A stretch of DNA of 64,000 nucleotides, from NCBI GenBank assembly GCA_027682205.1, contig JAQDAD010000002.1, positions 205,953 through 269,952 on the forward strand, written 5' to 3'. The position numbers were made by a program, and so were the translations under genes. Positions 1-64,000 of the stretch are shown here, piece after piece. The first letter of the stretch is position 1. Each line of letters starts with the position of its first letter. A model generated the notes under the pieces. That model saw only the letters and a list, made by a program, of their open reading frames with translations, had not been told where the DNA came from and ran no database searches. This DNA is from Streptococcaceae bacterium AF54-32pH5A. Lineage in GTDB: Bacteria > Bacillota > Bacilli > Lactobacillales > Streptococcaceae.

Positions 1-27
1 CGATTTAAAACTAAAGAGGTGAAAACT

Positions 28-384
28 GTGATTTCTAAACCAGATAAAAACAAACTCCGCCAAAAACGCCACCGTCGCGTTCGCGGAAAACTCTCTGGAA
101 CTGCTGATCGCCCACGTTTGAACGTATTCCGTTCTAATACAGGCATCTACGCTCAAGTGATTGATGACGTAGCGGGTGTAACGCTCGCAAGTGCTTCAAC
201 TCTTGACAAAGAAGTTTCAAAAGGAACTAAAACTGAACAAGCCGTTGCTGTCGGTAAACTCGTTGCAGAACGTGCAAGTGCTAAAGGTATTTCAGAAGTG
301 GTGTTCGACCGCGGTGGATATCTATATCACGGACGTGTGAAAGCTTTGGCTGATGCAGCTCGTGAAAACGGATTGAAATTCTAA
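28..384 (+). CDS. rplR: 50S ribosomal protein L18
   Basis: L18 binds 5S rRNA and joins it to the 23S rRNA in the central protuberance of the large subunit. The product is 118 residues, the usual length, with the basic N-terminus ([13 protein letters not shown]) and the conserved C-terminal end ([16 protein letters not shown]) of the family. I start it at the GTG at 28 because AAAGAGGTG (13-21) lies six bases upstream as a ribosome binding site; the earlier in-frame GTG at 19 lies inside that site. It is the first gene visible; rplF should lie just outside the window. It belongs to the spc part of the ribosomal operon and is followed 17 bases later by rpsE. Confidence 0.96.
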
Positions 385-401
385 TAGGAGGACACTAGAA
401 A

Positions 402-896
402 ATGGCATTTAAAGACAATGCAGTTGAATTTGAAGAACGCGTAGTTGCTGTCAACCGTGTTACAAAAGTTGTTAAAGGTGGACGTCGTCTTCGTTTCGCA
501 GCTCTTGTTGTTGTTGGTGACCACAACGGTCGCGTAGGATTTGGTACTGGTAAAGCTCAAGAAGTTCCAGAAGCAATCCGTAAAGCAGTAGATGATGCTA
601 AGAAAAACTTGATTGAAGTACCGATGGTTGGAACAACAATTCCTCACGAAGTTCTTTCAGAATTTGGTGGGGCTAAAGTATTGTTGAAACCTGCTGTAGA
701 AGGTTCTGGAGTTGCCGCTGGTGGTGCCGTTCGTGCCGTTGTGGAATTGGCAGGTGTGGCAGATATTACATCTAAATCACTTGGCTCTAACACTCCAATC
801 AACATTGTTCGCGCAACTGTTGAAGGTTTGAAACAATTGAAACGCGCTGAAGAAGTTGCTGCCCTTCGTGGTATTTCAGTTTCTGATTTGGCATAA
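402..896 (+). CDS. rpsE: 30S ribosomal protein S5
   Basis: S5 is a small-subunit protein near the mRNA entry channel; it contributes to translational accuracy and is the classical site of spectinomycin-resistance changes. The 164-residue product has the N-terminal S5 double-stranded RNA-binding domain (about residues 10-75, with [14 protein letters not shown]) and the C-terminal S5 domain (about 85-160, ending in [10 protein letters not shown]). Its RBS is AGGAGG at 386-391. It is cotranscribed with rplR and rpmD, and all three keep the standard operon order. I see no mutation or truncation. Confidence 0.97.
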
Positions 897-909
897 GAAA
901 GGGGATAAA

Positions 910-1092
910 ATGGCTCAAATTAAAATTACTTTGACTAAGTCTCCAATCGGACGCATTCCATCACAACGTAAAACTGTTGTAGCACTTGGACTTGGCAAAT
1001 TGAACAGCTCTGTTATCAAAGAAGACAACGCTGCTATCCGTGGTATGATCACCGCAGTATCTCACTTGGTAACAGTTGAAGAAGTAAACTAA
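910..1092 (+). CDS. rpmD: 50S ribosomal protein L30
   Basis: L30 is a small, non-essential large-subunit protein with a ferredoxin-like fold. The product is 60 residues ([14 protein letters not shown] to VEEVN), the expected length. The true start is the ATG at 910, preceded by GAAAGGGG at 897-904; an in-frame upstream extension overlapping rpsE is not credible because L30 begins at this methionine. It follows rpsE by 13 bases. After it comes a 145-base gap with two hairpins before rplO, unusual in this otherwise tightly packed operon. Confidence 0.96.
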
Positions 1093-1097
1093 TGAAT

Positions 1098-1202
1098 TTT
1101 TAGGGGATGTGGCAATACTCATCCCCTAAAACTAGATATGGTCATCAAAGATGACAATCGTATAGGCGAGTTGATACGGGGGACAACCTTTTCTCCCCTA
1201 TC
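1098..1202 (+). promoter_or_regulatory. Two-hairpin intergenic RNA element between rpmD and rplO
   Basis: The gap holds a perfect 12-bp hairpin (arms 1098-1109 and 1120-1131, core TAGGGGATG/CATCCCCTA) and then a weaker one (GATA-c-GGGG at 1173-1181 with CCCC-TATC at 1195-1202). Neither is followed by a clear T-run, so they look more like an RNA processing or regulatory structure than a terminator. The rplO RBS (AGAGGAG, 1222-1228) follows. The function is unknown; I infer an mRNA stability or processing element. Confidence 0.45.
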
Positions 1203-1237
1203 GGCGCTAGCATTTTACAAAAGAGGAGAAAATAATA

Positions 1238-1678
1238 ATGAAACTTCATGAATTGAAACCTGCAGAAGGTTCTCGTAAAGTACGTAACCGTGTTGGTCGT
1301 GGTACTTCATCAGGTAACGGTAAAACATCTGGTCGCGGTCAAAAAGGTCAAAAAGCTCGTAGCGGTGGCGGAGTTCGCCTTGGTTTTGAAGGTGGGCAAA
1401 CTCCATTGTTCCGTCGTCTTCCAAAACGTGGATTCACTAATATCAACGCTAAAGAATACGCAATTGTAAATCTTGATCAATTGAACGTTTTTGAAGATGG
1501 TACTGAAGTTACTCCAGTTGTTCTTATCGAAGCAGGAATTGTAAAGGCTGAAAAATCAGGTGTTAAAATTCTTGGTAACGGTGAGTTGACTAAGAAATTG
1601 TCTGTGAAAGCAGCTAAATTCTCTAAAACAGCTGAAGAAGCTATCACTGCTAAAGGTGGTTCAGTAGAAGTCATCTAG
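1238..1678 (+). CDS. rplO: 50S ribosomal protein L15
   Basis: L15 is a late-assembling large-subunit protein that contacts many domains of 23S rRNA. The 146-residue product has the Gly/Lys/Arg-rich extended N-terminal tail (residues 10-45, [20 protein letters not shown]) and a globular C-terminal domain ending in AKGGSVEVI. The start is supported by AGAGGAG nine bases upstream. It is followed 11 bases later by secY, the usual pairing, so the ribosomal operon reads into the secretion channel gene. Confidence 0.97.
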
Positions 1679-1689
1679 AGAGGTGACCT

Positions 1690-3000
1690 ATGTTTTTTAA
1701 ATTATTAAAAGAGGCCCTCAAGGTTAAGAAAGTAAGATCAAAAATTCTCTTTACGATTTTTATCATACTTGTCTTCCGTATTGGGACTAGTATTACTGTA
1801 CCAGGTGTGAATGCAAAAAGTCTGGAAGCTTTGAGTGGATTATCCTTCTTGAACATGCTTAGTTTAGTTTCAGGGAATGCCATGAAGAACTTCTCGGTTT
1901 TTGCACTCGGTGTGAGTCCGTATATCACAGCTTCCATCGTTGTTCAATTGCTACAAATGGATATTGTTCCAAAGTTTGTAGAGTGGGGCAAGCAGGGAGA
2001 AGTAGGACGGAGAAAGATAAATCAAGCGACTCGTTATATTGCGCTTGTACTTGCGTTTGTGCAATCAATCGGAATCACTGCTGGTTTTAACACTCTATCT
2101 GGTGCAAAATTATTAACGACAGATCTAACCCCTCAAGTCTTTGTTACGATTGGTATTATCCTGACTGCAGGTACTATGATTGTTACTTGGCTCGGGGAGC
2201 AAATCACTGATAAGGGATATGGTAACGGGGTGTCTATGATTATCTTTGCTGGGATTGTAGCTTCAATTCCAGAAATGATTCATGGTATCTATGTGGACTA
2301 TTTTGTCAATATTCCAAGTGATCGGTTGACGTCATCTATTATATTTGTCGTTATTCTCATTATCGCTGTTTTGTTGATTGTTTACTTTACAACATATGTA
2401 CAACAGGCAGAATATAAAATTCCGATCCAATATACAAAAGTTGCTCAAGGTGCTCCATCCAGTTCTTACCTTCCTTTGAAGGTCAATCCTGCTGGTGTTA
2501 TCCCAGTTATCTTTGCAAGTTCGATTACGGCAGCTCCTGCGGCTATTCTTCAGTTTGTCAGCGCTATGGGGCTTGATTGGACATGGGTGCGTACGGCACA
2601 AGAAATGCTTGCGACAACATCTCCAACAGGTGTTGCCATGTATGCACTGCTGATTATTCTCTTTACATTCTTCTATACATTTGTACAGATCAATCCAGAG
2701 AAAGCAGCAGAAAACTTGCAAAAGAGTGGAGCCTATATCCACGGTGTCCGTCCAGGTAAAGGAACGGAAGAGTTTATGTCAAAACTTCTTCGTCGCCTTG
2801 CAACTGTCGGCTCCCTTTTCCTTGGTGTGATTTCAATCTTGCCGATTGTAGCAAAAGATGTCTTTGGACTCTCAGAAGCGGTTGCTTTTGGGGGAACTAG
2901 TCTTTTGATCATTATTTCGACAGGTATCGAAGGAATCAAACAGCTAGAAGGTTACCTATTGAAACGTAAGTATGTTGGTTTCATGGACAAAACAGAATAA
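1690..3000 (+). CDS. secY: Preprotein translocase channel subunit SecY
   Basis: SecY forms the protein-conducting channel of the general secretion system in the cytoplasmic membrane, working with SecE, SecG and the ATPase SecA. The 436-residue product has about ten hydrophobic segments spread along its length, as expected. Family sequences are visible: FRIGTSITVPGV at the end of TM1, GVSPYITASIVVQLLQM around TM2, and GTSLLIIISTGIEGIKQLE near the C-terminus. The RBS GAGAGGTGA lies at 1678-1686. It is the main SecY of the ribosomal operon, not the accessory SecY2, whose gene lies with serine-rich adhesin clusters. Confidence 0.97.
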   Translation: MFFKLLKEALKVKKVRSKILFTIFIILVFRIGTSITVPGVNAKSLEALSGLSFLNMLSLVSGNAMKNFSVFALGVSPYITASIVVQLLQMDIVPKFVEWGKQGEVGRRKINQATRYIALVLAFVQSIGITAGFNTLSGAKLLTTDLTPQVFVTIGIILTAGTMIVTWLGEQITDKGYGNGVSMIIFAGIVASIPEMIHGIYVDYFVNIPSDRLTSSIIFVVILIIAVLLIVYFTTYVQQAEYKIPIQYTKVAQGAPSSSYLPLKVNPAGVIPVIFASSITAAPAAILQFVSAMGLDWTWVRTAQEMLATTSPTGVAMYALLIILFTFFYTFVQINPEKAAENLQKSGAYIHGVRPGKGTEEFMSKLLRRLATVGSLFLGVISILPIVAKDVFGLSEAVAFGGTSLLIIISTGIEGIKQLEGYLLKRKYVGFMDKTE

Positions 3001-3020
3001 AAGCAAGATTACTTTTGCTT

Positions 3021-3087
3021 AGAGAGTGGAGTATGAAGATCTACCTAGAAAGATAGATTTTCATCTCCCCTCTTCTATTTTGTTTTT
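3021..3087 (+). terminator. Long imperfect hairpin with T-tract after secY
   Basis: A stem of about 20 bp with a few bulges: TGAAGATCTA (3033-3042) pairs with TAGATTTTCA (3053-3062), and GAGAGTGGAG pairs with CTCCCCTCTTC outside it. ATTTTGTTTTT follows. This looks like an intrinsic terminator or attenuator inside the operon between secY and adk. A shorter hairpin (AAGCAA/TTGCTT) precedes it. Confidence 0.6.
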
Positions 3088-3146
3088 AAATAGGGGTTAA
3101 AAAGTTATTTTGCTTCTATTTAAATACAAAATAAGGAGATCAGATC

Positions 3147-3785
3147 ATGAATCTTTTGATTATGGGCTTGCCTGGTGCAGGTAAGGGAACACAAGCAGCT
3201 AAAATTGTGGAACAATTCCACGTGGCACACATTTCAACTGGAGATATGTTCCGTGCTGCTATGGCAAATCAAACTGAAATGGGCGTACTTGCAAAGTCAT
3301 ACATTGACAAAGGTGAGTTGGTCCCAGACGAAGTTACAAATGGTATTGTTAAAGAACGCCTTTCTCAGGACGATATCAAAGAAACAGGTTTCTTGTTAGA
3401 TGGTTACCCACGTACGATTGAACAAGCTCATGCCTTGGACAAAACATTGGCTGAACTTGGTATCGAACTCGAAGGTGTGATCAACATCGAAGTGAACCCA
3501 GACTGTCTCTTGGAACGTTTGAGTGGCCGTATCATCCACCGCAAAACAGGTGAAACCTTCCACAAAGTTTTCAACCCACCAGTTGACTACAAAGAGGAAG
3601 ATTACTACCAACGTGAAGATGACAAACCTGAGACAGTTAAGCGTCGTTTGGATGTCAATATCGCCCAAGGTGAACCAATCATTGCTCACTACCGTGCCAA
3701 AGGTTTGGTCCACGATATTGAAGGAAATCAAGATATCAATGATGTGTTCAAAGACATCGAAAAAGTATTGACAAATTTGAAATAA
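3147..3785 (+). CDS. adk: Adenylate kinase
   Basis: Adenylate kinase catalyses ATP + AMP = 2 ADP in the cytoplasm and balances the adenylate pool. The 212-residue protein opens with the P-loop [10 protein letters not shown] (residues 7-16), has the AMP-site DGYPRT motif (about residues 84-89) and a LID region (about 125-160) lacking the four zinc-ligand cysteines found in some Gram-positive adenylate kinases. The RBS AAGGAGA ends seven bases before the ATG. It sits between secY and infA, the standard position in Firmicutes. Confidence 0.97.
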
Positions 3786-3799
3786 AGCGTTTTTCACAC

Positions 3800-3828
3800 T
3801 TGCAAAAAATCGCTACAAATGTTATACT
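3800..3828 (+). promoter_or_regulatory. Internal promoter upstream of infA
   Basis: A -35 of TTGCAA (3800-3805), a 17-bp spacer and a -10 of TATACT (3823-3828), with a TG one base upstream giving an extended -10. It starts just after the adk stop codon, so infA, rpmJ, rpsM, rpsK, rpoA and rplQ could be transcribed independently of the upstream ribosomal operon. Confidence 0.75.
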
Positions 3829-3901
3829 GAGATAGTCTGACTTATAATTGTTGTCTCTATGTTTAGAGGCATCAAATCGAAATTTATGGAGGTGCTTTTG
3901 C

Positions 3902-4120
3902 GTGGCAAAAGACGATGTGATTGAAGTTGAAGGCAAAGTAGTTGATACAATGCCTAACGCAATGTTTACGGTTGAACTTGAAAATGGACATCAGATTTTA
4001 GCAACAGTTTCTGGTAAAATTCGTAAAAACTATATTCGTATTTTAGCGGGAGATCGTGTTACTGTCGAAATGAGTCCATATGACTTGACACGTGGACGTA
4101 TCACTTACCGCTTTAAATAA
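3902..4120 (+). CDS. infA: Translation initiation factor IF-1
   Basis: IF-1 binds the A site of the 30S subunit during initiation and supports IF-2 and IF-3. The product is 72 residues ([15 protein letters not shown] to GRITYRFK), a single OB-fold S1 domain of exactly the family length. The start is a GTG at 3902 with GGAGGT at 3886-3891 as the RBS; an in-frame upstream extension would add about 18 residues not found in the family. It follows the internal promoter at 3800-3828 and precedes rpmJ by 24 bases. Confidence 0.95.
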
Positions 4121-4144
4121 TCGAAAAACTTGGAGGGATAAGAA

Positions 4145-4261
4145 ATGAAAGTAAGACCATCGGTCAAACCAATTTGCGAATACTGTAAAGTAATTCGTCG
4201 TAATGGTCGTGTTATGGTAATTTGCCCAGCAAATCCAAAACACAAACAACGTCAAGGATAA
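4145..4261 (+). CDS. rpmJ: 50S ribosomal protein L36
   Basis: L36 is the smallest large-subunit protein, 38 residues here ([16 protein letters not shown] to KHKQRQG). The zinc-ribbon ligands are present: Cys11, Cys14 and Cys27 with His33, so this is the zinc-binding (C+) form. The RBS GGAGGGA sits at 4132-4138. It lies between infA and rpsM as in other Firmicutes. Confidence 0.96.
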
Positions 4262-4278
4262 GATAGAAAGGAGAAAAC

Positions 4279-4644
4279 ATGGCTCGTATTGCTGGAGTTG
4301 ACATTCCAAATGACAAACGCGTAGTAATCTCATTGACTTACGTTTATGGTATCGGACTTGCAACATCTAAGAAAATTTTGGCTGCTGCTGGAATCTCAGA
4401 AGATGTTCGTGTACGTGACCTTACATCAGATCAAGAAGATGCTATCCGTCGTGAAGTGGATGCAATCAAAGTTGAAGGTGACCTTCGTCGTGAAGTAAAC
4501 TTGAACATCAAACGTTTGATGGAAATCGGTTCTTACCGTGGTATTCGTCACCGTCGTGGACTTCCTGTCCGTGGACAAAACACTAAAAACAATGCTCGCA
4601 CTCGTAAAGGTAAAGCTGTTGCGATTGCTGGTAAGAAAAAATAA
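4279..4644 (+). CDS. rpsM: 30S ribosomal protein S13
   Basis: S13 sits in the head of the small subunit and forms bridges to the large subunit, contacting the P-site tRNA. The 121-residue product starts [15 protein letters not shown] and has the family signature near residues 88-101 ([15 protein letters not shown]) and a basic C-terminal tail ([16 protein letters not shown]). The RBS AAAGGAGA lies at 4267-4274. It is spaced 17 bases from rpmJ and 17 bases from rpsK. Confidence 0.97.
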
Positions 4645-4661
4645 TATAGGAGGTAAAAGTC

Positions 4662-5045
4662 TTGGCTAAACCAACACGTAAACGTCGTGTGAAAAAGAAT
4701 ATCGAATCTGGTATTGCTCATATTCACGCTACATTTAATAACACTATTGTTATGATTACTGATGTGCATGGTAATGCAATTGCTTGGTCATCAGCTGGTG
4801 CTCTTGGTTTCAAAGGTTCTCGTAAATCTACACCATTCGCTGCTCAAATGGCTTCTGAAGCTGCTGCTAAATCTGCACAAGAACACGGTCTTAAATCAGT
4901 TGAAGTTACTGTAAAAGGTCCAGGTTCTGGTCGTGAGTCAGCTATTCGTGCGCTTGCTGCCGCTGGTCTTGAAGTAACAGCAATTCGTGATGTGACTCCA
5001 GTGCCACACAATGGTGCTCGTCCTCCAAAACGTCGCCGTGTATAA
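4662..5045 (+). CDS. rpsK: 30S ribosomal protein S11
   Basis: S11 is in the platform of the small subunit and helps form the mRNA exit channel near the Shine-Dalgarno helix. The 127-residue product ([13 protein letters not shown] to [11 protein letters not shown]) has the conserved [13 protein letters not shown] region (about residues 87-99) and a basic C-terminus. The start codon is TTG at 4662, with AGGAGG at 4649-4654 as RBS; no ATG is available nearby, so the unusual start looks genuine. The gene is followed by rpoA after 42 bases. Confidence 0.96.
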
Positions 5046-5087
5046 TCATCGCATTACACTGCTTTTCGTTTAAGAGGGAGTAACTAA

Positions 5088-6023
5088 ATGATTGAGTTTG
5101 AAAAACCAAATATAACAAAAATTGATGAAAATAAAGATTATGGCAAGTTTGTAATCGAACCACTTGAACGTGGCTACGGTACAACTCTTGGTAACTCTCT
5201 TCGTCGTGTACTACTAGCTTCTCTACCAGGAGCAGCAGTGACATCTATCAACATTGAAGGTGTCTTGCATGAGTTCGACACAGTTCCAGGTGTTCGTGAA
5301 GACGTGATGCAAATCATTCTGAACATTAAAGGGATTGCAGTGAAATCATACGTTGAAGACGAAAAAATCATTGAACTTGACGTTGAAGGTCCTGCTGAAA
5401 TTACAGCTGGAGACATTTTGACTGACAGTGATGTTGAGATTGTAAATCCAGATCATTATCTCTTTACAATCGGTGAAGGTTCTTCTCTAAAAGCGACAAT
5501 GACTGTTAACAGTGGTCGTGGATATGTACCTGCTGATGAAAACAAAAAAGATAATGCACCAGTTGGAACACTTGCTGTAGATTCTATTTATACACCAGTT
5601 ACAAAAGTCAACTATCAAGTTGAACCTGCTCGTGTAGGTAGCAATGATGGATTTGACAAATTAACCCTTGAAATCTTGACTAATGGAACAATTATTCCAG
5701 AAGATGCTTTAGGGCTTTCAGCACGTATCTTGACAGAACATCTTGATTTGTTTACAAATCTTACTGAGATTGCTAAGTCAACTGAAGTGATGAAAGAAGC
5801 TGATACTGAATCTGACGATCGTATTTTGGATCGTACGATTGAGGAACTGGACTTGTCTGTGCGTTCATACAACTGTTTGAAACGTGCCGGTATCAACACT
5901 GTGCATGATTTGACAGAAAAATCTGAAGCAGAGATGATGAAAGTACGAAATCTTGGACGCAAGAGTTTGGAAGAAGTGAAACTCAAACTCATTGACTTGG
6001 GTCTTGGATTAAAAGATAAATAA
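5088..6023 (+). CDS. rpoA: DNA-directed RNA polymerase alpha subunit
   Basis: The alpha subunit dimer is the assembly platform of RNA polymerase, and its C-terminal domain contacts promoter UP elements and activators. The 311-residue protein has the N-terminal assembly domain (about 1-230, with [20 protein letters not shown] at 28-47), a linker rich in acidic residues (about 228-245, ADTESDDR) and the C-terminal DNA-binding domain (about 250-308, with [18 protein letters not shown] and [11 protein letters not shown]). The RBS GAGGGAG is at 5073-5079. It is in the conserved order rpsK-rpoA-rplQ. Confidence 0.97.
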
Positions 6024-6034
6024 AGGAGGAATAC

Positions 6035-6421
6035 ATGGCTTACCGTAAACTAGGACGCACTAGCTCACAACGTAAAGCAATGCTTCGCGATTTGACAACT
6101 GACCTTTTGATTAACGAATCAATCGTGACAACTGAAGCTCGTGCTAAAGAAATCCGTAAAACTGTTGAAAAAATGATTACTCTAGGTAAACGTGGTGATT
6201 TGCATGCACGTCGTCAAGCAGCTGCTTTCGTACGTAATGAAATCGCATCTGAAAACTATGATGAAGCAACTGATAAGTACACTTCTACTACAGCACTTCA
6301 AAAATTGTTCTCAGAAATCGCACCTCGTTATGCCGAACGTAACGGTGGATACACTCGTATCCTTAAAACTGAACCACGTCGTGGTGATGCTGCGCCAATG
6401 GCGATCATCGAATTAGTATAA
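6035..6421 (+). CDS. rplQ: 50S ribosomal protein L17
   Basis: L17 lines the exit of the peptide tunnel on the large subunit. The 128-residue product begins [20 protein letters not shown] and carries the family signature in the first half (about residues 30-60, [16 protein letters not shown]). It is the last protein gene of the ribosomal operon, with RBS AAAGGAGGA at 6022-6030 overlapping the end of rpoA. The mRNA continues into a structured 3' element (6438-6525) and a terminator (6538-6595). Confidence 0.97.
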
Positions 6422-6437
6422 AATCATCAATTTTGTT

Positions 6438-6525
6438 GAGTGTTATGATGATGGAGTCTTGTGCTCTTAGTCTAGCTCTGGTCTACCGCTGGGACTTCGG
6501 TCCTAGCGGGAACACTCATCATCAT
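6438..6525 (+). ncRNA. L17 downstream element (structured 3' RNA of the ribosomal operon)
   Basis: Directly seen: a perfect 10-bp hairpin capped by a UUCG tetraloop (arms 6486-6495 and 6500-6509), and two longer-range pairings that cross each other. GAGTGTT (6438-6444) is complementary to AACACTC (6511-6517), and ATGATGAT (6445-6452) is complementary to ATCATCAT (6518-6525). The order makes them either a pseudoknot or alternative folds. The position directly after rplQ matches the published L17 downstream element RNA motif of lactic acid bacteria and Listeria, whose function is unknown. The family call is from memory of that motif. Confidence 0.75.
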
Positions 6526-6537
6526 TTGATAGGGTAG

Positions 6538-6595
6538 ACGCTTGTTTACGAAATTGTTTTTTGTTTAAGAACAACTTCGTAAGCAGGCGTTTTTT
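6538..6595 (+). terminator. Intrinsic terminator of the ribosomal operon
   Basis: A 21-bp stem with three G-U pairs (6538-6558 with 6570-6590), a loop of about 11 bases, followed by TTTTTT (6590-6595). It lies directly after the L17 downstream element and closes the rplR-rplQ transcription unit. Confidence 0.88.
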
Positions 6596-6614
6596 AGTAT
6601 TTTCTATGGAAATA

Positions 6615-6623
6615 TGCTATACT
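6615..6623 (+). promoter_or_regulatory. Extended -10 promoter upstream of the ACT-domain gene
   Basis: TGcTATACT (TG 6615-6616, -10 at 6618-6623) follows the ribosomal terminator and precedes the ACT/UPF0210 gene pair by about 60 bases. No strong -35 is visible, which is common for extended -10 promoters in streptococci. Confidence 0.6.
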
Positions 6624-6684
6624 AAGGAAAAAGAAAATCAAAAACGTTCAGGTTTTCTAAAAATCGTAGAAATGGGATATAAGG

Positions 6685-6951
6685 ATGAAGGCTATTATTA
6701 CAGTGGTTGGCAAGGACAAGACTGGTATTGTTGCAGGCGTGTCTACTAAGATTGCAGAATTGGGTTTGAATATTGATGATATTTCTCAAACAGTACTGGA
6801 TGAGTATTTTACCATGATGGCAGTCGTATCTAGTGATGAAAAGCAGGATTTCACCACTCTGCGAAATGAGTTTGAAGCTTTCGGCCAGACCTTGAATGTT
6901 AAAATTAATATTCAAAGTGCAGCGATTTTTGACGCCATGTATAATATCTAG
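6685..6951 (+). CDS. ACT domain-containing protein (UPF0237 family)
   Basis: A stand-alone ACT domain of 88 residues: MKAIITVVGKDKTGIVAGVS at the start, then the glycine-rich turn and beta strands typical of the fold. ACT domains bind small ligands, usually amino acids, and control partner enzymes. Related small proteins include the N-terminal half of GcvR-like regulators. The gene lies nine bases upstream of a UPF0210 gene; the two are a conserved pair in many Firmicutes and probably act together. Their biochemical role is not known. Function beyond ligand sensing is inference. Confidence 0.88.
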   Translation: MKAIITVVGKDKTGIVAGVSTKIAELGLNIDDISQTVLDEYFTMMAVVSSDEKQDFTTLRNEFEAFGQTLNVKINIQSAAIFDAMYNI

Positions 6952-6960
6952 GAGGTCATC

Positions 6961-8298
6961 ATGGATATTAGACAAGTTACTGAAACCATTGCCATGATCG
7001 AGGAGCAGAACTTCGATATCAGAACCATCACCATGGGGATTTCCCTTTTGGACTGTATTGACCCAGATATCGAACGTGCCGCTGAAAAAATTTACCAAAA
7101 AATCACAATGAAAGCTGCAAATCTAGTGGCTGTAGGAGATGAAATTGCTGCAGAACTAGGGATTCCGATTGTCAATAAACGAGTATCGGTGACTCCGATT
7201 TCCTTGATTGGAGCAGCGACTGATGCGACGGACTATGTTGTTTTGGCAAAGGCACTTGATAAGGCTGCCAAGGAGATTGGTGTTGACTTTATTGGTGGAT
7301 TTTCGGCCTTGGTACAAAAAGGATACCAAAAAGGAGATGAGATTCTCATCAATTCTATCCCGCGTGCTCTAGCAGAAACGGACAAGGTTTGTTCGTCAGT
7401 CAATATCGGCTCAACCAAGTCAGGTATCAACATGACTGCGGTCGCAGATATGGGACGTATTATCAAGGAAACAGCTGCGTTATCAGATATGGGTGCGGCC
7501 AAGTTGGTCGTATTTGCTAACGCTGTTGAGGACAATCCTTTTATGGCGGGGGCTTTCCACGGTGTTGGAGAAGCAGATGTTATCATTAATGTTGGTGTTT
7601 CGGGTCCTGGTGTTGTCAAGCGTGCCTTAGAAAAGGTTCGTGGTCAGAGTTTTGATGTAGTAGCTGAGACAGTCAAAAAAACAGCCTTTAAGATTACTCG
7701 TATTGGTCAATTGGTTGGTCAAATGGCGAGCGAACGCCTTGGTGTTGACTTTGGAATCGTAGACCTAAGTTTGGCGCCAACTCCTGCGGTTGGTGATTCT
7801 GTGGCTCGAGTACTGGAGGAAATGGGCCTAGAAACAGTTGGTACACATGGGACGACAGCTGCCCTCGCTCTTTTGAATGACCAAGTTAAGAAGGGCGGAG
7901 TGATGGCTTGTAACCAGGTCGGTGGCTTGTCAGGTGCTTTTATCCCTGTTTCTGAAGACGAGGGTATGATCGCTGCGGTACAAAATGGCTCTCTGAATTT
8001 AGAGAAACTAGAGGCCATGACGGCTATCTGTTCTGTTGGACTGGATATGATTGCCATTCCGGAAGATACGCCTGCTGAAACCATTGCAGCTATGATTGCG
8101 GATGAGGCGGCAATTGGTGTCATTAACATGAAGACAACGGCCGTCCGTATCATTCCAAAGGGCAAAGAAGGCGATATGATTGAGTTTGGTGGTTTGCTAG
8201 GAACAGCTCCAGTTATGAAAGTCAATGGGGCTTCGTCTGTTGATTTCATCTCTCGTGGAGGTCAAATTCCTGCTCCAATCCATAGTTTTAAAAATTAA
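6961..8298 (+). CDS. UPF0210 (DUF711) family protein
   Basis: A 445-residue protein of the UPF0210/DUF711 family, sometimes called PFL family protein because the fold resembles pyruvate formate-lyase-type barrels. It is rich in glycine and alanine, contains conserved stretches such as [20 protein letters not shown] and [24 protein letters not shown], and has no signal peptide. RBS AGGAGG (6950-6955) overlaps the end of the ACT gene. The reaction is unknown. The pairing with an ACT protein suggests it is an enzyme controlled by an amino acid or similar ligand, but that is inference. Length is normal for the family. Confidence 0.88.
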
Positions 8299-8314
8299 TA
8301 AAAAAGAGAGAGGA

Positions 8315-8347
8315 TTTAAGTTGAGTTTAAGGATGACTGTGTATACT
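8315..8347 (+). promoter_or_regulatory. CiaR-dependent promoter of ccnC
   Basis: Direct repeat TTTAAG-N5-TTTAAG (8315-8331), the known CiaR binding signature, ten bases upstream of a TATACT -10 (8342-8347). The same spacing recurs at the other three csRNA promoters in this window. Confidence 0.9.
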
Positions 8348-8353
8348 ATAATC

Positions 8354-8446
8354 ATTAAATAAAGATCTCCTAACTTTATTTAATTAGAATCCTAAACTTT
8401 TTCATAATAATCTCCTAGGAAAGCTACCATGAGGGTAGCTTTTCTT
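8354..8446 (+). ncRNA. ccnC: CiaR-controlled small RNA csRNA (ccnC-like)
   Basis: A roughly 93-base RNA begins about seven bases after the -10 and ends at a hairpin terminator (AAGCTACC 8421-8428 with GGTAGCTT 8434-8441, then T-rich). It has two unpaired pyrimidine patches (TCTCCT at 8366-8371 and 8411-8416) complementary to Shine-Dalgarno sequences, shared by the csRNA family. In pneumococcus these RNAs are activated by the CiaRH two-component system and repress targets including comC, dampening competence. I name it ccnC because it precedes the phosphoglycerate mutase gene, as I recall from pneumococcal maps. The RNA identity is firm; the letter is less so. Confidence 0.85.
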
Positions 8447-8534
8447 GTGGGAAAATTACGAGAGCGGACTTTACTGTTGAAAGCCGAATATTTCTTTGTT
8501 CCATGATATAATAGAAGAAAATGGAGGATAGAAA

Positions 8535-9227
8535 ATGTCTAAAGTAAGATTGTACTTGGTCCGTCATGGAAAAACGATGTTTAACACGATTGGACGTGCT
8601 CAAGGATGGAGTGATACACCTCTGACAACAGAAGGTGAGTTGGGAATCCATGAGCTGGGAATTGGCTTACGAGAGTCTGGTTTGCAGTTTGACCGAGCTT
8701 ATTCTAGTGACTCTGGTCGTACGATTCAGACTATGGGAATTATCCTAGAAGAACTAGGTTTGCAGGGCAAAATCCCTTACCGTATGGATAAGCGCATCCG
8801 TGAGTGGTGCTTTGGTAGTTTTGATGGAGCCTATGATGGAGACCTCTTTATGGGGGTCATTCCTCGTGTTTTCAAGGTGGATCATGTTCATCAGTTATCC
8901 TATGCCGAGCTAGCAGAAGGCTTGGTAGAGGTTGATACTGCTGGTTGGGCTGAAGGTTGGGAAAAACTCAGTGGTCGTATCAGAGAAGGTTTCGAGTCTA
9001 TTGCCAAAGAAATGGAAGAACAAGGTGGGGGCAATGCTCTCGTCGTAAGCCACGGGATGACCATTGGTACGATGGTTTATCTCATCAATGGTATGCATCC
9101 GCATGGTCTGGATAATGGTAGTGTGACCATCCTAGAATATGAGGACGGCCAGTTTAGCGTAGAAGTTGTTGGTGACCGTAGTTACCGAGAACTAGGACGT
9201 GAGAAGATGGAAGAAAATAAGCATTGA
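8535..9227 (+). CDS. gpmB: Histidine phosphatase / phosphoglycerate mutase family protein
   Basis: A 230-residue member of the histidine phosphatase superfamily. The N-terminus has the catalytic VRHGKTMFN motif (His about residue 10), with a second essential His in VVSHGMTIG (about residue 173). Annotated relatives in streptococci are called gpmB, but true mutase activity is doubtful; many are broad-range phosphatases. An extended -10 (TGaTATAAT, 8504-8512) and RBS GGAGG (8522-8526) precede it. It is monocistronic, bounded by the ccnC terminator upstream and its own terminator at 9234-9258. The substrate is not known. Confidence 0.85.
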   Translation: MSKVRLYLVRHGKTMFNTIGRAQGWSDTPLTTEGELGIHELGIGLRESGLQFDRAYSSDSGRTIQTMGIILEELGLQGKIPYRMDKRIREWCFGSFDGAYDGDLFMGVIPRVFKVDHVHQLSYAELAEGLVEVDTAGWAEGWEKLSGRIREGFESIAKEMEEQGGGNALVVSHGMTIGTMVYLINGMHPHGLDNGSVTILEYEDGQFSVEVVGDRSYRELGREKMEENKH

Positions 9228-9233
9228 TAGAAG

Positions 9234-9258
9234 ATAGCTCCGTATAGGAGCTATTTTT
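9234..9258 (+). terminator. Terminator after the phosphoglycerate mutase gene
   Basis: Perfect 8-bp stem ATAGCTCC (9234-9241) with GGAGCTAT (9247-9254), 5-base loop, then TTTTT. Confidence 0.82.
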
Positions 9259-9348
9259 ATTCAGCTTGACAAGAGTGCTTTCAAAGCCAATCTTTCTTGA
9301 CAATGGAGGGGAAAAGATTCTTTCTCGACTTTCAAATTCCCCTAAAAA

Positions 9349-9357
9349 TGGTATAAT
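9349..9357 (+). promoter_or_regulatory. Extended -10 promoter of leuS
   Basis: TGgTATAAT (TG at 9349-9350, -10 at 9352-9357), 28 bases upstream of leuS. The -35 region is weak. There is no room for a T-box leader, so leuS is not under T-box control here. Confidence 0.65.
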
Positions 9358-9385
9358 AGTAACATCATAAAATTGGAGAAATAGC

Positions 9386-11887
9386 ATGAGTTTTTACAAT
9401 CATAAAGAAATTGAGCCTAAGTGGCAAGGCTACTGGGCGAAACATCATACATTTAAGACAGGAACAGATGCCTCAAAACCGAAGTTCTATGCTCTGGATA
9501 TGTTTCCATATCCATCAGGAGCTGGATTGCACGTAGGACACCCAGAAGGTTATACAGCAACCGATATCCTCAGCCGTTACAAACGTGCGCAAGGATACAA
9601 CGTCCTTCACCCAATGGGATGGGATGCCTTTGGTTTGCCTGCAGAGCAATACGCTATTGATACGGGGAATGACCCAGCAGAATTTACAGCGGAAAACATT
9701 GCCAACTTCAAACGTCAAATCAATGCACTTGGATTCTCTTATGACTGGGATCGTGAAGTCAACACAACAGATCCAAACTACTACAAATGGACCCAGTGGA
9801 TTTTCACCAAACTTTACGAAAAAGGATTGGCCTATGAAGCCGAAGTACCAGTAAACTGGGTGGAAGAATTGGGAACGGCCATTGCCAACGAAGAAGTCCT
9901 TCCTGACGGAACTTCTGAGCGTGGTGGCTATCCCGTTGTACGCAAACCAATGCGCCAATGGATGCTTAAAATCACGGCCTATGCAGAACGATTGCTCAAT
10001 GACTTGGATGACCTGGACTGGCCAGAGTCTATCAAAGACATGCAACGCAACTGGATTGGCAAATCAACTGGTGCTAATGTGACTTTCAAGGTAAAAGGAA
10101 CAGACAAGGAATTCACAGTCTTTACCACTCGTCCTGATACTCTTTTCGGTGCGACTTTCACCGTTCTGGCGCCTGAGCATGAATTAGTAGATGCTATCAC
10201 AAGTCCTGAGCAAGCAGAGGCTGTAGCAGACTACAAACACCAAGCCAGCCTCAAGTCTGACTTGGCTCGTACAGACCTTGCCAAAGAAAAAACTGGTGTT
10301 TGGACCGGTGCTTATGCCATCAACCCTGTCAATGGCAAGGAAATTCCAATCTGGATCGCGGACTATGTTCTTGCTAGCTACGGAACCGGTGCTGTCATGG
10401 CTGTGCCAGCCCACGACCAACGTGACTGGGAGTTTGCCAAACAGTTTGACCTGCCAATCATTGAAGTCCTTGAAGGTGGAAATGTGGCAGAAGCTGCCTA
10501 CACAGAAGATGGCCTTCACGTTAATTCAGACTTCCTAGATGGATTGAACAAAGAAGATGCGGTTGCTAAGATTGTCGCTTGGTTAGAAGAAAAAGGCTGT
10601 GGTCAGGAGAAGGTTACTTACCGACTCCGCGACTGGCTCTTTAGCCGTCAACGTTACTGGGGTGAGCCAATCCCTATCATTCATTGGGAAGATGGAACTT
10701 CAACAGCTGTTCCTGAAAATGAATTGCCACTTGTCTTGCCTGTAACCAAGGATATCCGTCCTTCAGGTACTGGTGAAAGTCCACTAGCTAACTTGACAGA
10801 CTGGTTGAAAGTGACTCGTGAAGATGGTGTCAAAGGTCGTCGTGAGACCAATACTATGCCACAATGGGCAGGTTCAAGCTGGTACTATCTCCGTTATATC
10901 GACCCACACAACACAGAAAAATTAGCTGACGAGGATCTCCTTAAACAATGGTTGCCTGTAGACATCTACGTGGGTGGAGCGGAGCACGCTGTACTTCACT
11001 TGCTTTACGCTCGTTTCTGGCATAAATTCCTCTATGACTTAGGTGTCGTTCCGACGAAAGAACCATTCCAAAAACTCTTTAACCAAGGAATGATATTGGG
11101 AACAAGCTACCGTGACCATCGTGGGGCTCTTGTGGCGACTGACAAGGTTGAAAAACGTGACGGTTCTTTCTTCCATGTGGAAACAGGGGAAGAGTTGGAA
11201 CAAGCACCAGCCAAGATGTCTAAATCCCTCAAGAACGTGGTTAACCCAGACGATGTGGTGGAACAATACGGTGCTGACACCCTTCGTGTCTATGAAATGT
11301 TCATGGGACCACTTGATGCTTCTATCGCTTGGTCAGAAGAAGGTCTGGAAGGAAGCCGTAAGTTCCTTGATCGTGTTTACCGTTTGATCACAAGTAAGGA
11401 AATCGTTGCGGAAAATAATGGCGCTCTTGACAAGGTTTACAATGAAACAGTCAAATCTGTCACCGAGCAAATCGAGTCTCTCAAATTCAACACAGCTATT
11501 GCCCAACTTATGGTTTTTGTCAACGCGGCTAACAAGGAAGACAAGCTCTATATTGACTATGCCAAAGGCTTTATCCAACTGATTGCCCCATTTGCGCCTC
11601 ACTTGGCAGAAGAGCTCTGGCAAACAGTCGTAGCAACAGGTGAGTCAATCTCTTACGTAGCTTGGCCAACTTGGGACGAAAGCAAATTGGTTGAAGACGA
11701 AATCGAAATCGTCGTCCAAATCAAAAGAAAAGTCCGTGCCAAACTCATGGTTGCTAAAGATCTATCACGCGAAGAATTGCAAGAAATTGCTCTTGCTGAC
11801 GAAAAAGTCAAAGCAGAGATCGACGGTAAGGAAATCGTGAAAGTGATTAGTGTACCTAATAAACTCGTTAATATTGTCGTTAAATAA
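9386..11887 (+). CDS. leuS: Leucyl-tRNA synthetase
   Basis: Class I aminoacyl-tRNA synthetase charging tRNA-Leu in the cytoplasm. The 833-residue protein has the HIGH-type motif as HVGH (in [16 protein letters not shown], about residues 40-55), the inserted editing domain in the middle (about 220-420, with [19 protein letters not shown]), the KMSKS motif ([16 protein letters not shown], about residues 611-626) and the C-terminal anticodon-binding and [10 protein letters not shown] regions. Length is normal for bacterial LeuRS. RBS GGAGAA precedes the ATG. Oddity: the last codons sit in a perfect 15-bp inverted repeat, and a second degenerate copy of the C-terminal coding sequence lies downstream (11940-11972). 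Confidence 0.97.
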
Positions 11888-11899
11888 CGAGTTTATTAG
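11856..11899 (+). repeat. 15-bp perfect inverted repeat over the leuS stop codon
   Basis: CTAATAAACTCGTTA (11856-11870) is perfectly complementary to 11885-11899, separated by 14 bases and including the leuS stop codon. No T-run follows, so it is not a standard terminator. It could stabilise the leuS mRNA end. Confidence 0.7.
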
Positions 11900-11939
11900 C
11901 CTTATTTACCACCTTCAATAGTCCACTGAACTATTTGAG

Positions 11940-11972
11940 CCAACTAAACTCGTCAATATCGTTGTTAGATAA
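11940..11972 (+). pseudogene. Second copy of the leuS C-terminal coding tail
   Basis: Reading 11940-11972 gives P-T-K-L-V-N-I-V-V-R-stop, nearly the same as the true leuS end ([14 protein letters not shown]) but with several synonymous changes at DNA level. This looks like a leftover alternative 3' end of leuS, for example from recombination with a diverged allele or a short duplication. It has no start codon and is not a gene. Confidence 0.65.
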
Positions 11973-11978
11973 GAAATG

Positions 11979-12010
11979 AATCCTTCAGAGTAGAATCTGG
12001 AGGATTTTTT
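11979..12010 (+). terminator. Terminator downstream of leuS
   Basis: AATCCTTCAGA (11979-11989) pairs with TCTGGAGGATT (11996-12006), 11 bp with one G-U, followed by TTTTTT. Confidence 0.85.
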
Positions 12011-12038
12011 GAATCTTCTTATGAAAGTATGATATACT
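12009..12038 (+). promoter_or_regulatory. Promoter of the GNAT gene pair
   Basis: TTGAAT (12009-12014), 18-bp spacer, extended -10 TGaTATACT (TG 12030-12031, -10 12033-12038). The -35 overlaps the T-run of the leuS terminator. Confidence 0.7.
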
Positions 12039-12081
12039 ATGGGCAACTATAAAGTTTGAAAAGTAAAACAAGGAGAAAGCT

Positions 12082-12777
12082 ATGCCAGTAAATGAATATG
12101 GTCAGATGATTGGTGAGTCAATGGAAGGTTATACACCAGGTGAATTGCCTTCCATTGATTTCTTAGAAGGACGCTACACTCGGATAGAGCCTCTTTCGGT
12201 GGAGAAGCATGCAGAGGATTTGCTAGTTGTTTATGGTCCAGATACGCCTCGAGAGATGTGGACCTACCTCTTTCAGGAGCCAGTGGCAAATATGGAGGAA
12301 CTGGTCAGCCTTTTAAACCAGATGTTGGCTCGTAGGGACCGTTTTTTCTATGCTATCTTGGATAAGGAGACGGGTAAGGCCTTGGGAACCTTTTCTCTGA
12401 TGCGAATTGATCAGAATAACCGAGTAATAGAAGTGGGTGCTGTCACCTTTTCACCAGCACTTAAGGGTACGAGGATAGGGACAGAAGCCCATTATTTACT
12501 AGCTCGCTATGTTTTTGAGGAGCTTAACTATCGTCGATACGAGTGGAAATGTGATGCTCTAAATCTCCTATCAAGACGAGCGGCAGAACGTTTGGGCTTT
12601 GTCTATGAAGGAACCTTCCGTCAGGCAGTCGTTTATAAGGGGCGAACTAGAGATACGGATTGGCTGTCTATGATTGATAAGGACTGGCCTCAAGTCAAAG
12701 CTCGTTTGGAAGCATGGCTGGCTCCTGAAAATTTTGATAAAAATGGGCGGCAGTACAAGAGCTTGAGAGAACTCTAA
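12082..12777 (+). CDS. GNAT family N-acetyltransferase (RimJ/RimL type)
   Basis: A 231-residue acetyltransferase of the RimJ/RimL branch of the GNAT superfamily, which moves an acetyl group from acetyl-CoA to an amine. The central part has the family pattern: EVGAVTFSPALKGTRIGTEA (about residues 126-145) containing the acetyl-CoA loop, and LNLLSRRAAERLGFVYEGTF (about 162-181) with the conserved N..S...A..LGF.YEG segment. The last 50 residues form a C-terminal extension seen in this subgroup. The RBS AAGGAGA precedes the ATG. It is cotranscribed with a second, shorter GNAT gene. The substrate is unknown. Confidence 0.85.
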   Translation: MPVNEYGQMIGESMEGYTPGELPSIDFLEGRYTRIEPLSVEKHAEDLLVVYGPDTPREMWTYLFQEPVANMEELVSLLNQMLARRDRFFYAILDKETGKALGTFSLMRIDQNNRVIEVGAVTFSPALKGTRIGTEAHYLLARYVFEELNYRRYEWKCDALNLLSRRAAERLGFVYEGTFRQAVVYKGRTRDTDWLSMIDKDWPQVKARLEAWLAPENFDKNGRQYKSLREL

Positions 12778-12788
12778 AAGGTGATGAC

Positions 12789-13205
12789 ATGATTACCGTT
12801 AGAAAGCAAGATTTAGTAAATATAAATGATGTTTTGCATCTCTATCAGGCAGTCGGTTGGACAAATTATACACATCAACCCCAGATGCTTGAGCAGGCCT
12901 TGTCTCACTCATTAGCAATTTACCTGGCACTTGATGGTGATGCCGTGGTGGGCCTGGTTCGTTTGATTGGAGATGGTTTTTCATCGGTTTTTGTACAGGA
13001 TTTGATCGTTTTGCCTAGCTATCAGCGCCAAGAGATTGGCAGCGCCTTGATGAAAGAGGCTTTAGGGGATTACAAAGATGTCTATCAAGTCCAACTAGTG
13101 ACAGAACAGACAGAAAAAAATTTGGGATTCTACCGTTCCTTGGGTTTTGAAACCTTATCTACTTATGATTGTACAGGGATGATTTGGGTTAATCGAAAAA
13201 AATAA
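12789..13205 (+). CDS. GNAT family N-acetyltransferase
   Basis: A 138-residue, single-domain GNAT acetyltransferase. The acetyl-CoA binding segment is visible as LIVLPSYQRQEIGSALMKEA (about residues 73-92) and the C-terminal NLGFYRSLGFETLS stretch fits the fold's last strands. It starts 12 bases after the longer GNAT gene and shares its transcript. The RBS is AAAGGTGATG at 12777-12786. Substrate unknown. The ccnA promoter begins almost directly after the stop. Confidence 0.83.
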   Translation: MITVRKQDLVNINDVLHLYQAVGWTNYTHQPQMLEQALSHSLAIYLALDGDAVVGLVRLIGDGFSSVFVQDLIVLPSYQRQEIGSALMKEALGDYKDVYQVQLVTEQTEKNLGFYRSLGFETLSTYDCTGMIWVNRKK

Positions 13206-13220
13206 AAATAATTATTTTCT

Positions 13221-13253
13221 CTTAAGTAAAGTTTAAGTCTCCTCGTGTATTAT
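13221..13253 (+). promoter_or_regulatory. CiaR-dependent promoter of ccnA
   Basis: CTTAAG-N5-TTTAAG (13221-13237) followed after ten bases by TATTAT (13248-13253). The first half-site has one mismatch from the TTTAAG consensus. Confidence 0.87.
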
Positions 13254-13259
13254 ATAGTT

Positions 13260-13356
13260 ATTAGATAAAGACCTCCTAACTTTATTTAATGAAATCCTAA
13301 ACTTTTCTTTTTCATCATAATCTCCTAAAGAAGTCACCCAATCAGGTGGCTTTTTT
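13260..13356 (+). ncRNA. ccnA: CiaR-controlled small RNA csRNA (ccnA-like)
   Basis: About 97 bases from the predicted start to the terminator (GTCACC 13333-13338 with GGTGGC 13345-13350, then TTTTTT). It contains CCTCCT and TCTCCT patches complementary to Shine-Dalgarno sequences. This copy and the next (ccnB) are a tandem duplication: 13232-13300 is identical to 13432-13500, an offset of exactly 200 bases. In pneumococcus the pair lies upstream of ruvB, as here. Confidence 0.87.
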
Positions 13357-13420
13357 GTTGCTTGAGAAAGGAAATTCCATTTGGAAAAAATTTTTTAAAA
13401 GATAATAAATCAGAGAAAAA

Positions 13421-13453
13421 GTTAAGATAATTTTAAGTCTCCTCGTGTATTAT
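13421..13453 (+). promoter_or_regulatory. CiaR-dependent promoter of ccnB
   Basis: GTTAAG-N5-TTTAAG (13421-13437) and TATTAT (13448-13453), same 10-base spacing as the other csRNA promoters. Confidence 0.87.
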
Positions 13454-13459
13454 ATAGTT

Positions 13460-13557
13460 ATTAGATAAAGACCTCCTAACTTTATTTAATGAAATCCTAA
13501 TCCTTTCTTTTTCATAATAATCTCCCTAAAGAGGTCACCCAATCAGGTGGCTTTTTT
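13460..13557 (+). ncRNA. ccnB: CiaR-controlled small RNA csRNA (ccnB-like)
   Basis: Second copy of the tandem csRNA pair, about 98 bases, ending in the hairpin GTCACC/GGTGGC (13534-13551) with TTTTTT (13552-13557). It differs from ccnA mainly between 13501 and 13535. The anti-Shine-Dalgarno patches are conserved. Its terminator T-run directly adjoins the ruvB promoter. Confidence 0.87.
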
Positions 13558-13584
13558 GTTTGTGGCTTGGATTTTTGCTATAAT
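13557..13584 (+). promoter_or_regulatory. ruvB promoter, predicted to give a leaderless mRNA
   Basis: TTGTTT (13557-13562), 16-bp spacer, extended -10 TGcTATAAT (TG 13576-13577, -10 13579-13584). The ruvB ATG is at 13591, the expected +1, so the transcript would start at or within a base of the start codon. Confidence 0.65.
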
Positions 13585-13590
13585 AGGAAT

Positions 13591-14589
13591 ATGAGTAGAA
13601 TTTTAGATAATGAGATAATGGGGGATGAGGAGTTGGTAGAACGTACCCTCCGTCCTCAATACTTACGTGAATATATCGGTCAGGATAAGGTTAAGGACCA
13701 GCTACAAATATTTATCGAAGCAGCAAAAATGCGTGATGAGGCGCTGGATCATGTTCTTTTGTTTGGCCCTCCAGGACTTGGGAAAACAACCATGGCTTTT
13801 GTCATTGCCAATGAACTGGGAGTCAATCTCAAGCAAACGTCTGGTCCTGTCATTGAGAAAGCTGGTGATCTGGTAGCGATTTTAAATGACTTGGAGCCTG
13901 GGGACGTCCTTTTTATTGACGAGATTCATCGCTTGCCCATGTCGGTGGAAGAGGTGCTCTATAGTGCCATGGAGGACTTCTACATTGATATCATGATTGG
14001 TGCGGGGGAAGGCAGTCGCAGTGTCCATTTGGACTTGCCACCTTTTACCTTGATTGGTGCGACGACCCGTGCGGGTATGCTTTCTAATCCTCTACGTGCG
14101 CGTTTTGGGATTACAGGTCATATGGAATACTATGCCCACGCTGACTTGACAGAGATTGTTGAGCGGACGGCAGATATTTTTGAGATGGAAATCACCCATG
14201 AGGCAGCTGCTGAGCTGGCCTTACGCAGTCGAGGAACTCCCCGTATCGCCAATCGCCTCCTTAAGCGCGTGCGCGACTTTGCTCAGATTATGGGAGATGG
14301 TTTAATTGATGATGTCATTACTGATAAGGCCTTGACCATGCTAGATGTAGACCATGAAGGATTAGACTATGTGGACCAGAAAATCCTTCGTACCATGATT
14401 GAGATGTATGGTGGTGGCCCTGTCGGTCTAGGAACTCTTTCTGTTAATATTGCCGAGGAGCGTGAGACGGTGGAGGACATGTACGAGCCCTACCTCATCC
14501 AAAAAGGTTTTATCATGCGGACACGGTCTGGACGGGTGGCGACAGCCAAGGCATATGAGCATTTAGGTTATGAATACAATGAAAAATAA
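13591..14589 (+). CDS. ruvB: Holliday junction branch migration helicase RuvB
   Basis: RuvB is the hexameric AAA+ motor that, with RuvA, drives branch migration of Holliday junctions in recombination and repair. The 332-residue product has Walker [10 protein letters not shown] (residues 59-67), Walker B with DEIH (110-113), sensor 1 GATTRAG and the C-terminal winged-helix domain ([14 protein letters not shown]). I place the start at ATG 13591, giving the family N-terminus [20 protein letters not shown]; the in-frame extension upstream overlaps the -10 box. No usable Shine-Dalgarno precedes this ATG, which fits a leaderless mRNA. Confidence 0.95.
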
Positions 14590-15142
14590 GCAAGAAATCC
14601 TAGATAGTATTAGAGAAAATCCTGATATGATGGCTATTCTGACCATCATCCGAGACCTTGGTCTGCAAGACTCGTGGTTGGCAGCAGGTTCTGTCAGAAA
14701 TTTTATCTGGAATCTCTTGTCAGACAAATCGCCTTTTGACCGTGAAACAGATGTGGATGTAGTTTTCTTTGATCCAGCTATCTCTTACGAAGATACGTTG
14801 GGTATAGAGAGCGAGCTGAAAGAGGACTTTCCCCAGTACCAGTGGGAGTTAAAAAATCAAGTCTACATGCATCAGCATAGTCCTCACACTGCACCCTATA
14901 CAAGTTCTCGTGATGCTATGAGTAAGTATCCCGAGCGCTGCACGGCGGTAGGTCTTCGCTTGAACGAAGATTCCACTTTAGAGCTCTTTGCCCCCTATGG
15001 TTTAGAGGATATTTTAAAGTTTCAAGTTTCCCCGACTCCTCATTTCCTAGATAATGAGGAAAGGATGAAACTCTATCAAGAGCGATTGTCCAAGAAAAAT
15101 TGGCAAGAAAAATGGAAAAATCTGACTTTCTCAAATCTCTAA
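14570..15142 (+). CDS. Nucleotidyltransferase family protein
   Basis: A 190-residue protein of the COG3575/DUF925 type, a group placed in the nucleotidyltransferase fold superfamily. The [11 protein letters not shown] segment (about residues 39-49) and the DVDVVFFD motif (about 62-69) match the G[GS]...D[VI]D pattern that binds metal and nucleotide in this fold. The reaction and substrate are unknown. It overlaps the end of ruvB by 20 bases; a second in-frame ATG at 14579 is an alternative start. It is probably cotranscribed with ruvB. Confidence 0.8.
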
Positions 15143-15521
15143 AAAGAAGTGAGTGACTTGATCACATAAGAATTCTATATGTGAGCTTGTAGTCATCACA
15201 AGATAAACAGAGAAATCTAAAGGTGCAAAAAATTATATACTTAACAGGAACAATTCATTCAATCTATCATAGCTAAAAGATACCGAATTTGTGAGATTGA
15301 GTGAGAAAAATATTTACTAGGTATATCCGTATCGTTCTTGGAAGATAAGAATCAATGAAAATCTTAGCCACCTTATCTATAGATTTGTACTTAAAGGATT
15401 AAAACTGACAACTAGAAAATTAGTCTTCTCGGATAGAATGCTGGATCAGCATTATTCTAAAATGATGAGATTATTACTTCAAGTAGCTAACTCAAGCTTG
15501 AAAATTGGTATATAAACGCTT
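15143..15521. other. Intergenic stretch with no recognised feature
   Basis: About 380 AT-rich bases between the nucleotidyltransferase-like gene and the promoter of the Gtf3-like gene. I see no open reading frame with an RBS, no clear terminator and no repeat. It marks the left edge of the accessory block between ruvB and uppS and may be a recombination scar. Confidence 0.5.
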
Positions 15522-15548
15522 TTGAAAAGCCGTAAATTATGATACAAT
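15522..15548 (+). promoter_or_regulatory. Promoter of the Gtf3-like gene
   Basis: TTGAAA (15522-15527), 15-bp spacer, extended -10 TGaTACAAT (15540-15548). The 36-base leader contains GAGGA at 15569-15573. Confidence 0.6.
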
Positions 15549-15584
15549 GTTTAGAGAAATTACTAGACGAGGATTTAGAAAACA

Positions 15585-16589
15585 ATGAAAGTACATTTCA
15601 CAAATTTATTTGGGCAAGCATCAACGAGTGTGGCCTTAATGGCACAGAACAATGTCATGAAAATTGTTCGAGAGTTTGGAGTTAATGAGCTGGGGATCTA
15701 TTTTTATGATGCAAGCCATGAACCGTGGGAAGAACTGAACTCGCGGATGGATGGGATTGTCGCGGGGGTATCTTATGGAGATGTCGTTTTTTTCCAATCT
15801 CCTTCATGGAATAGTGTTGAATGGGACAATCACTTGATAGAAAAGTTAAAGCTTTCTCATGTAAAAATGGTGATGTTTATCCATGATGTTCAGCCATTAA
15901 TGTTTGAGAGCAATTATTATCTTATGAAGGCCCACATTGACATGTACAACAAGTGTGATGTGGTGGTAGTACCATCAGAACAAATGTACCAGAAACTCGT
16001 TTCAGAGGGATTAACCGTCAAGAACTACGTTGTTCAAAAACTTTGGGATCTTCCCCATGGTTTGGAACTCTATACTCCAAAATTTGAGAAAAAATTAATC
16101 TTCTCAGGAGACCCATCTCGTTTTCCACATATTGTTGACTGGAAACACAGTACCCCCCTTCATGTTTATGCTACGAGAGCAGAAGGAGTAGATTATTCCA
16201 AAGTCCACCTTGAAGGTTGGCGAACTCAGCAGGAATTATTGTTGGAGTTGTCTAAAGGAGGAGGCTTTGGCCTAGTATGGGGAAATTCCGAAAATCCTGC
16301 GGAAGAGCGTGACTACTACAAAGAAAATGTTTCGTATAAGTTGACAACTTATCTGGCCGCGGGTATTCCGGTGGTTGTACCAGACTATCTTTCTAATGCG
16401 GACTATATCCGTGAGAAAGGTTTGGGCTTTGTTGTGTCCAGTTTGGAAGAAGCTAGCCGCGTGGTTCAGGAATGTACGGCAGAAGAGTATGATCAAATGG
16501 TCACAAGAGCAAAATATACAGCTTACTTAATAAAAAATGGTTATTTCACAAAGAAATTGTTTATTGATTCCATGATGCTCTTAGATTAG
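15585..16589 (+). CDS. Gtf3-like glycosyltransferase (nucleotide-sugar synthetase-like family)
   Basis: A 334-residue cytoplasmic protein of the Gtf3/Nss family: N-terminal Rossmann-like domain (HFTNLFGQASTSVALMAQNN near the start), IHDVQPLMF (about residues 100-108), and a C-terminal domain with GFGLVWGN (about 226-233) and SYKLTTYLAAGIPVVVPDYL (about 247-266), typical of the sugar-nucleotide site. Characterised members act after GtfA/GtfB on serine-rich repeat adhesins (adding glucose to GlcNAc), or transfer galactofuranose in receptor polysaccharide synthesis. Here the gene stands alone with its own promoter and terminator and no adhesin or capsule genes nearby, so the acceptor is unknown. 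Confidence 0.78.
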   Translation: MKVHFTNLFGQASTSVALMAQNNVMKIVREFGVNELGIYFYDASHEPWEELNSRMDGIVAGVSYGDVVFFQSPSWNSVEWDNHLIEKLKLSHVKMVMFIHDVQPLMFESNYYLMKAHIDMYNKCDVVVVPSEQMYQKLVSEGLTVKNYVVQKLWDLPHGLELYTPKFEKKLIFSGDPSRFPHIVDWKHSTPLHVYATRAEGVDYSKVHLEGWRTQQELLLELSKGGGFGLVWGNSENPAEERDYYKENVSYKLTTYLAAGIPVVVPDYLSNADYIREKGLGFVVSSLEEASRVVQECTAEEYDQMVTRAKYTAYLIKNGYFTKKLFIDSMMLLD

Positions 16590-16713
16590 TCAAAAGTCGG
16601 TCATCGGTTTAGCACATTCAGATTTAGAAAGGCAAAATTTCAAGTCGAAGTTAGCCACCTGAGATAATTAGTTTTTATATCAACTGTAATGGGTTGATGA
16701 AAAAACTCATCTT

Positions 16714-16743
16714 GGAGGGAACCAATTTGGTTCTCTCCTTTTT
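16714..16743 (+). terminator. Terminator of the Gtf3-like gene
   Basis: GGAGGGAACCA (16714-16724) pairs with TGGTTCTCTCC (16728-16738), 11 bp with one G-U and a 3-base loop, then TTTTT. Confidence 0.85.
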
Positions 16744-16851
16744 GCTAGACGCTTGAAGCTGATTCCCTGTACTTATAAATTTAGACGTAACAAAATACCC
16801 CAAAAACTATCTAACTTTTTTGGGGGAGGTCATATATGGAGGGGGAGAGGA

Positions 16852-17265
16852 TTACAAAATCATCACCAAGGTCCCAATCGTAATTAAGATACAGCCAATG
16901 ATTGTTTTAAACGTCAGGACATCCTGTAGCAAGAAAAAGGCTAAAACGAGGGTAATGACGAGACTAAACTTATCGACAGCAGATACCTCAGTCGCATTAC
17001 CCATCTGCAAGGCCTTGTAGTAGCAGAGCCAGGAGGCACCTGTTGCCAAACCAGACAGGATGAGAAAGAGCCAACTTTTTCTACTGATGTTGACGATTTC
17101 AGTCTGACTATTGGTCAGGAAAACCATAGCCCAAGCCATAAGGATGACGACGACCGTACGAATAGCTGTTGCTAGATTGGACGGAACTCCCTCAATCCCA
17201 ATTTTGGCTAAAATAGAAGTTAAGGCTGCAAAGACAGCAGATAAAAGTGCGAAGAAAAACCACAT
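16852..17265 (-). CDS. EamA family transporter (half-length)
   Basis: A 137-residue, very hydrophobic protein with about five membrane segments and one EamA domain, half the usual ten-segment drug/metabolite transporter. The start MWFFFALLSAVFAALTSILA and the GASWLCYYKALQMGNATEVS segment (about residues 77-96) fit the family. Single-EamA proteins are thought to dimerise like SMR transporters. The substrate is unknown. It is on the minus strand, divergent from glmS, with its own promoter. Confidence 0.8.
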   Translation of the reverse strand: MWFFFALLSAVFAALTSILAKIGIEGVPSNLATAIRTVVVILMAWAMVFLTNSQTEIVNISRKSWLFLILSGLATGASWLCYYKALQMGNATEVSAVDKFSLVITLVLAFFLLQDVLTFKTIIGCILITIGTLVMIL

Positions 17266-17285
17266 GGTAACTACCTCCTCTCTCT

Positions 17286-17314
17286 ATTATAAGTAATCGA
17301 ATCCTACTTGTCAG
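17286..17314 (-). promoter_or_regulatory. Promoter of the EamA gene (minus strand)
   Basis: On the minus strand, CTGACA (17309-17314), 17-bp spacer, TATAAT (17286-17291), 20 bases before the EamA start. This is a near-consensus promoter. Confidence 0.78.
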
Positions 17315-17352
17315 TTCTCAAGTGAAATCTTGCTCTGATGGCATTTTAAAAA

Positions 17353-17364
17353 ACTATACCAATT
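17353..17364 (+). promoter_or_regulatory. Operator-like repeat, copy 1, upstream of glmS
   Basis: ACTATACCAATT. The same 12 bases recur at 17432-17443. The sequence resembles one arm of the TATACCAATT-type operators of the GntR-family aminosugar regulator NagR, as I recall them for streptococci. This copy lies just upstream of the glmS -35. Confidence 0.5.
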
Positions 17365-17371
17365 TTTATGC

Positions 17372-17400
17372 TTGACAAGTGAGAAAAACAAGTATATACT
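17372..17400 (+). promoter_or_regulatory. Promoter of glmS
   Basis: TTGACA (17372-17377), 17-bp spacer, TATACT (17395-17400), close to consensus. The predicted leader is about 75 bases long. Confidence 0.8.
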
Positions 17401-17431
17401 GTCTTTGCTGGTTCTGTAAAAGGAAAATCAG

Positions 17432-17443
17432 ACTATACCAATT
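17432..17443 (+). promoter_or_regulatory. Operator-like repeat, copy 2, in the glmS leader
   Basis: Exact second copy of ACTATACCAATT, 79 bases after the first, downstream of the predicted transcription start. A repressor bound to both sites would bracket the promoter. Confidence 0.5.
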
Positions 17444-17480
17444 CAAGGGGAAAGCACAGCTGGTCTGTGTCGTATATACT

Positions 17481-19289
17481 ATGTGTGGAATTGTCGGTGT
17501 TGTTGGAAACACAAATGCAACTGATATTTTGATTCAAGGGCTTGAAAAGCTCGAATACCGTGGCTATGATTCTGCGGGAATTTTTGTTCTAGGTGGTGCT
17601 GAAAATCATCTAGTTAAGGCTGTTGGTCGTATTGCTGAATTGTCTGCTAAGACAGCTGGTGTTGAGGGAACAACTGGTATCGGACATACTCGTTGGGCAA
17701 CTCATGGGAAACCAACTGAGGATAACGCTCACCCACATCGCTCTGAGACTGGACGTTTTGTCTTGGTCCACAATGGGGTGATTGAAAACTACCTTGAAAT
17801 CAAGGAAGAATACCTTGCAGGTCACCACTTTAAAGGACAAACCGATACGGAAATCGCCGTTCACTTGATTGGAAAATTTGCGGAAGAAGAAGGCTTGTCA
17901 GTGCTTGAAGCCTTCAAAAAAGCTCTTCACATCATCCGTGGTTCTTATGCCTTTGCCTTGATTGACTCTGAAAATCCAGATGTCATCTATGTAGCAAAGA
18001 ACAAATCACCACTTTTGATTGGTCTTGGACAAGGCTATAACATGGTCTGCTCAGATGCCATGGCTATGATTCGTGAGACCAACCAATACATGGAAATCCA
18101 TGACCAAGAGTTGGTAATCGTCAAGGCTGATAGCGTCGAAGTTCAAGACTATGATGGCAATCGCCGTGAACGTGCTAGCTACACTGCGGAGCTTGACTTG
18201 TCAGATATCGGTAAGGGAACTTACCCTTACTATATGCTCAAGGAAATTGACGAGCAACCAACGGTCATGCGTAAACTCATCCAAGCCTACACAGATGAGG
18301 CTGGTCAAGTAGTGGTAGATCCAGCTATCATCAAGGCTATTCAAGAGGCAGACCGCATCTACATCCTTGCAGCTGGGACATCTTACCACGCAGGATTTGC
18401 TTCTAAGAAAATGCTGGAAGAATTGACGGATACACCAGTGGAGCTTGGAATCTCTTCTGAGTGGGGCTATGGTATGCCACTTCTCAGCAAGAAACCACTC
18501 TTCGTCTTTATCAGCCAGTCTGGTGAAACAGCGGATAGCCGCCAGGTTTTGGTTAAGGCTAATGAAATGGGAATCCCTAGCTTAACTGTAACAAATGTGC
18601 CAGGTTCAACTCTTTCACGTGAAGCTAACCATACCATGCTCCTTCACGCGGGTCCTGAAATCGCAGTGGCATCAACCAAGGCCTATACAGCACAAATCGC
18701 AGCCCTTGCCTTCCTGGCAAAAGCAGTCGGAGAAGCAAATGGCAACGAAAAAGCCCAAGCCTTTGACCTGGTTCATGAGTTGTCAATCGTAGCTCAGTCT
18801 ATCGAATCAACCCTTTCAGAAAAAGAAACAATCGATGCTAAAGTTCGTGACCTTCTTGAAACAACTCGCAACGCCTTTTACATCGGACGTGGTCAAGATT
18901 ACTATGTAGCCATGGAAGCCAGTCTCAAACTCAAAGAAATTTCTTACATTCAGTGTGAAGGTTTTGCGGCAGGAGAACTCAAGCACGGAACCATCGCCTT
19001 GATTGAAGAAGGAACACCTGTATTGGCCCTCTTGTCAGATCCAGTCCTTGCTAACCATACTCGTGGAAATATCCAAGAGGTCGCAGCCCGTGGTGCCAAG
19101 GTTCTCACTATCGCTGAAGAGAATGTTGCTAAAGAGACAGACGATATCGTTCTGACGACCGTCCATCCTTACCTCTCACCAATTTCAATGGTCGTGCCAA
19201 CTCAATTGGTCGCTTACTTTGCAACACTCCACCGTGGCTTTGATGTGGACAAACCACGTAACCTTGCTAAGTCAGTAACAGTAGAATAA
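17481..19289 (+). CDS. glmS: Glutamine--fructose-6-phosphate aminotransferase
   Basis: GlmS makes glucosamine-6-phosphate from fructose-6-phosphate and glutamine, the first step to UDP-GlcNAc for cell wall. The 602-residue protein has the N-terminal Ntn glutaminase domain (MCGIVGVVG; Cys2 is the nucleophile after Met removal) and two SIS isomerase domains (about 280-420 and 455-590), ending [11 protein letters not shown]. The start must be ATG 17481 to expose Cys2; the in-frame extension from 17379 would destroy the active site. Oddly there is no Shine-Dalgarno next to this ATG; AAGGGG lies about 30 bases upstream, separated from it by a small hairpin. Confidence 0.95.
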
Positions 19290-19366
19290 GATTGAGTATA
19301 AATAATTCTTATCAAGCTTATAAAATTTTCATATCATAAAGAACATCATCTGAAAACAATGAGTAT

Positions 19367-19416
19367 AAACACCTTGGGAAACCTGATTTAAAGGGATTTC
19401 TAAGGTGTTTTTTCTT
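19367..19416 (+). terminator. Terminator of glmS
   Basis: AAACACCTT (19367-19375) pairs with AAGGTGTTT (19402-19410), with partial inner pairing, followed by a run of T. Confidence 0.78.
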
Positions 19417-19430
19417 TATAGATATAAAAA

Positions 19431-19469
19431 TTTCCAATCGAGTTGATAGTCAATATATATTGGGAAAAG
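19431..19469 (+). promoter_or_regulatory. Candidate promoter with inverted repeat before the methyltransferase operon
   Basis: TTTCCAAT (19431-19438) and ATTGGGAAA (19459-19467) form an imperfect inverted repeat. TTTCCA as -35, a 17-bp spacer and TATATA (19454-19459) as -10 make a modest promoter inside it. This arrangement suggests a repressor or LysR-type site, but no regulator gene is adjacent. Confidence 0.4.
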
Positions 19470-19518
19470 GGAAAAAGGAGTGGTAAGATGGTTTCAATCC
19501 AAATGGAAGGAGAAGGGT

Positions 19519-20523
19519 ATGGCAAGTAAAAGAGATCTAGTCTTTAGAGCGATTCGAGGCGATGAAGTGGAAAGAGTTCCTGTGGGATTTTGGTTTCATT
19601 TTGTAACACTTGAAGAAAAGGGACAGGGATTAAATAATCCACGTATCTTTCAAAAAAGTGTTGATGGGCATCGCAACTATGTGGAAAGAATTCACCCTGA
19701 TTTTGTCAAAATCATGAGCGACGGTTTTTTCCTTTATCCAAGTAATGTCTACAGTCCTAAGGTTGCAAGCATTCAGGAGCTGGCTTCTATTGAGTCAATT
19801 GGTGAGGGACACCCATGGATTCAGCAACAGGTGGAAGTGGTACAAGCGATTCGAGAGACCTTTACCGAAGAGATTGCTTCTTTCTACAATATCTTTTCAC
19901 CGATCTCCTACCTCAAGCGCTGGTTCCGTACAGAAACTTCTCGAGGAGATAGGGAAGTAGCTGATTTATTGCTTGAAAATCCTGAGCAATTCAGAGCGAT
20001 TCTAGATGTGATTGCAGGAGATATTGCTATCCTAACTCAGAAAATCATCCAGCTAGGTGGAGTCGATGGGATTTACCTCAGCACCCAGGAAATTCAAGAT
20101 GAGCGCATCACACCAGCACTCTACCAAACCTATATCGAACCGAGCAATATAGCGATTTTGGAGGCTGCCAATCAGGTTGGTGGGACCAATATCCTCCATA
20201 TCTGTGGATTTGAAGGTGCGAGCAATGATGTGACGATATTTAAGGATTATCCAGCTCAAGTAGTCAACTGGGCGACCCACCATGAGGATGTTAGTTTGAC
20301 ACAGGGGCAAGAGCTGTTTCCAGGTAAGGCCGTTTTAGGTGGTTTTGAAAATGGTAAGAAAAGCTTGCTTTATCGAGGTTCTAAAGCGGAATTGCAAGAT
20401 GAAACAAGGCGGTTACTGGCTGAAGCTGGTAGTAAAGGAGTTCTTCTGGGAGCTGATTGTACCGTTCCAGATGACTTTGACTTAGAGAGGTTGGACTGGA
20501 TTCGGCAGGCAGCGGTTCTCTAA
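19519..20523 (+). CDS. URO-D superfamily methyltransferase-like protein (MtaA/MtbA type), copy 1
   Basis: A 334-residue protein with the uroporphyrinogen decarboxylase barrel fold. It is not a likely HemE: no haem genes are nearby and streptococci of this group do not make haem. It carries the H-x-C...C zinc motif of methylcobamide:thiol methyltransferases (MtaA/MtbA): His227 and Cys229 in HICGFEG, and Cys314 in LLGADCTVP. Such a site activates a thiol as methyl acceptor. I start it at ATG 19519, with AAGGAG six bases upstream, instead of an earlier in-frame GTG. It heads an operon with a paralogue and an ABC importer. The methyl donor and acceptor are unknown; function is inferred. Confidence 0.75.
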   Translation: MASKRDLVFRAIRGDEVERVPVGFWFHFVTLEEKGQGLNNPRIFQKSVDGHRNYVERIHPDFVKIMSDGFFLYPSNVYSPKVASIQELASIESIGEGHPWIQQQVEVVQAIRETFTEEIASFYNIFSPISYLKRWFRTETSRGDREVADLLLENPEQFRAILDVIAGDIAILTQKIIQLGGVDGIYLSTQEIQDERITPALYQTYIEPSNIAILEAANQVGGTNILHICGFEGASNDVTIFKDYPAQVVNWATHHEDVSLTQGQELFPGKAVLGGFENGKKSLLYRGSKAELQDETRRLLAEAGSKGVLLGADCTVPDDFDLERLDWIRQAAVL

Positions 20524-20535
20524 AAAGGAGGAGCT

Positions 20536-20739
20536 ATGAAAAGTAAAAGGTGGGGCATCTTTATTGTCGTTGTCGGTTTGCTGGCCTTGGTCGCCATAAG
20601 CGTCGTAAAAAATGAGCACTGCAAAAATGGAGAGAGATGTCGTGGAGTTCAGGATTTTTCCAAGTCCAGTCTCCCCTTTCTACGCTCGAATGATATCGCA
20701 AGCAGTTTATTAGTTGAAAAAGTAAGAAATGGAGAATAA
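20536..20739 (+). CDS. Small membrane-anchored protein of unknown function
   Basis: 67 residues: a positively charged start (MKSKRWG), one hydrophobic segment (about residues 8-23, IFIVVVGLLALVAISV) and a hydrophilic tail with two cysteines (EHCKNGERC). A good RBS (AAGGAGGAG) precedes it, so it is probably translated. It sits between the two methyltransferase-like genes. The N-terminus resembles that of the substrate-binding protein encoded downstream, so it could be the remnant of a truncated second binding protein or a real small membrane partner. I do not recognise it. Confidence 0.5.
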   Translation: MKSKRWGIFIVVVGLLALVAISVVKNEHCKNGERCRGVQDFSKSSLPFLRSNDIASSLLVEKVRNGE

Positions 20740-20741
20740 GA

Positions 20742-21740
20742 ATGTCAGAAAAAAGAGAATGGGTTTTAAAAGCATTTAGAGGTGAGAAGGTTGATCGTGT
20801 GCCAGTTGGATTTTGGCACCATTTCACATCAGAAGACGAATGGCTACACGGTTTCTCAAATCCAGCCATTATCGAGAAGAATATTCAAGGCCATAAGCGC
20901 TTTATCAGAGAAGTTAAGCCAGACTTTATCAAGCTCATGAGTGATGGGTACTTTGCTTATCCAAATCCAGTGATTGCCAAAGGAAAATCTCTTCAAGAAT
21001 TGGCGACCATTCAACCACTCGGACCAGAACACCCTTGGATAAAAGAGCAGGTGGACTTGGTTCAGAAAATCAAGCAAGAGTTTACAGAAGATATCGTTGC
21101 GATTTACAATATTTTTGCTCCTGTGACCTATCTCAAGTGGCTGCTTGGGGAAGTGTCTGGCGGGGATGACCTTATTGCGGACTTTCTGGTGGAAGATCCT
21201 GAAGCTCTGAAGAAGGTGTTGGATGTGATTGCAGAAGATATTGCTAGTCTCAGCCGAGCTGTCATCGAAGAGGCTGGTGCAGATGGGATCTATCTCAGCG
21301 TGCAAAGCATCCAAGCTCAACGAGTGTCGGCAGCAGATTATCAAGCTGCCATTGCACCTAGCGAGATAACTATTCTAGAAGCGGCTAGTGCTGTTGGTGG
21401 TGTCACTGTTCTTCATATCTGTGGCTACGAGGGAGCGCGAAATGATATTCATCTTTTTGCAGACTATCCTGCCCAAGTCTTTAACTGGGCTGTAGGACCA
21501 GAGGGAATCACTCTCAAGGAAGGTCGTGAGATTTTCAAGGGACGTACGGTTCTTGGAGGATTCGAAAATGGCAAGACGGGCTTACTGTATACTGGTAGCA
21601 AGGATGCCATTCAGGCTGAGGCAAAGAAACTAGTTGCAGAAGCTGGGAAACAGGGCTTGGTACTTGGTGCAGATTGTACCATTCCAAGTGATATCGCAGT
21701 TGAACGTATCCAGTGGGTGAGAGAAGCGCTTGAAAACTAA
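20742..21740 (+). CDS. URO-D superfamily methyltransferase-like protein (MtaA/MtbA type), copy 2
   Basis: 332 residues, clearly paralogous to the product of 19519-20523: both have VPVGFW near residue 20, a KxMSDG(Y/F)F block near residue 65, and the zinc-type motif, here His225 and Cys227 in HICGYEG and Cys312 in LGADCTIP. Keeping the H-x-C...C ligands in both copies argues that both are active zinc-dependent thiol methyltransferases, not decayed duplicates. Two such proteins may pair, one for each half-reaction, or differ in substrate. It is followed 11 bases later by the substrate-binding protein gene. Function is inferred from the motif and context. Confidence 0.75.
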   Translation: MSEKREWVLKAFRGEKVDRVPVGFWHHFTSEDEWLHGFSNPAIIEKNIQGHKRFIREVKPDFIKLMSDGYFAYPNPVIAKGKSLQELATIQPLGPEHPWIKEQVDLVQKIKQEFTEDIVAIYNIFAPVTYLKWLLGEVSGGDDLIADFLVEDPEALKKVLDVIAEDIASLSRAVIEEAGADGIYLSVQSIQAQRVSAADYQAAIAPSEITILEAASAVGGVTVLHICGYEGARNDIHLFADYPAQVFNWAVGPEGITLKEGREIFKGRTVLGGFENGKTGLLYTGSKDAIQAEAKKLVAEAGKQGLVLGADCTIPSDIAVERIQWVREALEN

Positions 21741-21751
21741 AGGAGAAAAAG

Positions 21752-22630
21752 ATGAGTAAAAAAGCATGGATTATCGGCGGTGTAGCAGTTGTTGCAGTAA
21801 TTGGGGCAACGATTATCGGGAGAAGTTTAGCTGGCGCTCCAGCCAAGGAGGGGGAAACAACTTCATCTGGTGAGGTCATAACCTTGAAGGATGCCCATAC
21901 ACAAAACTATGTACCGTATGACTTTGTCAATGAAAAAGGGGAGTCAGATGGTTATGAAGTAGCTGTTTTGAAGGCTGTTGATGAGAAGTTAGCAAACTAT
22001 CAATTTGAATATACGGGTACCAGTGATGACGACCTTTTGATCGGTCTGGAATCAGGCAAGTATGACATCGGAACCAAGGGAGCTTGGTACACAGATGAAC
22101 GAGCTAAAAAGTTTGTCATTCCATCTGAACCAGTCGGAGCGAGCATTATCGGATTTACTGTCAGAAAAGAAGACGAACAGAAATACAAAACCATTGATGA
22201 CTTTGCCAAGAATAAAGGGAAATTGGTTCCTATCTCTCCACAGAATGCTCAATGGAATGTCATCACAAGCTACAATGAAAAACATCAGGATGCACCAATT
22301 GAGCTAATTGCAGCGGAATCCTTTAAGGTAGCAGATGCCTATGCCTGGGTCTTAGAAGGACGTTATGATGCCTTCTTTGATATCAAACTGTCCTTTGAAA
22401 AAGCAGTTACCGCAGAAGATGGCCCTTACCACCAATATGCGGATAAACTCAGCTGGTTCCCATATAAGGGCATTCCAACTTATCCCTTGATTCACCGTGA
22501 TGAAAAGGGTGAGAAATTTGCTAAAGAATATGAAAAAGCAATCAAAGAGTTGAAAGAAGATGGCACGCTTGCTAAGCTATCTCAGCAATATTTCAAAGAA
22601 GATGTCTTTAGTTACGTAGACAAAGACTAG
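21752..22630 (+). CDS. Amino-acid ABC transporter substrate-binding protein
   Basis: A 292-residue SBP_bac_3 family receptor that delivers a polar amino acid or related compound to the ABC importer encoded next. The N-terminus is a hydrophobic anchor (about residues 5-28) with no lipobox cysteine, so it is probably tethered by this segment. The binding domain has VNEKGESDGYEVAVLKAVDE (about 69-88) and KYDIGTKGAWYTDERAKKF (about 107-125). Gene order binding protein-permease-permease-ATPase resembles TcyJKLMN of Bacillus, which takes up cystine, cystathionine and S-methylcysteine. That relation is inferred; ligand unproven. Confidence 0.82.
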   Translation: MSKKAWIIGGVAVVAVIGATIIGRSLAGAPAKEGETTSSGEVITLKDAHTQNYVPYDFVNEKGESDGYEVAVLKAVDEKLANYQFEYTGTSDDDLLIGLESGKYDIGTKGAWYTDERAKKFVIPSEPVGASIIGFTVRKEDEQKYKTIDDFAKNKGKLVPISPQNAQWNVITSYNEKHQDAPIELIAAESFKVADAYAWVLEGRYDAFFDIKLSFEKAVTAEDGPYHQYADKLSWFPYKGIPTYPLIHRDEKGEKFAKEYEKAIKELKEDGTLAKLSQQYFKEDVFSYVDKD

Positions 22631-22662
22631 ACCAGAAATTCCAAGACTAGAAAGGGTTTTGC

Positions 22663-23355
22663 ATGGTTTCTTATGATTTTTCCAAGGTCTTTCAGTTTTT
22701 GCCGACCTTATTGCAGGCACTTCCTATGACCTTGTCCATTCTCTTTTTTACCACTCTTCTTGGTTCCCTTTTTGGAGGTCTCTTGGCCTGGGCGCAAGTA
22801 GGAGAAGACAAGAGTTTTGCAGCAATTTCCAAAGGTTATATTTTTACCCTTCGTTGTACACCGCCGATTGTCTTGCTTTTTCTAGTTTTTTATGGCTTGC
22901 CAGAATTTCTGAAATGGTGGCTGGGTTTGGATATCAACAACTGGTCTAAAACTATTTTTGTTCTCCTGACGATGATTCTCTTGTTTGCAGCTATTGTTGC
23001 TGAGGTTTTCAAGGCAGCCTATCAAGCTATTCCAAAGGGGCAGACAGAGGCCGGGCTTAGTATTGGTTTGACTCCAAGTCAGACCTTTTGGAGAATCATT
23101 TTTCCCCAAGCTTTTCAGGTTGCTCTTCCCAATATAACGACCGCTATTCTCAATCTCATGCGGGATGCTGCCTTGGCCTATACGATTGGTTTCGTTGATG
23201 TTATGGGGGCAGGCAATCTCTTAATCAGTCGCAATTTAGGAAACTACTCACTGGAAACCTATACGGCAGTTGCGCTTCTTTACTGGGGGATTGCTTTGGT
23301 TATTTCTAGCTTGAGCCGTTTGCTTGAGAAGTCTTTGGAAACAAAAGGGAGGTAA
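22663..23355 (+). CDS. Amino-acid ABC transporter permease (TcyL-like)
   Basis: A 230-residue His/Glu/Gln/Arg-type permease with about five membrane segments. The EAA loop that docks to the ATPase is visible as AIPKGQTEAGLSIGLTPSQTF (residues about 126-146), followed by FRIIFPQAF-like sequence (WRIIFPQAFQVALPN). It starts 32 bases after the binding protein gene, with RBS AGAAAGGG. The second permease starts 3 bases after its stop, so the two are translationally coupled and likely form a heterodimer in the membrane. Confidence 0.85.
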   Translation: MVSYDFSKVFQFLPTLLQALPMTLSILFFTTLLGSLFGGLLAWAQVGEDKSFAAISKGYIFTLRCTPPIVLLFLVFYGLPEFLKWWLGLDINNWSKTIFVLLTMILLFAAIVAEVFKAAYQAIPKGQTEAGLSIGLTPSQTFWRIIFPQAFQVALPNITTAILNLMRDAALAYTIGFVDVMGAGNLLISRNLGNYSLETYTAVALLYWGIALVISSLSRLLEKSLETKGR

Positions 23356-23358
23356 GAA

Positions 23359-24081
23359 ATGGACATAGACTATATTGTAAAGACCTTTCTGGAGACCTTG
23401 AAGGGTGTGCCAATCACCTTGATTATCATGATTGTGGCTATGGTCTTAAGCTTTTTACCAGCTCTATTTTTGGCCTTGGGGCAGATTTACAAGGTTCGAG
23501 GGGTGAGGAGTTTTTCTCTGGTCTATCTGGCTTTTATCCGAGCGACTCCTCCGATTTTATTGATTCTCTTCTTTTATAGTTTGTTTCCAAGTTTACTGAA
23601 TCAATTTCTCAAAAGCATAGGAAGTGACTTTGATATTTTCAAGCTTGATCCTCTCTATTATGCCTTTATCATTTATAGTTTGATGACAGTCGGGAGTTTG
23701 TCGGAGATTTTGCGTTCAGCTATCTTGACGGTGGACAAGGGACAACTAGAGGCGGCGCATGCGATTGGCTTGACCACGATACAAGCCTATCTAAGGATTG
23801 TTTTTCCTCAAGCCCTGCGCTCAGCTTTGCCTAACTTGGCCAATCTGGTGATCAATATCGTCAAAGGGACTTCTCTGGTCTTTGTCATGACTATCAAGGA
23901 TATTACTGCGATTGCCCGTGTAGAAGCGTCCTACGGTTACCAGTATTTTGAGTCTTATTTTGTGATCTTTTTGCAGTATATTTTGATCTGTGGTTTGATT
24001 CAGTGGGGCTTCTCCCTACTGGAGAAAGGCTATGTAAAAAAAGAAAAGAGAGCAAAAGCATCTAGCGCGCGTTTTGTATAG
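23359..24081 (+). CDS. Amino-acid ABC transporter permease (TcyM-like)
   Basis: A 240-residue partner permease with about five membrane segments, EAA loop VDKGQLEAAHAIGLTTIQAY (about residues 126-145) and the following YLRIVFPQALRSALPN. RBS GGGAGG (23348-23353) lies within the end of the previous permease gene. The basic C-terminal tail (KKEKRAKASSARF) is probably cytoplasmic. The ATPase gene follows after nine bases. Confidence 0.85.
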   Translation: MDIDYIVKTFLETLKGVPITLIIMIVAMVLSFLPALFLALGQIYKVRGVRSFSLVYLAFIRATPPILLILFFYSLFPSLLNQFLKSIGSDFDIFKLDPLYYAFIIYSLMTVGSLSEILRSAILTVDKGQLEAAHAIGLTTIQAYLRIVFPQALRSALPNLANLVINIVKGTSLVFVMTIKDITAIARVEASYGYQYFESYFVIFLQYILICGLIQWGFSLLEKGYVKKEKRAKASSARFV

Positions 24082-24090
24082 GAGGACAGG

Positions 24091-24855
24091 ATGTTACAAG
24101 TAGAACATATCGCAAAAACATTTGGTGAGAGGCAGGTACTAGAGGATGTCAATCTCCAGGTCAACCAAGGGGATGTCGTCGTTATTCTAGGACCATCAGG
24201 TTCAGGGAAAACGACCTTTCTCCGTTGTCTCAACCACTTAGAAAAAGCTGACAGTGGCCGTTTGACCTTGGCAGGAAAGACCTATGACTTAGCCAAATTA
24301 AGCAAGAAAGACATTCTAGAAATTCGCAAAAAAACAGCCTTTGTTTTCCAACACTACAATCTCTTTGCAAATAAAACTGCTCTGGAAAATATTCTAGAAG
24401 GCCTAATCGTCGCTCGTAAAGTTCCCAAGGAAGAAGCGCTCAAACGTGCAGAATCTGCCTTAGAAAAAGTTGGTTTACTGGCCTATAAGGACTACTACCC
24501 TTCTCAGCTATCTGGAGGACAACAACAACGAATAGGAATTGCGCGTGCCATTGCCGTCAAGCCCGAGGTCATTTTGCTAGATGAACCAACATCGGCACTA
24601 GACCCTGAGTTGGTTGGAGATGTTTTGGATGTTCTGAAACAGTTGGCGGGAGAAGGTGTGACCATGGTGGTCGTCACGCATGAGATGGGATTTGCTAGGG
24701 ATGTCGCTAACCACGTTATTTTCATGGATGGAGGCCGTATCGTAGAGGAGAACAATCCCCACGATTTCTTTAGTCGTCCACAGGAAGAACGAACCAAGCA
24801 GTTCCTAGCTCGTATCTTATCAGATGCTAGCTATAGTGTAGAATACATGATTTGA
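24091..24855 (+). CDS. Amino-acid ABC transporter ATP-binding protein (TcyN-like)
   Basis: The 254-residue ATPase powers the importer. All motifs are intact: Walker [10 protein letters not shown] (residues 34-42), Q-loop VFQHYN (about 86-91), signature LSGGQQQR (about 143-150), Walker B VILLDEP (about 164-170) and the switch His in VTHEMG (about 200-205). The sequence [14 protein letters not shown] after Walker A is typical of polar amino-acid importers. It is the last gene of the operon that begins with the two methyltransferase-like genes, so import and methyl transfer are likely linked. Confidence 0.88.
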
Positions 24856-25051
24856 TAGTTAAGTGCATTATGAAAGTAACTTATGAAGCAAAGTTCCAAT
24901 CTATAAACTATGGAAAAAAGGGTGTCAGCTTGAAATGACCTTCAGAAAAAGCTAGGTTTTAGACTCAGATTGGCTACTTAAGATGATTTGAGGTGCTTTT
25001 TCGTACACCCAAGTGGACAATATTATTTTATACTTTTCATTTCTCAAAAAA

Positions 25052-25084
25052 ATTAAGAAAAATTTAAGCTAGGAGGTGTATACT
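25052..25084 (+). promoter_or_regulatory. CiaR-dependent promoter of ccnD
   Basis: ATTAAG-N5-TTTAAG (25052-25068), ten bases, TATACT (25079-25084). Confidence 0.87.
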
Positions 25085-25090
25085 AAGCTC

Positions 25091-25183
25091 ATAAGTTAAG
25101 AAGAACTTAACTTAAACTCCTAAAACTTTTTCATAATAATCTCCCTATAAAATAAAGTCGCCCAATCAGGCGGCTTATTTTTT
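25091..25183 (+). ncRNA. ccnD: CiaR-controlled small RNA csRNA (ccnD-like)
   Basis: About 93 bases upstream of uppS, ending in GTCGCC (25157-25162) paired with GGCGGC (25169-25174) and a T-rich tail. It shares the terminator design, the TCATAATAATCTCC patch and the promoter with the other csRNAs, but its 5' part differs: TAAGTTAAGAAGAACTTAA (25091 region) folds into its own small hairpin. Placement before uppS matches ccnD as I recall it. The 195 bases between the ABC ATPase gene and this promoter hold nothing I can identify. Confidence 0.86.
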
Positions 25184-25277
25184 GTTTGTCTACAAGCAAA
25201 GGCGGTAACTTAGCAATAGAAGAATAGAGGGAAATATGGTATAATGAAACGATAGATTTTTGAATAGGAATAAGATC

Positions 25278-26036
25278 ATGTTTAGATTTTTTAAGAAAGA
25301 TAAAGCTGTAGAAGTGGAGATTCCTGTACAGGTTCCTGGTCACATTGGGATCATCATGGATGGGAATGGTCGCTGGGCTAAAAAACGGATGCAACCACGG
25401 GTTTTTGGTCATAAGGCGGGGATGGAAGCCCTCCAAAAGGTGACCAAGGCAGCCAATAAACTAGGCGTCAAGGTCATCACAGTTTATGCCTTTTCAACTG
25501 AAAACTGGACGCGCCCAGATCAAGAGGTCAAGTTTATCATGAACTTGCCAGTTGAGTTTTATGATAACTACGTTCCTGAATTACATGCAAATAATGTTAA
25601 GATTCAGATGATTGGGGAGACGGACCGTCTGCCTAAGCCGACGTTTGAAGCTTTGAAAAAAGCAGAGGAGTTGACCAAGAATAATACAGGCTTGATTCTC
25701 AATTTTGCCCTCAATTATGGTGGTCGTGCTGAAATCACGCAGGCTCTTAAGAGCTTGGCTCAGGAAGTTCTAGATGCCAAAATCAATCCTGGCGATATCA
25801 CAGAAGATATGATTGGGGATTACCTTTTCACGCAACGCCTGCCAAAGGATTTGCGAGATCCTGATTTGATTATCCGCACGAGTGGTGAGTTGCGTTTGAG
25901 TAATTTCTTGCCATGGCAAGCAGCCTATAGCGAGCTTTATTTTACGGATACCTTGTGGCCTGATTTTGATGAAGCTGCCTTGCAGGAAGCTATTGCTGCC
26001 TTTAATCATCGCAATCGCCGATTTGGAGGAGTTTAG
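25278..26036 (+). CDS. uppS: Undecaprenyl diphosphate synthase (isoprenyl transferase)
   Basis: This cis-prenyltransferase condenses eight isopentenyl diphosphates onto farnesyl diphosphate, giving the C55 lipid carrier for peptidoglycan and other wall polymers. The 252-residue product has the pyrophosphate-binding MDGNGRWAKKR motif (Asp28), the FSTENW block (about residues 75-80) and LIIRTSGELRLSNFLPWQ near the C-terminus. I start it at ATG 25278, the family N-terminus; an in-frame TTG six codons earlier is less likely. It begins the operon uppS-cdsA-rseP-proS, with cdsA eight bases downstream. Confidence 0.96.
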   Translation: MFRFFKKDKAVEVEIPVQVPGHIGIIMDGNGRWAKKRMQPRVFGHKAGMEALQKVTKAANKLGVKVITVYAFSTENWTRPDQEVKFIMNLPVEFYDNYVPELHANNVKIQMIGETDRLPKPTFEALKKAEELTKNNTGLILNFALNYGGRAEITQALKSLAQEVLDAKINPGDITEDMIGDYLFTQRLPKDLRDPDLIIRTSGELRLSNFLPWQAAYSELYFTDTLWPDFDEAALQEAIAAFNHRNRRFGGV

Positions 26037-26044
26037 GAGAAGAT

Positions 26045-26848
26045 ATGACCAAGGATTTACAAAAGAGAACATTGTTTGCGGTATTGGCTCTGGCCATTTT
26101 CCTTCCAGTCTTGTTTGTGGGAGGACTCTTGTTGCAGATAGGGATTGGTTTGTTAGCGATGCTGGCTGTCCATGAGCTCTTGCAGATGAAGGGGCTAAAG
26201 ACCATGACCATCGAGGGCGCCTTGACCCTCTTTGCGACCTTTGCTCTCACAATCCCCTTAGAAAATTATCTAACTTTTTTGCCAGTTGATGGGAATGTGG
26301 TTGCCTACAGCGTTTTAATTACGATTATGCTAGGGACCACCGTTTTCAGTAAAAGCTATACCATTGAAGATGCAGTTTTCCCGATTGCGATAAGTTTTTA
26401 TGTTGGGTTTGGCTTTAACGCACTACTAGATGCTCGGGTAGCGGGTTTTGACAAGGTGCTTCTGGCCCTCTTTATCGTCTGGGCGACAGATAGCGCAGCT
26501 TACCTGATAGGGATGAATTTTGGCAAGCATAAGTTGGCACCAAGAGTTTCTCCTAATAAGAGTATTGAGGGCTTCATCGGTGGGATTCTAGGTGCGGTAC
26601 TGGTAACAGCAATCTTCATGCTAGTAGACAGCACAGTTGCTCTCCCTTATGGGATTTATAGAATGAGCCTCTTTGCCGTCTTCTTCAGTGTGGCGGGTCA
26701 GTTTGGTGACTTGATTGAGAGTGCCATGAAACGCCATTTCGGTGTCAAGGATTCTGGAAAATTTATCCCGGGGCATGGTGGAGTGTTGGATCGTTTTGAC
26801 AGTATGCTAGTTGTCTTTCCTATCATGCACTTGTTTGGCCTCTTCTAA
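26045..26848 (+). CDS. cdsA: Phosphatidate cytidylyltransferase
   Basis: CdsA turns phosphatidic acid and CTP into CDP-diacylglycerol, the branch point to membrane phospholipids. The 267-residue product has about eight membrane segments and the full CDS signature near the C-terminus: SAMKRHFGVKDSGKFIPGHG (about residues 227-246), with GGVLDRFDS following. RBS AGGAGA overlaps the end of uppS. It lies between uppS and rseP, a common streptococcal arrangement. Confidence 0.95.
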   Translation: MTKDLQKRTLFAVLALAIFLPVLFVGGLLLQIGIGLLAMLAVHELLQMKGLKTMTIEGALTLFATFALTIPLENYLTFLPVDGNVVAYSVLITIMLGTTVFSKSYTIEDAVFPIAISFYVGFGFNALLDARVAGFDKVLLALFIVWATDSAAYLIGMNFGKHKLAPRVSPNKSIEGFIGGILGAVLVTAIFMLVDSTVALPYGIYRMSLFAVFFSVAGQFGDLIESAMKRHFGVKDSGKFIPGHGGVLDRFDSMLVVFPIMHLFGLF

Positions 26849-26863
26849 AGAAAGGAATATTGA

Positions 26864-28120
26864 ATGATTGGATTGCTAACCTTTATCCTAGTTTTTGGGA
26901 TTATCGTGGTGGTGCATGAGTTTGGACATTTTTATTTTGCCAAGAAATCAGGCATTTTAGTCCGTGAATTTGCTATTGGTATGGGCCCCAAGATTTTTGC
27001 CCATATCGGTAAGGACGGCACTGCTTATACCATTCGGATCCTTCCTTTAGGAGGGTATGTTCGTATGGCTGGTTGGGGTGATGATGCGACGGAAATCAAG
27101 ACAGGAACCCCGGTCAGTTTAACACTTGCAGAGGATGGTAAGGTCAAACGGATCAATCTATCAGGGAAGAAACTGGATCAAACAGCTCTCCCTATGCAGG
27201 TAACCCAGTTTGACTTTGAAGACAAGCTCTTCATTAAAGGCTTGGTCTTGGAAGAAGAAAAGACCTTTGCAGTGGATCACGATGCAACAGTTGTTGAAGC
27301 AGATGGAACTGAAGTGCGCATTGCCCCTCTGGATGTACAGTACCAAAATGCTTCTACCTGGGGCAAGCTCATCACCAACTTTGCAGGTCCTATGAATAAC
27401 TTTATCTTAGGAGTCGTTGTTTTTTGGATTTTGATCTTTTTGCAAGGCGGTGTTAGAGATACTCAGACAAATCTCTTTCATGTCATGCCAGAGGGAGCTT
27501 TGGCTAAGGTAGGTGTAGCTGAGACCGCTCAAATTACCAAGGTCGGCTCGCATGAGGTTAAGAATTGGCAAGACTTGACCCAGGCTGTGGAAGCAGATAC
27601 CAAGGACAAGACCTCTCCGACCTTAGATGTGACCATTTCTGAAAATGGTAGCGAAAAACAAGTCACGGTGACTCCAGAAGAGAATCAAGGGCGTTATATT
27701 CTCGGGGTTCAACCGGGGATCAAGTCAGACCTCTTATCCATGTTTGTTGGTGGGTTTACAACCGCTGCTGACTCGGGGCTCCGTATCCTTTCGGCTCTGA
27801 AAAACTTGATTTTCCATCCAGATTTGAACAAACTCGGCGGTCCCGTTGCCATTTTTAAGGCAAGTAGCGATGCTGCTAAAAATGGAATTGAGAATGTCCT
27901 CTACTTCCTGGCCATGATTTCCATCAATATTGGGATTTTTAACTTGATTCCTATCCCGGCTTTGGATGGTGGAAAGATTGTGCTCAATATCCTAGAGGCT
28001 GTCCGCCGTAAACCCCTTAAACAAGAAATTGAAACCTATGTCACCATGGCTGGTGTAGTTATCATGGTTGTCTTGATGCTAGCTGTGACCTGGAATGACA
28101 TTATGCGACTCTTCTTTTAG
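26864..28120 (+). CDS. rseP: Site-2 membrane metalloprotease RseP/Eep
   Basis: An intramembrane zinc protease that cleaves within transmembrane helices; in streptococci and enterococci (Eep) it processes signal-peptide remnants and pheromone precursors. The 418-residue protein has the HEFGH active-site motif (about residues 18-22), a PDZ domain in the middle (about 200-280) and the second catalytic motif [12 protein letters not shown] (about 363-374) carrying the third zinc ligand. Four membrane segments are apparent. It is in operon with cdsA and proS. Confidence 0.94.
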
Positions 28121-28124
28121 ATAA

Positions 28125-29990
<1,866 letters not shown>

Positions 29991-30009
29991 AAACTATAAT
30001 CAGAAGAAA

Positions 30010-30048
30010 AACAAGGCAAAAATGTAACTAGTTTTTACCTTGTTTTTT
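30010..30048 (+). terminator. Terminator of the uppS-proS operon
   Basis: AACAAGGCAAAAA (30010-30022) pairs with TTTTTACCTTGTT (30032-30044), one mismatch, then TTTTTT. Confidence 0.8.
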
Positions 30049-30100
30049 CTATATAATAATGGGAGTGAATAAATATATAATCAAGTTAAGAGGTATAAGT

Positions 30101-31480
30101 ATGCTAAAATTTCCAAAGGATTTTGTCTGGGGTTCCTCTACTTCTGGACCACAGACAGAAGGTCGTGTGCCTGGAGACGGCAAGGGAGACAATCTCTGGG
30201 ATTATTGGTTTCAGGTAGAGCCCAATCGCTACTACAATGGAATTGGACCTGACAAAACATCGACTTTTTACGAAAACTGGGAAAAGGATATTGAGCTACT
30301 GGTAGAAACAGGTCATACAGCCTTTCGCACTTCTATTCAGTGGTCACGTATTTTCCCACAAGGTCGTGGAGAAGTCAATCCTCAAGGTGTGGCTTTCTAC
30401 CGTCAGGCCTTTGAAGCGATTAAGGCTAAGGGGATCCGTCTTTTAGTCAATCTCTACCACTTTGATCTGCCTTTTGCCCTTCAAGAAGACGGGGATGGTT
30501 GGGAAAATAAGGCAACTATCAAGGCCTACGAAGACTATGCTCGTTTCTGTTTTGAGACCTACGGTGACTTGGTGGACCAATGGATTACCTTCAATGAGCC
30601 TATCGTTCCTGTTGAGTTTGGTTATTTTTATGATGCCCATTATCCTCACAAGGTAGATGCTAAAGCGGCGGTTCAGGTAGCCTATCACACACAACTGGCT
30701 AGCAGTCTTGCAGTCAAGGCCTGTCATGAGATTTTGCCTGATTCCAAGATTGGGATTGTCCTCAACTTGACACCAGCCTACCCACGTAGCCAGCATCCTG
30801 CTGATGTGAAAGCTGCTCGCATTGCGGATCTCTTTCAAGCCCAGTCTTTCCTAGATCCATCTGTCTTGGGGACTTATCCAGAGGAATTAGTGGAAATTTT
30901 AGCTGAGCATGATTTGCTGCCGGAGTCTACAGCAGAAGAGTTGGAAGTCATTCGTGAACATACAGTGGACTTTCTTGGAGTCAACTACTACCAACCTTTG
31001 CGCGTTATGGCGCCACGTTTTGCCAAACATCCTGACAGCCCGCTTCTGCCAGAGCATTTCTATGAGCCTTACGTCATGCCGGGCCGTAAGATTAATCCTC
31101 ACCGTGGCTGGGAGATTTATGAGCAAGGGATTTATCACATCGCCCAAAACATCAAGGAAAACTATGGCAATATCGAGTGGATGTTGACAGAGAATGGCAT
31201 GGGTGTTGAAGGTGAGGATAAATTCCGTGAGAATGGCATGATTCAAGACGACTATCGTATCGACTTTGTCAAAGGGCATCTGCGTGAACTTCATCGTGCC
31301 ATTGAAGACGGTGCTAACTGTAAAGGTTACTTAATCTGGACCTTTATCGACTGCTGGTCATGGCTTAATAGCTACAAGAACCGTTATGGATTAGTCGAAC
31401 TTGACCTGGAAACGCAGGAACGACGTCTGAAGAAATCAGGCCACTGGTTCAAAGAACTCAGCGACCATAATGGATTTTAA
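30101..31480 (+). CDS. bglA: Glycoside hydrolase family 1 (6-phospho-beta-glucosidase type)
   Basis: A 459-residue GH1 enzyme that hydrolyses beta-glucosides, probably phosphorylated ones delivered by a PTS. The start MLKFPKDFVWGSSTSGPQTEG is the typical GH1 N-terminus, the acid/base is Glu166 in TFNEP and the nucleophile is Glu364 in LTENG. I choose ATG 30101 with AAGAGG at 30086-30091 as RBS; an in-frame GTG or ATG upstream would add about 14 residues. No PTS gene is next to it, so the substrate cannot be read from context. Confidence 0.9.
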   Translation: MLKFPKDFVWGSSTSGPQTEGRVPGDGKGDNLWDYWFQVEPNRYYNGIGPDKTSTFYENWEKDIELLVETGHTAFRTSIQWSRIFPQGRGEVNPQGVAFYRQAFEAIKAKGIRLLVNLYHFDLPFALQEDGDGWENKATIKAYEDYARFCFETYGDLVDQWITFNEPIVPVEFGYFYDAHYPHKVDAKAAVQVAYHTQLASSLAVKACHEILPDSKIGIVLNLTPAYPRSQHPADVKAARIADLFQAQSFLDPSVLGTYPEELVEILAEHDLLPESTAEELEVIREHTVDFLGVNYYQPLRVMAPRFAKHPDSPLLPEHFYEPYVMPGRKINPHRGWEIYEQGIYHIAQNIKENYGNIEWMLTENGMGVEGEDKFRENGMIQDDYRIDFVKGHLRELHRAIEDGANCKGYLIWTFIDCWSWLNSYKNRYGLVELDLETQERRLKKSGHWFKELSDHNGF

Positions 31481-31490
31481 GAATAAAAAG

Positions 31491-31525
31491 AGTGAGATGC
31501 CAAGTGAGATGTCATCTCACTTTTT
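31491..31525 (+). terminator. Terminator of bglA
   Basis: AGTGAGATG (31491-31499) can pair with CATCTCACT (31512-31520); a second copy, AGTGAGAT (31503-31510), pairs with ATCTCACT (31513-31520). TTTTT follows. Confidence 0.75.
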
Positions 31526-31634
31526 AATATGTAACTACGGATCAGTATAGTTTTATCTACTACAAGTATGATAAAACCTTTCTATCTAAATCGCAAGGAA
31601 AATGGTACTAGCTATATATTTTCTTTAATTATGG

Positions 31635-31640
31635 TAAAAT
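31635..31640 (+). promoter_or_regulatory. Extended -10 of polC
   Basis: TGgTAAAAT, with the -10 at 31635-31640, 28 bases upstream of polC. The same TGGTAAAAT box precedes folP. Confidence 0.5.
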
Positions 31641-31667
31641 AGTAAGAGAATAATGTGAGGAAATTGA

Positions 31668-34600
31668 ATGTCAAGTAAGTTTGAAATTTTAATGAATCAA
31701 CTAGGAATCTCTGATCAGCTGAGACAAGATCCTGCTCTTATTGATGCAAGCATTGAGCGTGTTGTGGTTCATAAAATCAGTAAGGTTTGGGAATTTCATT
31801 TTGTTTTTTCTAAAATTTTACCCATCGAAATCTTTCTAGAATTAAAGAAGGGGTTGAGTGAAGAATTTTCTAAGACAGGGAATAAAGCTGTTTTTGAAAT
31901 CAAGGCGCTCTCTCAAGAATTTTCTAATCAACTCTTACAGGCCTACTACAAGGAGGCTTTTTCTGAAGGTCCGTGTGCAAGCCAAGGATTTAAATCTCTT
32001 TACCAGAATCTGCAAGTTCGTGCGGAGGGAAATCAGCTCTTTATTGAAGGTTCAGAGGCGGTTGATAAGGAACACTTTAAGAAGAATCATCTTCCGAATC
32101 TAGCAAGGCAACTTGAAAAGTTTGGTTTCCCAGCTTTTGTTTGTCAGATAGAAAAGAATGATGCCCTTACACAGGAGCAGGAGGAAGCCTTCTATACGGA
32201 GAATGAACAAATCGTTCAGGCTGCTAATGAGGAGGCTTTGCGTGCTATGGAACAACTGGAACAGATGGCTCCTCCTCCAGTAGAAGAGAAACCGGCCTTT
32301 GATTTTCAGGCTAAAAAGGTTGCGGCCAAGCCAAAACTAGATAAGGCTGAAGTTACCCAGATGATTGATGTGACGACTGAGGAAAATCGTTTGGTCTTTG
32401 AAGGGGTAGTTTTTGATGTCGAGCATAAAGTGACCAGAACAGGCCGTGTCTTAATTAACTTTAAGATGACGGACTATAGTTCAAGTTTCTCTATGCAAAA
32501 ATGGGTTAAGAATGAAGAAGAGGCTCAGAAATTTGACCTCATCAAGAAGAATTCTTGGCTCCGTGTTCGTGGGAATGTAGAGATGAATAACTTTACACGA
32601 GATTTGACCATGAATGTGCAGGACGTGCAGGAAGTTGTTCATTATGAGCGGAAGGATTTGATGCCAGAAGGTGAGCGGCGGGTTGAGTTTCATGCTCATA
32701 CTAATATGTCGACCATGGATGCTCTTCCTGAGGTAGAGAAAATCGTTGCGACAGCTGCTAAGTGGGGACACAAGGCGGTAGCCATCACGGACCATGGGAA
32801 TGTCCAGTCCTTCCCACATGGCTATAAGGCAGCTAAGAAAGCGGGAATCCAGCTGATCTATGGAATGGAAGCTAATATCGTTGAGGATCGTGTTCCTATC
32901 GTCTATAACGAAGTGGAGATGGACTTATCAGAAGCGACCTACGTGGTCTTTGACGTGGAAACGACGGGGCTTTCAGCTATCTATAATGACCTGATTCAGG
33001 TTGCGGCATCTAAGATGTACAAGGGGAATGTTATTGCCGAATTTGATGAATTTATCAATCCAGGGCATCCCTTGTCAGCCTTTACAACTGAGTTGACTGG
33101 AATTACAGATGACCATGTCAAAAATGCCAAACCACTGGAACAAGTTTTGCAAGAATTCCAAGAATTTTGCAAGGACACAGTCCTAGTTGCCCACAATGCC
33201 ACCTTTGACGTTGGCTTTATGAATGCCAACTATGAGCGTCATGGTTTGCCAAAGATTAGCCAGCCAGTTATTGATACGCTGGAGTTTGCTAGAAACCTCT
33301 ACCCGGAGTATAAGCGTCATGGTTTGGGCCCGTTGACCAAGCGTTTTGGTGTGGCTTTGGAACATCATCATATGGCCAACTACGATGCGGAAGCTACTGG
33401 TCGTTTGCTCTTTATCTTTATCAAAGAGGTAGCAGACAAACATGGTGTGACCGATCTGGCTAAGTTAAATATTGATCTAATCAGTCCAGATTCTTATAAA
33501 AAAGCTCGGATTAAGCATGCGACGATTTATGTTAAGAATCAGGTAGGTCTAAAAAATATCTTTAAGCTGGTTTCTTTGTCCAATACTAAGTACTTTGAAG
33601 GGGTACCACGGATTCCGAGAACGGTTCTAGATGCTCATCGGGAAGGTTTGATTTTAGGCTCGGCTTGCTCTGAAGGTGAAGTTTTTGATGCAGTCGTTTC
33701 CCAAGGTGTAGACGCAGCGGTTGAGGTGGCTAAGTATTATGACTTTATCGAGGTTATGCCACCTGCTATCTATGCGCCATTGATTGCCAAGGAGCAGGTC
33801 AAGGATATGGAGGAACTCCAGACCATTATCAAGAGTTTGATAGAGGTCGGAGACCGTCTTGGCAAGCCTGTTCTGGCTACGGGGAATGTCCACTATATCG
33901 AACCGGAAGAAGAGATTTACCGTGAAATTATCGTCCGTAGTTTGGGACAGGGGGCGATGATTAATCGAACCATCGGTCATGGGGAACATGCCCAACCAGC
34001 ACCACTTCCAAAAGCTCATTTTAGAACGACCAATGAGATGTTGGATGAATTTGCCTTCTTGGGAGAGGAACTGGCTCGCAAATTGGTTATTGAAAACACC
34101 AATGCCTTGGCAGAAATTTTTGAACCTGTTGAGGTTGTTAAGGGTGACTTGTACACGCCTTTCATTGACAAGGCGGAGGAAACGGTTGCTGAATTGACCT
34201 ACAAGAAAGCCTTTGAGATTTATGGAAATCCGCTGCCGGATATTGTTGATTTGCGGATTGAAAAAGAATTAACTTCCATTCTGGGGAATGGATTTGCCGT
34301 GATTTACCTGGCTTCCCAGATGCTGGTGCAACGTTCTAATGAACGGGGCTACTTGGTTGGTTCTCGTGGATCTGTTGGCTCCAGTTTTGTTGCGACCATG
34401 ATTGGGATTACAGAGGTCAATCCTCTCTCTCCTCACTATGTCTGTGGTCAGTGTCAGTACAGCGAGTTTATCACCGATGGTTCTTACGGTTCAGGTTTTG
34501 ATATGCCCAACAAGGACTGTCCAAAGTGTGGTCACAAACTCAGCAAAAATGGGCAGGATATTCCGTTTGAGACCTTCCTTGGTTTTGATGGAGATAAGGT

Positions 34601-36059
34601 TCCCGATATTGACTTGAACTTCTCGGGAGAAGACCAGCCTAGCGCCCATTTGGATGTCCGTGATATCTTTGGTGAGGAATATGCCTTCCGTGCAGGAACG
34701 GTTGGTACGGTGGCTGCCAAGACGGCCTATGGCTTTGTCAAGGGCTACGAGCGTGACTATGGCAAATTTTATCGTGATGCAGAGGTGGAACGCCTCGCTC
34801 AAGGTGCGGCTGGTGTCAAACGGACGACTGGTCAACACCCGGGGGGAATCGTTGTTATTCCGAACTACATGGACGTCTACGATTTTACGCCTGTCCAGTA
34901 TCCAGCAGATGACGTGACGGCTGAATGGCAGACCACTCACTTCAATTTCCACGATATCGATGAGAATGTCCTCAAGCTTGATGTACTGGGACACGATGAT
35001 CCGACTATGATTCGGAAACTTCAGGACTTGTCTGGTATTGACCCCAATGAAATTCCTATGGATGACGAAGGTGTGATGGCACTCTTTTCTGGAACGGAAG
35101 TTTTAGGTGTGACACCTGAGCAAATCGGTACTCCGACAGGCATGCTGGGAATACCAGAGTTTGGAACCAATTTCGTACGTGGGATGGTTGATGAAACCCA
35201 ACCGACAACCTTTGCGGAATTGCTTCAGCTATCTGGTCTGTCCCACGGTACCGATGTCTGGTTGGGAAATGCCCAGGATTTGATTAAGCAAGGGATTGCT
35301 GACCTATCAACCGTTATCGGTTGTCGGGACGACATCATGGTTTACCTCATGCACGCGGGTCTCGAGCCTAAGATGGCCTTTACTATCATGGAACGGGTAC
35401 GTAAGGGCTTGTGGCTCAAGATTTCCGAAGAGGAACGAAATGGCTATATCGAAGCCATGAAGGCTAATAAGGTGCCCGAGTGGTACATCGAATCCTGTGG
35501 GAAAATCAAATATATGTTCCCTAAAGCCCATGCGGCAGCCTACGTTATGATGGCCCTTCGCGTAGCCTACTTCAAGGTTCACCATCCGATTTATTACTAC
35601 TGTGCTTACTTCTCAATCCGCGCCAAGGCCTTTGATATCAAGACCATGGGTGCGGGCTTGGATGCCATCAAGCGTAGAATGGCAGAAATCGCTGAAAAAC
35701 GGAAGAATAATGAAGCCTCTAATGTGGAAATCGATCTCTATACGACTCTTGAGATTGTCAATGAGATGTGGGAGCGTGGTTTCAAGTTTGGCAAGTTAGA
35801 CCTCTACCGTAGTCAGGCGACCGAATTCCTCATTGATGGAGACACCCTCATCCCACCATTTGTCGCTATGGATGGTCTGGGAGAGAACGTTGCCAAGCAA
35901 TTGGTGCGAGCGCGCCAAGAGGGGGAATTCCTCTCTAAAACAGAACTACGCAAACGCGGTGGACTTTCCTCAACCTTAGTTGAAAAGATGGATGAAATGG
36001 GTATTCTTGGAAATATGCCAGAGGATAACCAGTTGAGCTTGTTTGATGAGTTGTTTTAA
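31668..36059 (+). CDS. polC: DNA polymerase III alpha subunit, PolC type
   Basis: PolC is the main replicative polymerase of low-GC Gram-positives, with built-in proofreading. The 1463-residue protein shows, in order: an N-terminal domain, an OB-fold (about 230-330), a PHP domain ([20 protein letters not shown], from about 335) split by the 3'-5' exonuclease ([11 protein letters not shown], about 425-435), a zinc-binding segment (CGQCQ and CPKCG, about 925-955), the catalytic palm ([13 protein letters not shown], about 976-988), and a C-terminal end QLSLFDELF that looks like a clamp-binding motif. Length is normal. It is monocistronic here. Confidence 0.97.
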
Positions 36060-36068
36060 ATAAAAATT

Positions 36069-36099
36069 AACAGACGGACAAATATTGTCCATCTGTTTT
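36069..36099 (+). terminator. Terminator of polC
   Basis: AACAGACGGACAA (36069-36081) pairs with TTGTCCATCTGTT (36085-36097), one mismatch, followed by T-rich sequence. Confidence 0.82.
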
Positions 36100-36179
36100 G
36101 TTATACTTATGCTATAAAAAAAGAAAGTGGTGTAACTTATGAACAATACAGGCTTAAATAACAAATATCAATTTGAAAA

Positions 36180-36981
36180 TTTTATAGTATAGTGGAGATT
36201 TGCTTTATAACCGTAAAACGAATAAGTATTATTTAGCAAGTAAGTCAGTTTTTAATAAAAAGGATATACTCGTTATTTCAAAGATTTTATTGGAAAATCG
36301 AGCACTGAATAGACCAGAGATTGCTAGCTTACTAAATAATTTACTGGTCTTAGTTCCCCGTGATGATCAGAAAGAAATTGAGCAGATTATTGGAAGTGAA
36401 AAGCTTAACTATGCTCCCTTAACGGATCAATAAAATAGAATAGAGAAAATTTGGAATTTATCAGAAGCTATTTTGCATGAACAGGTTCTAGACATTATCT
36501 ATCAAAAACCTTATTCTGAGTCTTCTAAGAGGCAGACTGTTTTACCAGTCTCTCTTTACTACGATAGTCATTATTTCTATCTGGTTGTCTACCAGTTGAA
36601 ACATGCTACTTATATTACTTTAAGAGTAGACCGTATCCAGTCCTGGTCTCTTAGTAGTATAGAGAACCCCTCTATTTCTTATCGAGATAAATTTAGAGAT
36701 GGCGACATTCGAACGAGAGAGTGGATGCTTTTATCGGGAAGAAAATCAGTATTGAAATCGAGTATTTGTACGATCCGACTATTGTGATGGATCAATTTCC
36801 AAATGAAAAAATAGTTGGGAAAAATGGCGACTGGACTCATTTTAAGTTTGAAAGTCAGCATACACCGGGTCTTAAATGTTGGCTGCTCAGTCAAGGAGAA
36901 GCAGTTAAAATTTTGTCGCCACAATCTTTGGTTGATGATATTCGAAAGAAGATGAAAGAAATTTTAGGTTACTATCAATAA
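36180..36981 (+). pseudogene. WYL-domain transcriptional regulator, decayed
   Basis: Three consecutive pieces read as one WYL-domain regulator. 36200-36433 encodes LYNRKTNKYYLASKSVFNKK through KLNYAPLTDQ, then an in-frame TAA. The same frame resumes (NRIEKIWNLSEAILHEQ) and runs to about 36715 (FRDGDIR), where one base appears deleted. The protein then continues in the next frame from 36721 (MDAFIGKKISIEIEYLYDP) to its natural end GYYQ at 36981. The N-terminal helix-turn-helix is missing. So the gene has a 5' truncation, a nonsense codon and a frameshift, and cannot make a regulator. Related WYL proteins often control defence genes, notable given the DUF262 gene next door. Confidence 0.82.
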
Positions 36982-37004
36982 TTATTTTCGATACTTGAAC
37001 TTGA

Positions 37005-37023
37005 GTGGACAAAAAATGTCCAC
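37005..37023 (+). promoter_or_regulatory. Perfect palindrome upstream of the small ORF and DUF262 gene
   Basis: GTGGACA-N5-TGTCCAC, seven-base arms with a spacer of five A. It sits 45 bases before the start of the 40-residue ORF and looks like an operator. A second small repeat (CACC-AAAA-GGTG) overlaps its right end. The decayed WYL gene nearby may once have supplied the regulator. Confidence 0.55.
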
Positions 37024-37067
37024 CAAAAGGTGTAGAATTTATATATTAAGAAATAAAGGAGACAAAA

Positions 37068-37190
37068 ATGATTGAATGGATTGTTGTAGATTGGTTTGGT
37101 AATCAAATTACAGGACCATTTTTTGATAAAATAGCAGCAGAAAACGTTGCAAAAGCAATTTCTAATGCTACTATTATTCCAAAGCATTAA
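37068..37190 (+). CDS. 40-residue small protein upstream of the DUF262 gene
   Basis: A short ORF with a very good RBS (AAAGGAG, 37056-37062) and ATG at 37068, encoding MIEWIVVDWFGNQITGPFFD followed by 20 more residues and ending IIPKH. It has no signal peptide or membrane segment. Its stop lies 43 bases before the DUF262 gene, so the two are likely cotranscribed. I do not recognise a family. It could be a regulator or inhibitor of the DUF262 protein, or a leader peptide; this is inference. Confidence 0.5.
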   Translation: MIEWIVVDWFGNQITGPFFDKIAAENVAKAISNATIIPKH

Positions 37191-37233
37191 TGGACCAAAG
37201 ATTCTATGCTGATAAGATTTTTAGGAGATAATT

Positions 37234-39948
37234 ATGAATGTCAATGAAAAAGAAATAGGGTTTGAAAGTAAAAAAGTATCAGATATATTGAAATGGGATA
37301 GCCTAAGAATACCAAATTATCAAAGACCTTATAAATGGAACAGAAAGCATATTCGTAATCTTTTTTATGATTTACGAGATGCTATGGTAAAAAAGGAATA
37401 TCAAGTTGGCTCTGTTATCTTGCATGAGAATGATGGATGCCTAGATATTGTAGATGGCCAGCAACGATTGCTTTCTATTTCGCTATTTCTTTATGCTTTA
37501 GATAGATATGATGAATTTAAAGGAGCAAAAAATTTACTTGAAGCTGACTTTGGAGAACTGTCTTGCTATAATGCTTACGAAAATTTTAATGAATGGAAGA
37601 ATTTAATCCAACTCGTAGGCGAAAAAGAAGCTGGACAGGTGTGTAGTTTTCTACTTGAAAATTGTTCTATCTCGATGGTTACTATGCCACAGGAACGATT
37701 ATCAGAGGCCTTTCAGCTGTTTGATTCTCAGAATAATCGTGGGAAATCTTTAGAACCTCATGATTTGCTCAAAGCTTATCATCTTCGTAAGCAAGATTCA
37801 GAAGATGAAAAGATTGTTGAAAAGTGGGAACAGTTTGTGGAAGATAAAGATTTAAGTCTCAAAGAATTATTTGATAAACATCTTTTTCGTATGAGACGTT
37901 GGTCTCGGGGAGAGACAGGATTAACAAATAAGCGTTATGGATCTTATCTCCGTTTTACGGAGGATTTTATTGACGATTTTAAAGGTGTTGATTTGAATCA
38001 GAACTTTCCATATCTAGAATTGTATCGTCATATTGAAAAACTCCCCATGTCAATTACTATGCCAATCATTGACGGAAGTAAATTTTTTGAGTATATTGAA
38101 TCTGCTCATGAAACCATTAAAGAACATAAAGATTTTTTAAATGAAGAGTTAGGATTTTCTGATGAACCTGAAGGGGAAGAAAAAAATCTAGTTTACCCAG
38201 AAGGTATGTTGAACATATACAATAGCTCAAAAGGGCGCTACCTTAAGTGCCACAATATATTCTTAAATATATGCTCGCTTTTTGCAGATAGATTTGGAAA
38301 AGATGAGTTATCAAAGGAGATAGTAGAGACCCTGTTTATTTGGTCTTATTACCCTCGAGTTAAGTCTAAAGCTATATATGATGCAACGGTAGGAAACTAT
38401 GCTGCTGGTGGAAGGTTTAGACAAAAAGAGGTTCAAAAGCTATTTACCAAGCAAGAAATTTCAGAGGGTAATGAAAATGAGCTGACTAGAGGTTACGGAC
38501 ATGCTAAAGACGCATTGAAAAAAGTGCTAGAGGAGCGCGAACTTAATCTTCAGTCTTTCATTGATTATTTTTTTGAGAATGTCATCATTTTTCGGAGTAT
38601 ACTTCCTGAAGACTTAGATTTGAATCTTTATTTCGAACGTTTCAACTCTCGAGGCGAACAACTAGAAGCTCATGAAATCCTTAAGGCGCAAATGATGGCC
38701 AAGTTTGGTACAGATCAAGAAATGGCTCAAAAGTTTGCAAGGATTTGGGATGCCTGTGCAGAGTTTGATAAGCCGGTAATAAAAACTTTTCAAATCCGAA
38801 GTAGACCAAACAATACTGATGAAGAGGGGGAGAAAATTTTTGGTAAAGAATTTACTAACTTCAAATTGGAAAGTGTATTTGAGAAAATAAGAGTAAAAAA
38901 AATTGAGCAACGAAGTTTACTAGATGCAATTACTCAGACAAAATATGAAAGTAGTAGCTTAGTAAATAATGGAGCAGACATTTCAAATTATACGACTGTA
39001 ATTGATTTTCCAACATTTTTACTTCAAGTTTTTTTCATCATGGAAGGAAATGACGAAACTACATTTGATGATAAAAAATTATTGACAATATTTCAAATTG
39101 AACGTCGAGATAGAAAATGGGTTCAACAATTTGGGAATTTACTTTTGACTATGAAGCATATATTTGATACGTTTATCGTAAAAAATGTCCAATTAGAAAA
39201 TGAAACCGAATGGCAAATCAAACGAGGTCAGTATGAGACATATCAACGAAATGAAAATGGAGGATGGAAATATGTCCGAATTAATTATCAAAAAAATACT
39301 TTTGACAATTTAAACAAAAACATTATCCTCCTTCAATCCATGTTTGCTGTGACCTTTACTGCTAATCGTGATAGTCGTTGGTTATATGAAATCTTGCAAT
39401 TTTTGTTTAACCATATTGAAGAGTTAAATCAAACAGAATTTGCTAGTCAGTTTAAGGATTTTCTTGAGAAAATGGCAATGAGATATGCTGAGGAAAGATT
39501 TTTTACTGAGGATAGAAGAATTAAGAAATATGGTGCAATTCCTGTTTATGCTTTTAACTTTGTAGATTATGTTTTATGGAAAAATCGTGAAGAATTAAAG
39601 AAAGCATACGATGTTAAGTTTGAAGATTTCAAATTTGCTTATCGTCGCTCCATAGAACATTGGTTTCCACAACATCCAAATAGTGATGAAAGAGTTGAAA
39701 AGATTGATGATAAATTTTTGCACTCTTTTGGGAATCTTTGTATCATTACAGATAGTCAAAATTCGAAGTTTGGAAATTTAGTTCCAAGTGCAAAGTATAA
39801 ACAGTGGGAAGGAATTTTCAATCGCCAGAGTTTAAAATTACAGATGATGGCAGACGTAACGGTAAAGAATGATAAATGGGGTATTCGTGAGATTCAATCT
39901 ATGGAAAAAGAAGTGGAAAGATATGTACACGACTTTTGTTTTAGTTAA
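37234..39948 (+). CDS. DUF262/HNH protein, GmrSD-like predicted defence nuclease with two DUF262-type modules
   Basis: A 904-residue protein. The N-terminus has the DUF262 (ParB/Srx-like nucleotide-hydrolysing) motifs IPNYQRPYKW (residues 26-35) and VDGQQRLLS (73-81), followed by the helical NNRGKSLEPHDLLKA segment (about 170). A second copy of that segment (FNSRGEQLEAHEILKA) occurs near residue 470, but without a second DGQQR. The C-terminus carries the DUF1524-type HNH nuclease (SIEHWFPQHP near 806, then FGNLCIITDSQNSKFGNL). This is the layout of GmrSD type IV restriction enzymes, which cut modified phage DNA. The base composition is AT-rich compared with its neighbours, suggesting acquisition by transfer. 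Confidence 0.8.
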   Translation: MNVNEKEIGFESKKVSDILKWDSLRIPNYQRPYKWNRKHIRNLFYDLRDAMVKKEYQVGSVILHENDGCLDIVDGQQRLLSISLFLYALDRYDEFKGAKNLLEADFGELSCYNAYENFNEWKNLIQLVGEKEAGQVCSFLLENCSISMVTMPQERLSEAFQLFDSQNNRGKSLEPHDLLKAYHLRKQDSEDEKIVEKWEQFVEDKDLSLKELFDKHLFRMRRWSRGETGLTNKRYGSYLRFTEDFIDDFKGVDLNQNFPYLELYRHIEKLPMSITMPIIDGSKFFEYIESAHETIKEHKDFLNEELGFSDEPEGEEKNLVYPEGMLNIYNSSKGRYLKCHNIFLNICSLFADRFGKDELSKEIVETLFIWSYYPRVKSKAIYDATVGNYAAGGRFRQKEVQKLFTKQEISEGNENELTRGYGHAKDALKKVLEERELNLQSFIDYFFENVIIFRSILPEDLDLNLYFERFNSRGEQLEAHEILKAQMMAKFGTDQEMAQKFARIWDACAEFDKPVIKTFQIRSRPNNTDEEGEKIFGKEFTNFKLESVFEKIRVKKIEQRSLLDAITQTKYESSSLVNNGADISNYTTVIDFPTFLLQVFFIMEGNDETTFDDKKLLTIFQIERRDRKWVQQFGNLLLTMKHIFDTFIVKNVQLENETEWQIKRGQYETYQRNENGGWKYVRINYQKNTFDNLNKNIILLQSMFAVTFTANRDSRWLYEILQFLFNHIEELNQTEFASQFKDFLEKMAMRYAEERFFTEDRRIKKYGAIPVYAFNFVDYVLWKNREELKKAYDVKFEDFKFAYRRSIEHWFPQHPNSDERVEKIDDKFLHSFGNLCIITDSQNSKFGNLVPSAKYKQWEGIFNRQSLKLQMMADVTVKNDKWGIREIQSMEKEVERYVHDFCFS

Positions 39949-39950
39949 TT

Positions 39951-39978
39951 AAAAACAAGCTTTATTAGGCTTGTTTTT
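39951..39978 (+). terminator. Terminator of the DUF262 gene
   Basis: AAAAACAAGC (39951-39960) and GCTTGTTTTT (39969-39978), a perfect 10-bp stem with an 8-base loop. Confidence 0.85.
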
Positions 39979-39994
39979 AAATTTACATCATATG

Positions 39995-40003
39995 TGATAT
40001 ACT
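39995..40003 (+). promoter_or_regulatory. Extended -10 upstream of the 50-residue gene and pepS
   Basis: TGaTATACT (TG 39995-39996, -10 39998-40003), about 20 bases before the next gene. Confidence 0.55.
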
Positions 40004-40021
40004 AGTAACGGAGGACATTTC

Positions 40022-40174
40022 ATGAAACTAAGAATTTTTGCGGAAGACAAACCTGCTGAAAGGGTCTTTGACTATCAGTTAGAGCTGGCAGACGAAACAA
40101 TTATCCTATCGACAGCGCTCTTGTCGGGTGCCATTGCTTTAGCAGGATTATTTTCTGCTTTGAAAGAAAAATAA
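40022..40174 (+). CDS. Small hypothetical protein (50 residues) upstream of pepS
   Basis: MKLRIFAEDKPAERVFDYQL followed by 30 residues with a hydrophobic stretch near the C-terminus (TALLSGAIALAGLFSAL, about residues 31-47) that could be one membrane helix. RBS GGAGG at 40010-40014. The gene is 21 bases upstream of pepS and probably cotranscribed. I recall a similar small ORF before pepS in pneumococcus, but no function is known. Confidence 0.7.
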   Translation: MKLRIFAEDKPAERVFDYQLELADETIILSTALLSGAIALAGLFSALKEK

Positions 40175-40195
40175 AAATAGAAAAGAGAAAACAAC

Positions 40196-41437
40196 ATGGT
40201 TTTACCAAATTTTAAAGAAAATCTAGAAAAATATGCGAAGTTGTTGGTTGCGAACGGAATCAATGTGCAACCAGGTCACACCTTGGCTCTCTCAATCGAT
40301 GTGGAGCAACGTGAGTTGGCTCACTTGATCGTTAAAGAAGCCTACGCACTTGGTGCGCATGAGGTTATCGTTCAGTGGACTGATGATGTCATCAATCGTG
40401 AGAAATTTCTCCACGCGCCGATGGAACGTTTGGGCAATGTGCCAGAATACAAGATTGCTGAGATGAACTATCTCTTGGAGAACAAGGCTAGTCGTCTTGG
40501 AGTTCGCTCATCTGATCCAGGTGCCTTGAACGGAGTGGATGCTGATAAGCTTTCAGCTTCTGCCAAAGCTATGGGACTTGCCATGAAGCCAATGCGTATC
40601 GCAACTCAATCCAACAAGGTTAGCTGGACTGTGGCAGCCGCTGCGGGACTTGAATGGGCTAAGAAGGTCTTCCCAAATGCAGCGAGCGATGAAGAAGCAG
40701 TCGACCTCCTTTGGGACCAAATTTTCAAAACTTGCCGTGTCTACGAAGAAGATCCCGTTAAAGCTTGGGAAGAACACGCTGCTATCCTCAAGAGCAAGGC
40801 AGATATGCTCAATAAAGAGCAATTCTCAGCCCTTCACTATACAGCTCCAGGAACAGATTTGACACTTGGTTTGCCAAAGAACCATGTTTGGGAATCAGCT
40901 GGTGCTGTCAATGCACAGGGCGAAGGTTTCTTGCCAAATATGCCGACAGAGGAAGTCTTCACAGCGCCTGACTTCCGTCGTGCAGATGGATATGTAACTT
41001 CTACAAAACCACTTAGCTATAACGGAAATATTATCGAAGGGATTAAAGTAACCTTCAAAGATGGACAAATCGTGGATATCACTGCTGAGAAGGGTGATCA
41101 GGTTATGAAAGACCTTGTCTTTGAAAATGCGGGTGCGCGTGCCTTAGGTGAATGTGCCTTGGTACCAGATCCAAGTCCAATTTCTCAGTCAGGCATCACC
41201 TTCTTTAATACCCTTTTCGATGAAAATGCCTCAAACCACTTGGCTATCGGTGCTGCCTATGCGACCAGCGTCGTTGGTGGAGCAGAGATGAGTGAAGAAG
41301 AGCTTGAAGCTGCAGGACTTAACCGTTCAGATGTTCACGTGGACTTTATGATTGGTTCTAGCCAAATGGATATCGATGGTATCCGTGAGGATGGAACACG
41401 CGTACCCCTCTTCCGTAATGGAGATTGGGCAATTTAA
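40196..41437 (+). CDS. pepS: Aminopeptidase PepS (M29 family)
   Basis: A 413-residue cytoplasmic metallo-aminopeptidase of family M29 that trims N-terminal residues, with preference for aromatic and Arg residues in the characterised streptococcal PepS. The start MVLPNFKENLEKYAKLLVANG and the C-terminal half with HVDFMIGSSQMDIDGIREDG fit the family, including the conserved D/H/E metal-binding region (GECALVPDPSPISQSGITFFN). RBS AAAGAGA. It is followed directly by a small membrane-protein gene. Confidence 0.92.
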   Translation: MVLPNFKENLEKYAKLLVANGINVQPGHTLALSIDVEQRELAHLIVKEAYALGAHEVIVQWTDDVINREKFLHAPMERLGNVPEYKIAEMNYLLENKASRLGVRSSDPGALNGVDADKLSASAKAMGLAMKPMRIATQSNKVSWTVAAAAGLEWAKKVFPNAASDEEAVDLLWDQIFKTCRVYEEDPVKAWEEHAAILKSKADMLNKEQFSALHYTAPGTDLTLGLPKNHVWESAGAVNAQGEGFLPNMPTEEVFTAPDFRRADGYVTSTKPLSYNGNIIEGIKVTFKDGQIVDITAEKGDQVMKDLVFENAGARALGECALVPDPSPISQSGITFFNTLFDENASNHLAIGAAYATSVVGGAEMSEEELEAAGLNRSDVHVDFMIGSSQMDIDGIREDGTRVPLFRNGDWAI

Positions 41438-41446
41438 GGAGAAGCT

Positions 41447-41677
41447 ATGCTTGGAAGTATGTTTGTCGGTCTCTTAGTGGGACTCTTGGCAGGTGCTTTG
41501 ACCAATCGCGGAGAGAGCATGGGATGTTTTGGGAAAATGTTTCTCGGTTGGATTGGTGCCTTTCTGGGCCACTTGCTCTTTGGAACTTGGGGACCGATCC
41601 TAGCAGGAACAGCTATTATCCCAGCTGTTTTAGGTGCCATGATTGTCTTAGCTATTTTCTGGAGACGAGGAAGTTAG
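41447..41677 (+). CDS. GlsB/YeaQ/YmgE family membrane protein
   Basis: A 76-residue, glycine-rich membrane protein with three hydrophobic segments (MLGSMFVGLLVGLLAGALTN, then LGWIGAFLGHLLFG and AVLGAMIVLAIFW). The family is called transglycosylase-associated or GlsB-type and is linked to general stress responses in enterococci, without a proven activity. RBS GGAGAA; it starts nine bases after the pepS stop and shares its transcript. Confidence 0.85.
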   Translation: MLGSMFVGLLVGLLAGALTNRGESMGCFGKMFLGWIGAFLGHLLFGTWGPILAGTAIIPAVLGAMIVLAIFWRRGS

Positions 41678-41734
41678 TTTCTTGAAAAATTAGAAAAAGG
41701 GAGGTTGGTCATTGAGCCAGCCTCCTTTTGAGTA

Positions 41735-41743
41735 TGATATAAT
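41735..41743 (+). promoter_or_regulatory. rsuA promoter, predicted to give a leaderless mRNA
   Basis: Extended -10 TGaTATAAT (41735-41743). The rsuA ATG is at 41750, six bases after the -10 ends, which is the expected transcription start. There is no Shine-Dalgarno in between. Confidence 0.68.
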
Positions 41744-41749
41744 AGTTCT

Positions 41750-42472
41750 ATGAGATTAGATAAATTTTTAGTTGCCTGCGCTGTAGGAAGTCGGACTGAG
41801 GTCAAAAACTTGCTCAAGGCTGGGCGCGTGACGGTAAATGGTAAAAAAGAAGAATCAGCAAAACTGCAAATAAATGAAGAAAGAGACCAGATTCATTTTG
41901 ATGGTCAAAAACTAGAGTATGAAGAGTTCGTCTACTACATGATGAACAAGCCCCAAGGAGTCATTTCAGCGACTGAAGATACCAAGCATAGAACCGTTTT
42001 GGACTTGTTGGACGACTATGGACGTGCCAAAGAAGTCTTTCCTGTAGGGCGCTTGGATATTGATACGCATGGTCTTCTGCTCTTGACTAATGATGGTCAG
42101 CTTGCCCATGCTCTTCTTTCGCCCAAGCGTCATGTGGATAAAACTTATCTAGCTCAGGTCAAGGGAATCATGACCCAAGAAGATGTGGAAACATTTTCTA
42201 AGGGCATTCCGCTTAAGGACTTTACCTGCCAGCCGGCCAAACTGGAGATTGTGTTAGTGGATTCAGGTAAGGATGAGAGTAAGGTTCGGGTGACCATTGC
42301 GGAAGGGAAATTTCATCAGGTAAAACGCATGGTGGCCTACTGTGGTAAGGAAGTAGTGGATCTGCAACGTTTGACTATGGGGACTCTAGTTTTGGACGAG
42401 AACTTGAAACGGGGTGAATGGCGTCGCATCAGTCAAGCAGAGCTCGAATTGCTTTTTGCTAGTGTAAAATAG
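41750..42472 (+). CDS. rsuA: 16S rRNA pseudouridine synthase RsuA family
   Basis: A 240-residue pseudouridine synthase with an N-terminal S4 RNA-binding domain (MRLDKFLVACAVGSRTEVKN) and the catalytic domain with GRLDIDTHGLLLLTNDG (about residues 101-117), whose Asp is the nucleophile. In E. coli RsuA modifies U516 of 16S rRNA. No ribosome binding site precedes the ATG, and the -10 box is close enough that the mRNA should be leaderless. The gene appears monocistronic. Confidence 0.92.
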   Translation: MRLDKFLVACAVGSRTEVKNLLKAGRVTVNGKKEESAKLQINEERDQIHFDGQKLEYEEFVYYMMNKPQGVISATEDTKHRTVLDLLDDYGRAKEVFPVGRLDIDTHGLLLLTNDGQLAHALLSPKRHVDKTYLAQVKGIMTQEDVETFSKGIPLKDFTCQPAKLEIVLVDSGKDESKVRVTIAEGKFHQVKRMVAYCGKEVVDLQRLTMGTLVLDENLKRGEWRRISQAELELLFASVK

Positions 42473-42484
42473 TGTCCATAACAT

Positions 42485-42517
42485 GAAAAAAGGTGAGTCT
42501 ATTTGGCTTGCTTTTTC
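42485..42517 (+). terminator. Probable terminator of rsuA
   Basis: GAAAAAAGGTGAGTC (42485-42499) pairs imperfectly, with several G-U pairs, with GGCTTGCTTTTTC (42505-42517). Confidence 0.55.
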
Positions 42518-42526
42518 ATTTTTCAG

Positions 42527-42554
42527 TTGCTTCCTTTGTGAAAAGAGTTATAAT
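42527..42554 (+). promoter_or_regulatory. Promoter of pepC
   Basis: TTGCTT (42527-42532), 16-bp spacer, TATAAT (42549-42554), followed by the RBS AAAGGAGG at 42569-42576. Confidence 0.72.
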
Positions 42555-42580
42555 AGACAGTAGAATAAAAGGAGGAATCT

Positions 42581-43915
42581 ATGAACGCGATTCAAGAATC
42601 ATTTACGAATCAATTATTTGCTAACTATGAAGCAAATGTAAAATACCAAGCTATCGAAAACGCTGCCAGCCATAACGGCATTTTTGCAGCCCTAGAACGT
42701 CGTCAGAGCCATGTAGACAATACACCTGTTTTCTCACTTGATTTAACCAAGGACAAGGTGACTAATCAGAAGGCCTCTGGTCGTTGCTGGATGTTCGCAG
42801 CTCTCAATACCTTCCGTCACAAACTCATCTCGCAATACAAATTGGAGAACTTTGAATTGTCTCAGGCTCACACTTTCTTCTGGGACAAGTATGAAAAATC
42901 TAACTGGTTCTTGGAGCAAGTCATTGCGACTGCAGACCAAGACTTGACGAGCCGCAAGGTTAGCTTCCTGCTCCAAACTCCTCAACAAGATGGTGGTCAG
43001 TGGGATATGGTGGTTTCTCTCTTTGAAAAATATGGTGTCGTGCCCAAGTCTGTTTATCCTGAGTCTATCTCATCTAGCAATAGCCGTGAACTCAATGCCA
43101 TTCTTAACAAATTGCTTCGCCAAGATGCTCAAATCTTGCGTGACTTGATTACTTCAGGTGCAGACCAAGCGACTGTTCAAGCCAAGAAAGAAGACCTCCT
43201 GCAAGAAATATTTAACTTCCTTGCTATGTCTTTGGGTCTTCCACCACGTCAGTTTGACTTTGCTTATCGCGATAAAGACAACAACTATCAAAGCGAAAAG
43301 GGTATCACACCACAGGAATTTTACAAGAAATATGTCAATCTACCTCTAGAAGATTATGTTTCTGTTATCAATGCTCCAACTGCTGACAAGCCTTACGGCA
43401 AATCTTACACAGTTGAGATGTTGGGGAATGTGGTTGGTAGCCGTGCGGTTCGTTATATCAACGTTCCTATGGAACGCTTGAAAGAATTGGCAATTGCCCA
43501 AGTGCAAACAGGAGAGACTGTTTGGTTTGGTTCAGATGTCGGCCAACTCAGCAACCGTAAAGCTGGAATCCTTGCGACAGATGTTTATGACTTTGAATCA
43601 AGCATGGACATTAAACTGACTCAAGACAAGGCTGGGCGTTTGGACTACAGCGAAAGCTTGATGACTCACGCCATGGTCTTGACAGGTGTGGACTTGGATG
43701 AAAACGGCAAGTCAACCAAGTGGAAGGTTGAAAACTCATGGGGAGACAAGGTCGGTACAGATGGTTACTTTGTTGCCTCAGACGCTTGGATGGACGAATA
43801 CACCTACCAAATCGTTGTTCGTAAAGAATTGCTAACAGCAGAAGAACAAGCCGCCTATGAAGCAGAACCAATCGTGCTCGCACCTTGGGATCCAATGGGT
43901 GCCTTGGCAGAATAA
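42581..43915 (+). CDS. pepC: Aminopeptidase C (bleomycin hydrolase family)
   Basis: A 444-residue cysteine aminopeptidase of family C1B. The three active-site residues are visible: Cys in GRCWMFAALNTFRH (about residue 69), His in THAMVLTGVDL (about 366) and Asn in VENSWGDKVGTDGYF (about 387). These enzymes form hexamers in the cytoplasm and release N-terminal amino acids from peptides. The length is normal and the start is well supported by AAAGGAGG. Confidence 0.95.
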   Translation: MNAIQESFTNQLFANYEANVKYQAIENAASHNGIFAALERRQSHVDNTPVFSLDLTKDKVTNQKASGRCWMFAALNTFRHKLISQYKLENFELSQAHTFFWDKYEKSNWFLEQVIATADQDLTSRKVSFLLQTPQQDGGQWDMVVSLFEKYGVVPKSVYPESISSSNSRELNAILNKLLRQDAQILRDLITSGADQATVQAKKEDLLQEIFNFLAMSLGLPPRQFDFAYRDKDNNYQSEKGITPQEFYKKYVNLPLEDYVSVINAPTADKPYGKSYTVEMLGNVVGSRAVRYINVPMERLKELAIAQVQTGETVWFGSDVGQLSNRKAGILATDVYDFESSMDIKLTQDKAGRLDYSESLMTHAMVLTGVDLDENGKSTKWKVENSWGDKVGTDGYFVASDAWMDEYTYQIVVRKELLTAEEQAAYEAEPIVLAPWDPMGALAE

Positions 43916-43928
43916 AACATAGAGAAAA

Positions 43929-43957
43929 GAGGTTAGGGAAATCCTAGCTTCTTTTTT
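43929..43957 (+). terminator. Terminator of pepC
   Basis: GAGGTTAGG (43929-43937) pairs with CCTAGCTTC (43943-43951) with two G-U pairs, then TTTTTT. Confidence 0.82.
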
Positions 43958-44079
43958 AATACTTCTTAAAGTGGCGATAAATGATGCTTACCAAGTAAGT
44001 CTTTCTTAGTTTGAGTCTTTAAGTGACAGAGAAAAGGATATGTGTTATTATAGTAGTACAAAAGGATATCGGAGTAGAA

Positions 44080-46308
44080 ATGAAGTATTTAAGCAATCAA
44101 GACATCAAGGATTGTCAACGAAACATCAGCGACATTAAACCTTACAAAACAACTAAGGAAATCGTCGTTTCAAATATATTTACCTTCTTTAATGCTATGA
44201 ACTTGGCTCTGGCAGTTCTGGTAGCCACAACCTTGCGATTTGAAAATATGCTCTTTTTAGGTGTGATTGCTATCAATACAGCCATTGGGATTTTCCAAGA
44301 AGTGCGTTCAAAAAATGCCTTAGAAAAGCTGAGTTTGCTTGGTAAAAGTAAGTACAGAGTCAACCGAGATGGTCAAACGATTGAGATTGATCCAGAAGAC
44401 ATCGTACTGGGTGAGTATCTGCATCTCAATCTGGGAGATCAGGTGCCTGTAGATGCAGAAGTGCTTGAAGGGAATATTGAAGTTGATGAGTCCTTGCTGA
44501 CTGGTGAGAGTGATTCGGTCTTTAAAACAGTTGGTGACAAGCTGATGAGCGGAAGCAATGTTGTCAGCGGTACGTGTCTGGTCACGGCGACGGCGGTCGG
44601 ACCCGATAGTTATATCAACAAACTTGCAAAATCCAGCAAGGAATTCAAAAAATACCCTTCTCAACTGCGCGATTATATGGATAAGATTTTAAAAATCGTC
44701 TCTATCTTGCTAGTGCCAGTTGCGATTCTGCTTTATGTCAGAGGTTTTAGTCTAGGACGGTCTTATGTTGAAATTGTCTTGGGAAGTTCAGGTGCCTTGG
44801 TCGGCATGATTCCAGAGGGTTTGATTCTCTTGGTTAGCGTCTCCCTAGCGGTAGCAGCCATGAAGTTGGCTAAAAAGAAGGTTCTAGTGCAGGAGCTATA
44901 CTGTGTAGAGACCTTGGCGCGAGTAGATGTTCTTTGTTTTGATAAGACTGGAACCATCACGACGGGGAATATGAAGGTCCAAGAAATGGATGCTAATGTA
45001 GCAGAGAAACTGTCTTCTTATTTGGCTTATTTCGAAGATGAAAATGCAACTTCCCGAGCTCTGAAGACTTACTTAACCTGTGAGAAAAAGTGGGAAGTTC
45101 AAGAAGTCGGTGCCTTTTCAAGCAAAAACAAGTATTCCTTTGTCCAAGTAAAAGACAGTGGGACCTATTTCTTCGGAGCCTATGAGTTTTTAGGCTTTAC
45201 CCAGCCGATGGATGCCTACTATGAAAATCTAAAACAGCAAGGTTTTCGAATCTTGACACTCGCTCATAGCAAGGACCAGATTACTACCCCAGCCAATATG
45301 GAATTACTAGGTAACGTCGTTCTGTCAGATGAGATTAAGGATAATACCAAGGAAACCTTTGACTATTTCGAGTCTCAGGGAGTGGAAGTAAAGATTATCA
45401 GTGGAGATAATCATGTGGCTGTATATGGGGTTGCTCGTAAGGCAGGTTTTAAAGAAGAAGCCCGTGCGATTGATATGACCAAGGTGAGTGATGAGAACTT
45501 TGAAAGAGTGGTTTTGGAGCATGATATCTTTGGTCGCGTGACACCAGAGCAGAAAGAAAAGATGGTGACCGTTTTGCAGAATGCTGGGAAAACAGTCGCC
45601 ATGAGTGGTGATGGTGTCAATGATGTTCTGGCTCTCAAAAAAGCAGATATTAGTTTTGCTATGAATGGAGCCACCAGTGCAGCAAAAAGCGTCTCCAATA
45701 TTGTTTTTCTCACAGATGACTTTGCAGTATTTTATGATATCTTGATGGAAGGACGCCGGGTCATTAACAACATCCAAAAGGTAGCCTCTCTTTTTCTAAC
45801 AAAGACCTTCTTCTCCATCGTTTTTGCCATTTTGAGTGTGGTATTTGGTTTGGAATTTGCCTTTATCCCCATTCAGTTTACAATCATTTCAGCCATTACG
45901 ATTGGGATTCCATCCTTCTTCCTGACTTTTGAGTCCAATAAAGAAAAGGTTAGCACTCACTTTATGAGAGATATCCTAACCAACGCGGCGATTGGTGGTG
46001 GCGTTCTGGTTGCTAGTGTTCTTTTGACCAATTTCTTTATCACTGTCCCAGGTCAGGTCAAATTTATTTGCTTCCTCCTTGCCCTGATCAATGGTCTGTG
46101 TCTAGTTGCCAAGGTCAGCTTGCCTTTTAATCGATACAAGATGCTTTTGCTCACGTTTTTGAGCCTTGCAGCCCTTGTTGGTGTACTTGCCAATACTTTT
46201 ATCCTACAGGGAGCTTTTGTGCCTTTAGAAGCCAAACAGCTACTCTATGTTGCCATACTAGCAGTGGTGATTGGGTGCTTTCATTATCTTACTAGGAGAA
46301 AAAGTTGA
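44080..46308 (+). CDS. P-type cation-transporting ATPase (CtpE-like)
   Basis: A 742-residue P-type ATPase. The phosphorylation site is in CFDKTGTITTGN (about residue 288), with TGES in the actuator domain (about 146-149), MSGDGVNDVLALKKADI in the hinge (about 508-524), and eight to ten membrane segments. The M4 sequence GMIPEGLILL resembles CtpE, a calcium importer in mycobacteria, and lacks the CPC-type motif of heavy-metal pumps. Calcium or another light cation is therefore the likely substrate; this is inference. I start it at ATG 44080 (GGAG upstream) instead of the in-frame start at 44023. Confidence 0.85.
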   Translation: MKYLSNQDIKDCQRNISDIKPYKTTKEIVVSNIFTFFNAMNLALAVLVATTLRFENMLFLGVIAINTAIGIFQEVRSKNALEKLSLLGKSKYRVNRDGQTIEIDPEDIVLGEYLHLNLGDQVPVDAEVLEGNIEVDESLLTGESDSVFKTVGDKLMSGSNVVSGTCLVTATAVGPDSYINKLAKSSKEFKKYPSQLRDYMDKILKIVSILLVPVAILLYVRGFSLGRSYVEIVLGSSGALVGMIPEGLILLVSVSLAVAAMKLAKKKVLVQELYCVETLARVDVLCFDKTGTITTGNMKVQEMDANVAEKLSSYLAYFEDENATSRALKTYLTCEKKWEVQEVGAFSSKNKYSFVQVKDSGTYFFGAYEFLGFTQPMDAYYENLKQQGFRILTLAHSKDQITTPANMELLGNVVLSDEIKDNTKETFDYFESQGVEVKIISGDNHVAVYGVARKAGFKEEARAIDMTKVSDENFERVVLEHDIFGRVTPEQKEKMVTVLQNAGKTVAMSGDGVNDVLALKKADISFAMNGATSAAKSVSNIVFLTDDFAVFYDILMEGRRVINNIQKVASLFLTKTFFSIVFAILSVVFGLEFAFIPIQFTIISAITIGIPSFFLTFESNKEKVSTHFMRDILTNAAIGGGVLVASVLLTNFFITVPGQVKFICFLLALINGLCLVAKVSLPFNRYKMLLLTFLSLAALVGVLANTFILQGAFVPLEAKQLLYVAILAVVIGCFHYLTRRKS

Positions 46309-46314
46309 TACATA

Positions 46315-46344
46315 AAAAGAATCAGGTTTAATCCTGATTCTTTT
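46315..46344. terminator. Bidirectional terminator between the P-type ATPase and manN
   Basis: AAAAGAATCAGG (46315-46326) and CCTGATTCTTTT (46333-46344), a perfect 12-bp stem with a 6-base loop, A-rich on one side and T-rich on the other. It serves both the ATPase gene (+) and the manLMN operon (-). Confidence 0.9.
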
Positions 46345-46367
46345 TTGTTTATATATTCTCACCGAGA

Positions 46368-47279
46368 TTACATGATACCGAAGAAACGAGCTGCGATACC
46401 AACTGCAAAGAGGGCAAGGATGATTGTGATTGGAGATACTTTTTTCTTAAGCAACCACATGCAAAGGAAAGTAAGGAGAAGTCCCATCAATCCTGGAATC
46501 AATGAGTCCAACTGACCTTGAAGCGTTTGTGGTTGAACTCTATCTAGGCTCATACCACTAAGCGCTTGACCAAGAATGCCCTTCAACTCAGCTCCTGTAA
46601 CAGGACCTTCTGGGAAGTTGATGTAGGCACCTTCTGACAATTGTTTGCCTGGAAGGTTGATAGTGAAGTTGATGGATACCCAACGTTGTACAAGAACGGC
46701 AAGGATGAACATACCAAGGATAGAAGCTCCTTTAGTGATGTCTTTCAAGATACCACCAGACATGTCTTTAGTGATTTCAGATCCAGCTTTGTAACCGAAC
46801 TCTTGCGTGTACCATAGGAAGGCCATACGGATAGCATTCCATCCAAAGAAGAAGAGAAGGGGACCAACAATGTTACCAGATGCAGCAAGTGATGCACCAA
46901 GGGCTCCAAGGATAGGACGAACTGTAAACCAGAATACTGGGTCACCGATACCAGCAAGAGGTCCCATCATACCGATCTTAACCCCTTGGATAGCCGCGTC
47001 GTCGATTTCAACACCGTTAGCGCGCTCTTCTTCAAGTGCAAGGGTAACCCCCATGATTGGAGCAGCTACGTATGGGTGAGTGTTGAAGAACTCAAGGTGA
47101 CGCTCAAGAGCAGCCGCTTGGTCTTCTTTTTTAGTGTACAATTTTTTGATAGCTGGGATCAATGAGTAAGCCCAACCCAAGTTTTGCATACGTTCGTAGT
47201 TCCAAGAACCTTGAAGGAATTGTGAACGCCACCAAACTTTTTGACGATCTGATTTTGATAATTGAATTTTTTCAGCCAT
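46368..47279 (-). CDS. manN: Mannose PTS permease subunit IID
   Basis: IID is one of the two membrane subunits of the mannose-family PTS, which imports and phosphorylates mannose, glucose and other sugars and serves as a major glucose transporter in streptococci. The 303-residue protein begins MAEKIQLSKSDRQKVWWRSQ and includes the family block VGIKIGMMGPLAGIGDPVFW-type sequence (GVKIGMMGPLAGIGDPVFWF, about residues 103-122). It is the last gene of manLMN, on the minus strand, 14 bases after manM. Confidence 0.95.
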   Translation of the reverse strand: MAEKIQLSKSDRQKVWWRSQFLQGSWNYERMQNLGWAYSLIPAIKKLYTKKEDQAAALERHLEFFNTHPYVAAPIMGVTLALEEERANGVEIDDAAIQGVKIGMMGPLAGIGDPVFWFTVRPILGALGASLAASGNIVGPLLFFFGWNAIRMAFLWYTQEFGYKAGSEITKDMSGGILKDITKGASILGMFILAVLVQRWVSINFTINLPGKQLSEGAYINFPEGPVTGAELKGILGQALSGMSLDRVQPQTLQGQLDSLIPGLMGLLLTFLCMWLLKKKVSPITIILALFAVGIAARFFGIM

Positions 47280-47293
47280 GATTGTTCCCCTTT

Positions 47294-48106
47294 CTAGTAG
47301 TCTTCTAGGATATCACCGATTGGGTCGTTAGAAGTCGTAGCTCCGCCGCCACCGTTTCCACCTTGTTTTGTAAGGTTAAGGTAGATGAAGGCAAGGGCAA
47401 CACCGATGACACCAAGGGCAATCAAAGTCAATTGAGAGATTGCTGCAAGAGCAAAACCGATAGCGAAGAATGGCCATACTTCACGAGTTGCCATCATGTT
47501 GATAACCATAGCGTAACCAACGGCAACGACCATAGCACCACCGACAGCCATACCACCGTTCAACCAGTCTGGCATCAAACCAAGAGCGTCTTGAACAGCA
47601 GAAGCTGGGATAGCGATAAGGAAGGCAGCAGGGATTGCAATACGAAGACCTTGAAGAAGAAGTGCAACAAAGTGAGCACGCTCAACAGCTGCAATGTTTC
47701 CGTCTTTAGCAGCAGCATCAGCTGAGTGAACTAAGGCAACTGAGATTGTACGAACAATCATAGTCAAGAAAAGTCCAGCTACAGCAAGAGGGATAGCTGT
47801 TGCTGTTGCAACGGCGATACCATCAGTAGTAAAGTTACCACCTTTGATCAAGATGATTGCTGCAGCAACAGATGCAAGAGCAGCGTCAGGAGCTACGGCA
47901 GCTCCGATGTTTGCCCAACCAAGGGCGATCATTTGAAGAGATCCACCAAGCATAACACCTGCTTCGAGGTTACCAGTTGCAAGTCCGATAAGGGTACATG
48001 CGACGATTGGTTGATGGAATTGGAATTGGTCGAGGATACCTTCAAGACCTGCAAGGAAGGCAACAACTACAACCAAGATAGCAGAAATGATTGAAATATC
48101 TGACAT
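47294..48106 (-). CDS. manM: Mannose PTS permease subunit IIC
   Basis: IIC is the sugar-translocating membrane subunit. The 270-residue protein has about eight hydrophobic segments, begins MSDISIISAILVVVVAFLAG and has HQPIVACTLIGLATGNLEAG (about residues 31-50), which is highly conserved in mannose IIC proteins. The C-terminus is a glycine-rich tail (KQGGNGGGGATTSNDPIGDI), also known from streptococcal ManM. It forms the membrane complex with ManN and receives phosphate from ManL. Confidence 0.95.
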   Translation of the reverse strand: MSDISIISAILVVVVAFLAGLEGILDQFQFHQPIVACTLIGLATGNLEAGVMLGGSLQMIALGWANIGAAVAPDAALASVAAAIILIKGGNFTTDGIAVATATAIPLAVAGLFLTMIVRTISVALVHSADAAAKDGNIAAVERAHFVALLLQGLRIAIPAAFLIAIPASAVQDALGLMPDWLNGGMAVGGAMVVAVGYAMVINMMATREVWPFFAIGFALAAISQLTLIALGVIGVALAFIYLNLTKQGGNGGGGATTSNDPIGDILEDY

Positions 48107-48181
48107 GGTTTTATTCCTTTTCTATTTAGTTTTAATAAAGTATTTAATCCTGTTTTCAAAAATGATCGAAACAGATTAAAA

Positions 48182-49171
48182 TTATTGAACGTTTGCTTTC
48201 TTAATCAAGTCAAACAAATCTTTTTTCGTGTCGTTTGGTACTTTACGTACGTCAAATTCAACACCGAGGTCACGCATTTTTTCAAAGGTTGCAACGTCTT
48301 CTTTGTCCATAGACAAAACGTTGTTGATCATTGTTTTACCTGTTGAGTGAGCCATAGAACCAACGTTAAGGGTCTTGATTGGCACTCCACCTTCGATAGC
48401 ACGAAGTGCATCTTGTGGAGTTTCAAACAAGATAAGGGCATGAGTTTCGCCGAAACGTGGGTCTTTTGCAACGTCGATCAATTTCTGGATTGGGACAACG
48501 TTGGCTTTTACTCCGTTTGGAGCTGCTTGTTTGATCAATTCTTTACGCAAATCGTCGTTTGCAACGTTGTCTGAAGCAACGATGATACGATCTGCTTTTG
48601 AATCTGGAGTCCAAGCAGTGGCAACCTGACCATGAAGGAGACGAGTGTCTAGACGAGCAAGGTTGATTTTCAGTTTACCGTCACCGATAACTGTTCCTTC
48701 TGGAATAGCAGCTTGTGCAACTGGAGCAGCTGCAGCACTTGCAACTTCCTCAACTGGGTTAAGCTCTTCTGGGAGAGCCTTGATGCCATCTTTGGCTTCT
48801 TTAATGATATTCGCAGCGACTTTATCCACACCTGCATTCGCGTCCATAAGGCGCTCTGTGTAGGCTTGGATCAACATCGGCAAGTTCAGTCCTGTGATGA
48901 TGGCAAACTTACGTTCTGGATTTTCTCCCATCACGCGGCTAGCTTGGTTGAATGGAGATCCACTCCAAAGGTCAGCCAATACTAGAACCTCATCTTCTGC
49001 GTCAAATGCAGCAACAGCGTTATTGATCTTAGCGTATAGATCATCTGGACCTTCGTTTGGCATAAAGGTTACAACTTGAACCTTTTCTTGTTCACCAAAG
49101 ATCATGGATCCGGACTGATGAATACCCGCAGCAAATTCGCCGTGGCTCGCAATAATGATTCCGATACTCAT
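48182..49171 (-). CDS. manL: Mannose PTS subunit IIAB
   Basis: The soluble phosphocarrier of the mannose PTS. The 329-residue protein has an N-terminal IIA domain with the phosphorylated His10 ([10 protein letters not shown]), a hinge rich in Ala/Pro (about 145-162) and a C-terminal IIB domain with the second active His in [17 protein letters not shown] (about residues 174-190). ManL also acts in glucose sensing. I choose ATG 49171 ([11 protein letters not shown]): GGAGG lies ten bases upstream, whereas an ATG three codons earlier directly abuts the RBS. The promoter region carries CiaR-type and cre-like sites. Confidence 0.94.
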
Positions 49172-49207
49172 TATTGTCATTCCTCCTTTAAAATGTTTGA
49201 CTATTTG

Positions 49208-49236
49208 TTTAAGAAAACTTTAAGCCTAACTTTAAG
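49208..49236 (+). promoter_or_regulatory. CiaR-type binding site in the manLMN control region
   Basis: TTTAAG-N5-TTTAAG (49208-49224), exactly the CiaR consensus spacing, with a third TTTAAG at 49231-49236. It overlaps the predicted transcription start of manL, a position suited to repression. The manLMN operon is a known CiaR-regulated target in pneumococcus as I recall. Confidence 0.8.
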
Positions 49237-49263
49237 TATAAACCGTTTTCAAACAAAAATCAA
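49235..49263 (-). promoter_or_regulatory. Promoter of manLMN with overlapping cre-like site
   Basis: On the minus strand: TTGATT (49258-49263), 17-bp spacer, TATACT (49235-49240). A cre-like sequence, TTGAAAACGGTTTATA on the minus strand (49237-49252), overlaps the spacer and -10, with two mismatches to the consensus near its end. CcpA, encoded later in this window, could bind there. Confidence 0.72.
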
Positions 49264-49418
49264 CCATTTCTTATAAATATGTATTGGTTTTCAATGAAAA
49301 CTCGCTTACAAAATGTTAATATATAAACATTTTGTGGAAATGTATGAAAAAATAAGAGAGTAATTTAATATAAAAAAATGAAAACAGGACGATTAATTGA
49401 AAAATTGTGAAAATCAAA

Positions 49419-49443
49419 AAAGCTAGCACAAGCTAACTTTTTG
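49419..49443 (-). terminator. Terminator of the Cof-type HAD gene (minus strand)
   Basis: AAAGCTAGC (49419-49427) and GCTAACTTT (49432-49440) pair with one G-U; the A-run at 49415-49421 is the T-tract on the minus strand. Confidence 0.78.
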
Positions 49444-49447
49444 AGCG

Positions 49448-50260
49448 TTATAGGAATAAATCTTGTAGGGTATGGGCAACACCATCTTCATCATTTGTCA
49501 GAGAGAGTTGCTCATCAGCATATGGTAGCAAATCGGGGTTGGCATTTTTCATGGCATATCCTTTGCCTGCAAAAGCTAGCATTTCGGTGTCATTGTGTTC
49601 ATCTCCAAAGGCAATCAGGTCTTGTCTGTCTCGGTTCATAACATTGAGCAAATACTCTAAAGCAAAGGCCTTGTTGACTCCTTTTGGTGTACATTCGAGA
49701 ATGTTGAGGGGACCTCCCCAGGTATTGATTGCTAGTTGGTGTTGGTAAAAACGATTCATCTCGTCTGCGAGAGCGTATTTGTCCTCAACTCTTGTTTGCA
49801 AGAGGATGCAGTTTGGATCCTTGGTTACCAATTCGGATTTGAATTGATTTTCTGGTTGGAAATTTTCTACACCAAATAGTTTGGGATTGGCAATTTCTTC
49901 ATTAGGGGCCGTGATATAAAATTTTTTGCGGTATTCTCCTGCAATAAAGTCAGCTTGGATATCCTCTTTGCGTTTGACCATATCTAAGAGGTATTTTTTG
50001 TCCAATGTCAAGCACTTTTCATGCTCCCAAGCTTGTCCTGGTAGATGGGTAAGGGAACCATTGAAGTTGATCATAGGTGTGTGCAACTCTAGTTCCTGAT
50101 AAAATTCTTTTGCCATACGATAAGGACGACCTGTCGTGATGACAACATGGTGCCCCTTTTCGGTAATTTTTTTGATTGTCTTTTTGGTAAAATCGGAGAG
50201 CTTGCTTTCACCATTGAGCAGGGTTCCGTCCAAATCGACTGCGATAATTTTTTTAGTCAT
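49448..50260 (-). CDS. Cof-type HAD-IIB family hydrolase
   Basis: A 270-residue phosphatase of the haloacid dehalogenase superfamily, Cof subgroup. Motif I is IIAVDLDGTLLNG (Asp8 nucleophile and Asp10), motif II VVITTGRP (about 38-45), and motifs III/IV appear in KGVNKAFALEYLL and IAFGDEHNDTEML (about 190-230). These enzymes remove phosphate from sugars, nucleotides or flavins; the substrate here is unknown. It lies between manLMN and pbuG with its own minus-strand promoter (extended -10 at 50299-50307) and terminator. Confidence 0.9.
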   Translation of the reverse strand: MTKKIIAVDLDGTLLNGESKLSDFTKKTIKKITEKGHHVVITTGRPYRMAKEFYQELELHTPMINFNGSLTHLPGQAWEHEKCLTLDKKYLLDMVKRKEDIQADFIAGEYRKKFYITAPNEEIANPKLFGVENFQPENQFKSELVTKDPNCILLQTRVEDKYALADEMNRFYQHQLAINTWGGPLNILECTPKGVNKAFALEYLLNVMNRDRQDLIAFGDEHNDTEMLAFAGKGYAMKNANPDLLPYADEQLSLTNDEDGVAHTLQDLFL

Positions 50261-50298
50261 ATAAACCTTCCTAGTAGATTCCAGATAAGATGTCTACT

Positions 50299-50307
50299 AT
50301 TATATCA
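50299..50307 (-). promoter_or_regulatory. Extended -10 promoter of the Cof-type HAD gene
   Basis: On the minus strand TGaTATAAT (50307 to 50299), about 38 bases before the start codon. Confidence 0.6.
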
Positions 50308-50380
50308 AAAAGAAAGAAGAAAAACAGACTCAAAACAAAAAATAAACATTTCATTTTGTTAAATAAATCAAACAAATATA

Positions 50381-50409
50381 TTGAAAAGGTGAATAATAAA
50401 TGATATAAT
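50381..50409 (+). promoter_or_regulatory. Promoter of pbuG
   Basis: TTGAAA (50381-50386), 17-bp spacer, extended -10 TGaTATAAT (50401-50409). The leader is only about 30 bases, so there is no room for a purine riboswitch. Confidence 0.78.
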
Positions 50410-50446
50410 ACTCATATTGTTCGTAAAAAACAAAAGGAGATTAAAC

Positions 50447-51865
50447 ATGGACAAACTATTTAAACTAAAAGAGCACGGGACAGATGTCCGTACAGAGGTG
50501 CTTGCTGGTTTAACAACTTTCTTTGCAATGAGTTACATTCTCTTTGTAAACCCTCAAATGCTTTCACAAACAGGAATGCCAGTTCAAGGTGTATTCTTGG
50601 CAACAATTATCGGTTCTGTTGTGGGAACCTTGATGATGGCCTTTTATGCTAACTTGCCATATGCCCAAGCCCCAGGTATGGGACTAAATGCCTTCTTTAC
50701 ATTTACAGTCGTATTTGGGATGGGCTATACTTGGAAAGAAGCTCTTGGGATGGTCTTTATCTGTGGGATTATTTCACTGATTATTACCTTGACAAATGTT
50801 CGTAAAATGATTATTGAATCTATTCCAACAACACTTCGTTCAGCAATTTCAGCTGGTATTGGTGTTTTCCTTGCCTATGTTGGTATTAAGAATGCTGGTC
50901 TTTTGAAATTCTCAATTGACCCAGGGACTTATACAGTAGCAGGGGAAGGTGCAGATAAGGCTCAAGCTGCGCTTACTGCAAACTCAGCAGCCGTTCCAGG
51001 CTTGGTAGACTTCAATACTCCAGCAGTATTGGTGGCTCTTGCAGGTCTGGCTATTACTATCTTCTTTGTTGTTAAAGGAATTAAAGGTGGAATCATTCTT
51101 TCTATCCTTACAACGACTGTTCTTGCCATCGCTGTTGGTGTTGTGAAATTGTCAGGGATTGACTTTGCTAGCAACAACCTTTCATCAGCGGTTAATGATC
51201 TAGGAACTTTGTTTGGTGCTGCTCTTGGTTCAGGAGGTTTAGGATCTTTGATATCAAACACTTCACGTTTACCAGAAACCTTGATGGCTATTCTTGCCTT
51301 CTCACTAACGGATATTTTTGACACAATTGGTACTCTTATCGGTACTGGTGAAAAAGTTGGTATCGTTGCGACAAGTGGAGAAAACCATGAGTCAGCTAAA
51401 TTGGACAAGGCTCTTTACTCTGACTTGGTGGCAACTTCAGTAGGTGCCATTGCAGGTACTTCAAACGTTACGACCTATGTTGAGTCTGCGGCGGGTATCG
51501 GTGCTGGTGGACGTACTGGTTTGACAGCCCTAGTTGTTGCGATCTGTTTTGCCCTATCTAGCTTCTTTAGCCCACTTCTAGCGATTGTTCCAACAGCTGC
51601 AACAGCACCAATTTTAATCATTGTCGGAATCATGATGCTTTCTAACTTGAAAAATATTCCTTGGGATGATATGGCTGAAGCGGTTCCTGCCTTCTTCACC
51701 TCTATCTTTATGGGATTCAGCTACTCTATCACACAAGGGATTGCTGTTGGTTTCTTGACATACACCTTGACAAAACTTGTCAAAGGTCAAGCCAAGGATG
51801 TGCACGTGATGATTTGGATTTTGGATGCCTTGTTTATCCTGAACTATATCAGCATGGCGCTATAA
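50447..51865 (+). CDS. pbuG: Purine permease (hypoxanthine/guanine, AzgA-like NCS2)
   Basis: A 472-residue membrane protein with about 12 hydrophobic segments, of the AzgA-like branch of nucleobase transporters. It begins MDKLFKLKEHGTDVRTEVLA and has the family stretches ANLPYAQAPGMGLNAFFTFT (about 63-82), ILAFSLTDIFDTIGTLIGTG and AGTSNVTTYVESAAGIGAGG. PbuG-type proteins import hypoxanthine and guanine by proton symport. I start it at ATG 50447, with AAAGGAGA as RBS, instead of an in-frame start 30 bases upstream. Monocistronic. Confidence 0.9.
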   Translation: MDKLFKLKEHGTDVRTEVLAGLTTFFAMSYILFVNPQMLSQTGMPVQGVFLATIIGSVVGTLMMAFYANLPYAQAPGMGLNAFFTFTVVFGMGYTWKEALGMVFICGIISLIITLTNVRKMIIESIPTTLRSAISAGIGVFLAYVGIKNAGLLKFSIDPGTYTVAGEGADKAQAALTANSAAVPGLVDFNTPAVLVALAGLAITIFFVVKGIKGGIILSILTTTVLAIAVGVVKLSGIDFASNNLSSAVNDLGTLFGAALGSGGLGSLISNTSRLPETLMAILAFSLTDIFDTIGTLIGTGEKVGIVATSGENHESAKLDKALYSDLVATSVGAIAGTSNVTTYVESAAGIGAGGRTGLTALVVAICFALSSFFSPLLAIVPTAATAPILIIVGIMMLSNLKNIPWDDMAEAVPAFFTSIFMGFSYSITQGIAVGFLTYTLTKLVKGQAKDVHVMIWILDALFILNYISMAL

Positions 51866-51869
51866 ATGG

Positions 51870-51905
51870 TATAATATAGAAAGGGGGTCTTCCCCTTTTT
51901 ATTAT
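51870..51905 (+). terminator. pbuG terminator overlapping the promoter of the CPBP gene
   Basis: AAGGGGG-TCT-TCCCCTTTTT hairpin (51881-51900) ends pbuG. An extended -10 TGgTATAAT (51867-51875) lies directly before it, so transcripts of the next gene start within the hairpin and escape termination. Confidence 0.78.
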
Positions 51906-51918
51906 AAGGAGGTATATC

Positions 51919-52626
51919 ATGAAGAAAAAAAGTATCTGGCAAGAAATTCTGGACAGAGGAATATGGGTGTTGATTTTTTTAATAGGACTGGTGCTATCTC
52001 AACTTCCCTTAATTTTATCTGCCCTTTTATCCGCTAGATAATTCCCACTCCTCCAGTCAGGACTCTTAGTGGCTTTGTTGTCGGTTGCTATTCTAACTGT
52101 TTTTATCTTTAGTGCGCGAAAAACAGAGATTGCGAACTTCAATCTTTCTTTTTTCAAGGCAAAAGATCTGGCCCGCTTGGTTTTGAGTTATTTGGTTATT
52201 TTCACAAGTAACTTATTCGGCTCTGCCTTGCTTCGTCTGATGAATGAATCTACGACCAACAACCAATCAACTATTAATAATCTGGTTCAGAATAGCTCGC
52301 TTATTTCCAGTTTTTTCTTACTGGTTCTGATTGCTCCCATTTGTGAGGAAATATTGTGTCGTGGAATTATCCCTAAAAAGATCTTCCGTGGGAAGGAGAA
52401 GCTGGGTTATCTTGTAGGTGCAGTTGTCTTTGCCTTGCTCCACACACCGACCAATCTGCCTTCTCTCCTTATCTATGGAGGAATGTCGACAGTTTTAACT
52501 TGGACAGCATACAGAACAGAACGTTTAGAGATGTCAATCTTGCTTCATATGATTGTCAATGGTATCGCCTTTTGTTTGCTGGCTTTACTGGTTTTGATTA
52601 GTCGAAATTTAGGCTTGCCTTTCTAA
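51919..52626 (+). pseudogene. CPBP family intramembrane metalloprotease, interrupted by a stop codon
   Basis: From ATG 51919 (RBS AAGGAGG) the frame encodes MKKKSIWQEILDRGIWVLIF and about 20 more hydrophobic residues up to an in-frame TAA at 52039-52041 (codon 41), then continues in the same frame as a normal CPBP protein to 52626. The downstream part has the protease motifs EEILCRGIIPKK and FALLHTPTN, plus several membrane helices. The simplest explanation is one base change, CAA to TAA. A protein restarting at GTG 52069 would be 185 residues and might keep activity, but lacks the N-terminal helix. In other streptococci such proteins are linked to bacteriocin self-immunity. Confidence 0.78.
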
Positions 52627-52643
52627 ACCATTTTCTTACTTGG

Positions 52644-52674
52644 AAAAGATGAATACTAGCGTATCCATCTTTTT
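52644..52674 (+). terminator. Terminator before the folate operon
   Basis: AAAAGATGAATAC (52644-52656) pairs with GTATCCATCTTTT (52661-52673) with one mismatch; T-rich sequence follows. No folate riboswitch is visible between here and folP. Confidence 0.82.
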
Positions 52675-52681
52675 CTTTTTA

Positions 52682-52690
52682 TGGTAAAAT
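52682..52690 (+). promoter_or_regulatory. Extended -10 promoter of the folate operon
   Basis: TGgTAAAAT (52682-52690), about 40 bases upstream of folP. Confidence 0.5.
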
Positions 52691-52708
52691 AGAGAAATAA
52701 TGTGGTGA

Positions 52709-53674
<966 letters not shown>

Positions 53675-53675
53675 G

Positions 53676-54974
53676 ATGAACGAAATTCAAAACAATCAGT
53701 GGATTACCCACTACCGGACGGACCAACCGCATTTTGGTTTGGAGAGAATGGTGAAACTCTTGTCACTAAGAGGCAATCCCCATCTCAAGCTAAAGGTCAT
53801 CCACATCGGTGGAACCAACGGCAAGGGCTCTACCATTACTTTTCTAAAAAACATGCTAGTAAAGCTAGGTCTGAGAGTAGGTGTGTTCAGCTCGCCCTAT
53901 CTCATTCATTACACCGATCAGATTAGCATCAACGGGGAATCCATCCCACAAGCTAGACTAGAAGCCATGATGGCAGACTATGAGTCTTTACTTGAGGGGG
54001 AGAAGGGCCTTGCTTTACAAGGAACGACCGAGTTTGAGATTATCACAGCCTTAGCCTATGATTATTTTGCTGCTGAAAAAGTTGATGTGGCCATCATGGA
54101 AGTCGGCATGGGTGGACTTCTGGATAGTACCAATGTCTGTCAGTCGATTCTGACAGGAATTACGACTATTGGATTGGACCATGTGGCTCTACTTGGTGAT
54201 ACTATAGAGGCCATAGCAGAACAGAAGGCTGGGATTATCAAGCAAGGTGTTCCTTTGGTGACAGGTAGCATTGCTCCAGAAGCCTTGGCTGTTATTGATT
54301 GCATTGCAGAAGGGAAAGATGCGCCGAGAATTGCCTATGGGAGAGATTACCAGGTTCGTCATCAAGAAAGTGTGGTAACGGGCGAGGTCTTTGACTATAC
54401 AAGTGATGTCAGAAAAGGTTGCTTCCAGACAGGCCTGCTTGGCTTGCATCAGATTGAGAATGCGGGGATGGCGCTTGCTCTCCTAGACACTTATTGCCAG
54501 AAGACTGGGCGAGAATTAGCTAGCAATGATTTGGTTGCTCAAGCCTTGGAGGAAACCAGATGGCCAGGGCGTTTGGAGGTTCTGTCTAGCGAACCTATGA
54601 TGATTTTGGATGGGGCTCATAATCCCCATGCTATCAAGGCTTTATTGGCCACCCTGCAAGAACGCTTTGCGGATTATCATAAAGAAATCCTCTTTACTTG
54701 CATCAAAACCAAGGCCTTGGAGGATATGCTGGACTTGCTAGTGACAATGCCAGATACCGAGCTTACTCTGACACATTTTGACGATAGTCGAGCTACTGAT
54801 GAGAAAGTGATGCAAGAGACCGCTAAGTCTAGAAATCTCAACTACCAAAGTTGGCAGGAGTTTTTAGATCAGAAAATGACAGAAGATGAAGGAAAAAAAA
54901 CAGTTAGGATTGTCACGGGTTCCTTGTATTTCTTGAGCCAGGTGAGAGCCTACCTAATGGAGAGGAATAACTAG
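53676..54974 (+). CDS. folC: Bifunctional folylpolyglutamate / dihydrofolate synthase
   Basis: FolC (SulB) adds L-glutamate to dihydropteroate, making dihydrofolate, and extends folate polyglutamate tails, using ATP. The 432-residue protein is of the Mur-ligase type: P-loop HIGGTNGKGSTITFLKN (about residues 42-58), the AIMEVGMGGLLDSTN block (about 141-155) and the C-terminal domain beginning near WPGRLEVLSSEPMMILDGAHNPHA (about 290-312). The start codon follows the folP stop after a single base, so translation is coupled. Confidence 0.94.
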   Translation: MNEIQNNQWITHYRTDQPHFGLERMVKLLSLRGNPHLKLKVIHIGGTNGKGSTITFLKNMLVKLGLRVGVFSSPYLIHYTDQISINGESIPQARLEAMMADYESLLEGEKGLALQGTTEFEIITALAYDYFAAEKVDVAIMEVGMGGLLDSTNVCQSILTGITTIGLDHVALLGDTIEAIAEQKAGIIKQGVPLVTGSIAPEALAVIDCIAEGKDAPRIAYGRDYQVRHQESVVTGEVFDYTSDVRKGCFQTGLLGLHQIENAGMALALLDTYCQKTGRELASNDLVAQALEETRWPGRLEVLSSEPMMILDGAHNPHAIKALLATLQERFADYHKEILFTCIKTKALEDMLDLLVTMPDTELTLTHFDDSRATDEKVMQETAKSRNLNYQSWQEFLDQKMTEDEGKKTVRIVTGSLYFLSQVRAYLMERNN

Positions 54975-54977
54975 AGA

Positions 54978-55532
54978 ATGGATACACAAAAGATTGAAAC
55001 GGCTGTAAAAATGATTATCGAGGCCGTTGGCGAAGATGTTAACCGTGAGGGTTTGCTGGAGACACCTGCTCGCGTAGCTCGTATGTACCAAGAGATTTTT
55101 TCAGGTCTTGGTCAGACTGCGGAGGAACATTTATCAAAATCCTTTGAGATTATCGATGACAATATGGTGGTAGAAAAGGATATCTTTTTCCATACTATGT
55201 GTGAACACCACTTCTTGCCCTTTTATGGTAGAGCGCACATTGCCTACATTCCAGATGGACGTGTGGCAGGCTTGTCCAAGCTAGCGCGTACAGTTGAAGT
55301 CTACTCTAAAAAACCACAGATTCAAGAACGGTTGAATATTGAAGTGGCTGATGCCTTGATGGAGTATCTAGGGGCTAAGGGAGCCTTTGTTGTCATTGAA
55401 GCAGAGCATATGTGTATGAGCATGCGTGGTGTTAGAAAACCAGGCACTGCAACTTTGACGACCGTAGCCCGTGGTTTATTTGAAACAGATAAGGATCTCC
55501 GAGACCAGGCTTATCGTTTAATGGGACTGTAA
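54978..55532 (+). CDS. folE: GTP cyclohydrolase I
   Basis: FolE (SulC) opens the GTP ring to form dihydroneopterin triphosphate, the first step of the pterin branch. The 184-residue protein shows the zinc-site cysteines and histidines in [12 protein letters not shown] (about residues 73-84) and in [16 protein letters not shown] (about 139-154), plus the conserved [20 protein letters not shown] stretch. It begins three bases after folC and is followed by an internal attenuator-like hairpin. Confidence 0.95.
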
Positions 55533-55537
55533 AAAAG

Positions 55538-55560
55538 AATCCGCTTGAAGCGGATTTTTC
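55538..55560 (+). terminator. Attenuator-like hairpin between folE and folB-folK
   Basis: AATCCGCT (55538-55545) and AGCGGATT (55549-55556), a perfect 8-bp stem with a 3-base loop, then TTTT. It would reduce transcription into the downstream genes, because no promoter is evident after it. Confidence 0.75.
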
Positions 55561-55575
55561 TAGAAAGGACTAGTT

Positions 55576-56397
55576 ATGGATCAGCTAAAGATCAAAGATT
55601 TGGAAATATTTGCTTATCACGGCCTCTTTCCAAGTGAGAAAGAATTGGGGCAGAAGTTTGTTATTTCCGCAAGCTTATCCTATGATATGACCAAGGCAGC
55701 GACTGAGTTAGATTTGGCTTCTTCTGTCCACTACGGAGAACTTTGTCAGCAGTGGAAGACTTGGTTTCAGGAAAGCACTGAGGATTTGATTGAAACAGTA
55801 GCCTACAAACTAGTAGAGCGTACCTTTGAGACCTATCCTCTCGTTCAGGAGATTGAACTGGAACTCAAAAAACCTTGGGCACCAGTGCATTTACCGCTGG
55901 ATACCTGCTCAGTGACCATTCATCGTCGCAAACAACGGGCCTTTATCGCTCTAGGAAGCAATATGGGCGATAAGCAGGCGAACTTGGAACAAGCTATCGA
56001 TAAACTGCGAGCTCACGGTATCCATATTCTCAAAGAGTCCAGTGTCTTGACGACGGAGCCTTGGGGTGGCGTGGAGCAGGATAGTTTTGCTAATCAGGTG
56101 ATTGAAGTAGAAACATGGCTACCAGCACCAGTCTTGTTAGAGACCTTGTTAAGTATTGAGTCAGAAATGGGACGGGTTCGAGAGGTGCATTGGGGGCCTC
56201 GTTTGATTGATTTGGACTTGCTCTTTGTGGAGGACCAGGTCATTTATACAGATGACCTCATCTTGCCTCACCCTTATGTAGCAGAACGCCTCTTTGTCCT
56301 TGAGTCTCTGCAAGAAATAGCTCCCCATTTTATCCATCCGATCTTAAAGCAACCAATTCGTCACTTGCTTAATCAGTTGGAGCAAGGCGATGCCTAA
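55576..56397 (+). CDS. sulD: Bifunctional dihydroneopterin aldolase / HPPK (SulD)
   Basis: This fusion carries out two consecutive folate steps. The N-terminal half (about residues 1-120, starting [21 protein letters not shown]) is dihydroneopterin aldolase, FolB; the C-terminal half (about 120-273) is 6-hydroxymethyl-dihydropterin pyrophosphokinase, FolK, with [14 protein letters not shown] (about 120-133) and the HPPK signature [11 protein letters not shown] (about 208-218). The fusion is the pneumococcal SulD type. The gene is preceded by an attenuator-like hairpin and overlaps the next gene by eight bases. Confidence 0.94.
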
Positions 56398-57673
56398 ACT
56401 TACCGAGACCTATAGCAAGTGGAAGAGCATCGGGGAGGGACTGCTTGCTATTATTTTAGGGATTCTTTTGATTCGTTTTGGACAAGTTGTTCCACGGATG
56501 GGGTACCAGTTGTTGATGGGCTACTTTTCCTTGTCAGCGCTTTGGCACTTGTTGACTCGCTGGTTTCAGGATAAAAAACGTAGGGAAAACATCCTTGTAA
56601 CCTTGGCTAAGCTGGTGGTTGCGGCTCTGGTGTTTGACTCTATCATTTTGCAAGACCTTGCCCTCTATCTCCTGGTCTTTATCATTGCGAGTTACCAGCT
56701 GTTTACGGGCGCCATTAGTCTTGTGACCTGGTCCCTCTATCGAAAAAATGCCATTCATCCTCGGATTCATCATCTCTTTGATGCTGTATGGATGATAGGA
56801 TTTGGTCTTTATAGCATTTCTCCTTTTCACGATGCGGCGAATTTTGAATTGCTCTTGCTTGGATTTTACTTGCTCATGCTAGGAGCCAGCAGCCTTCGGG
56901 ACGGTTTCTTTTTTGAGAGGATAGAAAGCAATCCCAAGCTGAAACGGCGAATGCGAATGACCTTGCCAATCTTTGTGACGGCTCTGATTCCTATCAGCAC
57001 CTTGCGTAAACTGAATGAGTGGTTGTCAAATCATGAAAACCAAGAAGGAGAAGTTCGTTCAGAAAGAAAAAATGATCAGGTGGTTGATTTGGAAATTTTT
57101 GTCCATACTTCAGAAACCTCTTTTTTCCTCGCCATGGGACATGTGGATATTTGTTATCAAGGGAGGGTTATTTCCTATGGCTCGTATGATCCCCACTCGG
57201 AGCGTTTATTCGGCATGGTCGGAGATGGTGTTTTGTTTAAGGCCAATCGGGAAAAATACATTGAACTTTGTAAGAGGGAAAGTCAGAAGACCTTGTTTGC
57301 TTATGGTCTGAGTTTGACAGAACAACAGAAAGCTGCTATCCAAGCTCGTTTAGAAGAAATAGAAGATTTGTTAATTCCTTGGGAGCCAAGCTCGCAGTTG
57401 ATGAAAAGAAGAGAGGGCGAGGTCAAGCATACCTACTCCTACCAACTGCAACAGGAAGCAGATGCGACCCTCTATAAATTTAGCTCATCAGAGTTTAAGA
57501 CCTACTTTGTTCTCAGTACCAATTGTGTCTTGCTGGCAGACTCAATCGTGGGAAAAGCTGGGACTGATATATTGAGTCCCCAAGGTTTCATCGTACCAGG
57601 GACTTACCAGGATTACCTTGACTTAGAGTATACAAAACCCAATGGTCTGGTTGTTAGTCGCTCCATTTATTAG
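56390..57673 (+). CDS. DUF308 membrane protein fused to a papain-like (NlpC/DUF4105-type) domain
   Basis: 427 residues in two parts. Residues about 15-195 contain six hydrophobic segments of the HdeD-like DUF308 type. Residues about 225-427 are soluble. They contain [20 protein letters not shown] (His about 246), [20 protein letters not shown] (about 303-322) and [15 protein letters not shown] (Cys about 386), an order of His first and Cys later that matches permuted papain-like hydrolases such as YiiX and the DUF4105/Lnb group. A hydrolase tail is thus plausible but not proven. It overlaps sulD by eight bases, so it is part of the folate transcript without an obvious link to folate. Confidence 0.6.
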
Positions 57674-57679
57674 AAAAAG

Positions 57680-57724
57680 AAAACTCTAGTTCCTCAGCTA
57701 TTTGCGCCGAGAAGCTAGAGTTTT
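57680..57724. terminator. Bidirectional terminator between the DUF308 and DUF960 genes
   Basis: AAAACTCTAG (57680-57689) and CTAGAGTTTT (57715-57724) form a perfect 10-bp stem; A-rich and T-rich flanks let it work for both convergent genes. Confidence 0.8.
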
Positions 57725-58041
57725 TAAAATAGGTCATTTTCTTCAGGAAGGAGGATGGTTTCTTTCCCGTCCATGTCTAAAATAAGAACCCGAGGAGGGT
57801 AAAGAGGGTCAAAAGGATGATTAAAATCAAAGTCGATACTAGTTGGCAGGTGCCGACTAGAGAAATGGAAGGTGATGGTTCCCTTATTATTGAGCAGTTG
57901 AAATTCGAGTTCTTCTTCTAATTCAAAGACGTTTTTCAAAAAATGATCGATAATAAACCATAAAGAGTCAATGACATCATCAGGCAAGCTGGTTACAACG
58001 CCAAAACTGGCCGAACGTCTCTGGGTATTTGTAAAAGCCAT
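57724..58041 (-). CDS. DUF960 family protein
   Basis: A 105-residue soluble protein of the DUF960 family of Firmicutes, starting MAFTNTQRRSASFGVVTSLP and ending in an acidic stretch (LLPEENDLF). No catalytic motif is visible. I start it at the ATG at 58041, preceded by GGGAGGGAGAGG on the minus strand as RBS, instead of the in-frame start at 58095, which would add 18 residues not typical of the family. Function unknown. It is convergent with the DUF308 gene and divergent from ccpA. Confidence 0.8.
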   Translation of the reverse strand: MAFTNTQRRSASFGVVTSLPDDVIDSLWFIIDHFLKNVFELEEELEFQLLNNKGTITFHFSSRHLPTSIDFDFNHPFDPLYPPRVLILDMDGKETILLPEENDLF

Positions 58042-58165
58042 AGCCTCTCCCTCCCTTGTTTTTCTTATCATACAGCAAACTGATTTAAAAATCAAGAAAA
58101 GTTTCTTCCTTTTTTTAAAATGTGAGTATCAAATGAAATTTTTTCAAAGTTTCTCTAAAAAATAC

Positions 58166-58194
58166 TTGAAAGTGTTTACAATAAGTGATAAAAT
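58166..58194 (+). promoter_or_regulatory. Promoter of ccpA with a cre-like sequence
   Basis: TTGAAA (58166-58171), 17-bp spacer, extended -10 TGaTAAAAT (58186-58194). The cre-like TGAAAGTGTTTACA (58167-58180) overlaps the -35; it deviates from consensus at the central C. This would allow autoregulation by CcpA. Confidence 0.6.
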
Positions 58195-58245
58195 GGAGTA
58201 AGCAGATGCATGAAAGCGAAATTTTCAATATAGAAAGGAAACGGA

Positions 58246-59256
58246 ATGAACACAGATGATACAGTAACGATTTATGATGTTGCTCGTGAAGCGGGTGTTT
58301 CTATGGCAACTGTTAGCCGTGTAGTGAACGGAAATAAGAACGTCAAAGAGAATACTCGTAAGAAAGTTCTAGAGGTAATTGATCGTCTTGACTACCGTCC
58401 AAATGCGGTAGCGCGTGGATTGGCCAGCAAGAAAACCACTACAGTTGGTGTCGTGATTCCAAATATCACCAATGGCTATTTTTCAACCCTAGCCAAGGGG
58501 ATTGATGATATTGCAGAGATGTATAAGTACAATATCGTCCTAGCCAACAGTGATGAAGACGATGAAAAAGAAGTTTCAGTAGTTAATACTCTCTTTTCAA
58601 AACAGGTTGACGGGATCATTTTTATGGGCTATCACTTGACTGAAAAGATTCGTTCAGAATTTTCTCGTTCTCGGACACCAGTTGTCCTTGCAGGGACGGT
58701 GGATATCGAACACCAGTTGCCAAGTGTTAATATTGACTACAAACAAGCGACGATTGACGCAGTGACCCATTTGCTTAAGGAAAATGAAAAGATTGCCTTT
58801 ATCAGTGGACCCCTTGTTGATGATATCAACGGCAAAATTCGATTGATTGGTTACAAGGAAGCTTTGAAAAATGCAGGAATCCCTTATAGCGAGGGCTTGG
58901 TATTTGAATCTAAATACAGCTATAATGATGGTTATTCCTTGGCAGAACGTTTGATTTCTTCACAGGCTACAGCCGCGGTTGTGACAGGTGATGAATTGGC
59001 AGCAGGTGTGCTAAATGGTTTGGCGGATCACGGTATTTCTGTACCAGAAGAGTTTGAAATTATTACGACAGATGATTCTCAAATTGCACGATTCACTCGT
59101 CCAAACTTAACGACAATTGCTCAACCTCTATACGACCTTGGTGCTATCAGTATGCGTATGTTGACCAAAATCATGCACAAGGAAGAGTTGGAAGAACGTG
59201 AAGTTCTCCTGCCTCACGGTTTGACAGAACGTCGTTCGACACGAAAACGTAAATAG
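58246..59256 (+). CDS. ccpA: Catabolite control protein A
   Basis: CcpA is the LacI-family master regulator of carbon catabolite control: with HPr-Ser-P it binds cre sites to repress or activate sugar and metabolic genes. The 336-residue protein has the N-terminal helix-turn-helix and hinge (TIYDVAREAGVSMATVSRVV, residues about 8-27, then RPNAVARGLASKKTTTVGVV) and the periplasmic-binding-like core. RBS AAAGGAAA. It is monocistronic. Likely targets in this window are manLMN and ccpA itself. Confidence 0.95.
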   Translation: MNTDDTVTIYDVAREAGVSMATVSRVVNGNKNVKENTRKKVLEVIDRLDYRPNAVARGLASKKTTTVGVVIPNITNGYFSTLAKGIDDIAEMYKYNIVLANSDEDDEKEVSVVNTLFSKQVDGIIFMGYHLTEKIRSEFSRSRTPVVLAGTVDIEHQLPSVNIDYKQATIDAVTHLLKENEKIAFISGPLVDDINGKIRLIGYKEALKNAGIPYSEGLVFESKYSYNDGYSLAERLISSQATAAVVTGDELAAGVLNGLADHGISVPEEFEIITTDDSQIARFTRPNLTTIAQPLYDLGAISMRMLTKIMHKEELEEREVLLPHGLTERRSTRKRK

Positions 59257-59291
59257 AAAAAATCAGGGAATCGAGAAGATTTCCTGTTTTT
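59257..59291. terminator. Terminator shared by ccpA and the asparaginase gene
   Basis: AAAAAATCAGGGAATC pairs with GATTTCCTGTTTTT (imperfect, one bulge); T-rich on the plus side and A-rich on the other, fitting two convergent genes. Confidence 0.72.
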
Positions 59292-59296
59292 CTATT

Positions 59297-60259
59297 TCAA
59301 CCTTCCATGTAATTACGAAGTTCTTCTCCTTTTAGCCCGGCGTTGATAGCAATCAATAATTTGAGGCGAGCTTTTTGAGCATTGAGTTCTTTGACAAAGA
59401 GAACGCCAGACTCTTGTAATTGAACTCCTCCGCCCGGATAGGCATAAACGGGCTCCGCAATGCCGTTAAAGCATCGTGAAACCAAGGCGACTGGAATGCC
59501 TTTTTGGAGAAGATTTTCTAATTTTTGAGCTGTTTCTTTGGGTACATTACCTGCTCCAAAAGCTTGAATGACTAACCCATCTAGGTGATCTAAATCAAGC
59601 ATATCAATCAGCTCATCGGTCATACCTGCATAAGCGGAGATGATGGGAACCAGTCCTTGTATGTGTTCAAGGTCAAAGCGGACTCGCGGTTCAGCTGTTT
59701 TGAAGTAGAGGATTTCTTGTTTCATAATGAGGCCGAGTGGTCCATGAGTAGGGGTCTGAAAAGTACCGACGTTGGTGGTATGGGTTTTAGTAACGTACTT
59801 GGCTGCGTGGATTTCATCATTCATGACGACCAGAACCCCCTTATCAGCTGACTTGTCATCGCAGGCAACCCGTAAAGCACTCAGATAGTTATAAACTCCA
59901 TCACTACCGAGTTCGTTGGAACTACGCATAGCTCCTGTTAGAGCGATGGGCATGTGTGGGATTTCCATGGTATCAAGGAAGTAGGCTGTTTCTTCCAAAG
60001 TGTCCGTCCCATGTGTGATGACAACCCCATCGTAGTTGTCTGCTTCCTCTTTAATCTTATGGTAGAGGGCTAGCATGTGTTTGGGTTTGATATGGGGACT
60101 AGGGAGATTTAAAAAATCGAGCGCATGGACTTCAATTCCCTCCAGAGGATTGGATACATGGTTCATAGGATTTTCTGGGCTAGTCACAACAGCGCCTGTG
60201 GCGTCTGCCTGCATAGAAATAGTACCGCCAGTATGTAAAACAAGGATTTTCTTAGTCAT
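59297..60259 (-). CDS. ansA: L-asparaginase, type I
   Basis: A 320-residue asparaginase that hydrolyses L-asparagine to aspartate and ammonia. The first active-site Thr is in LHTGGTISMQ (about residues 8-17) and the second block is VVITHGTDTLEETAYFLD (about 77-94). There is no signal peptide, so it is the cytoplasmic type I enzyme. It is on the minus strand, divergent from the HAD fusion gene with only 66 bases between them, so the promoters overlap. Confidence 0.93.
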   Translation of the reverse strand: MTKKILVLHTGGTISMQADATGAVVTSPENPMNHVSNPLEGIEVHALDFLNLPSPHIKPKHMLALYHKIKEEADNYDGVVITHGTDTLEETAYFLDTMEIPHMPIALTGAMRSSNELGSDGVYNYLSALRVACDDKSADKGVLVVMNDEIHAAKYVTKTHTTNVGTFQTPTHGPLGLIMKQEILYFKTAEPRVRFDLEHIQGLVPIISAYAGMTDELIDMLDLDHLDGLVIQAFGAGNVPKETAQKLENLLQKGIPVALVSRCFNGIAEPVYAYPGGGVQLQESGVLFVKELNAQKARLKLLIAINAGLKGEELRNYMEG

Positions 60260-60284
60260 GATTAACTCACTCTTTTCTGAAATG

Positions 60285-60300
60285 TGGTATAATCATTGTA
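60285..60300. promoter_or_regulatory. Overlapping divergent promoters of ansA and the HAD fusion gene
   Basis: On the plus strand TGgTATAAT (60285-60293) precedes the HAD gene by 32 bases. On the minus strand TACAAT (60300 to 60295) is a candidate -10 for ansA. Confidence 0.5.
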
Positions 60301-60325
60301 ACACAAAAGGGGAGAATGGGATAGG

Positions 60326-61711
60326 ATGGAAGTCAAAGCTGTTTTTTTTGATATCGATGGAACGCTAGTCAACGATCGCAAGAGTGTTTTGAAATCCACT
60401 AAGGATGCGATTAAGATTGTCAAAGAGCAAGGGGTGCTTGTCGGAGTGGCGACGGGGCGAGGACCGTTTTTTGTCAAGGAATTGATGGAAGATTTAGATC
60501 TGGATTTTGCAATAACTTATAACGGGCAATATATCTTTAATAAAGAAAAAGTTTTATTTGCTAGCCCGATTGCTAAGTCAAGCTTGCGTCAATTGATTGC
60601 TTATGCTAAAAAGGAGCGTAAAGAAATTGCTCTTGGAACCGAGCATGCTGTTGTTGGTTCGAAAATTATGTCCTTTGGTCTTGGATCCTTTTCACAGCTG
60701 GTTAGCCGTTTTATTCCAACTGGCTTAACAAGAACTGTTAGCCGTTCCTTTAATCGAATGGTCAGCAAGGCAGTCCCTCAAAAGGAAGATGACCTACTTC
60801 GTTTGATTAATGAGCCAATCTATCAAGTGTTAATGCTGATGACACCCGAAGAATCTGAGAAAGCTGCAAGTGATTTTGAAGATTTGAAATTGACTCGAAG
60901 CAATCCCTTCGCTGCGGATATCATTAACCAAGGGAATTCCAAATTAGAAGGCATTCGTCGAGTTGGGAAAGAGTATGGTTTTGATCTCAACCAAGTCATG
61001 GCCTTCGGAGATTCAGACAATGACCTGGAAATGTTGGCAGGTGTTGGCATGTCTGTAGCCATGGGGAATGGCAGTAGCAGCGTCAAAGAGGTTGCAAAGC
61101 ACATTACTGCAAGTAACCAACAAGATGGTATCCATAAGGCGCTTGAATATTTTGGAGTCTTGGCTTCAGAAAAAGTGTTTGTCAGTCGAGATTACCATTT
61201 TAATAAGGTCAAGACCTTCCACCATATGATGGATGAGCGGACTCAAGAAGAGCCACAAGCATGGGATGTTGAAGGAGCGACCCACCGTGCAGACTTTAAA
61301 ATTGAAGAATTAGTAGAGTTTGTCCGTGCGGCAAGTTCTTCGGAGGAAGAATTCCAGCAGTCGCTTGCAAGCATGCACGCGGCACTCGATAAGGCGGCCG
61401 AAAAGGTGAGGCAAAAAACGCCCGCCCAAAAAGATCTAATCGGGCAAGTTGATGCCTTAATCGATACACTGTATTTTACTTACGGCAGTTTTGCCCTGAT
61501 GGGAGTGGATCCAGAACGCATCTTTGATATTGTGCATGAGGCAAACATGGGGAAGGTTTTTCCTGATGGAAAAGCCCATTTTGATCCAGTTACACATAAA
61601 ATCTTAAAACCAGATGACTGGGACGAAAAATATGCTCCAGAACCTGCTATCAGAAAGGAACTGCAGCGTCAGCTCAAGGCTTATGAGCGACACAAAGAGA
61701 GAAATAAGTAA
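60326..61711 (+). CDS. Cof-type HAD hydrolase fused to a MazG-like pyrophosphohydrolase domain
   Basis: A 461-residue two-domain protein. Residues about 1-270 are a Cof-type HAD phosphatase: VFFDIDGTLVND (motif I, residues 7-18), GVATGRGP (about 42-49) and VMAFGDSDNDLEML (about 227-240). Residues about 285-461 form a helical MazG/PRA-PH-type nucleotide pyrophosphohydrolase: HRADFKIEELVEFVRAASSS, ALIDTLYFTYGSFALMGVDP and VHEANMGKVFPDGKAHFDPV carry the expected acidic metal ligands. A single protein that could first split a nucleotide triphosphate and then remove phosphate suggests nucleotide pool cleaning; this is inference. Monocistronic. Confidence 0.82.
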   Translation: MEVKAVFFDIDGTLVNDRKSVLKSTKDAIKIVKEQGVLVGVATGRGPFFVKELMEDLDLDFAITYNGQYIFNKEKVLFASPIAKSSLRQLIAYAKKERKEIALGTEHAVVGSKIMSFGLGSFSQLVSRFIPTGLTRTVSRSFNRMVSKAVPQKEDDLLRLINEPIYQVLMLMTPEESEKAASDFEDLKLTRSNPFAADIINQGNSKLEGIRRVGKEYGFDLNQVMAFGDSDNDLEMLAGVGMSVAMGNGSSSVKEVAKHITASNQQDGIHKALEYFGVLASEKVFVSRDYHFNKVKTFHHMMDERTQEEPQAWDVEGATHRADFKIEELVEFVRAASSSEEEFQQSLASMHAALDKAAEKVRQKTPAQKDLIGQVDALIDTLYFTYGSFALMGVDPERIFDIVHEANMGKVFPDGKAHFDPVTHKILKPDDWDEKYAPEPAIRKELQRQLKAYERHKERNK

Positions 61712-61746
61712 GAAAAAGAACCTGATACAAAATAGTTCTCAGCCAC

Positions 61747-61787
61747 AAAAAAGCTAGAGATTCCCAATTATGGAACTCTAGCTTTTT
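61747..61787 (+). terminator. Terminator of the HAD fusion gene
   Basis: AAAAAAGCTAGAG (61747-61759) pairs with CTCTAGCTTTTT (61776-61787), with inner TTCC/GGAA pairing; T-rich 3' side. Confidence 0.85.
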
Positions 61788-62640
61788 AATTTTGAGTCCT
61801 TCTCTTATTGTATTTTAGGAGATTATTGGTCATAAGTACCAATCCCATGTCAATTTTCACTTGACGCTTACCTCTCAGGTTACATCTTTTGTAACTCAAA
61901 CAAGCTTTTATCTGCTCAAAAACAGGTTCCACATCAATCTTACGTTGAGTGAAAATCTGTCTTTGGGCAGATAAAAGCACCTGATATTCTTTCGTTTTTA
62001 AACACTGATAGCGTTCGTTCATATACAGTCCCTTTTGAGGGGCTGATTCAGGTTCATCAGCGTAGTAAATCTTGATTTCCTGTTCAAAGTCCGTCTGTGT
62101 TTTCTGATGTTTGATAGGATGAAAACGATAGCACTACCCGTCAGGATATGTGTAGCTATCCTCCTTTGCCATCATAGTACTAATTTGCTAAGTTTCTAGC
62201 CGACTGTTTATATCTTCTCTTCTGTTCCTTATCAAACATGGTATATTTAATCAGATGGTTGACCTCCTTTTCACCTAAACGAAAGAGGTTCTCTTCACTT
62301 CCATATCCAGCATCTGCGACAACTGTCTTTACGTCATGCGGATAGGTTTCAAGTAAGGGCAGAAGAGTCTTGGTGTCTGTCGGATTTGAGAAGACATCAT
62401 AGTGAAGAAGAAATTGGGTTTCAGTAGCGATTTGAAGATTGTATCCAGCCTTGACTTGACCATTCTTCATAGGGTCTTCTTTCATCCGTATAAAAGTGGC
62501 ATCTGTATCTGTTCTTGAAGTTTGGCGGAAAACTTGTCCCTTGCGTTTTTCCACACGAAACTATACTTGTTGGCATAACCTTTCTAAATGATTTAGTGAT
62601 CAATTTTATTTTACCAAGACTATCGCAACCATGCAAAAAG
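61786..62640 (-). mobile_element. Decayed IS1182-type insertion sequence remnant
   Basis: Minus-strand fragments of an IS1182-family DDE transposase. The N-terminal half is missing. From high to low coordinates: KGYANKYSFVWKN (frame 1, about 62590), then TDTDATFIRMKEDPMKNGQV through KYTMFDKEQKRRYKQSARNL (62180-62510) in another frame, then DSYTYPDG-stop-CYRFHPIKHQK (Trp to TAG, about 62130), then the C-terminal part MNERYQCLKTKEYQVLLSAQ to NNLLKYNKRRTQN (61786-62022). At least two frame changes, one nonsense codon and an internal deletion make it non-functional. No clear terminal inverted repeats are visible. Confidence 0.82.
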
Positions 62641-62670
62641 AGTCTGGTACAAAAGTTTAACCTTAAATAT

Positions 62671-62727
62671 AAAAAGCGAACAAAACGAGTTACCTGACAC
62701 TCAGAATTCTGTCTTGTTCGCTTTTTT
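62671..62727 (-). terminator. Terminator of dinB (minus strand)
   Basis: AAAAAGCGAACAA (62671-62683) and TTGTTCGCTTTTT (62714-62726), a perfect 13-bp stem around a 30-base loop. Its A-run gives the T-tract on the minus strand; it is T-rich on the other side too. Confidence 0.75.
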
Positions 62728-62800
62728 GTCTAATCTATCGATTTTAAAAATTTATAATAAAGAATTTCTAAAATCAAAATCTTTTTGTCCTAGGCTCTTT

Positions 62801-63862
62801 TTAAAATCCTGTCACTGTAATTCCTAGTAGACGAACGCCTTTTTCTTTTTCAGCTAGTTCTTCGTAGAGTTGAAGGGCAGTTTGAGAAATCTGACTAGCA
62901 TCCTGTGTTGCTTGTGGGAGGCTTTTTCGTCTAGTTAGAGTAGAGAAGTCAGCATATCGTATTTTTAGGATAATGATTTTTCCAGCTTTGTCTTGTTTAC
63001 TGAGATTGAGAGCCACCTTTTCAGAGAGAAGAGTCAGCTCTTTTTTGATGTCTTCTTCTACTTGCAGAATCTTTCCGTATGTTTTTTCCTTGCCAATAGA
63101 CTTACGAATGCGATTGGACTTGACTGGAGAATTGTGAATACCACGAGCCTTTCGATAAAGGTCAAAACCGAGTCTGCCAAACCGATCGATTAAAGTGACT
63201 TCTGAGACGTCCAATAAGTCTGCACCAGTATAAATGCCCATTTCATGAAGACGTTCAACTGTTTTTTTGCCCACACCGTGAAATTTAGCAATGTCCATTT
63301 GTTTGAGAAAGTCTTGGGCTTGGTCAGGGAGGATGACTGTCAAACCATGTGGCTTTTGATAATCACTGGCCATTTTAGCTAGAAATTTATTGTAAGAAAT
63401 GCCAGCAGAAGCAGTCAAGTGCAGTTCCTGCCAGATATCTTGTTGAATCAATCGGGCAATTTTAACAGCTGACTTGATACCGAGTTTATTTTCTGTTACA
63501 TCTAAGTAAGCCTCGTCAATACTCATAGGTTCAATCAAATCAGTATAACGTTTAAAAATAGCTCGAATCTGAAGTCCCACAGCCTTATACTTTTCATAAT
63601 TTCCGGAGATAAAGACGGCTTGGGGACAACGTTCATAAGCTTCTTTAGAACTCATGGCAGAGTGAATACCAAAGGCTCGTGCTTCGTAACTACAAGTAGA
63701 CACAACTCCTCGTCCGCCTGTTTGTCTAGGGTCACTTCCAATGATGACAGGTTTTCCCTTTAACTTAGGATTGTCTCGTATTTCCACCGCAGCAAAAAAG
63801 GCATCCATGTCAATATGGATGATTTTTCTTGACAAATCATTAATCAATGGAAATATGAGCAT
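62801..63862 (-). CDS. dinB: DNA polymerase IV
   Basis: Y-family, error-prone polymerase used in translesion synthesis and adaptive mutagenesis. The 353-residue protein has the palm motifs [12 protein letters not shown] (about residues 17-28) and [11 protein letters not shown] (about 115-125, with the catalytic Asp-Glu pair), the thumb helix-hairpin-helix ([17 protein letters not shown], about 196-212) and a little-finger domain to the end. It is called dinP in pneumococci. The promoter is on the minus strand with TATAAT at 63899 to 63894. Confidence 0.95.
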
Positions 63863-63893
63863 TTAGCTTCCTTTCTAATGTCATTTTTTATTC

Positions 63894-63899
63894 ATTATA
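63894..63899 (-). promoter_or_regulatory. Promoter of dinB
   Basis: TATAAT on the minus strand (63899 to 63894), 32 bases before the dinB start codon. Confidence 0.55.
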
Positions 63900-64000
63900 C
63901 CTTTTTTTCTGAAAAAATGGAAAAGAGTAATCCTACTTTCAAATATATAATACAGATAGTGTTAAATAACAGACTGTATTAGAAAAGAAAGTGACAGAAA
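63900..64000 (+). promoter_or_regulatory. Leader region of a divergent gene beyond the window
   Basis: TATAAT at 63946-63951 and AAAGAAAGTG near 63985-63994 suggest a promoter and leader of a plus-strand gene starting after 64000. In pneumococcus the neighbour of dinB is pfl (pyruvate formate-lyase), so that is the likely identity, but none of its coding sequence is present. Confidence 0.4.

Follow-up and report, generated by a model that had tools for sequence, protein, structure and literature searches.

In the 64-kb stretch of DNA analysed here (the window), which matches Streptococcus oralis, seven tightly packed genes couple two proteins of the URO-D fold, U1 and U2, to an amino-acid importer. 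In our estimate, there is about an even chance that they form a cysteine-regulated sulfur-scavenging operon of oral streptococci, in which zinc enzymes would carry out corrinoid-free thiol chemistry on the imported compound. This reading draws on computed gene content and conservation, on motif and fold, on sites that resemble operators, on neighbouring lyase genes and on the lack of a corrinoid domain in Streptococcus. For zinc binding, substrate, transport direction and reaction, we infer the following scheme. Briefly, a LysR regulator of the CmbR/CysR type that responds to cysteine would control the operon, and the solute-binding protein (SBP), permeases and ATPase would take up an amino acid that contains sulfur, or a small conjugate, of the cystine, cystathionine or glutathione kind. 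U1 and U2 would each hold zinc via one histidine and two cysteines, and this zinc would activate a thiol (cysteine or homocysteine, either free or derived from the import). The two proteins would then, most likely, transfer an alkyl group between thiols without a corrinoid, releasing usable cysteine or homocysteine.

Operon layout and gene starts

The seven ORFs lie on the same strand, separated by intergenic gaps of 2 to 32 bp according to their coordinates (Table 1). Domain matches, motif residues and these short gaps confirm what had been noticed from the letters alone, namely two URO-D paralogues accompanied by a binding protein, two permeases and an ATPase; the 67-aa ORF was absent from that account. 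An ORF of 66–99 aa occupies the U1–U2 junction in all 23 U1-bearing loci (among L031–L064). For U1, the ATG at 19519, which is preceded by GGAGAAGGG, is a likelier start than the GTG at 19480 given in the ORF list, since the latter falls within conserved sequence that precedes the gene. A plasmid origin was rejected (one plasmid record, covering 1% of the query). An RNA control element was rejected as well: across 14–30 kb of the window, the single Rfam match is csRNA1, downstream of the operon.

Table 1 Features of the operon and its upstream region (positions in the window)
Feature	Position	Strand	Basis
Best window-wide match to the published pneumococcal CmbR operator consensus (17/21)	19295..19315	-	Consensus scan of the 64-kb window
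Conserved upstream motif KATAAA-N7-WATC-N4-TGATA, then a conserved ATATATT stretch	19423..19448	+	Upstream-region comparison
U1, URO-D-fold protein, 334 aa, H227-x-C229...C314	19519..20523	+	PF01208 match, motif check
67-aa ORF with hydrophobic N-terminal stretch, between U1 and U2	20536..20739	+	ORF call
U2, URO-D-fold protein, 332 aa, H225-x-C227...C312	20742..21740	+	PF01208 match, predicted structure, motif check
Family-3 SBP, 292 aa, without lipobox cysteine	21752..22630	+	SBP_bac_3
ABC permease 1, 230 aa	22663..23355	+	BPD_transp_1
ABC permease 2, 240 aa	23359..24081	+	BPD_transp_1
ABC ATPase, 254 aa; best model TcyN, 312 bits vs cut-off 406	24091..24855	+	ABC_tran, NCBIfam

U1 and U2 are probable zinc-dependent thiol enzymes

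U1 and U2 match PF01208 at 59.8 and 84.6 bits, respectively (cut-off 23.9), share 52% identity and fall into separate clades, retained as duplicates. The His-x-Cys...Cys residues read earlier from the sequence are exact, provided that U1 is counted from the ATG at 19519, and 14 of 15 aligned homologues keep them, the exception being a distant protein with His-x-His (locus L070). Beyond this motif, the pocket residues W25, H27, D61, K64, S67, D68, Q188, N248 and W249 vary little or not at all, a pattern suggestive of catalysis or of binding to a specific ligand. The predicted U2 structure (pLDDT 92) is a single barrel; the matches listed for it include UroD, the CoM methyltransferase 4ay7 and the MetE barrel, and UroD and 4ay7 tie in rank. 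U1 and U2 are probably zinc-dependent thiol enzymes.

Comparison to known families sets limits on this assignment. The motif is present in both proteins and aligns with that of MtaA/MtbA (4ay7), at an overall sequence identity of 20%, but those enzymes use a corrinoid protein and none is found in the operon or, over cut-off, in 147 Streptococcus genomes. Moreover, the curated NCBIfam models for MtaA/CmuA (U2 43.3 and U1 31.8 bits against a cut-off of 244) and MtbA (U2 36.7 bits against 235.4) are far from being reached, so that the MtaA/MtbA kinship proposed in the sequence-only reading does not extend to family membership. Uroporphyrinogen decarboxylase shares PF01208 with both proteins and its fold with the U2 model, and no UroD model is among the NCBIfam matches for either. 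MetE, which transfers methyl groups without a corrinoid and has Glu642 as fourth zinc ligand, is a two-barrel protein, whereas U2 has one barrel of 332 aa. The NCBIfam search of U1 and U2 lists no MetE model (TIGR01371), and hhalign on shallow profiles gave no detectable sequence match between U2 and MetE. By position, Glu642 with Asp577 has no evident U2 counterpart; strand 6 of U2 ends in N248-W249 in the predicted structure and alignment.

At the level of the superfamily, the earlier suggestion of novelty for corrinoid-free transfer goes too far, as both MetE and epoxide:CoM transferase, itself of the URO-D superfamily, are already corrinoid-free. To our knowledge, other thiol-methylating members are corrinoid-dependent. 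A close published parallel comes from a preprint by Kountz and Balskus (PMC10418091), whose accessible passages describe type 1 mlp clusters that likewise hold URO-D-superfamily proteins, often several per cluster, with the His-Cys-Cys set and nearby sulfur genes. A corrinoid protein and a RACE protein are part of these clusters, whereas the present operon, by gene content, encodes neither; the genera named there are all obligate anaerobes, and streptococci are absent from that part of the account.

The importer and its conservation

The best NCBIfam models for the SBP, permease 1 and ATPase are cystine models, all below cut-off, and permease 2 ties between HisM and cystine models. The SBP lies nearest to YtmK (TcyK), Lmo2349 and GshT by profile and by fold, among the matches listed. 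Domain content (a family-3 SBP, two PAAT permeases and an ATPase) and nearest models thus bear out the Tcy-like importer proposed before, with every component below its equivalog cut-off. As judged from these similarities, the imported substrate is probably a sulfur-containing amino acid, a view backed by the cysteine-regulator sites and lyase neighbours described below.

The association that had been expected to be conserved is so: URO-D gene, SBP, two permeases and ATPase occur together in 42 of 47 named loci, as counted with an ORF caller that picks the longest ORF and so hid genes behind antisense ORFs in L072, L109 and L110 (the latter two settled by tblastn, L072 left unresolved by the caller). 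Loci L074–L077 have a URO-D gene without such an importer. The combination of a single URO-D gene with the importer is found again in streptococci, other Lactobacillales, Anaerobium, Phascolarctobacterium and other Bacillota. In Phascolarctobacterium, the operon continues into a cystathionine-lyase-type gene (CGL-type) and a gene for a PatB C-S lyase; this pair is present in L067/L068, stands divergently oriented in G857 and G719, and is missing from G814/G591. Trichococcus and Bifidobacterium loci have peptide-binding proteins as context, and the loci compared share no donor or partner gene across all lineages. In L076, the Clostridia homologue has a PF03313 gene next to it, which receives no name from NCBIfam and is therefore not called a cysteine desulfidase. 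The binding protein of L066 has a lipobox.

Putative cysteine-regulator sites upstream of the operon

The CmbR-consensus match upstream of the operon overlaps a one-mismatch match (19297–19322) of the motif derived from operon upstream regions. Because the motif was built from these regions, independent evidence lies only in its recurrence elsewhere: a related motif also precedes cysK, a permease pair, gshT and a metB-type gene, and 13 of the 31 one-mismatch matches have no assigned sulfur gene. Upon scoring for the CmbR operator, the operon upstream stretch exceeded every other gene around it in 13 of the 18 loci from Streptococcus, which are non-independent. The stretch was taken from the ORF-caller start (an upstream GTG for some loci), and one locus (L092) has only 3,993 bases and two other genes to compare against. 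Outside Streptococcus, such enrichment was seen in 0 of 11 loci, and G039 holds the operon genes with no motif match. Taken as a consensus match, the putative operator would place the operon in the CmbR/CysR regulon, and the sharing of sites with known cysteine genes points to control of the operon by cysteine supply.

Corrinoid and methionine-synthesis genes in Streptococcus

We compared 147 Streptococcus genomes, 58 with U2 and 89 without. The corrinoid-binding domain PF02310 exceeded its cut-off in none of the 147 (three matches lay below it), while 12 of 14 control genomes were positive. The absence of a corrinoid protein noted earlier thus holds for the operon by gene content, and the fallback of a partner encoded elsewhere in the genome becomes very unlikely. 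MetE is over cut-off in 56 of 58 U2-bearing genomes versus 67 of 89 others, in the carriers from genes outside the operon, which rules out U1/U2 as a simple MetE replacement. Replacement of MmuM was likewise rejected: PF02574, the corrinoid-free homocysteine S-methyltransferase family, is found in 33 of 58 genomes with U2 and 27 of 89 without, that is, with no anti-correlation.

Alternative explanations

A more specific form of the favoured reading, which we put forward tentatively and at low confidence, is a family of corrinoid-free, single-barrel zinc thiol-alkyltransferases, scattered in Bacillota and served by their own importer, that under cysteine starvation would strip an imported conjugate, an S-alkyl cysteine or homocysteine, of its alkyl group and pass this to a second thiol; S-methylcysteine and homocysteine, for example, would yield cysteine and methionine. 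We think it rather unlikely that U1 and U2 instead serve as zinc-thiol proteins for holding, reducing or sensing an imported thiol or disulfide, such as a cytosolic acceptor of the importer, without methyl or alkyl transfer. Their constant place beside the importer wherever it is present (42/47 loci), the sulfur regulation and the want of a universal donor or partner gene would suit such a role, but the conserved pocket residues beyond the zinc motif and the retention of two clades argue against it. Also unlikely is the import of a methylated compound (S-methylcysteine, S-methylmethionine or a betaine type) whose methyl group U1/U2 would pass directly to homocysteine, giving methionine. Unactivated thioethers donate methyl groups poorly without a corrinoid, no methyl-specific neighbour was found at the loci, and carriers already possess MetE (56/58) and PF02574 (33/58). 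On the other side, the U2 model matches MetE and CoM methyltransferase structures, cysteine-regulator operators would fit cysteine release from S-methylcysteine, and the His-Cys-Cys set is taken as specific to S- or Se-methyltransferases in the accessible passages of Kountz and Balskus (PMC10418091).

A corrinoid-dependent methyltransferase, working either with cobalamin that is scavenged or with a corrinoid protein from another locus, would agree with the distant MtaA/MtbA kinship and is highly improbable given the PF02310 counts in Streptococcus and their positive control. Least credible of all is a true uroporphyrinogen decarboxylase, as the database names have it: UroD is not a metalloenzyme, whereas U1/U2 have the His-Cys-Cys set, cysteine-type operators and an importer accompany them, and no haem gene was noticed on reading the gene content of the loci. 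The cysteine-regulated scavenging operon that we favour has its own counter-evidence in the lack of an evident Glu642 counterpart and the UroD–4ay7 tie, in operator data (0/11 loci outside Streptococcus, G039, 13/31 matches) and in non-uniform context (peptide-binding proteins in Trichococcus and Bifidobacterium, G814/G591 without the lyase pair). From the original interpretation, the zinc-thiol type of URO-D protein and the Tcy-like importer stand, as does in outline a sulfur amino-acid substrate (operator sites and lyase neighbours), whereas nothing found shows methylated import or methyl transfer. If true, the favoured reading would add a new route to recover sulfur amino acids, with a conserved Streptococcus member that lacks corrinoid domains, is regulated with cysteine genes and has its importer. 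It would also assign a role to a protein whose database name is that of a haem enzyme.

Counterpart in S. mutans

This operon is not entirely without precedent in the literature. Accessible passages describe S. mutans tcyDEFGH as five HomR-activated genes "involved in cysteine transport" (PMC5131005) and SMU.932-936 as amino-acid ABC transporters (PMC10900908), and those on either set leave a URO-D protein unmentioned. Titles, abstracts and accessible passages assign no function to the operon's URO-D protein. Mutans-like loci in our analysis read U2-SBP-P1-P2-ATP with a divergent LysR gene, and the operon core probably corresponds to tcyDEFGH/SMU.932-936, where we infer that the two names denote the same genes and that the first is the URO-D gene. 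Should SMU.932 be so identified, the favoured reading would explain the non-transporter gene in the S. mutans "amino-acid ABC transporter" operon of expression studies. The S. oralis operon differs from that of S. mutans in carrying a further URO-D gene and the small ORF, and in having no adjacent LysR gene.

Operator-like sites upstream of the operon

The main new evidence concerns regulation: the operon encoding U1 and U2 (two paralogous URO-D-fold proteins) and an ABC importer appears, as judged from sequence, to have operator-like sites in common with cysteine genes. A KATAAA-N7-WATC-N4-TGATA block, followed by an ATATATT-like stretch, is kept upstream of the operon in the mitis, sanguinis, cristatus and DD10 loci. 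Two window matches with at most one mismatch lie at the operon (0.02 expected); because the motif was derived there, matches at the operon are not independent, and recurrence elsewhere is. Across seven genomes, 14 exact matches were found (one for the reversed pattern): eight at the operon, three before cysK and three before a permease pair, the six non-operon matches being two orthologous sites in three genomes. The cysK protein of locus L141 scored above its curated cut-off (429 vs 351), and on visual comparison the other cysK proteins are almost identical. With one mismatch allowed, eight genomes gave 31 matches (8 for the control), of which we examined 24 directly; six more coincide with loci already seen and the last is among the unassigned. 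Eighteen were assigned, to the operon (8), cysK (5), the permease pair (3), gshT (1; best solved match 4eq9, GshT, E 1.3e-103) and a metB/CGL-type gene (1; model score below cut-off), and no sulfur gene was assigned to the other 13, one of which lies near another permease. Genome G039 carries the operon genes, yet has no motif match in its genome; in G004, the cysK site is present and U2 is absent.

By eye, the first half of the motif is the core (ATAAA-N7-TATM) of the pneumococcal CmbR operator, GYGATAAAAAWWAYTTATMAC, reported as mutation-tested in the available part of its publication. Scanned alone over the 64-kb window, the CmbR consensus had a single best site (17/21), upstream of the operon at 19315-19295 on the minus strand, and seven sites at 16/21, one of them also upstream of the operon. 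Furthermore, the operon's upstream 250 bp outscored every other gene-upstream stretch of its locus in 13 of 18 Streptococcus loci, and in 11 of the 18 its score was reached by at most 5% of shuffles; none of 11 non-streptococcal loci had such enrichment. Available portions of the literature describe CmbR as a repressor of its targets in pneumococcus, and CysR and HomR as activators in S. mutans.

Operon genes

The operon lies between glmS and the csRNA1/uppS region, and the motif residues named in the sequence-only reading (H227/C229/C314 in U1, H225/C227/C312 in U2) agree exactly with the sequences.

Features of the operon and its 3′ neighbour (window positions)
Feature	Position	Model	Remark
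U1	19519-20523	PF01208	
67-aa ORF	20536-20739		between U1 and U2
U2	20742-21740	PF01208	
Family-3 solute-binding protein	21752-22630	PF00497	
Permease 1	22663-23355	PF00528	
Permease 2	23359-24081	PF00528	
ATPase	24091-24855	PF00005	
csRNA1, Cia-dependent small RNA	25090-25180		69.7 bits (cut-off 57); directly 3′ of operon

The sequence of the window corresponds to Streptococcus oralis. Of the seven S. oralis contigs identified by name, five have a U2 that is 95-98% identical, and in DD15 and DD16 the identity is 77%. These two S. oralis strains (L043:9046-10832; L044) carry tandem binding-protein genes after U2, with 69% and 91-92% identity to the gene in the window. The binding protein has a hydrophobic N-terminal anchor lacking a lipobox cysteine in all five Streptococcus loci checked; this cysteine is present in relatives from L066, L067, L069 and L111. 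The 67-aa ORF has a hydrophobic N-terminus, and each of the 23 U1-bearing loci among L031-L064 has an ORF of 66-99 aa at this place between U1 and U2. Between S. oralis and S. mitis, 27 of 67 residues differ, with 21, 16 and 37 nucleotide changes by codon position; the ORF is fast-evolving, yet its length and an NDIA..LL-like end are conserved.

Conservation and spread

The pairing of URO-D protein and importer proposed earlier is kept among relatives: URO-D, binding protein, two permeases and ATPase occur together in 42 of 47 named loci, the importer being absent beside URO-D in L074, L075 and L077 (Bifidobacterium) and L076 (a Clostridia MAG), and L072 being left unresolved by the ORF caller. 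U2 was found in 58 of 147 sampled Streptococcus genomes (E up to 1e-10), 33 of which have a full-length second URO-D copy (with a stop codon in G032), or 34 when a fragment in G139 is counted. In the mitis, sanguinis and DD10 loci, U1 and U2 fall into two distinct clades, each with support; their duplication therefore predates the split of these groups. In G027 (L121:7413-11831), the ATPase gene stands ahead of U2 rather than at the operon end. Outside Streptococcus, the unit is carried by Trichococcus, Sedimentibacter, Anaerobium, Phascolarctobacterium and further genomes; its URO-D was found in 29 of 295 genomes at order level (E up to 1e-30) and, with a Phascolarctobacterium query, in 6 of 398 at phylum level (E up to 1e-40). 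The distribution is patchy.

In S. mutans, the available parts of published reports term the HomR-activated tcyDEFGH a cysteine transporter (PMC5131005, PMC10233336) and list SMU.932-936 as amino-acid transporters (PMC10900908, PMC11921374, PMC6952196), or single members of it (PMC12625713, PMC12815764). We infer that SMU.932-936 and tcyDEFGH are the same genes, the first of them encoding a URO-D protein.

Function and neighbouring genes

Two lyase-type genes come after the ATPase gene in Phascolarctobacterium (L067, L068). One encodes a Cys_Met_Meta_PP enzyme whose best model, cystathionine gamma-lyase/homocysteine desulfhydrase, gives 470 (cut-off 594); the other encodes a PatB-family C-S lyase that scores above its cut-off (475 vs 340). 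The same pair, divergently oriented and 51-53% identical, occurs in G857 and G719, and is absent in G814 and G591. The sequence-only observation is thus correct; this lyase context and the regulation evidence strengthen its sulfur reading, and sulfur import under cysteine-type control is probable. Neighbours in Trichococcus (an oxidoreductase, a distant second URO-D protein, a peptide-binding protein) and at one Bifidobacterium locus (a peptide transporter) count against a single functional story.

The sequence-only reading had methyl transfer to a thiol proceed either free of corrinoid or with a partner encoded elsewhere. The latter is very unlikely within Streptococcus, because PF02310 exceeded its cut-off in none of 147 genomes (three sub-cut-off matches), with 12 of 14 control genomes positive. 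For corrinoid-free catalysis on a thiol we see the chances as about even, and methyl transfer from the imported compound, a hypothesis, seems rather improbable.

A LysR gene is divergent in the mutans-like loci L061-L064 (by eye) and in four further mutans-like genomes (64-66% identical to the L061 protein), and no divergent LysR gene was found in G024 or G027. Beyond it, in L061-L064, L119 and L127, lie small (p)ppGpp synthase-like and two-component-system-like genes (by eye), presumably akin to RelPRS. A distant second URO-D gene, 25-27% identical to U2, adjoins the importer in Trichococcus (L069:10171-11337) and Sedimentibacter (L070:10162-11334), the latter with His-x-His replacing His-x-Cys. 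At L109:4607-5341, L115:12253-13029, L117:12142-12912 and L118:9452-10222, the gene after the ATPase encodes a short-chain dehydrogenase (Pfam checked for L109 and L118), an adjacency that may be chance since the family is very common. In G814 (L111:2430-4975) and G591 (L112:3144-4871), zinc-uptake ABC-like and Fur-type-regulator-like genes (by eye) are located some kilobases away from the operon.
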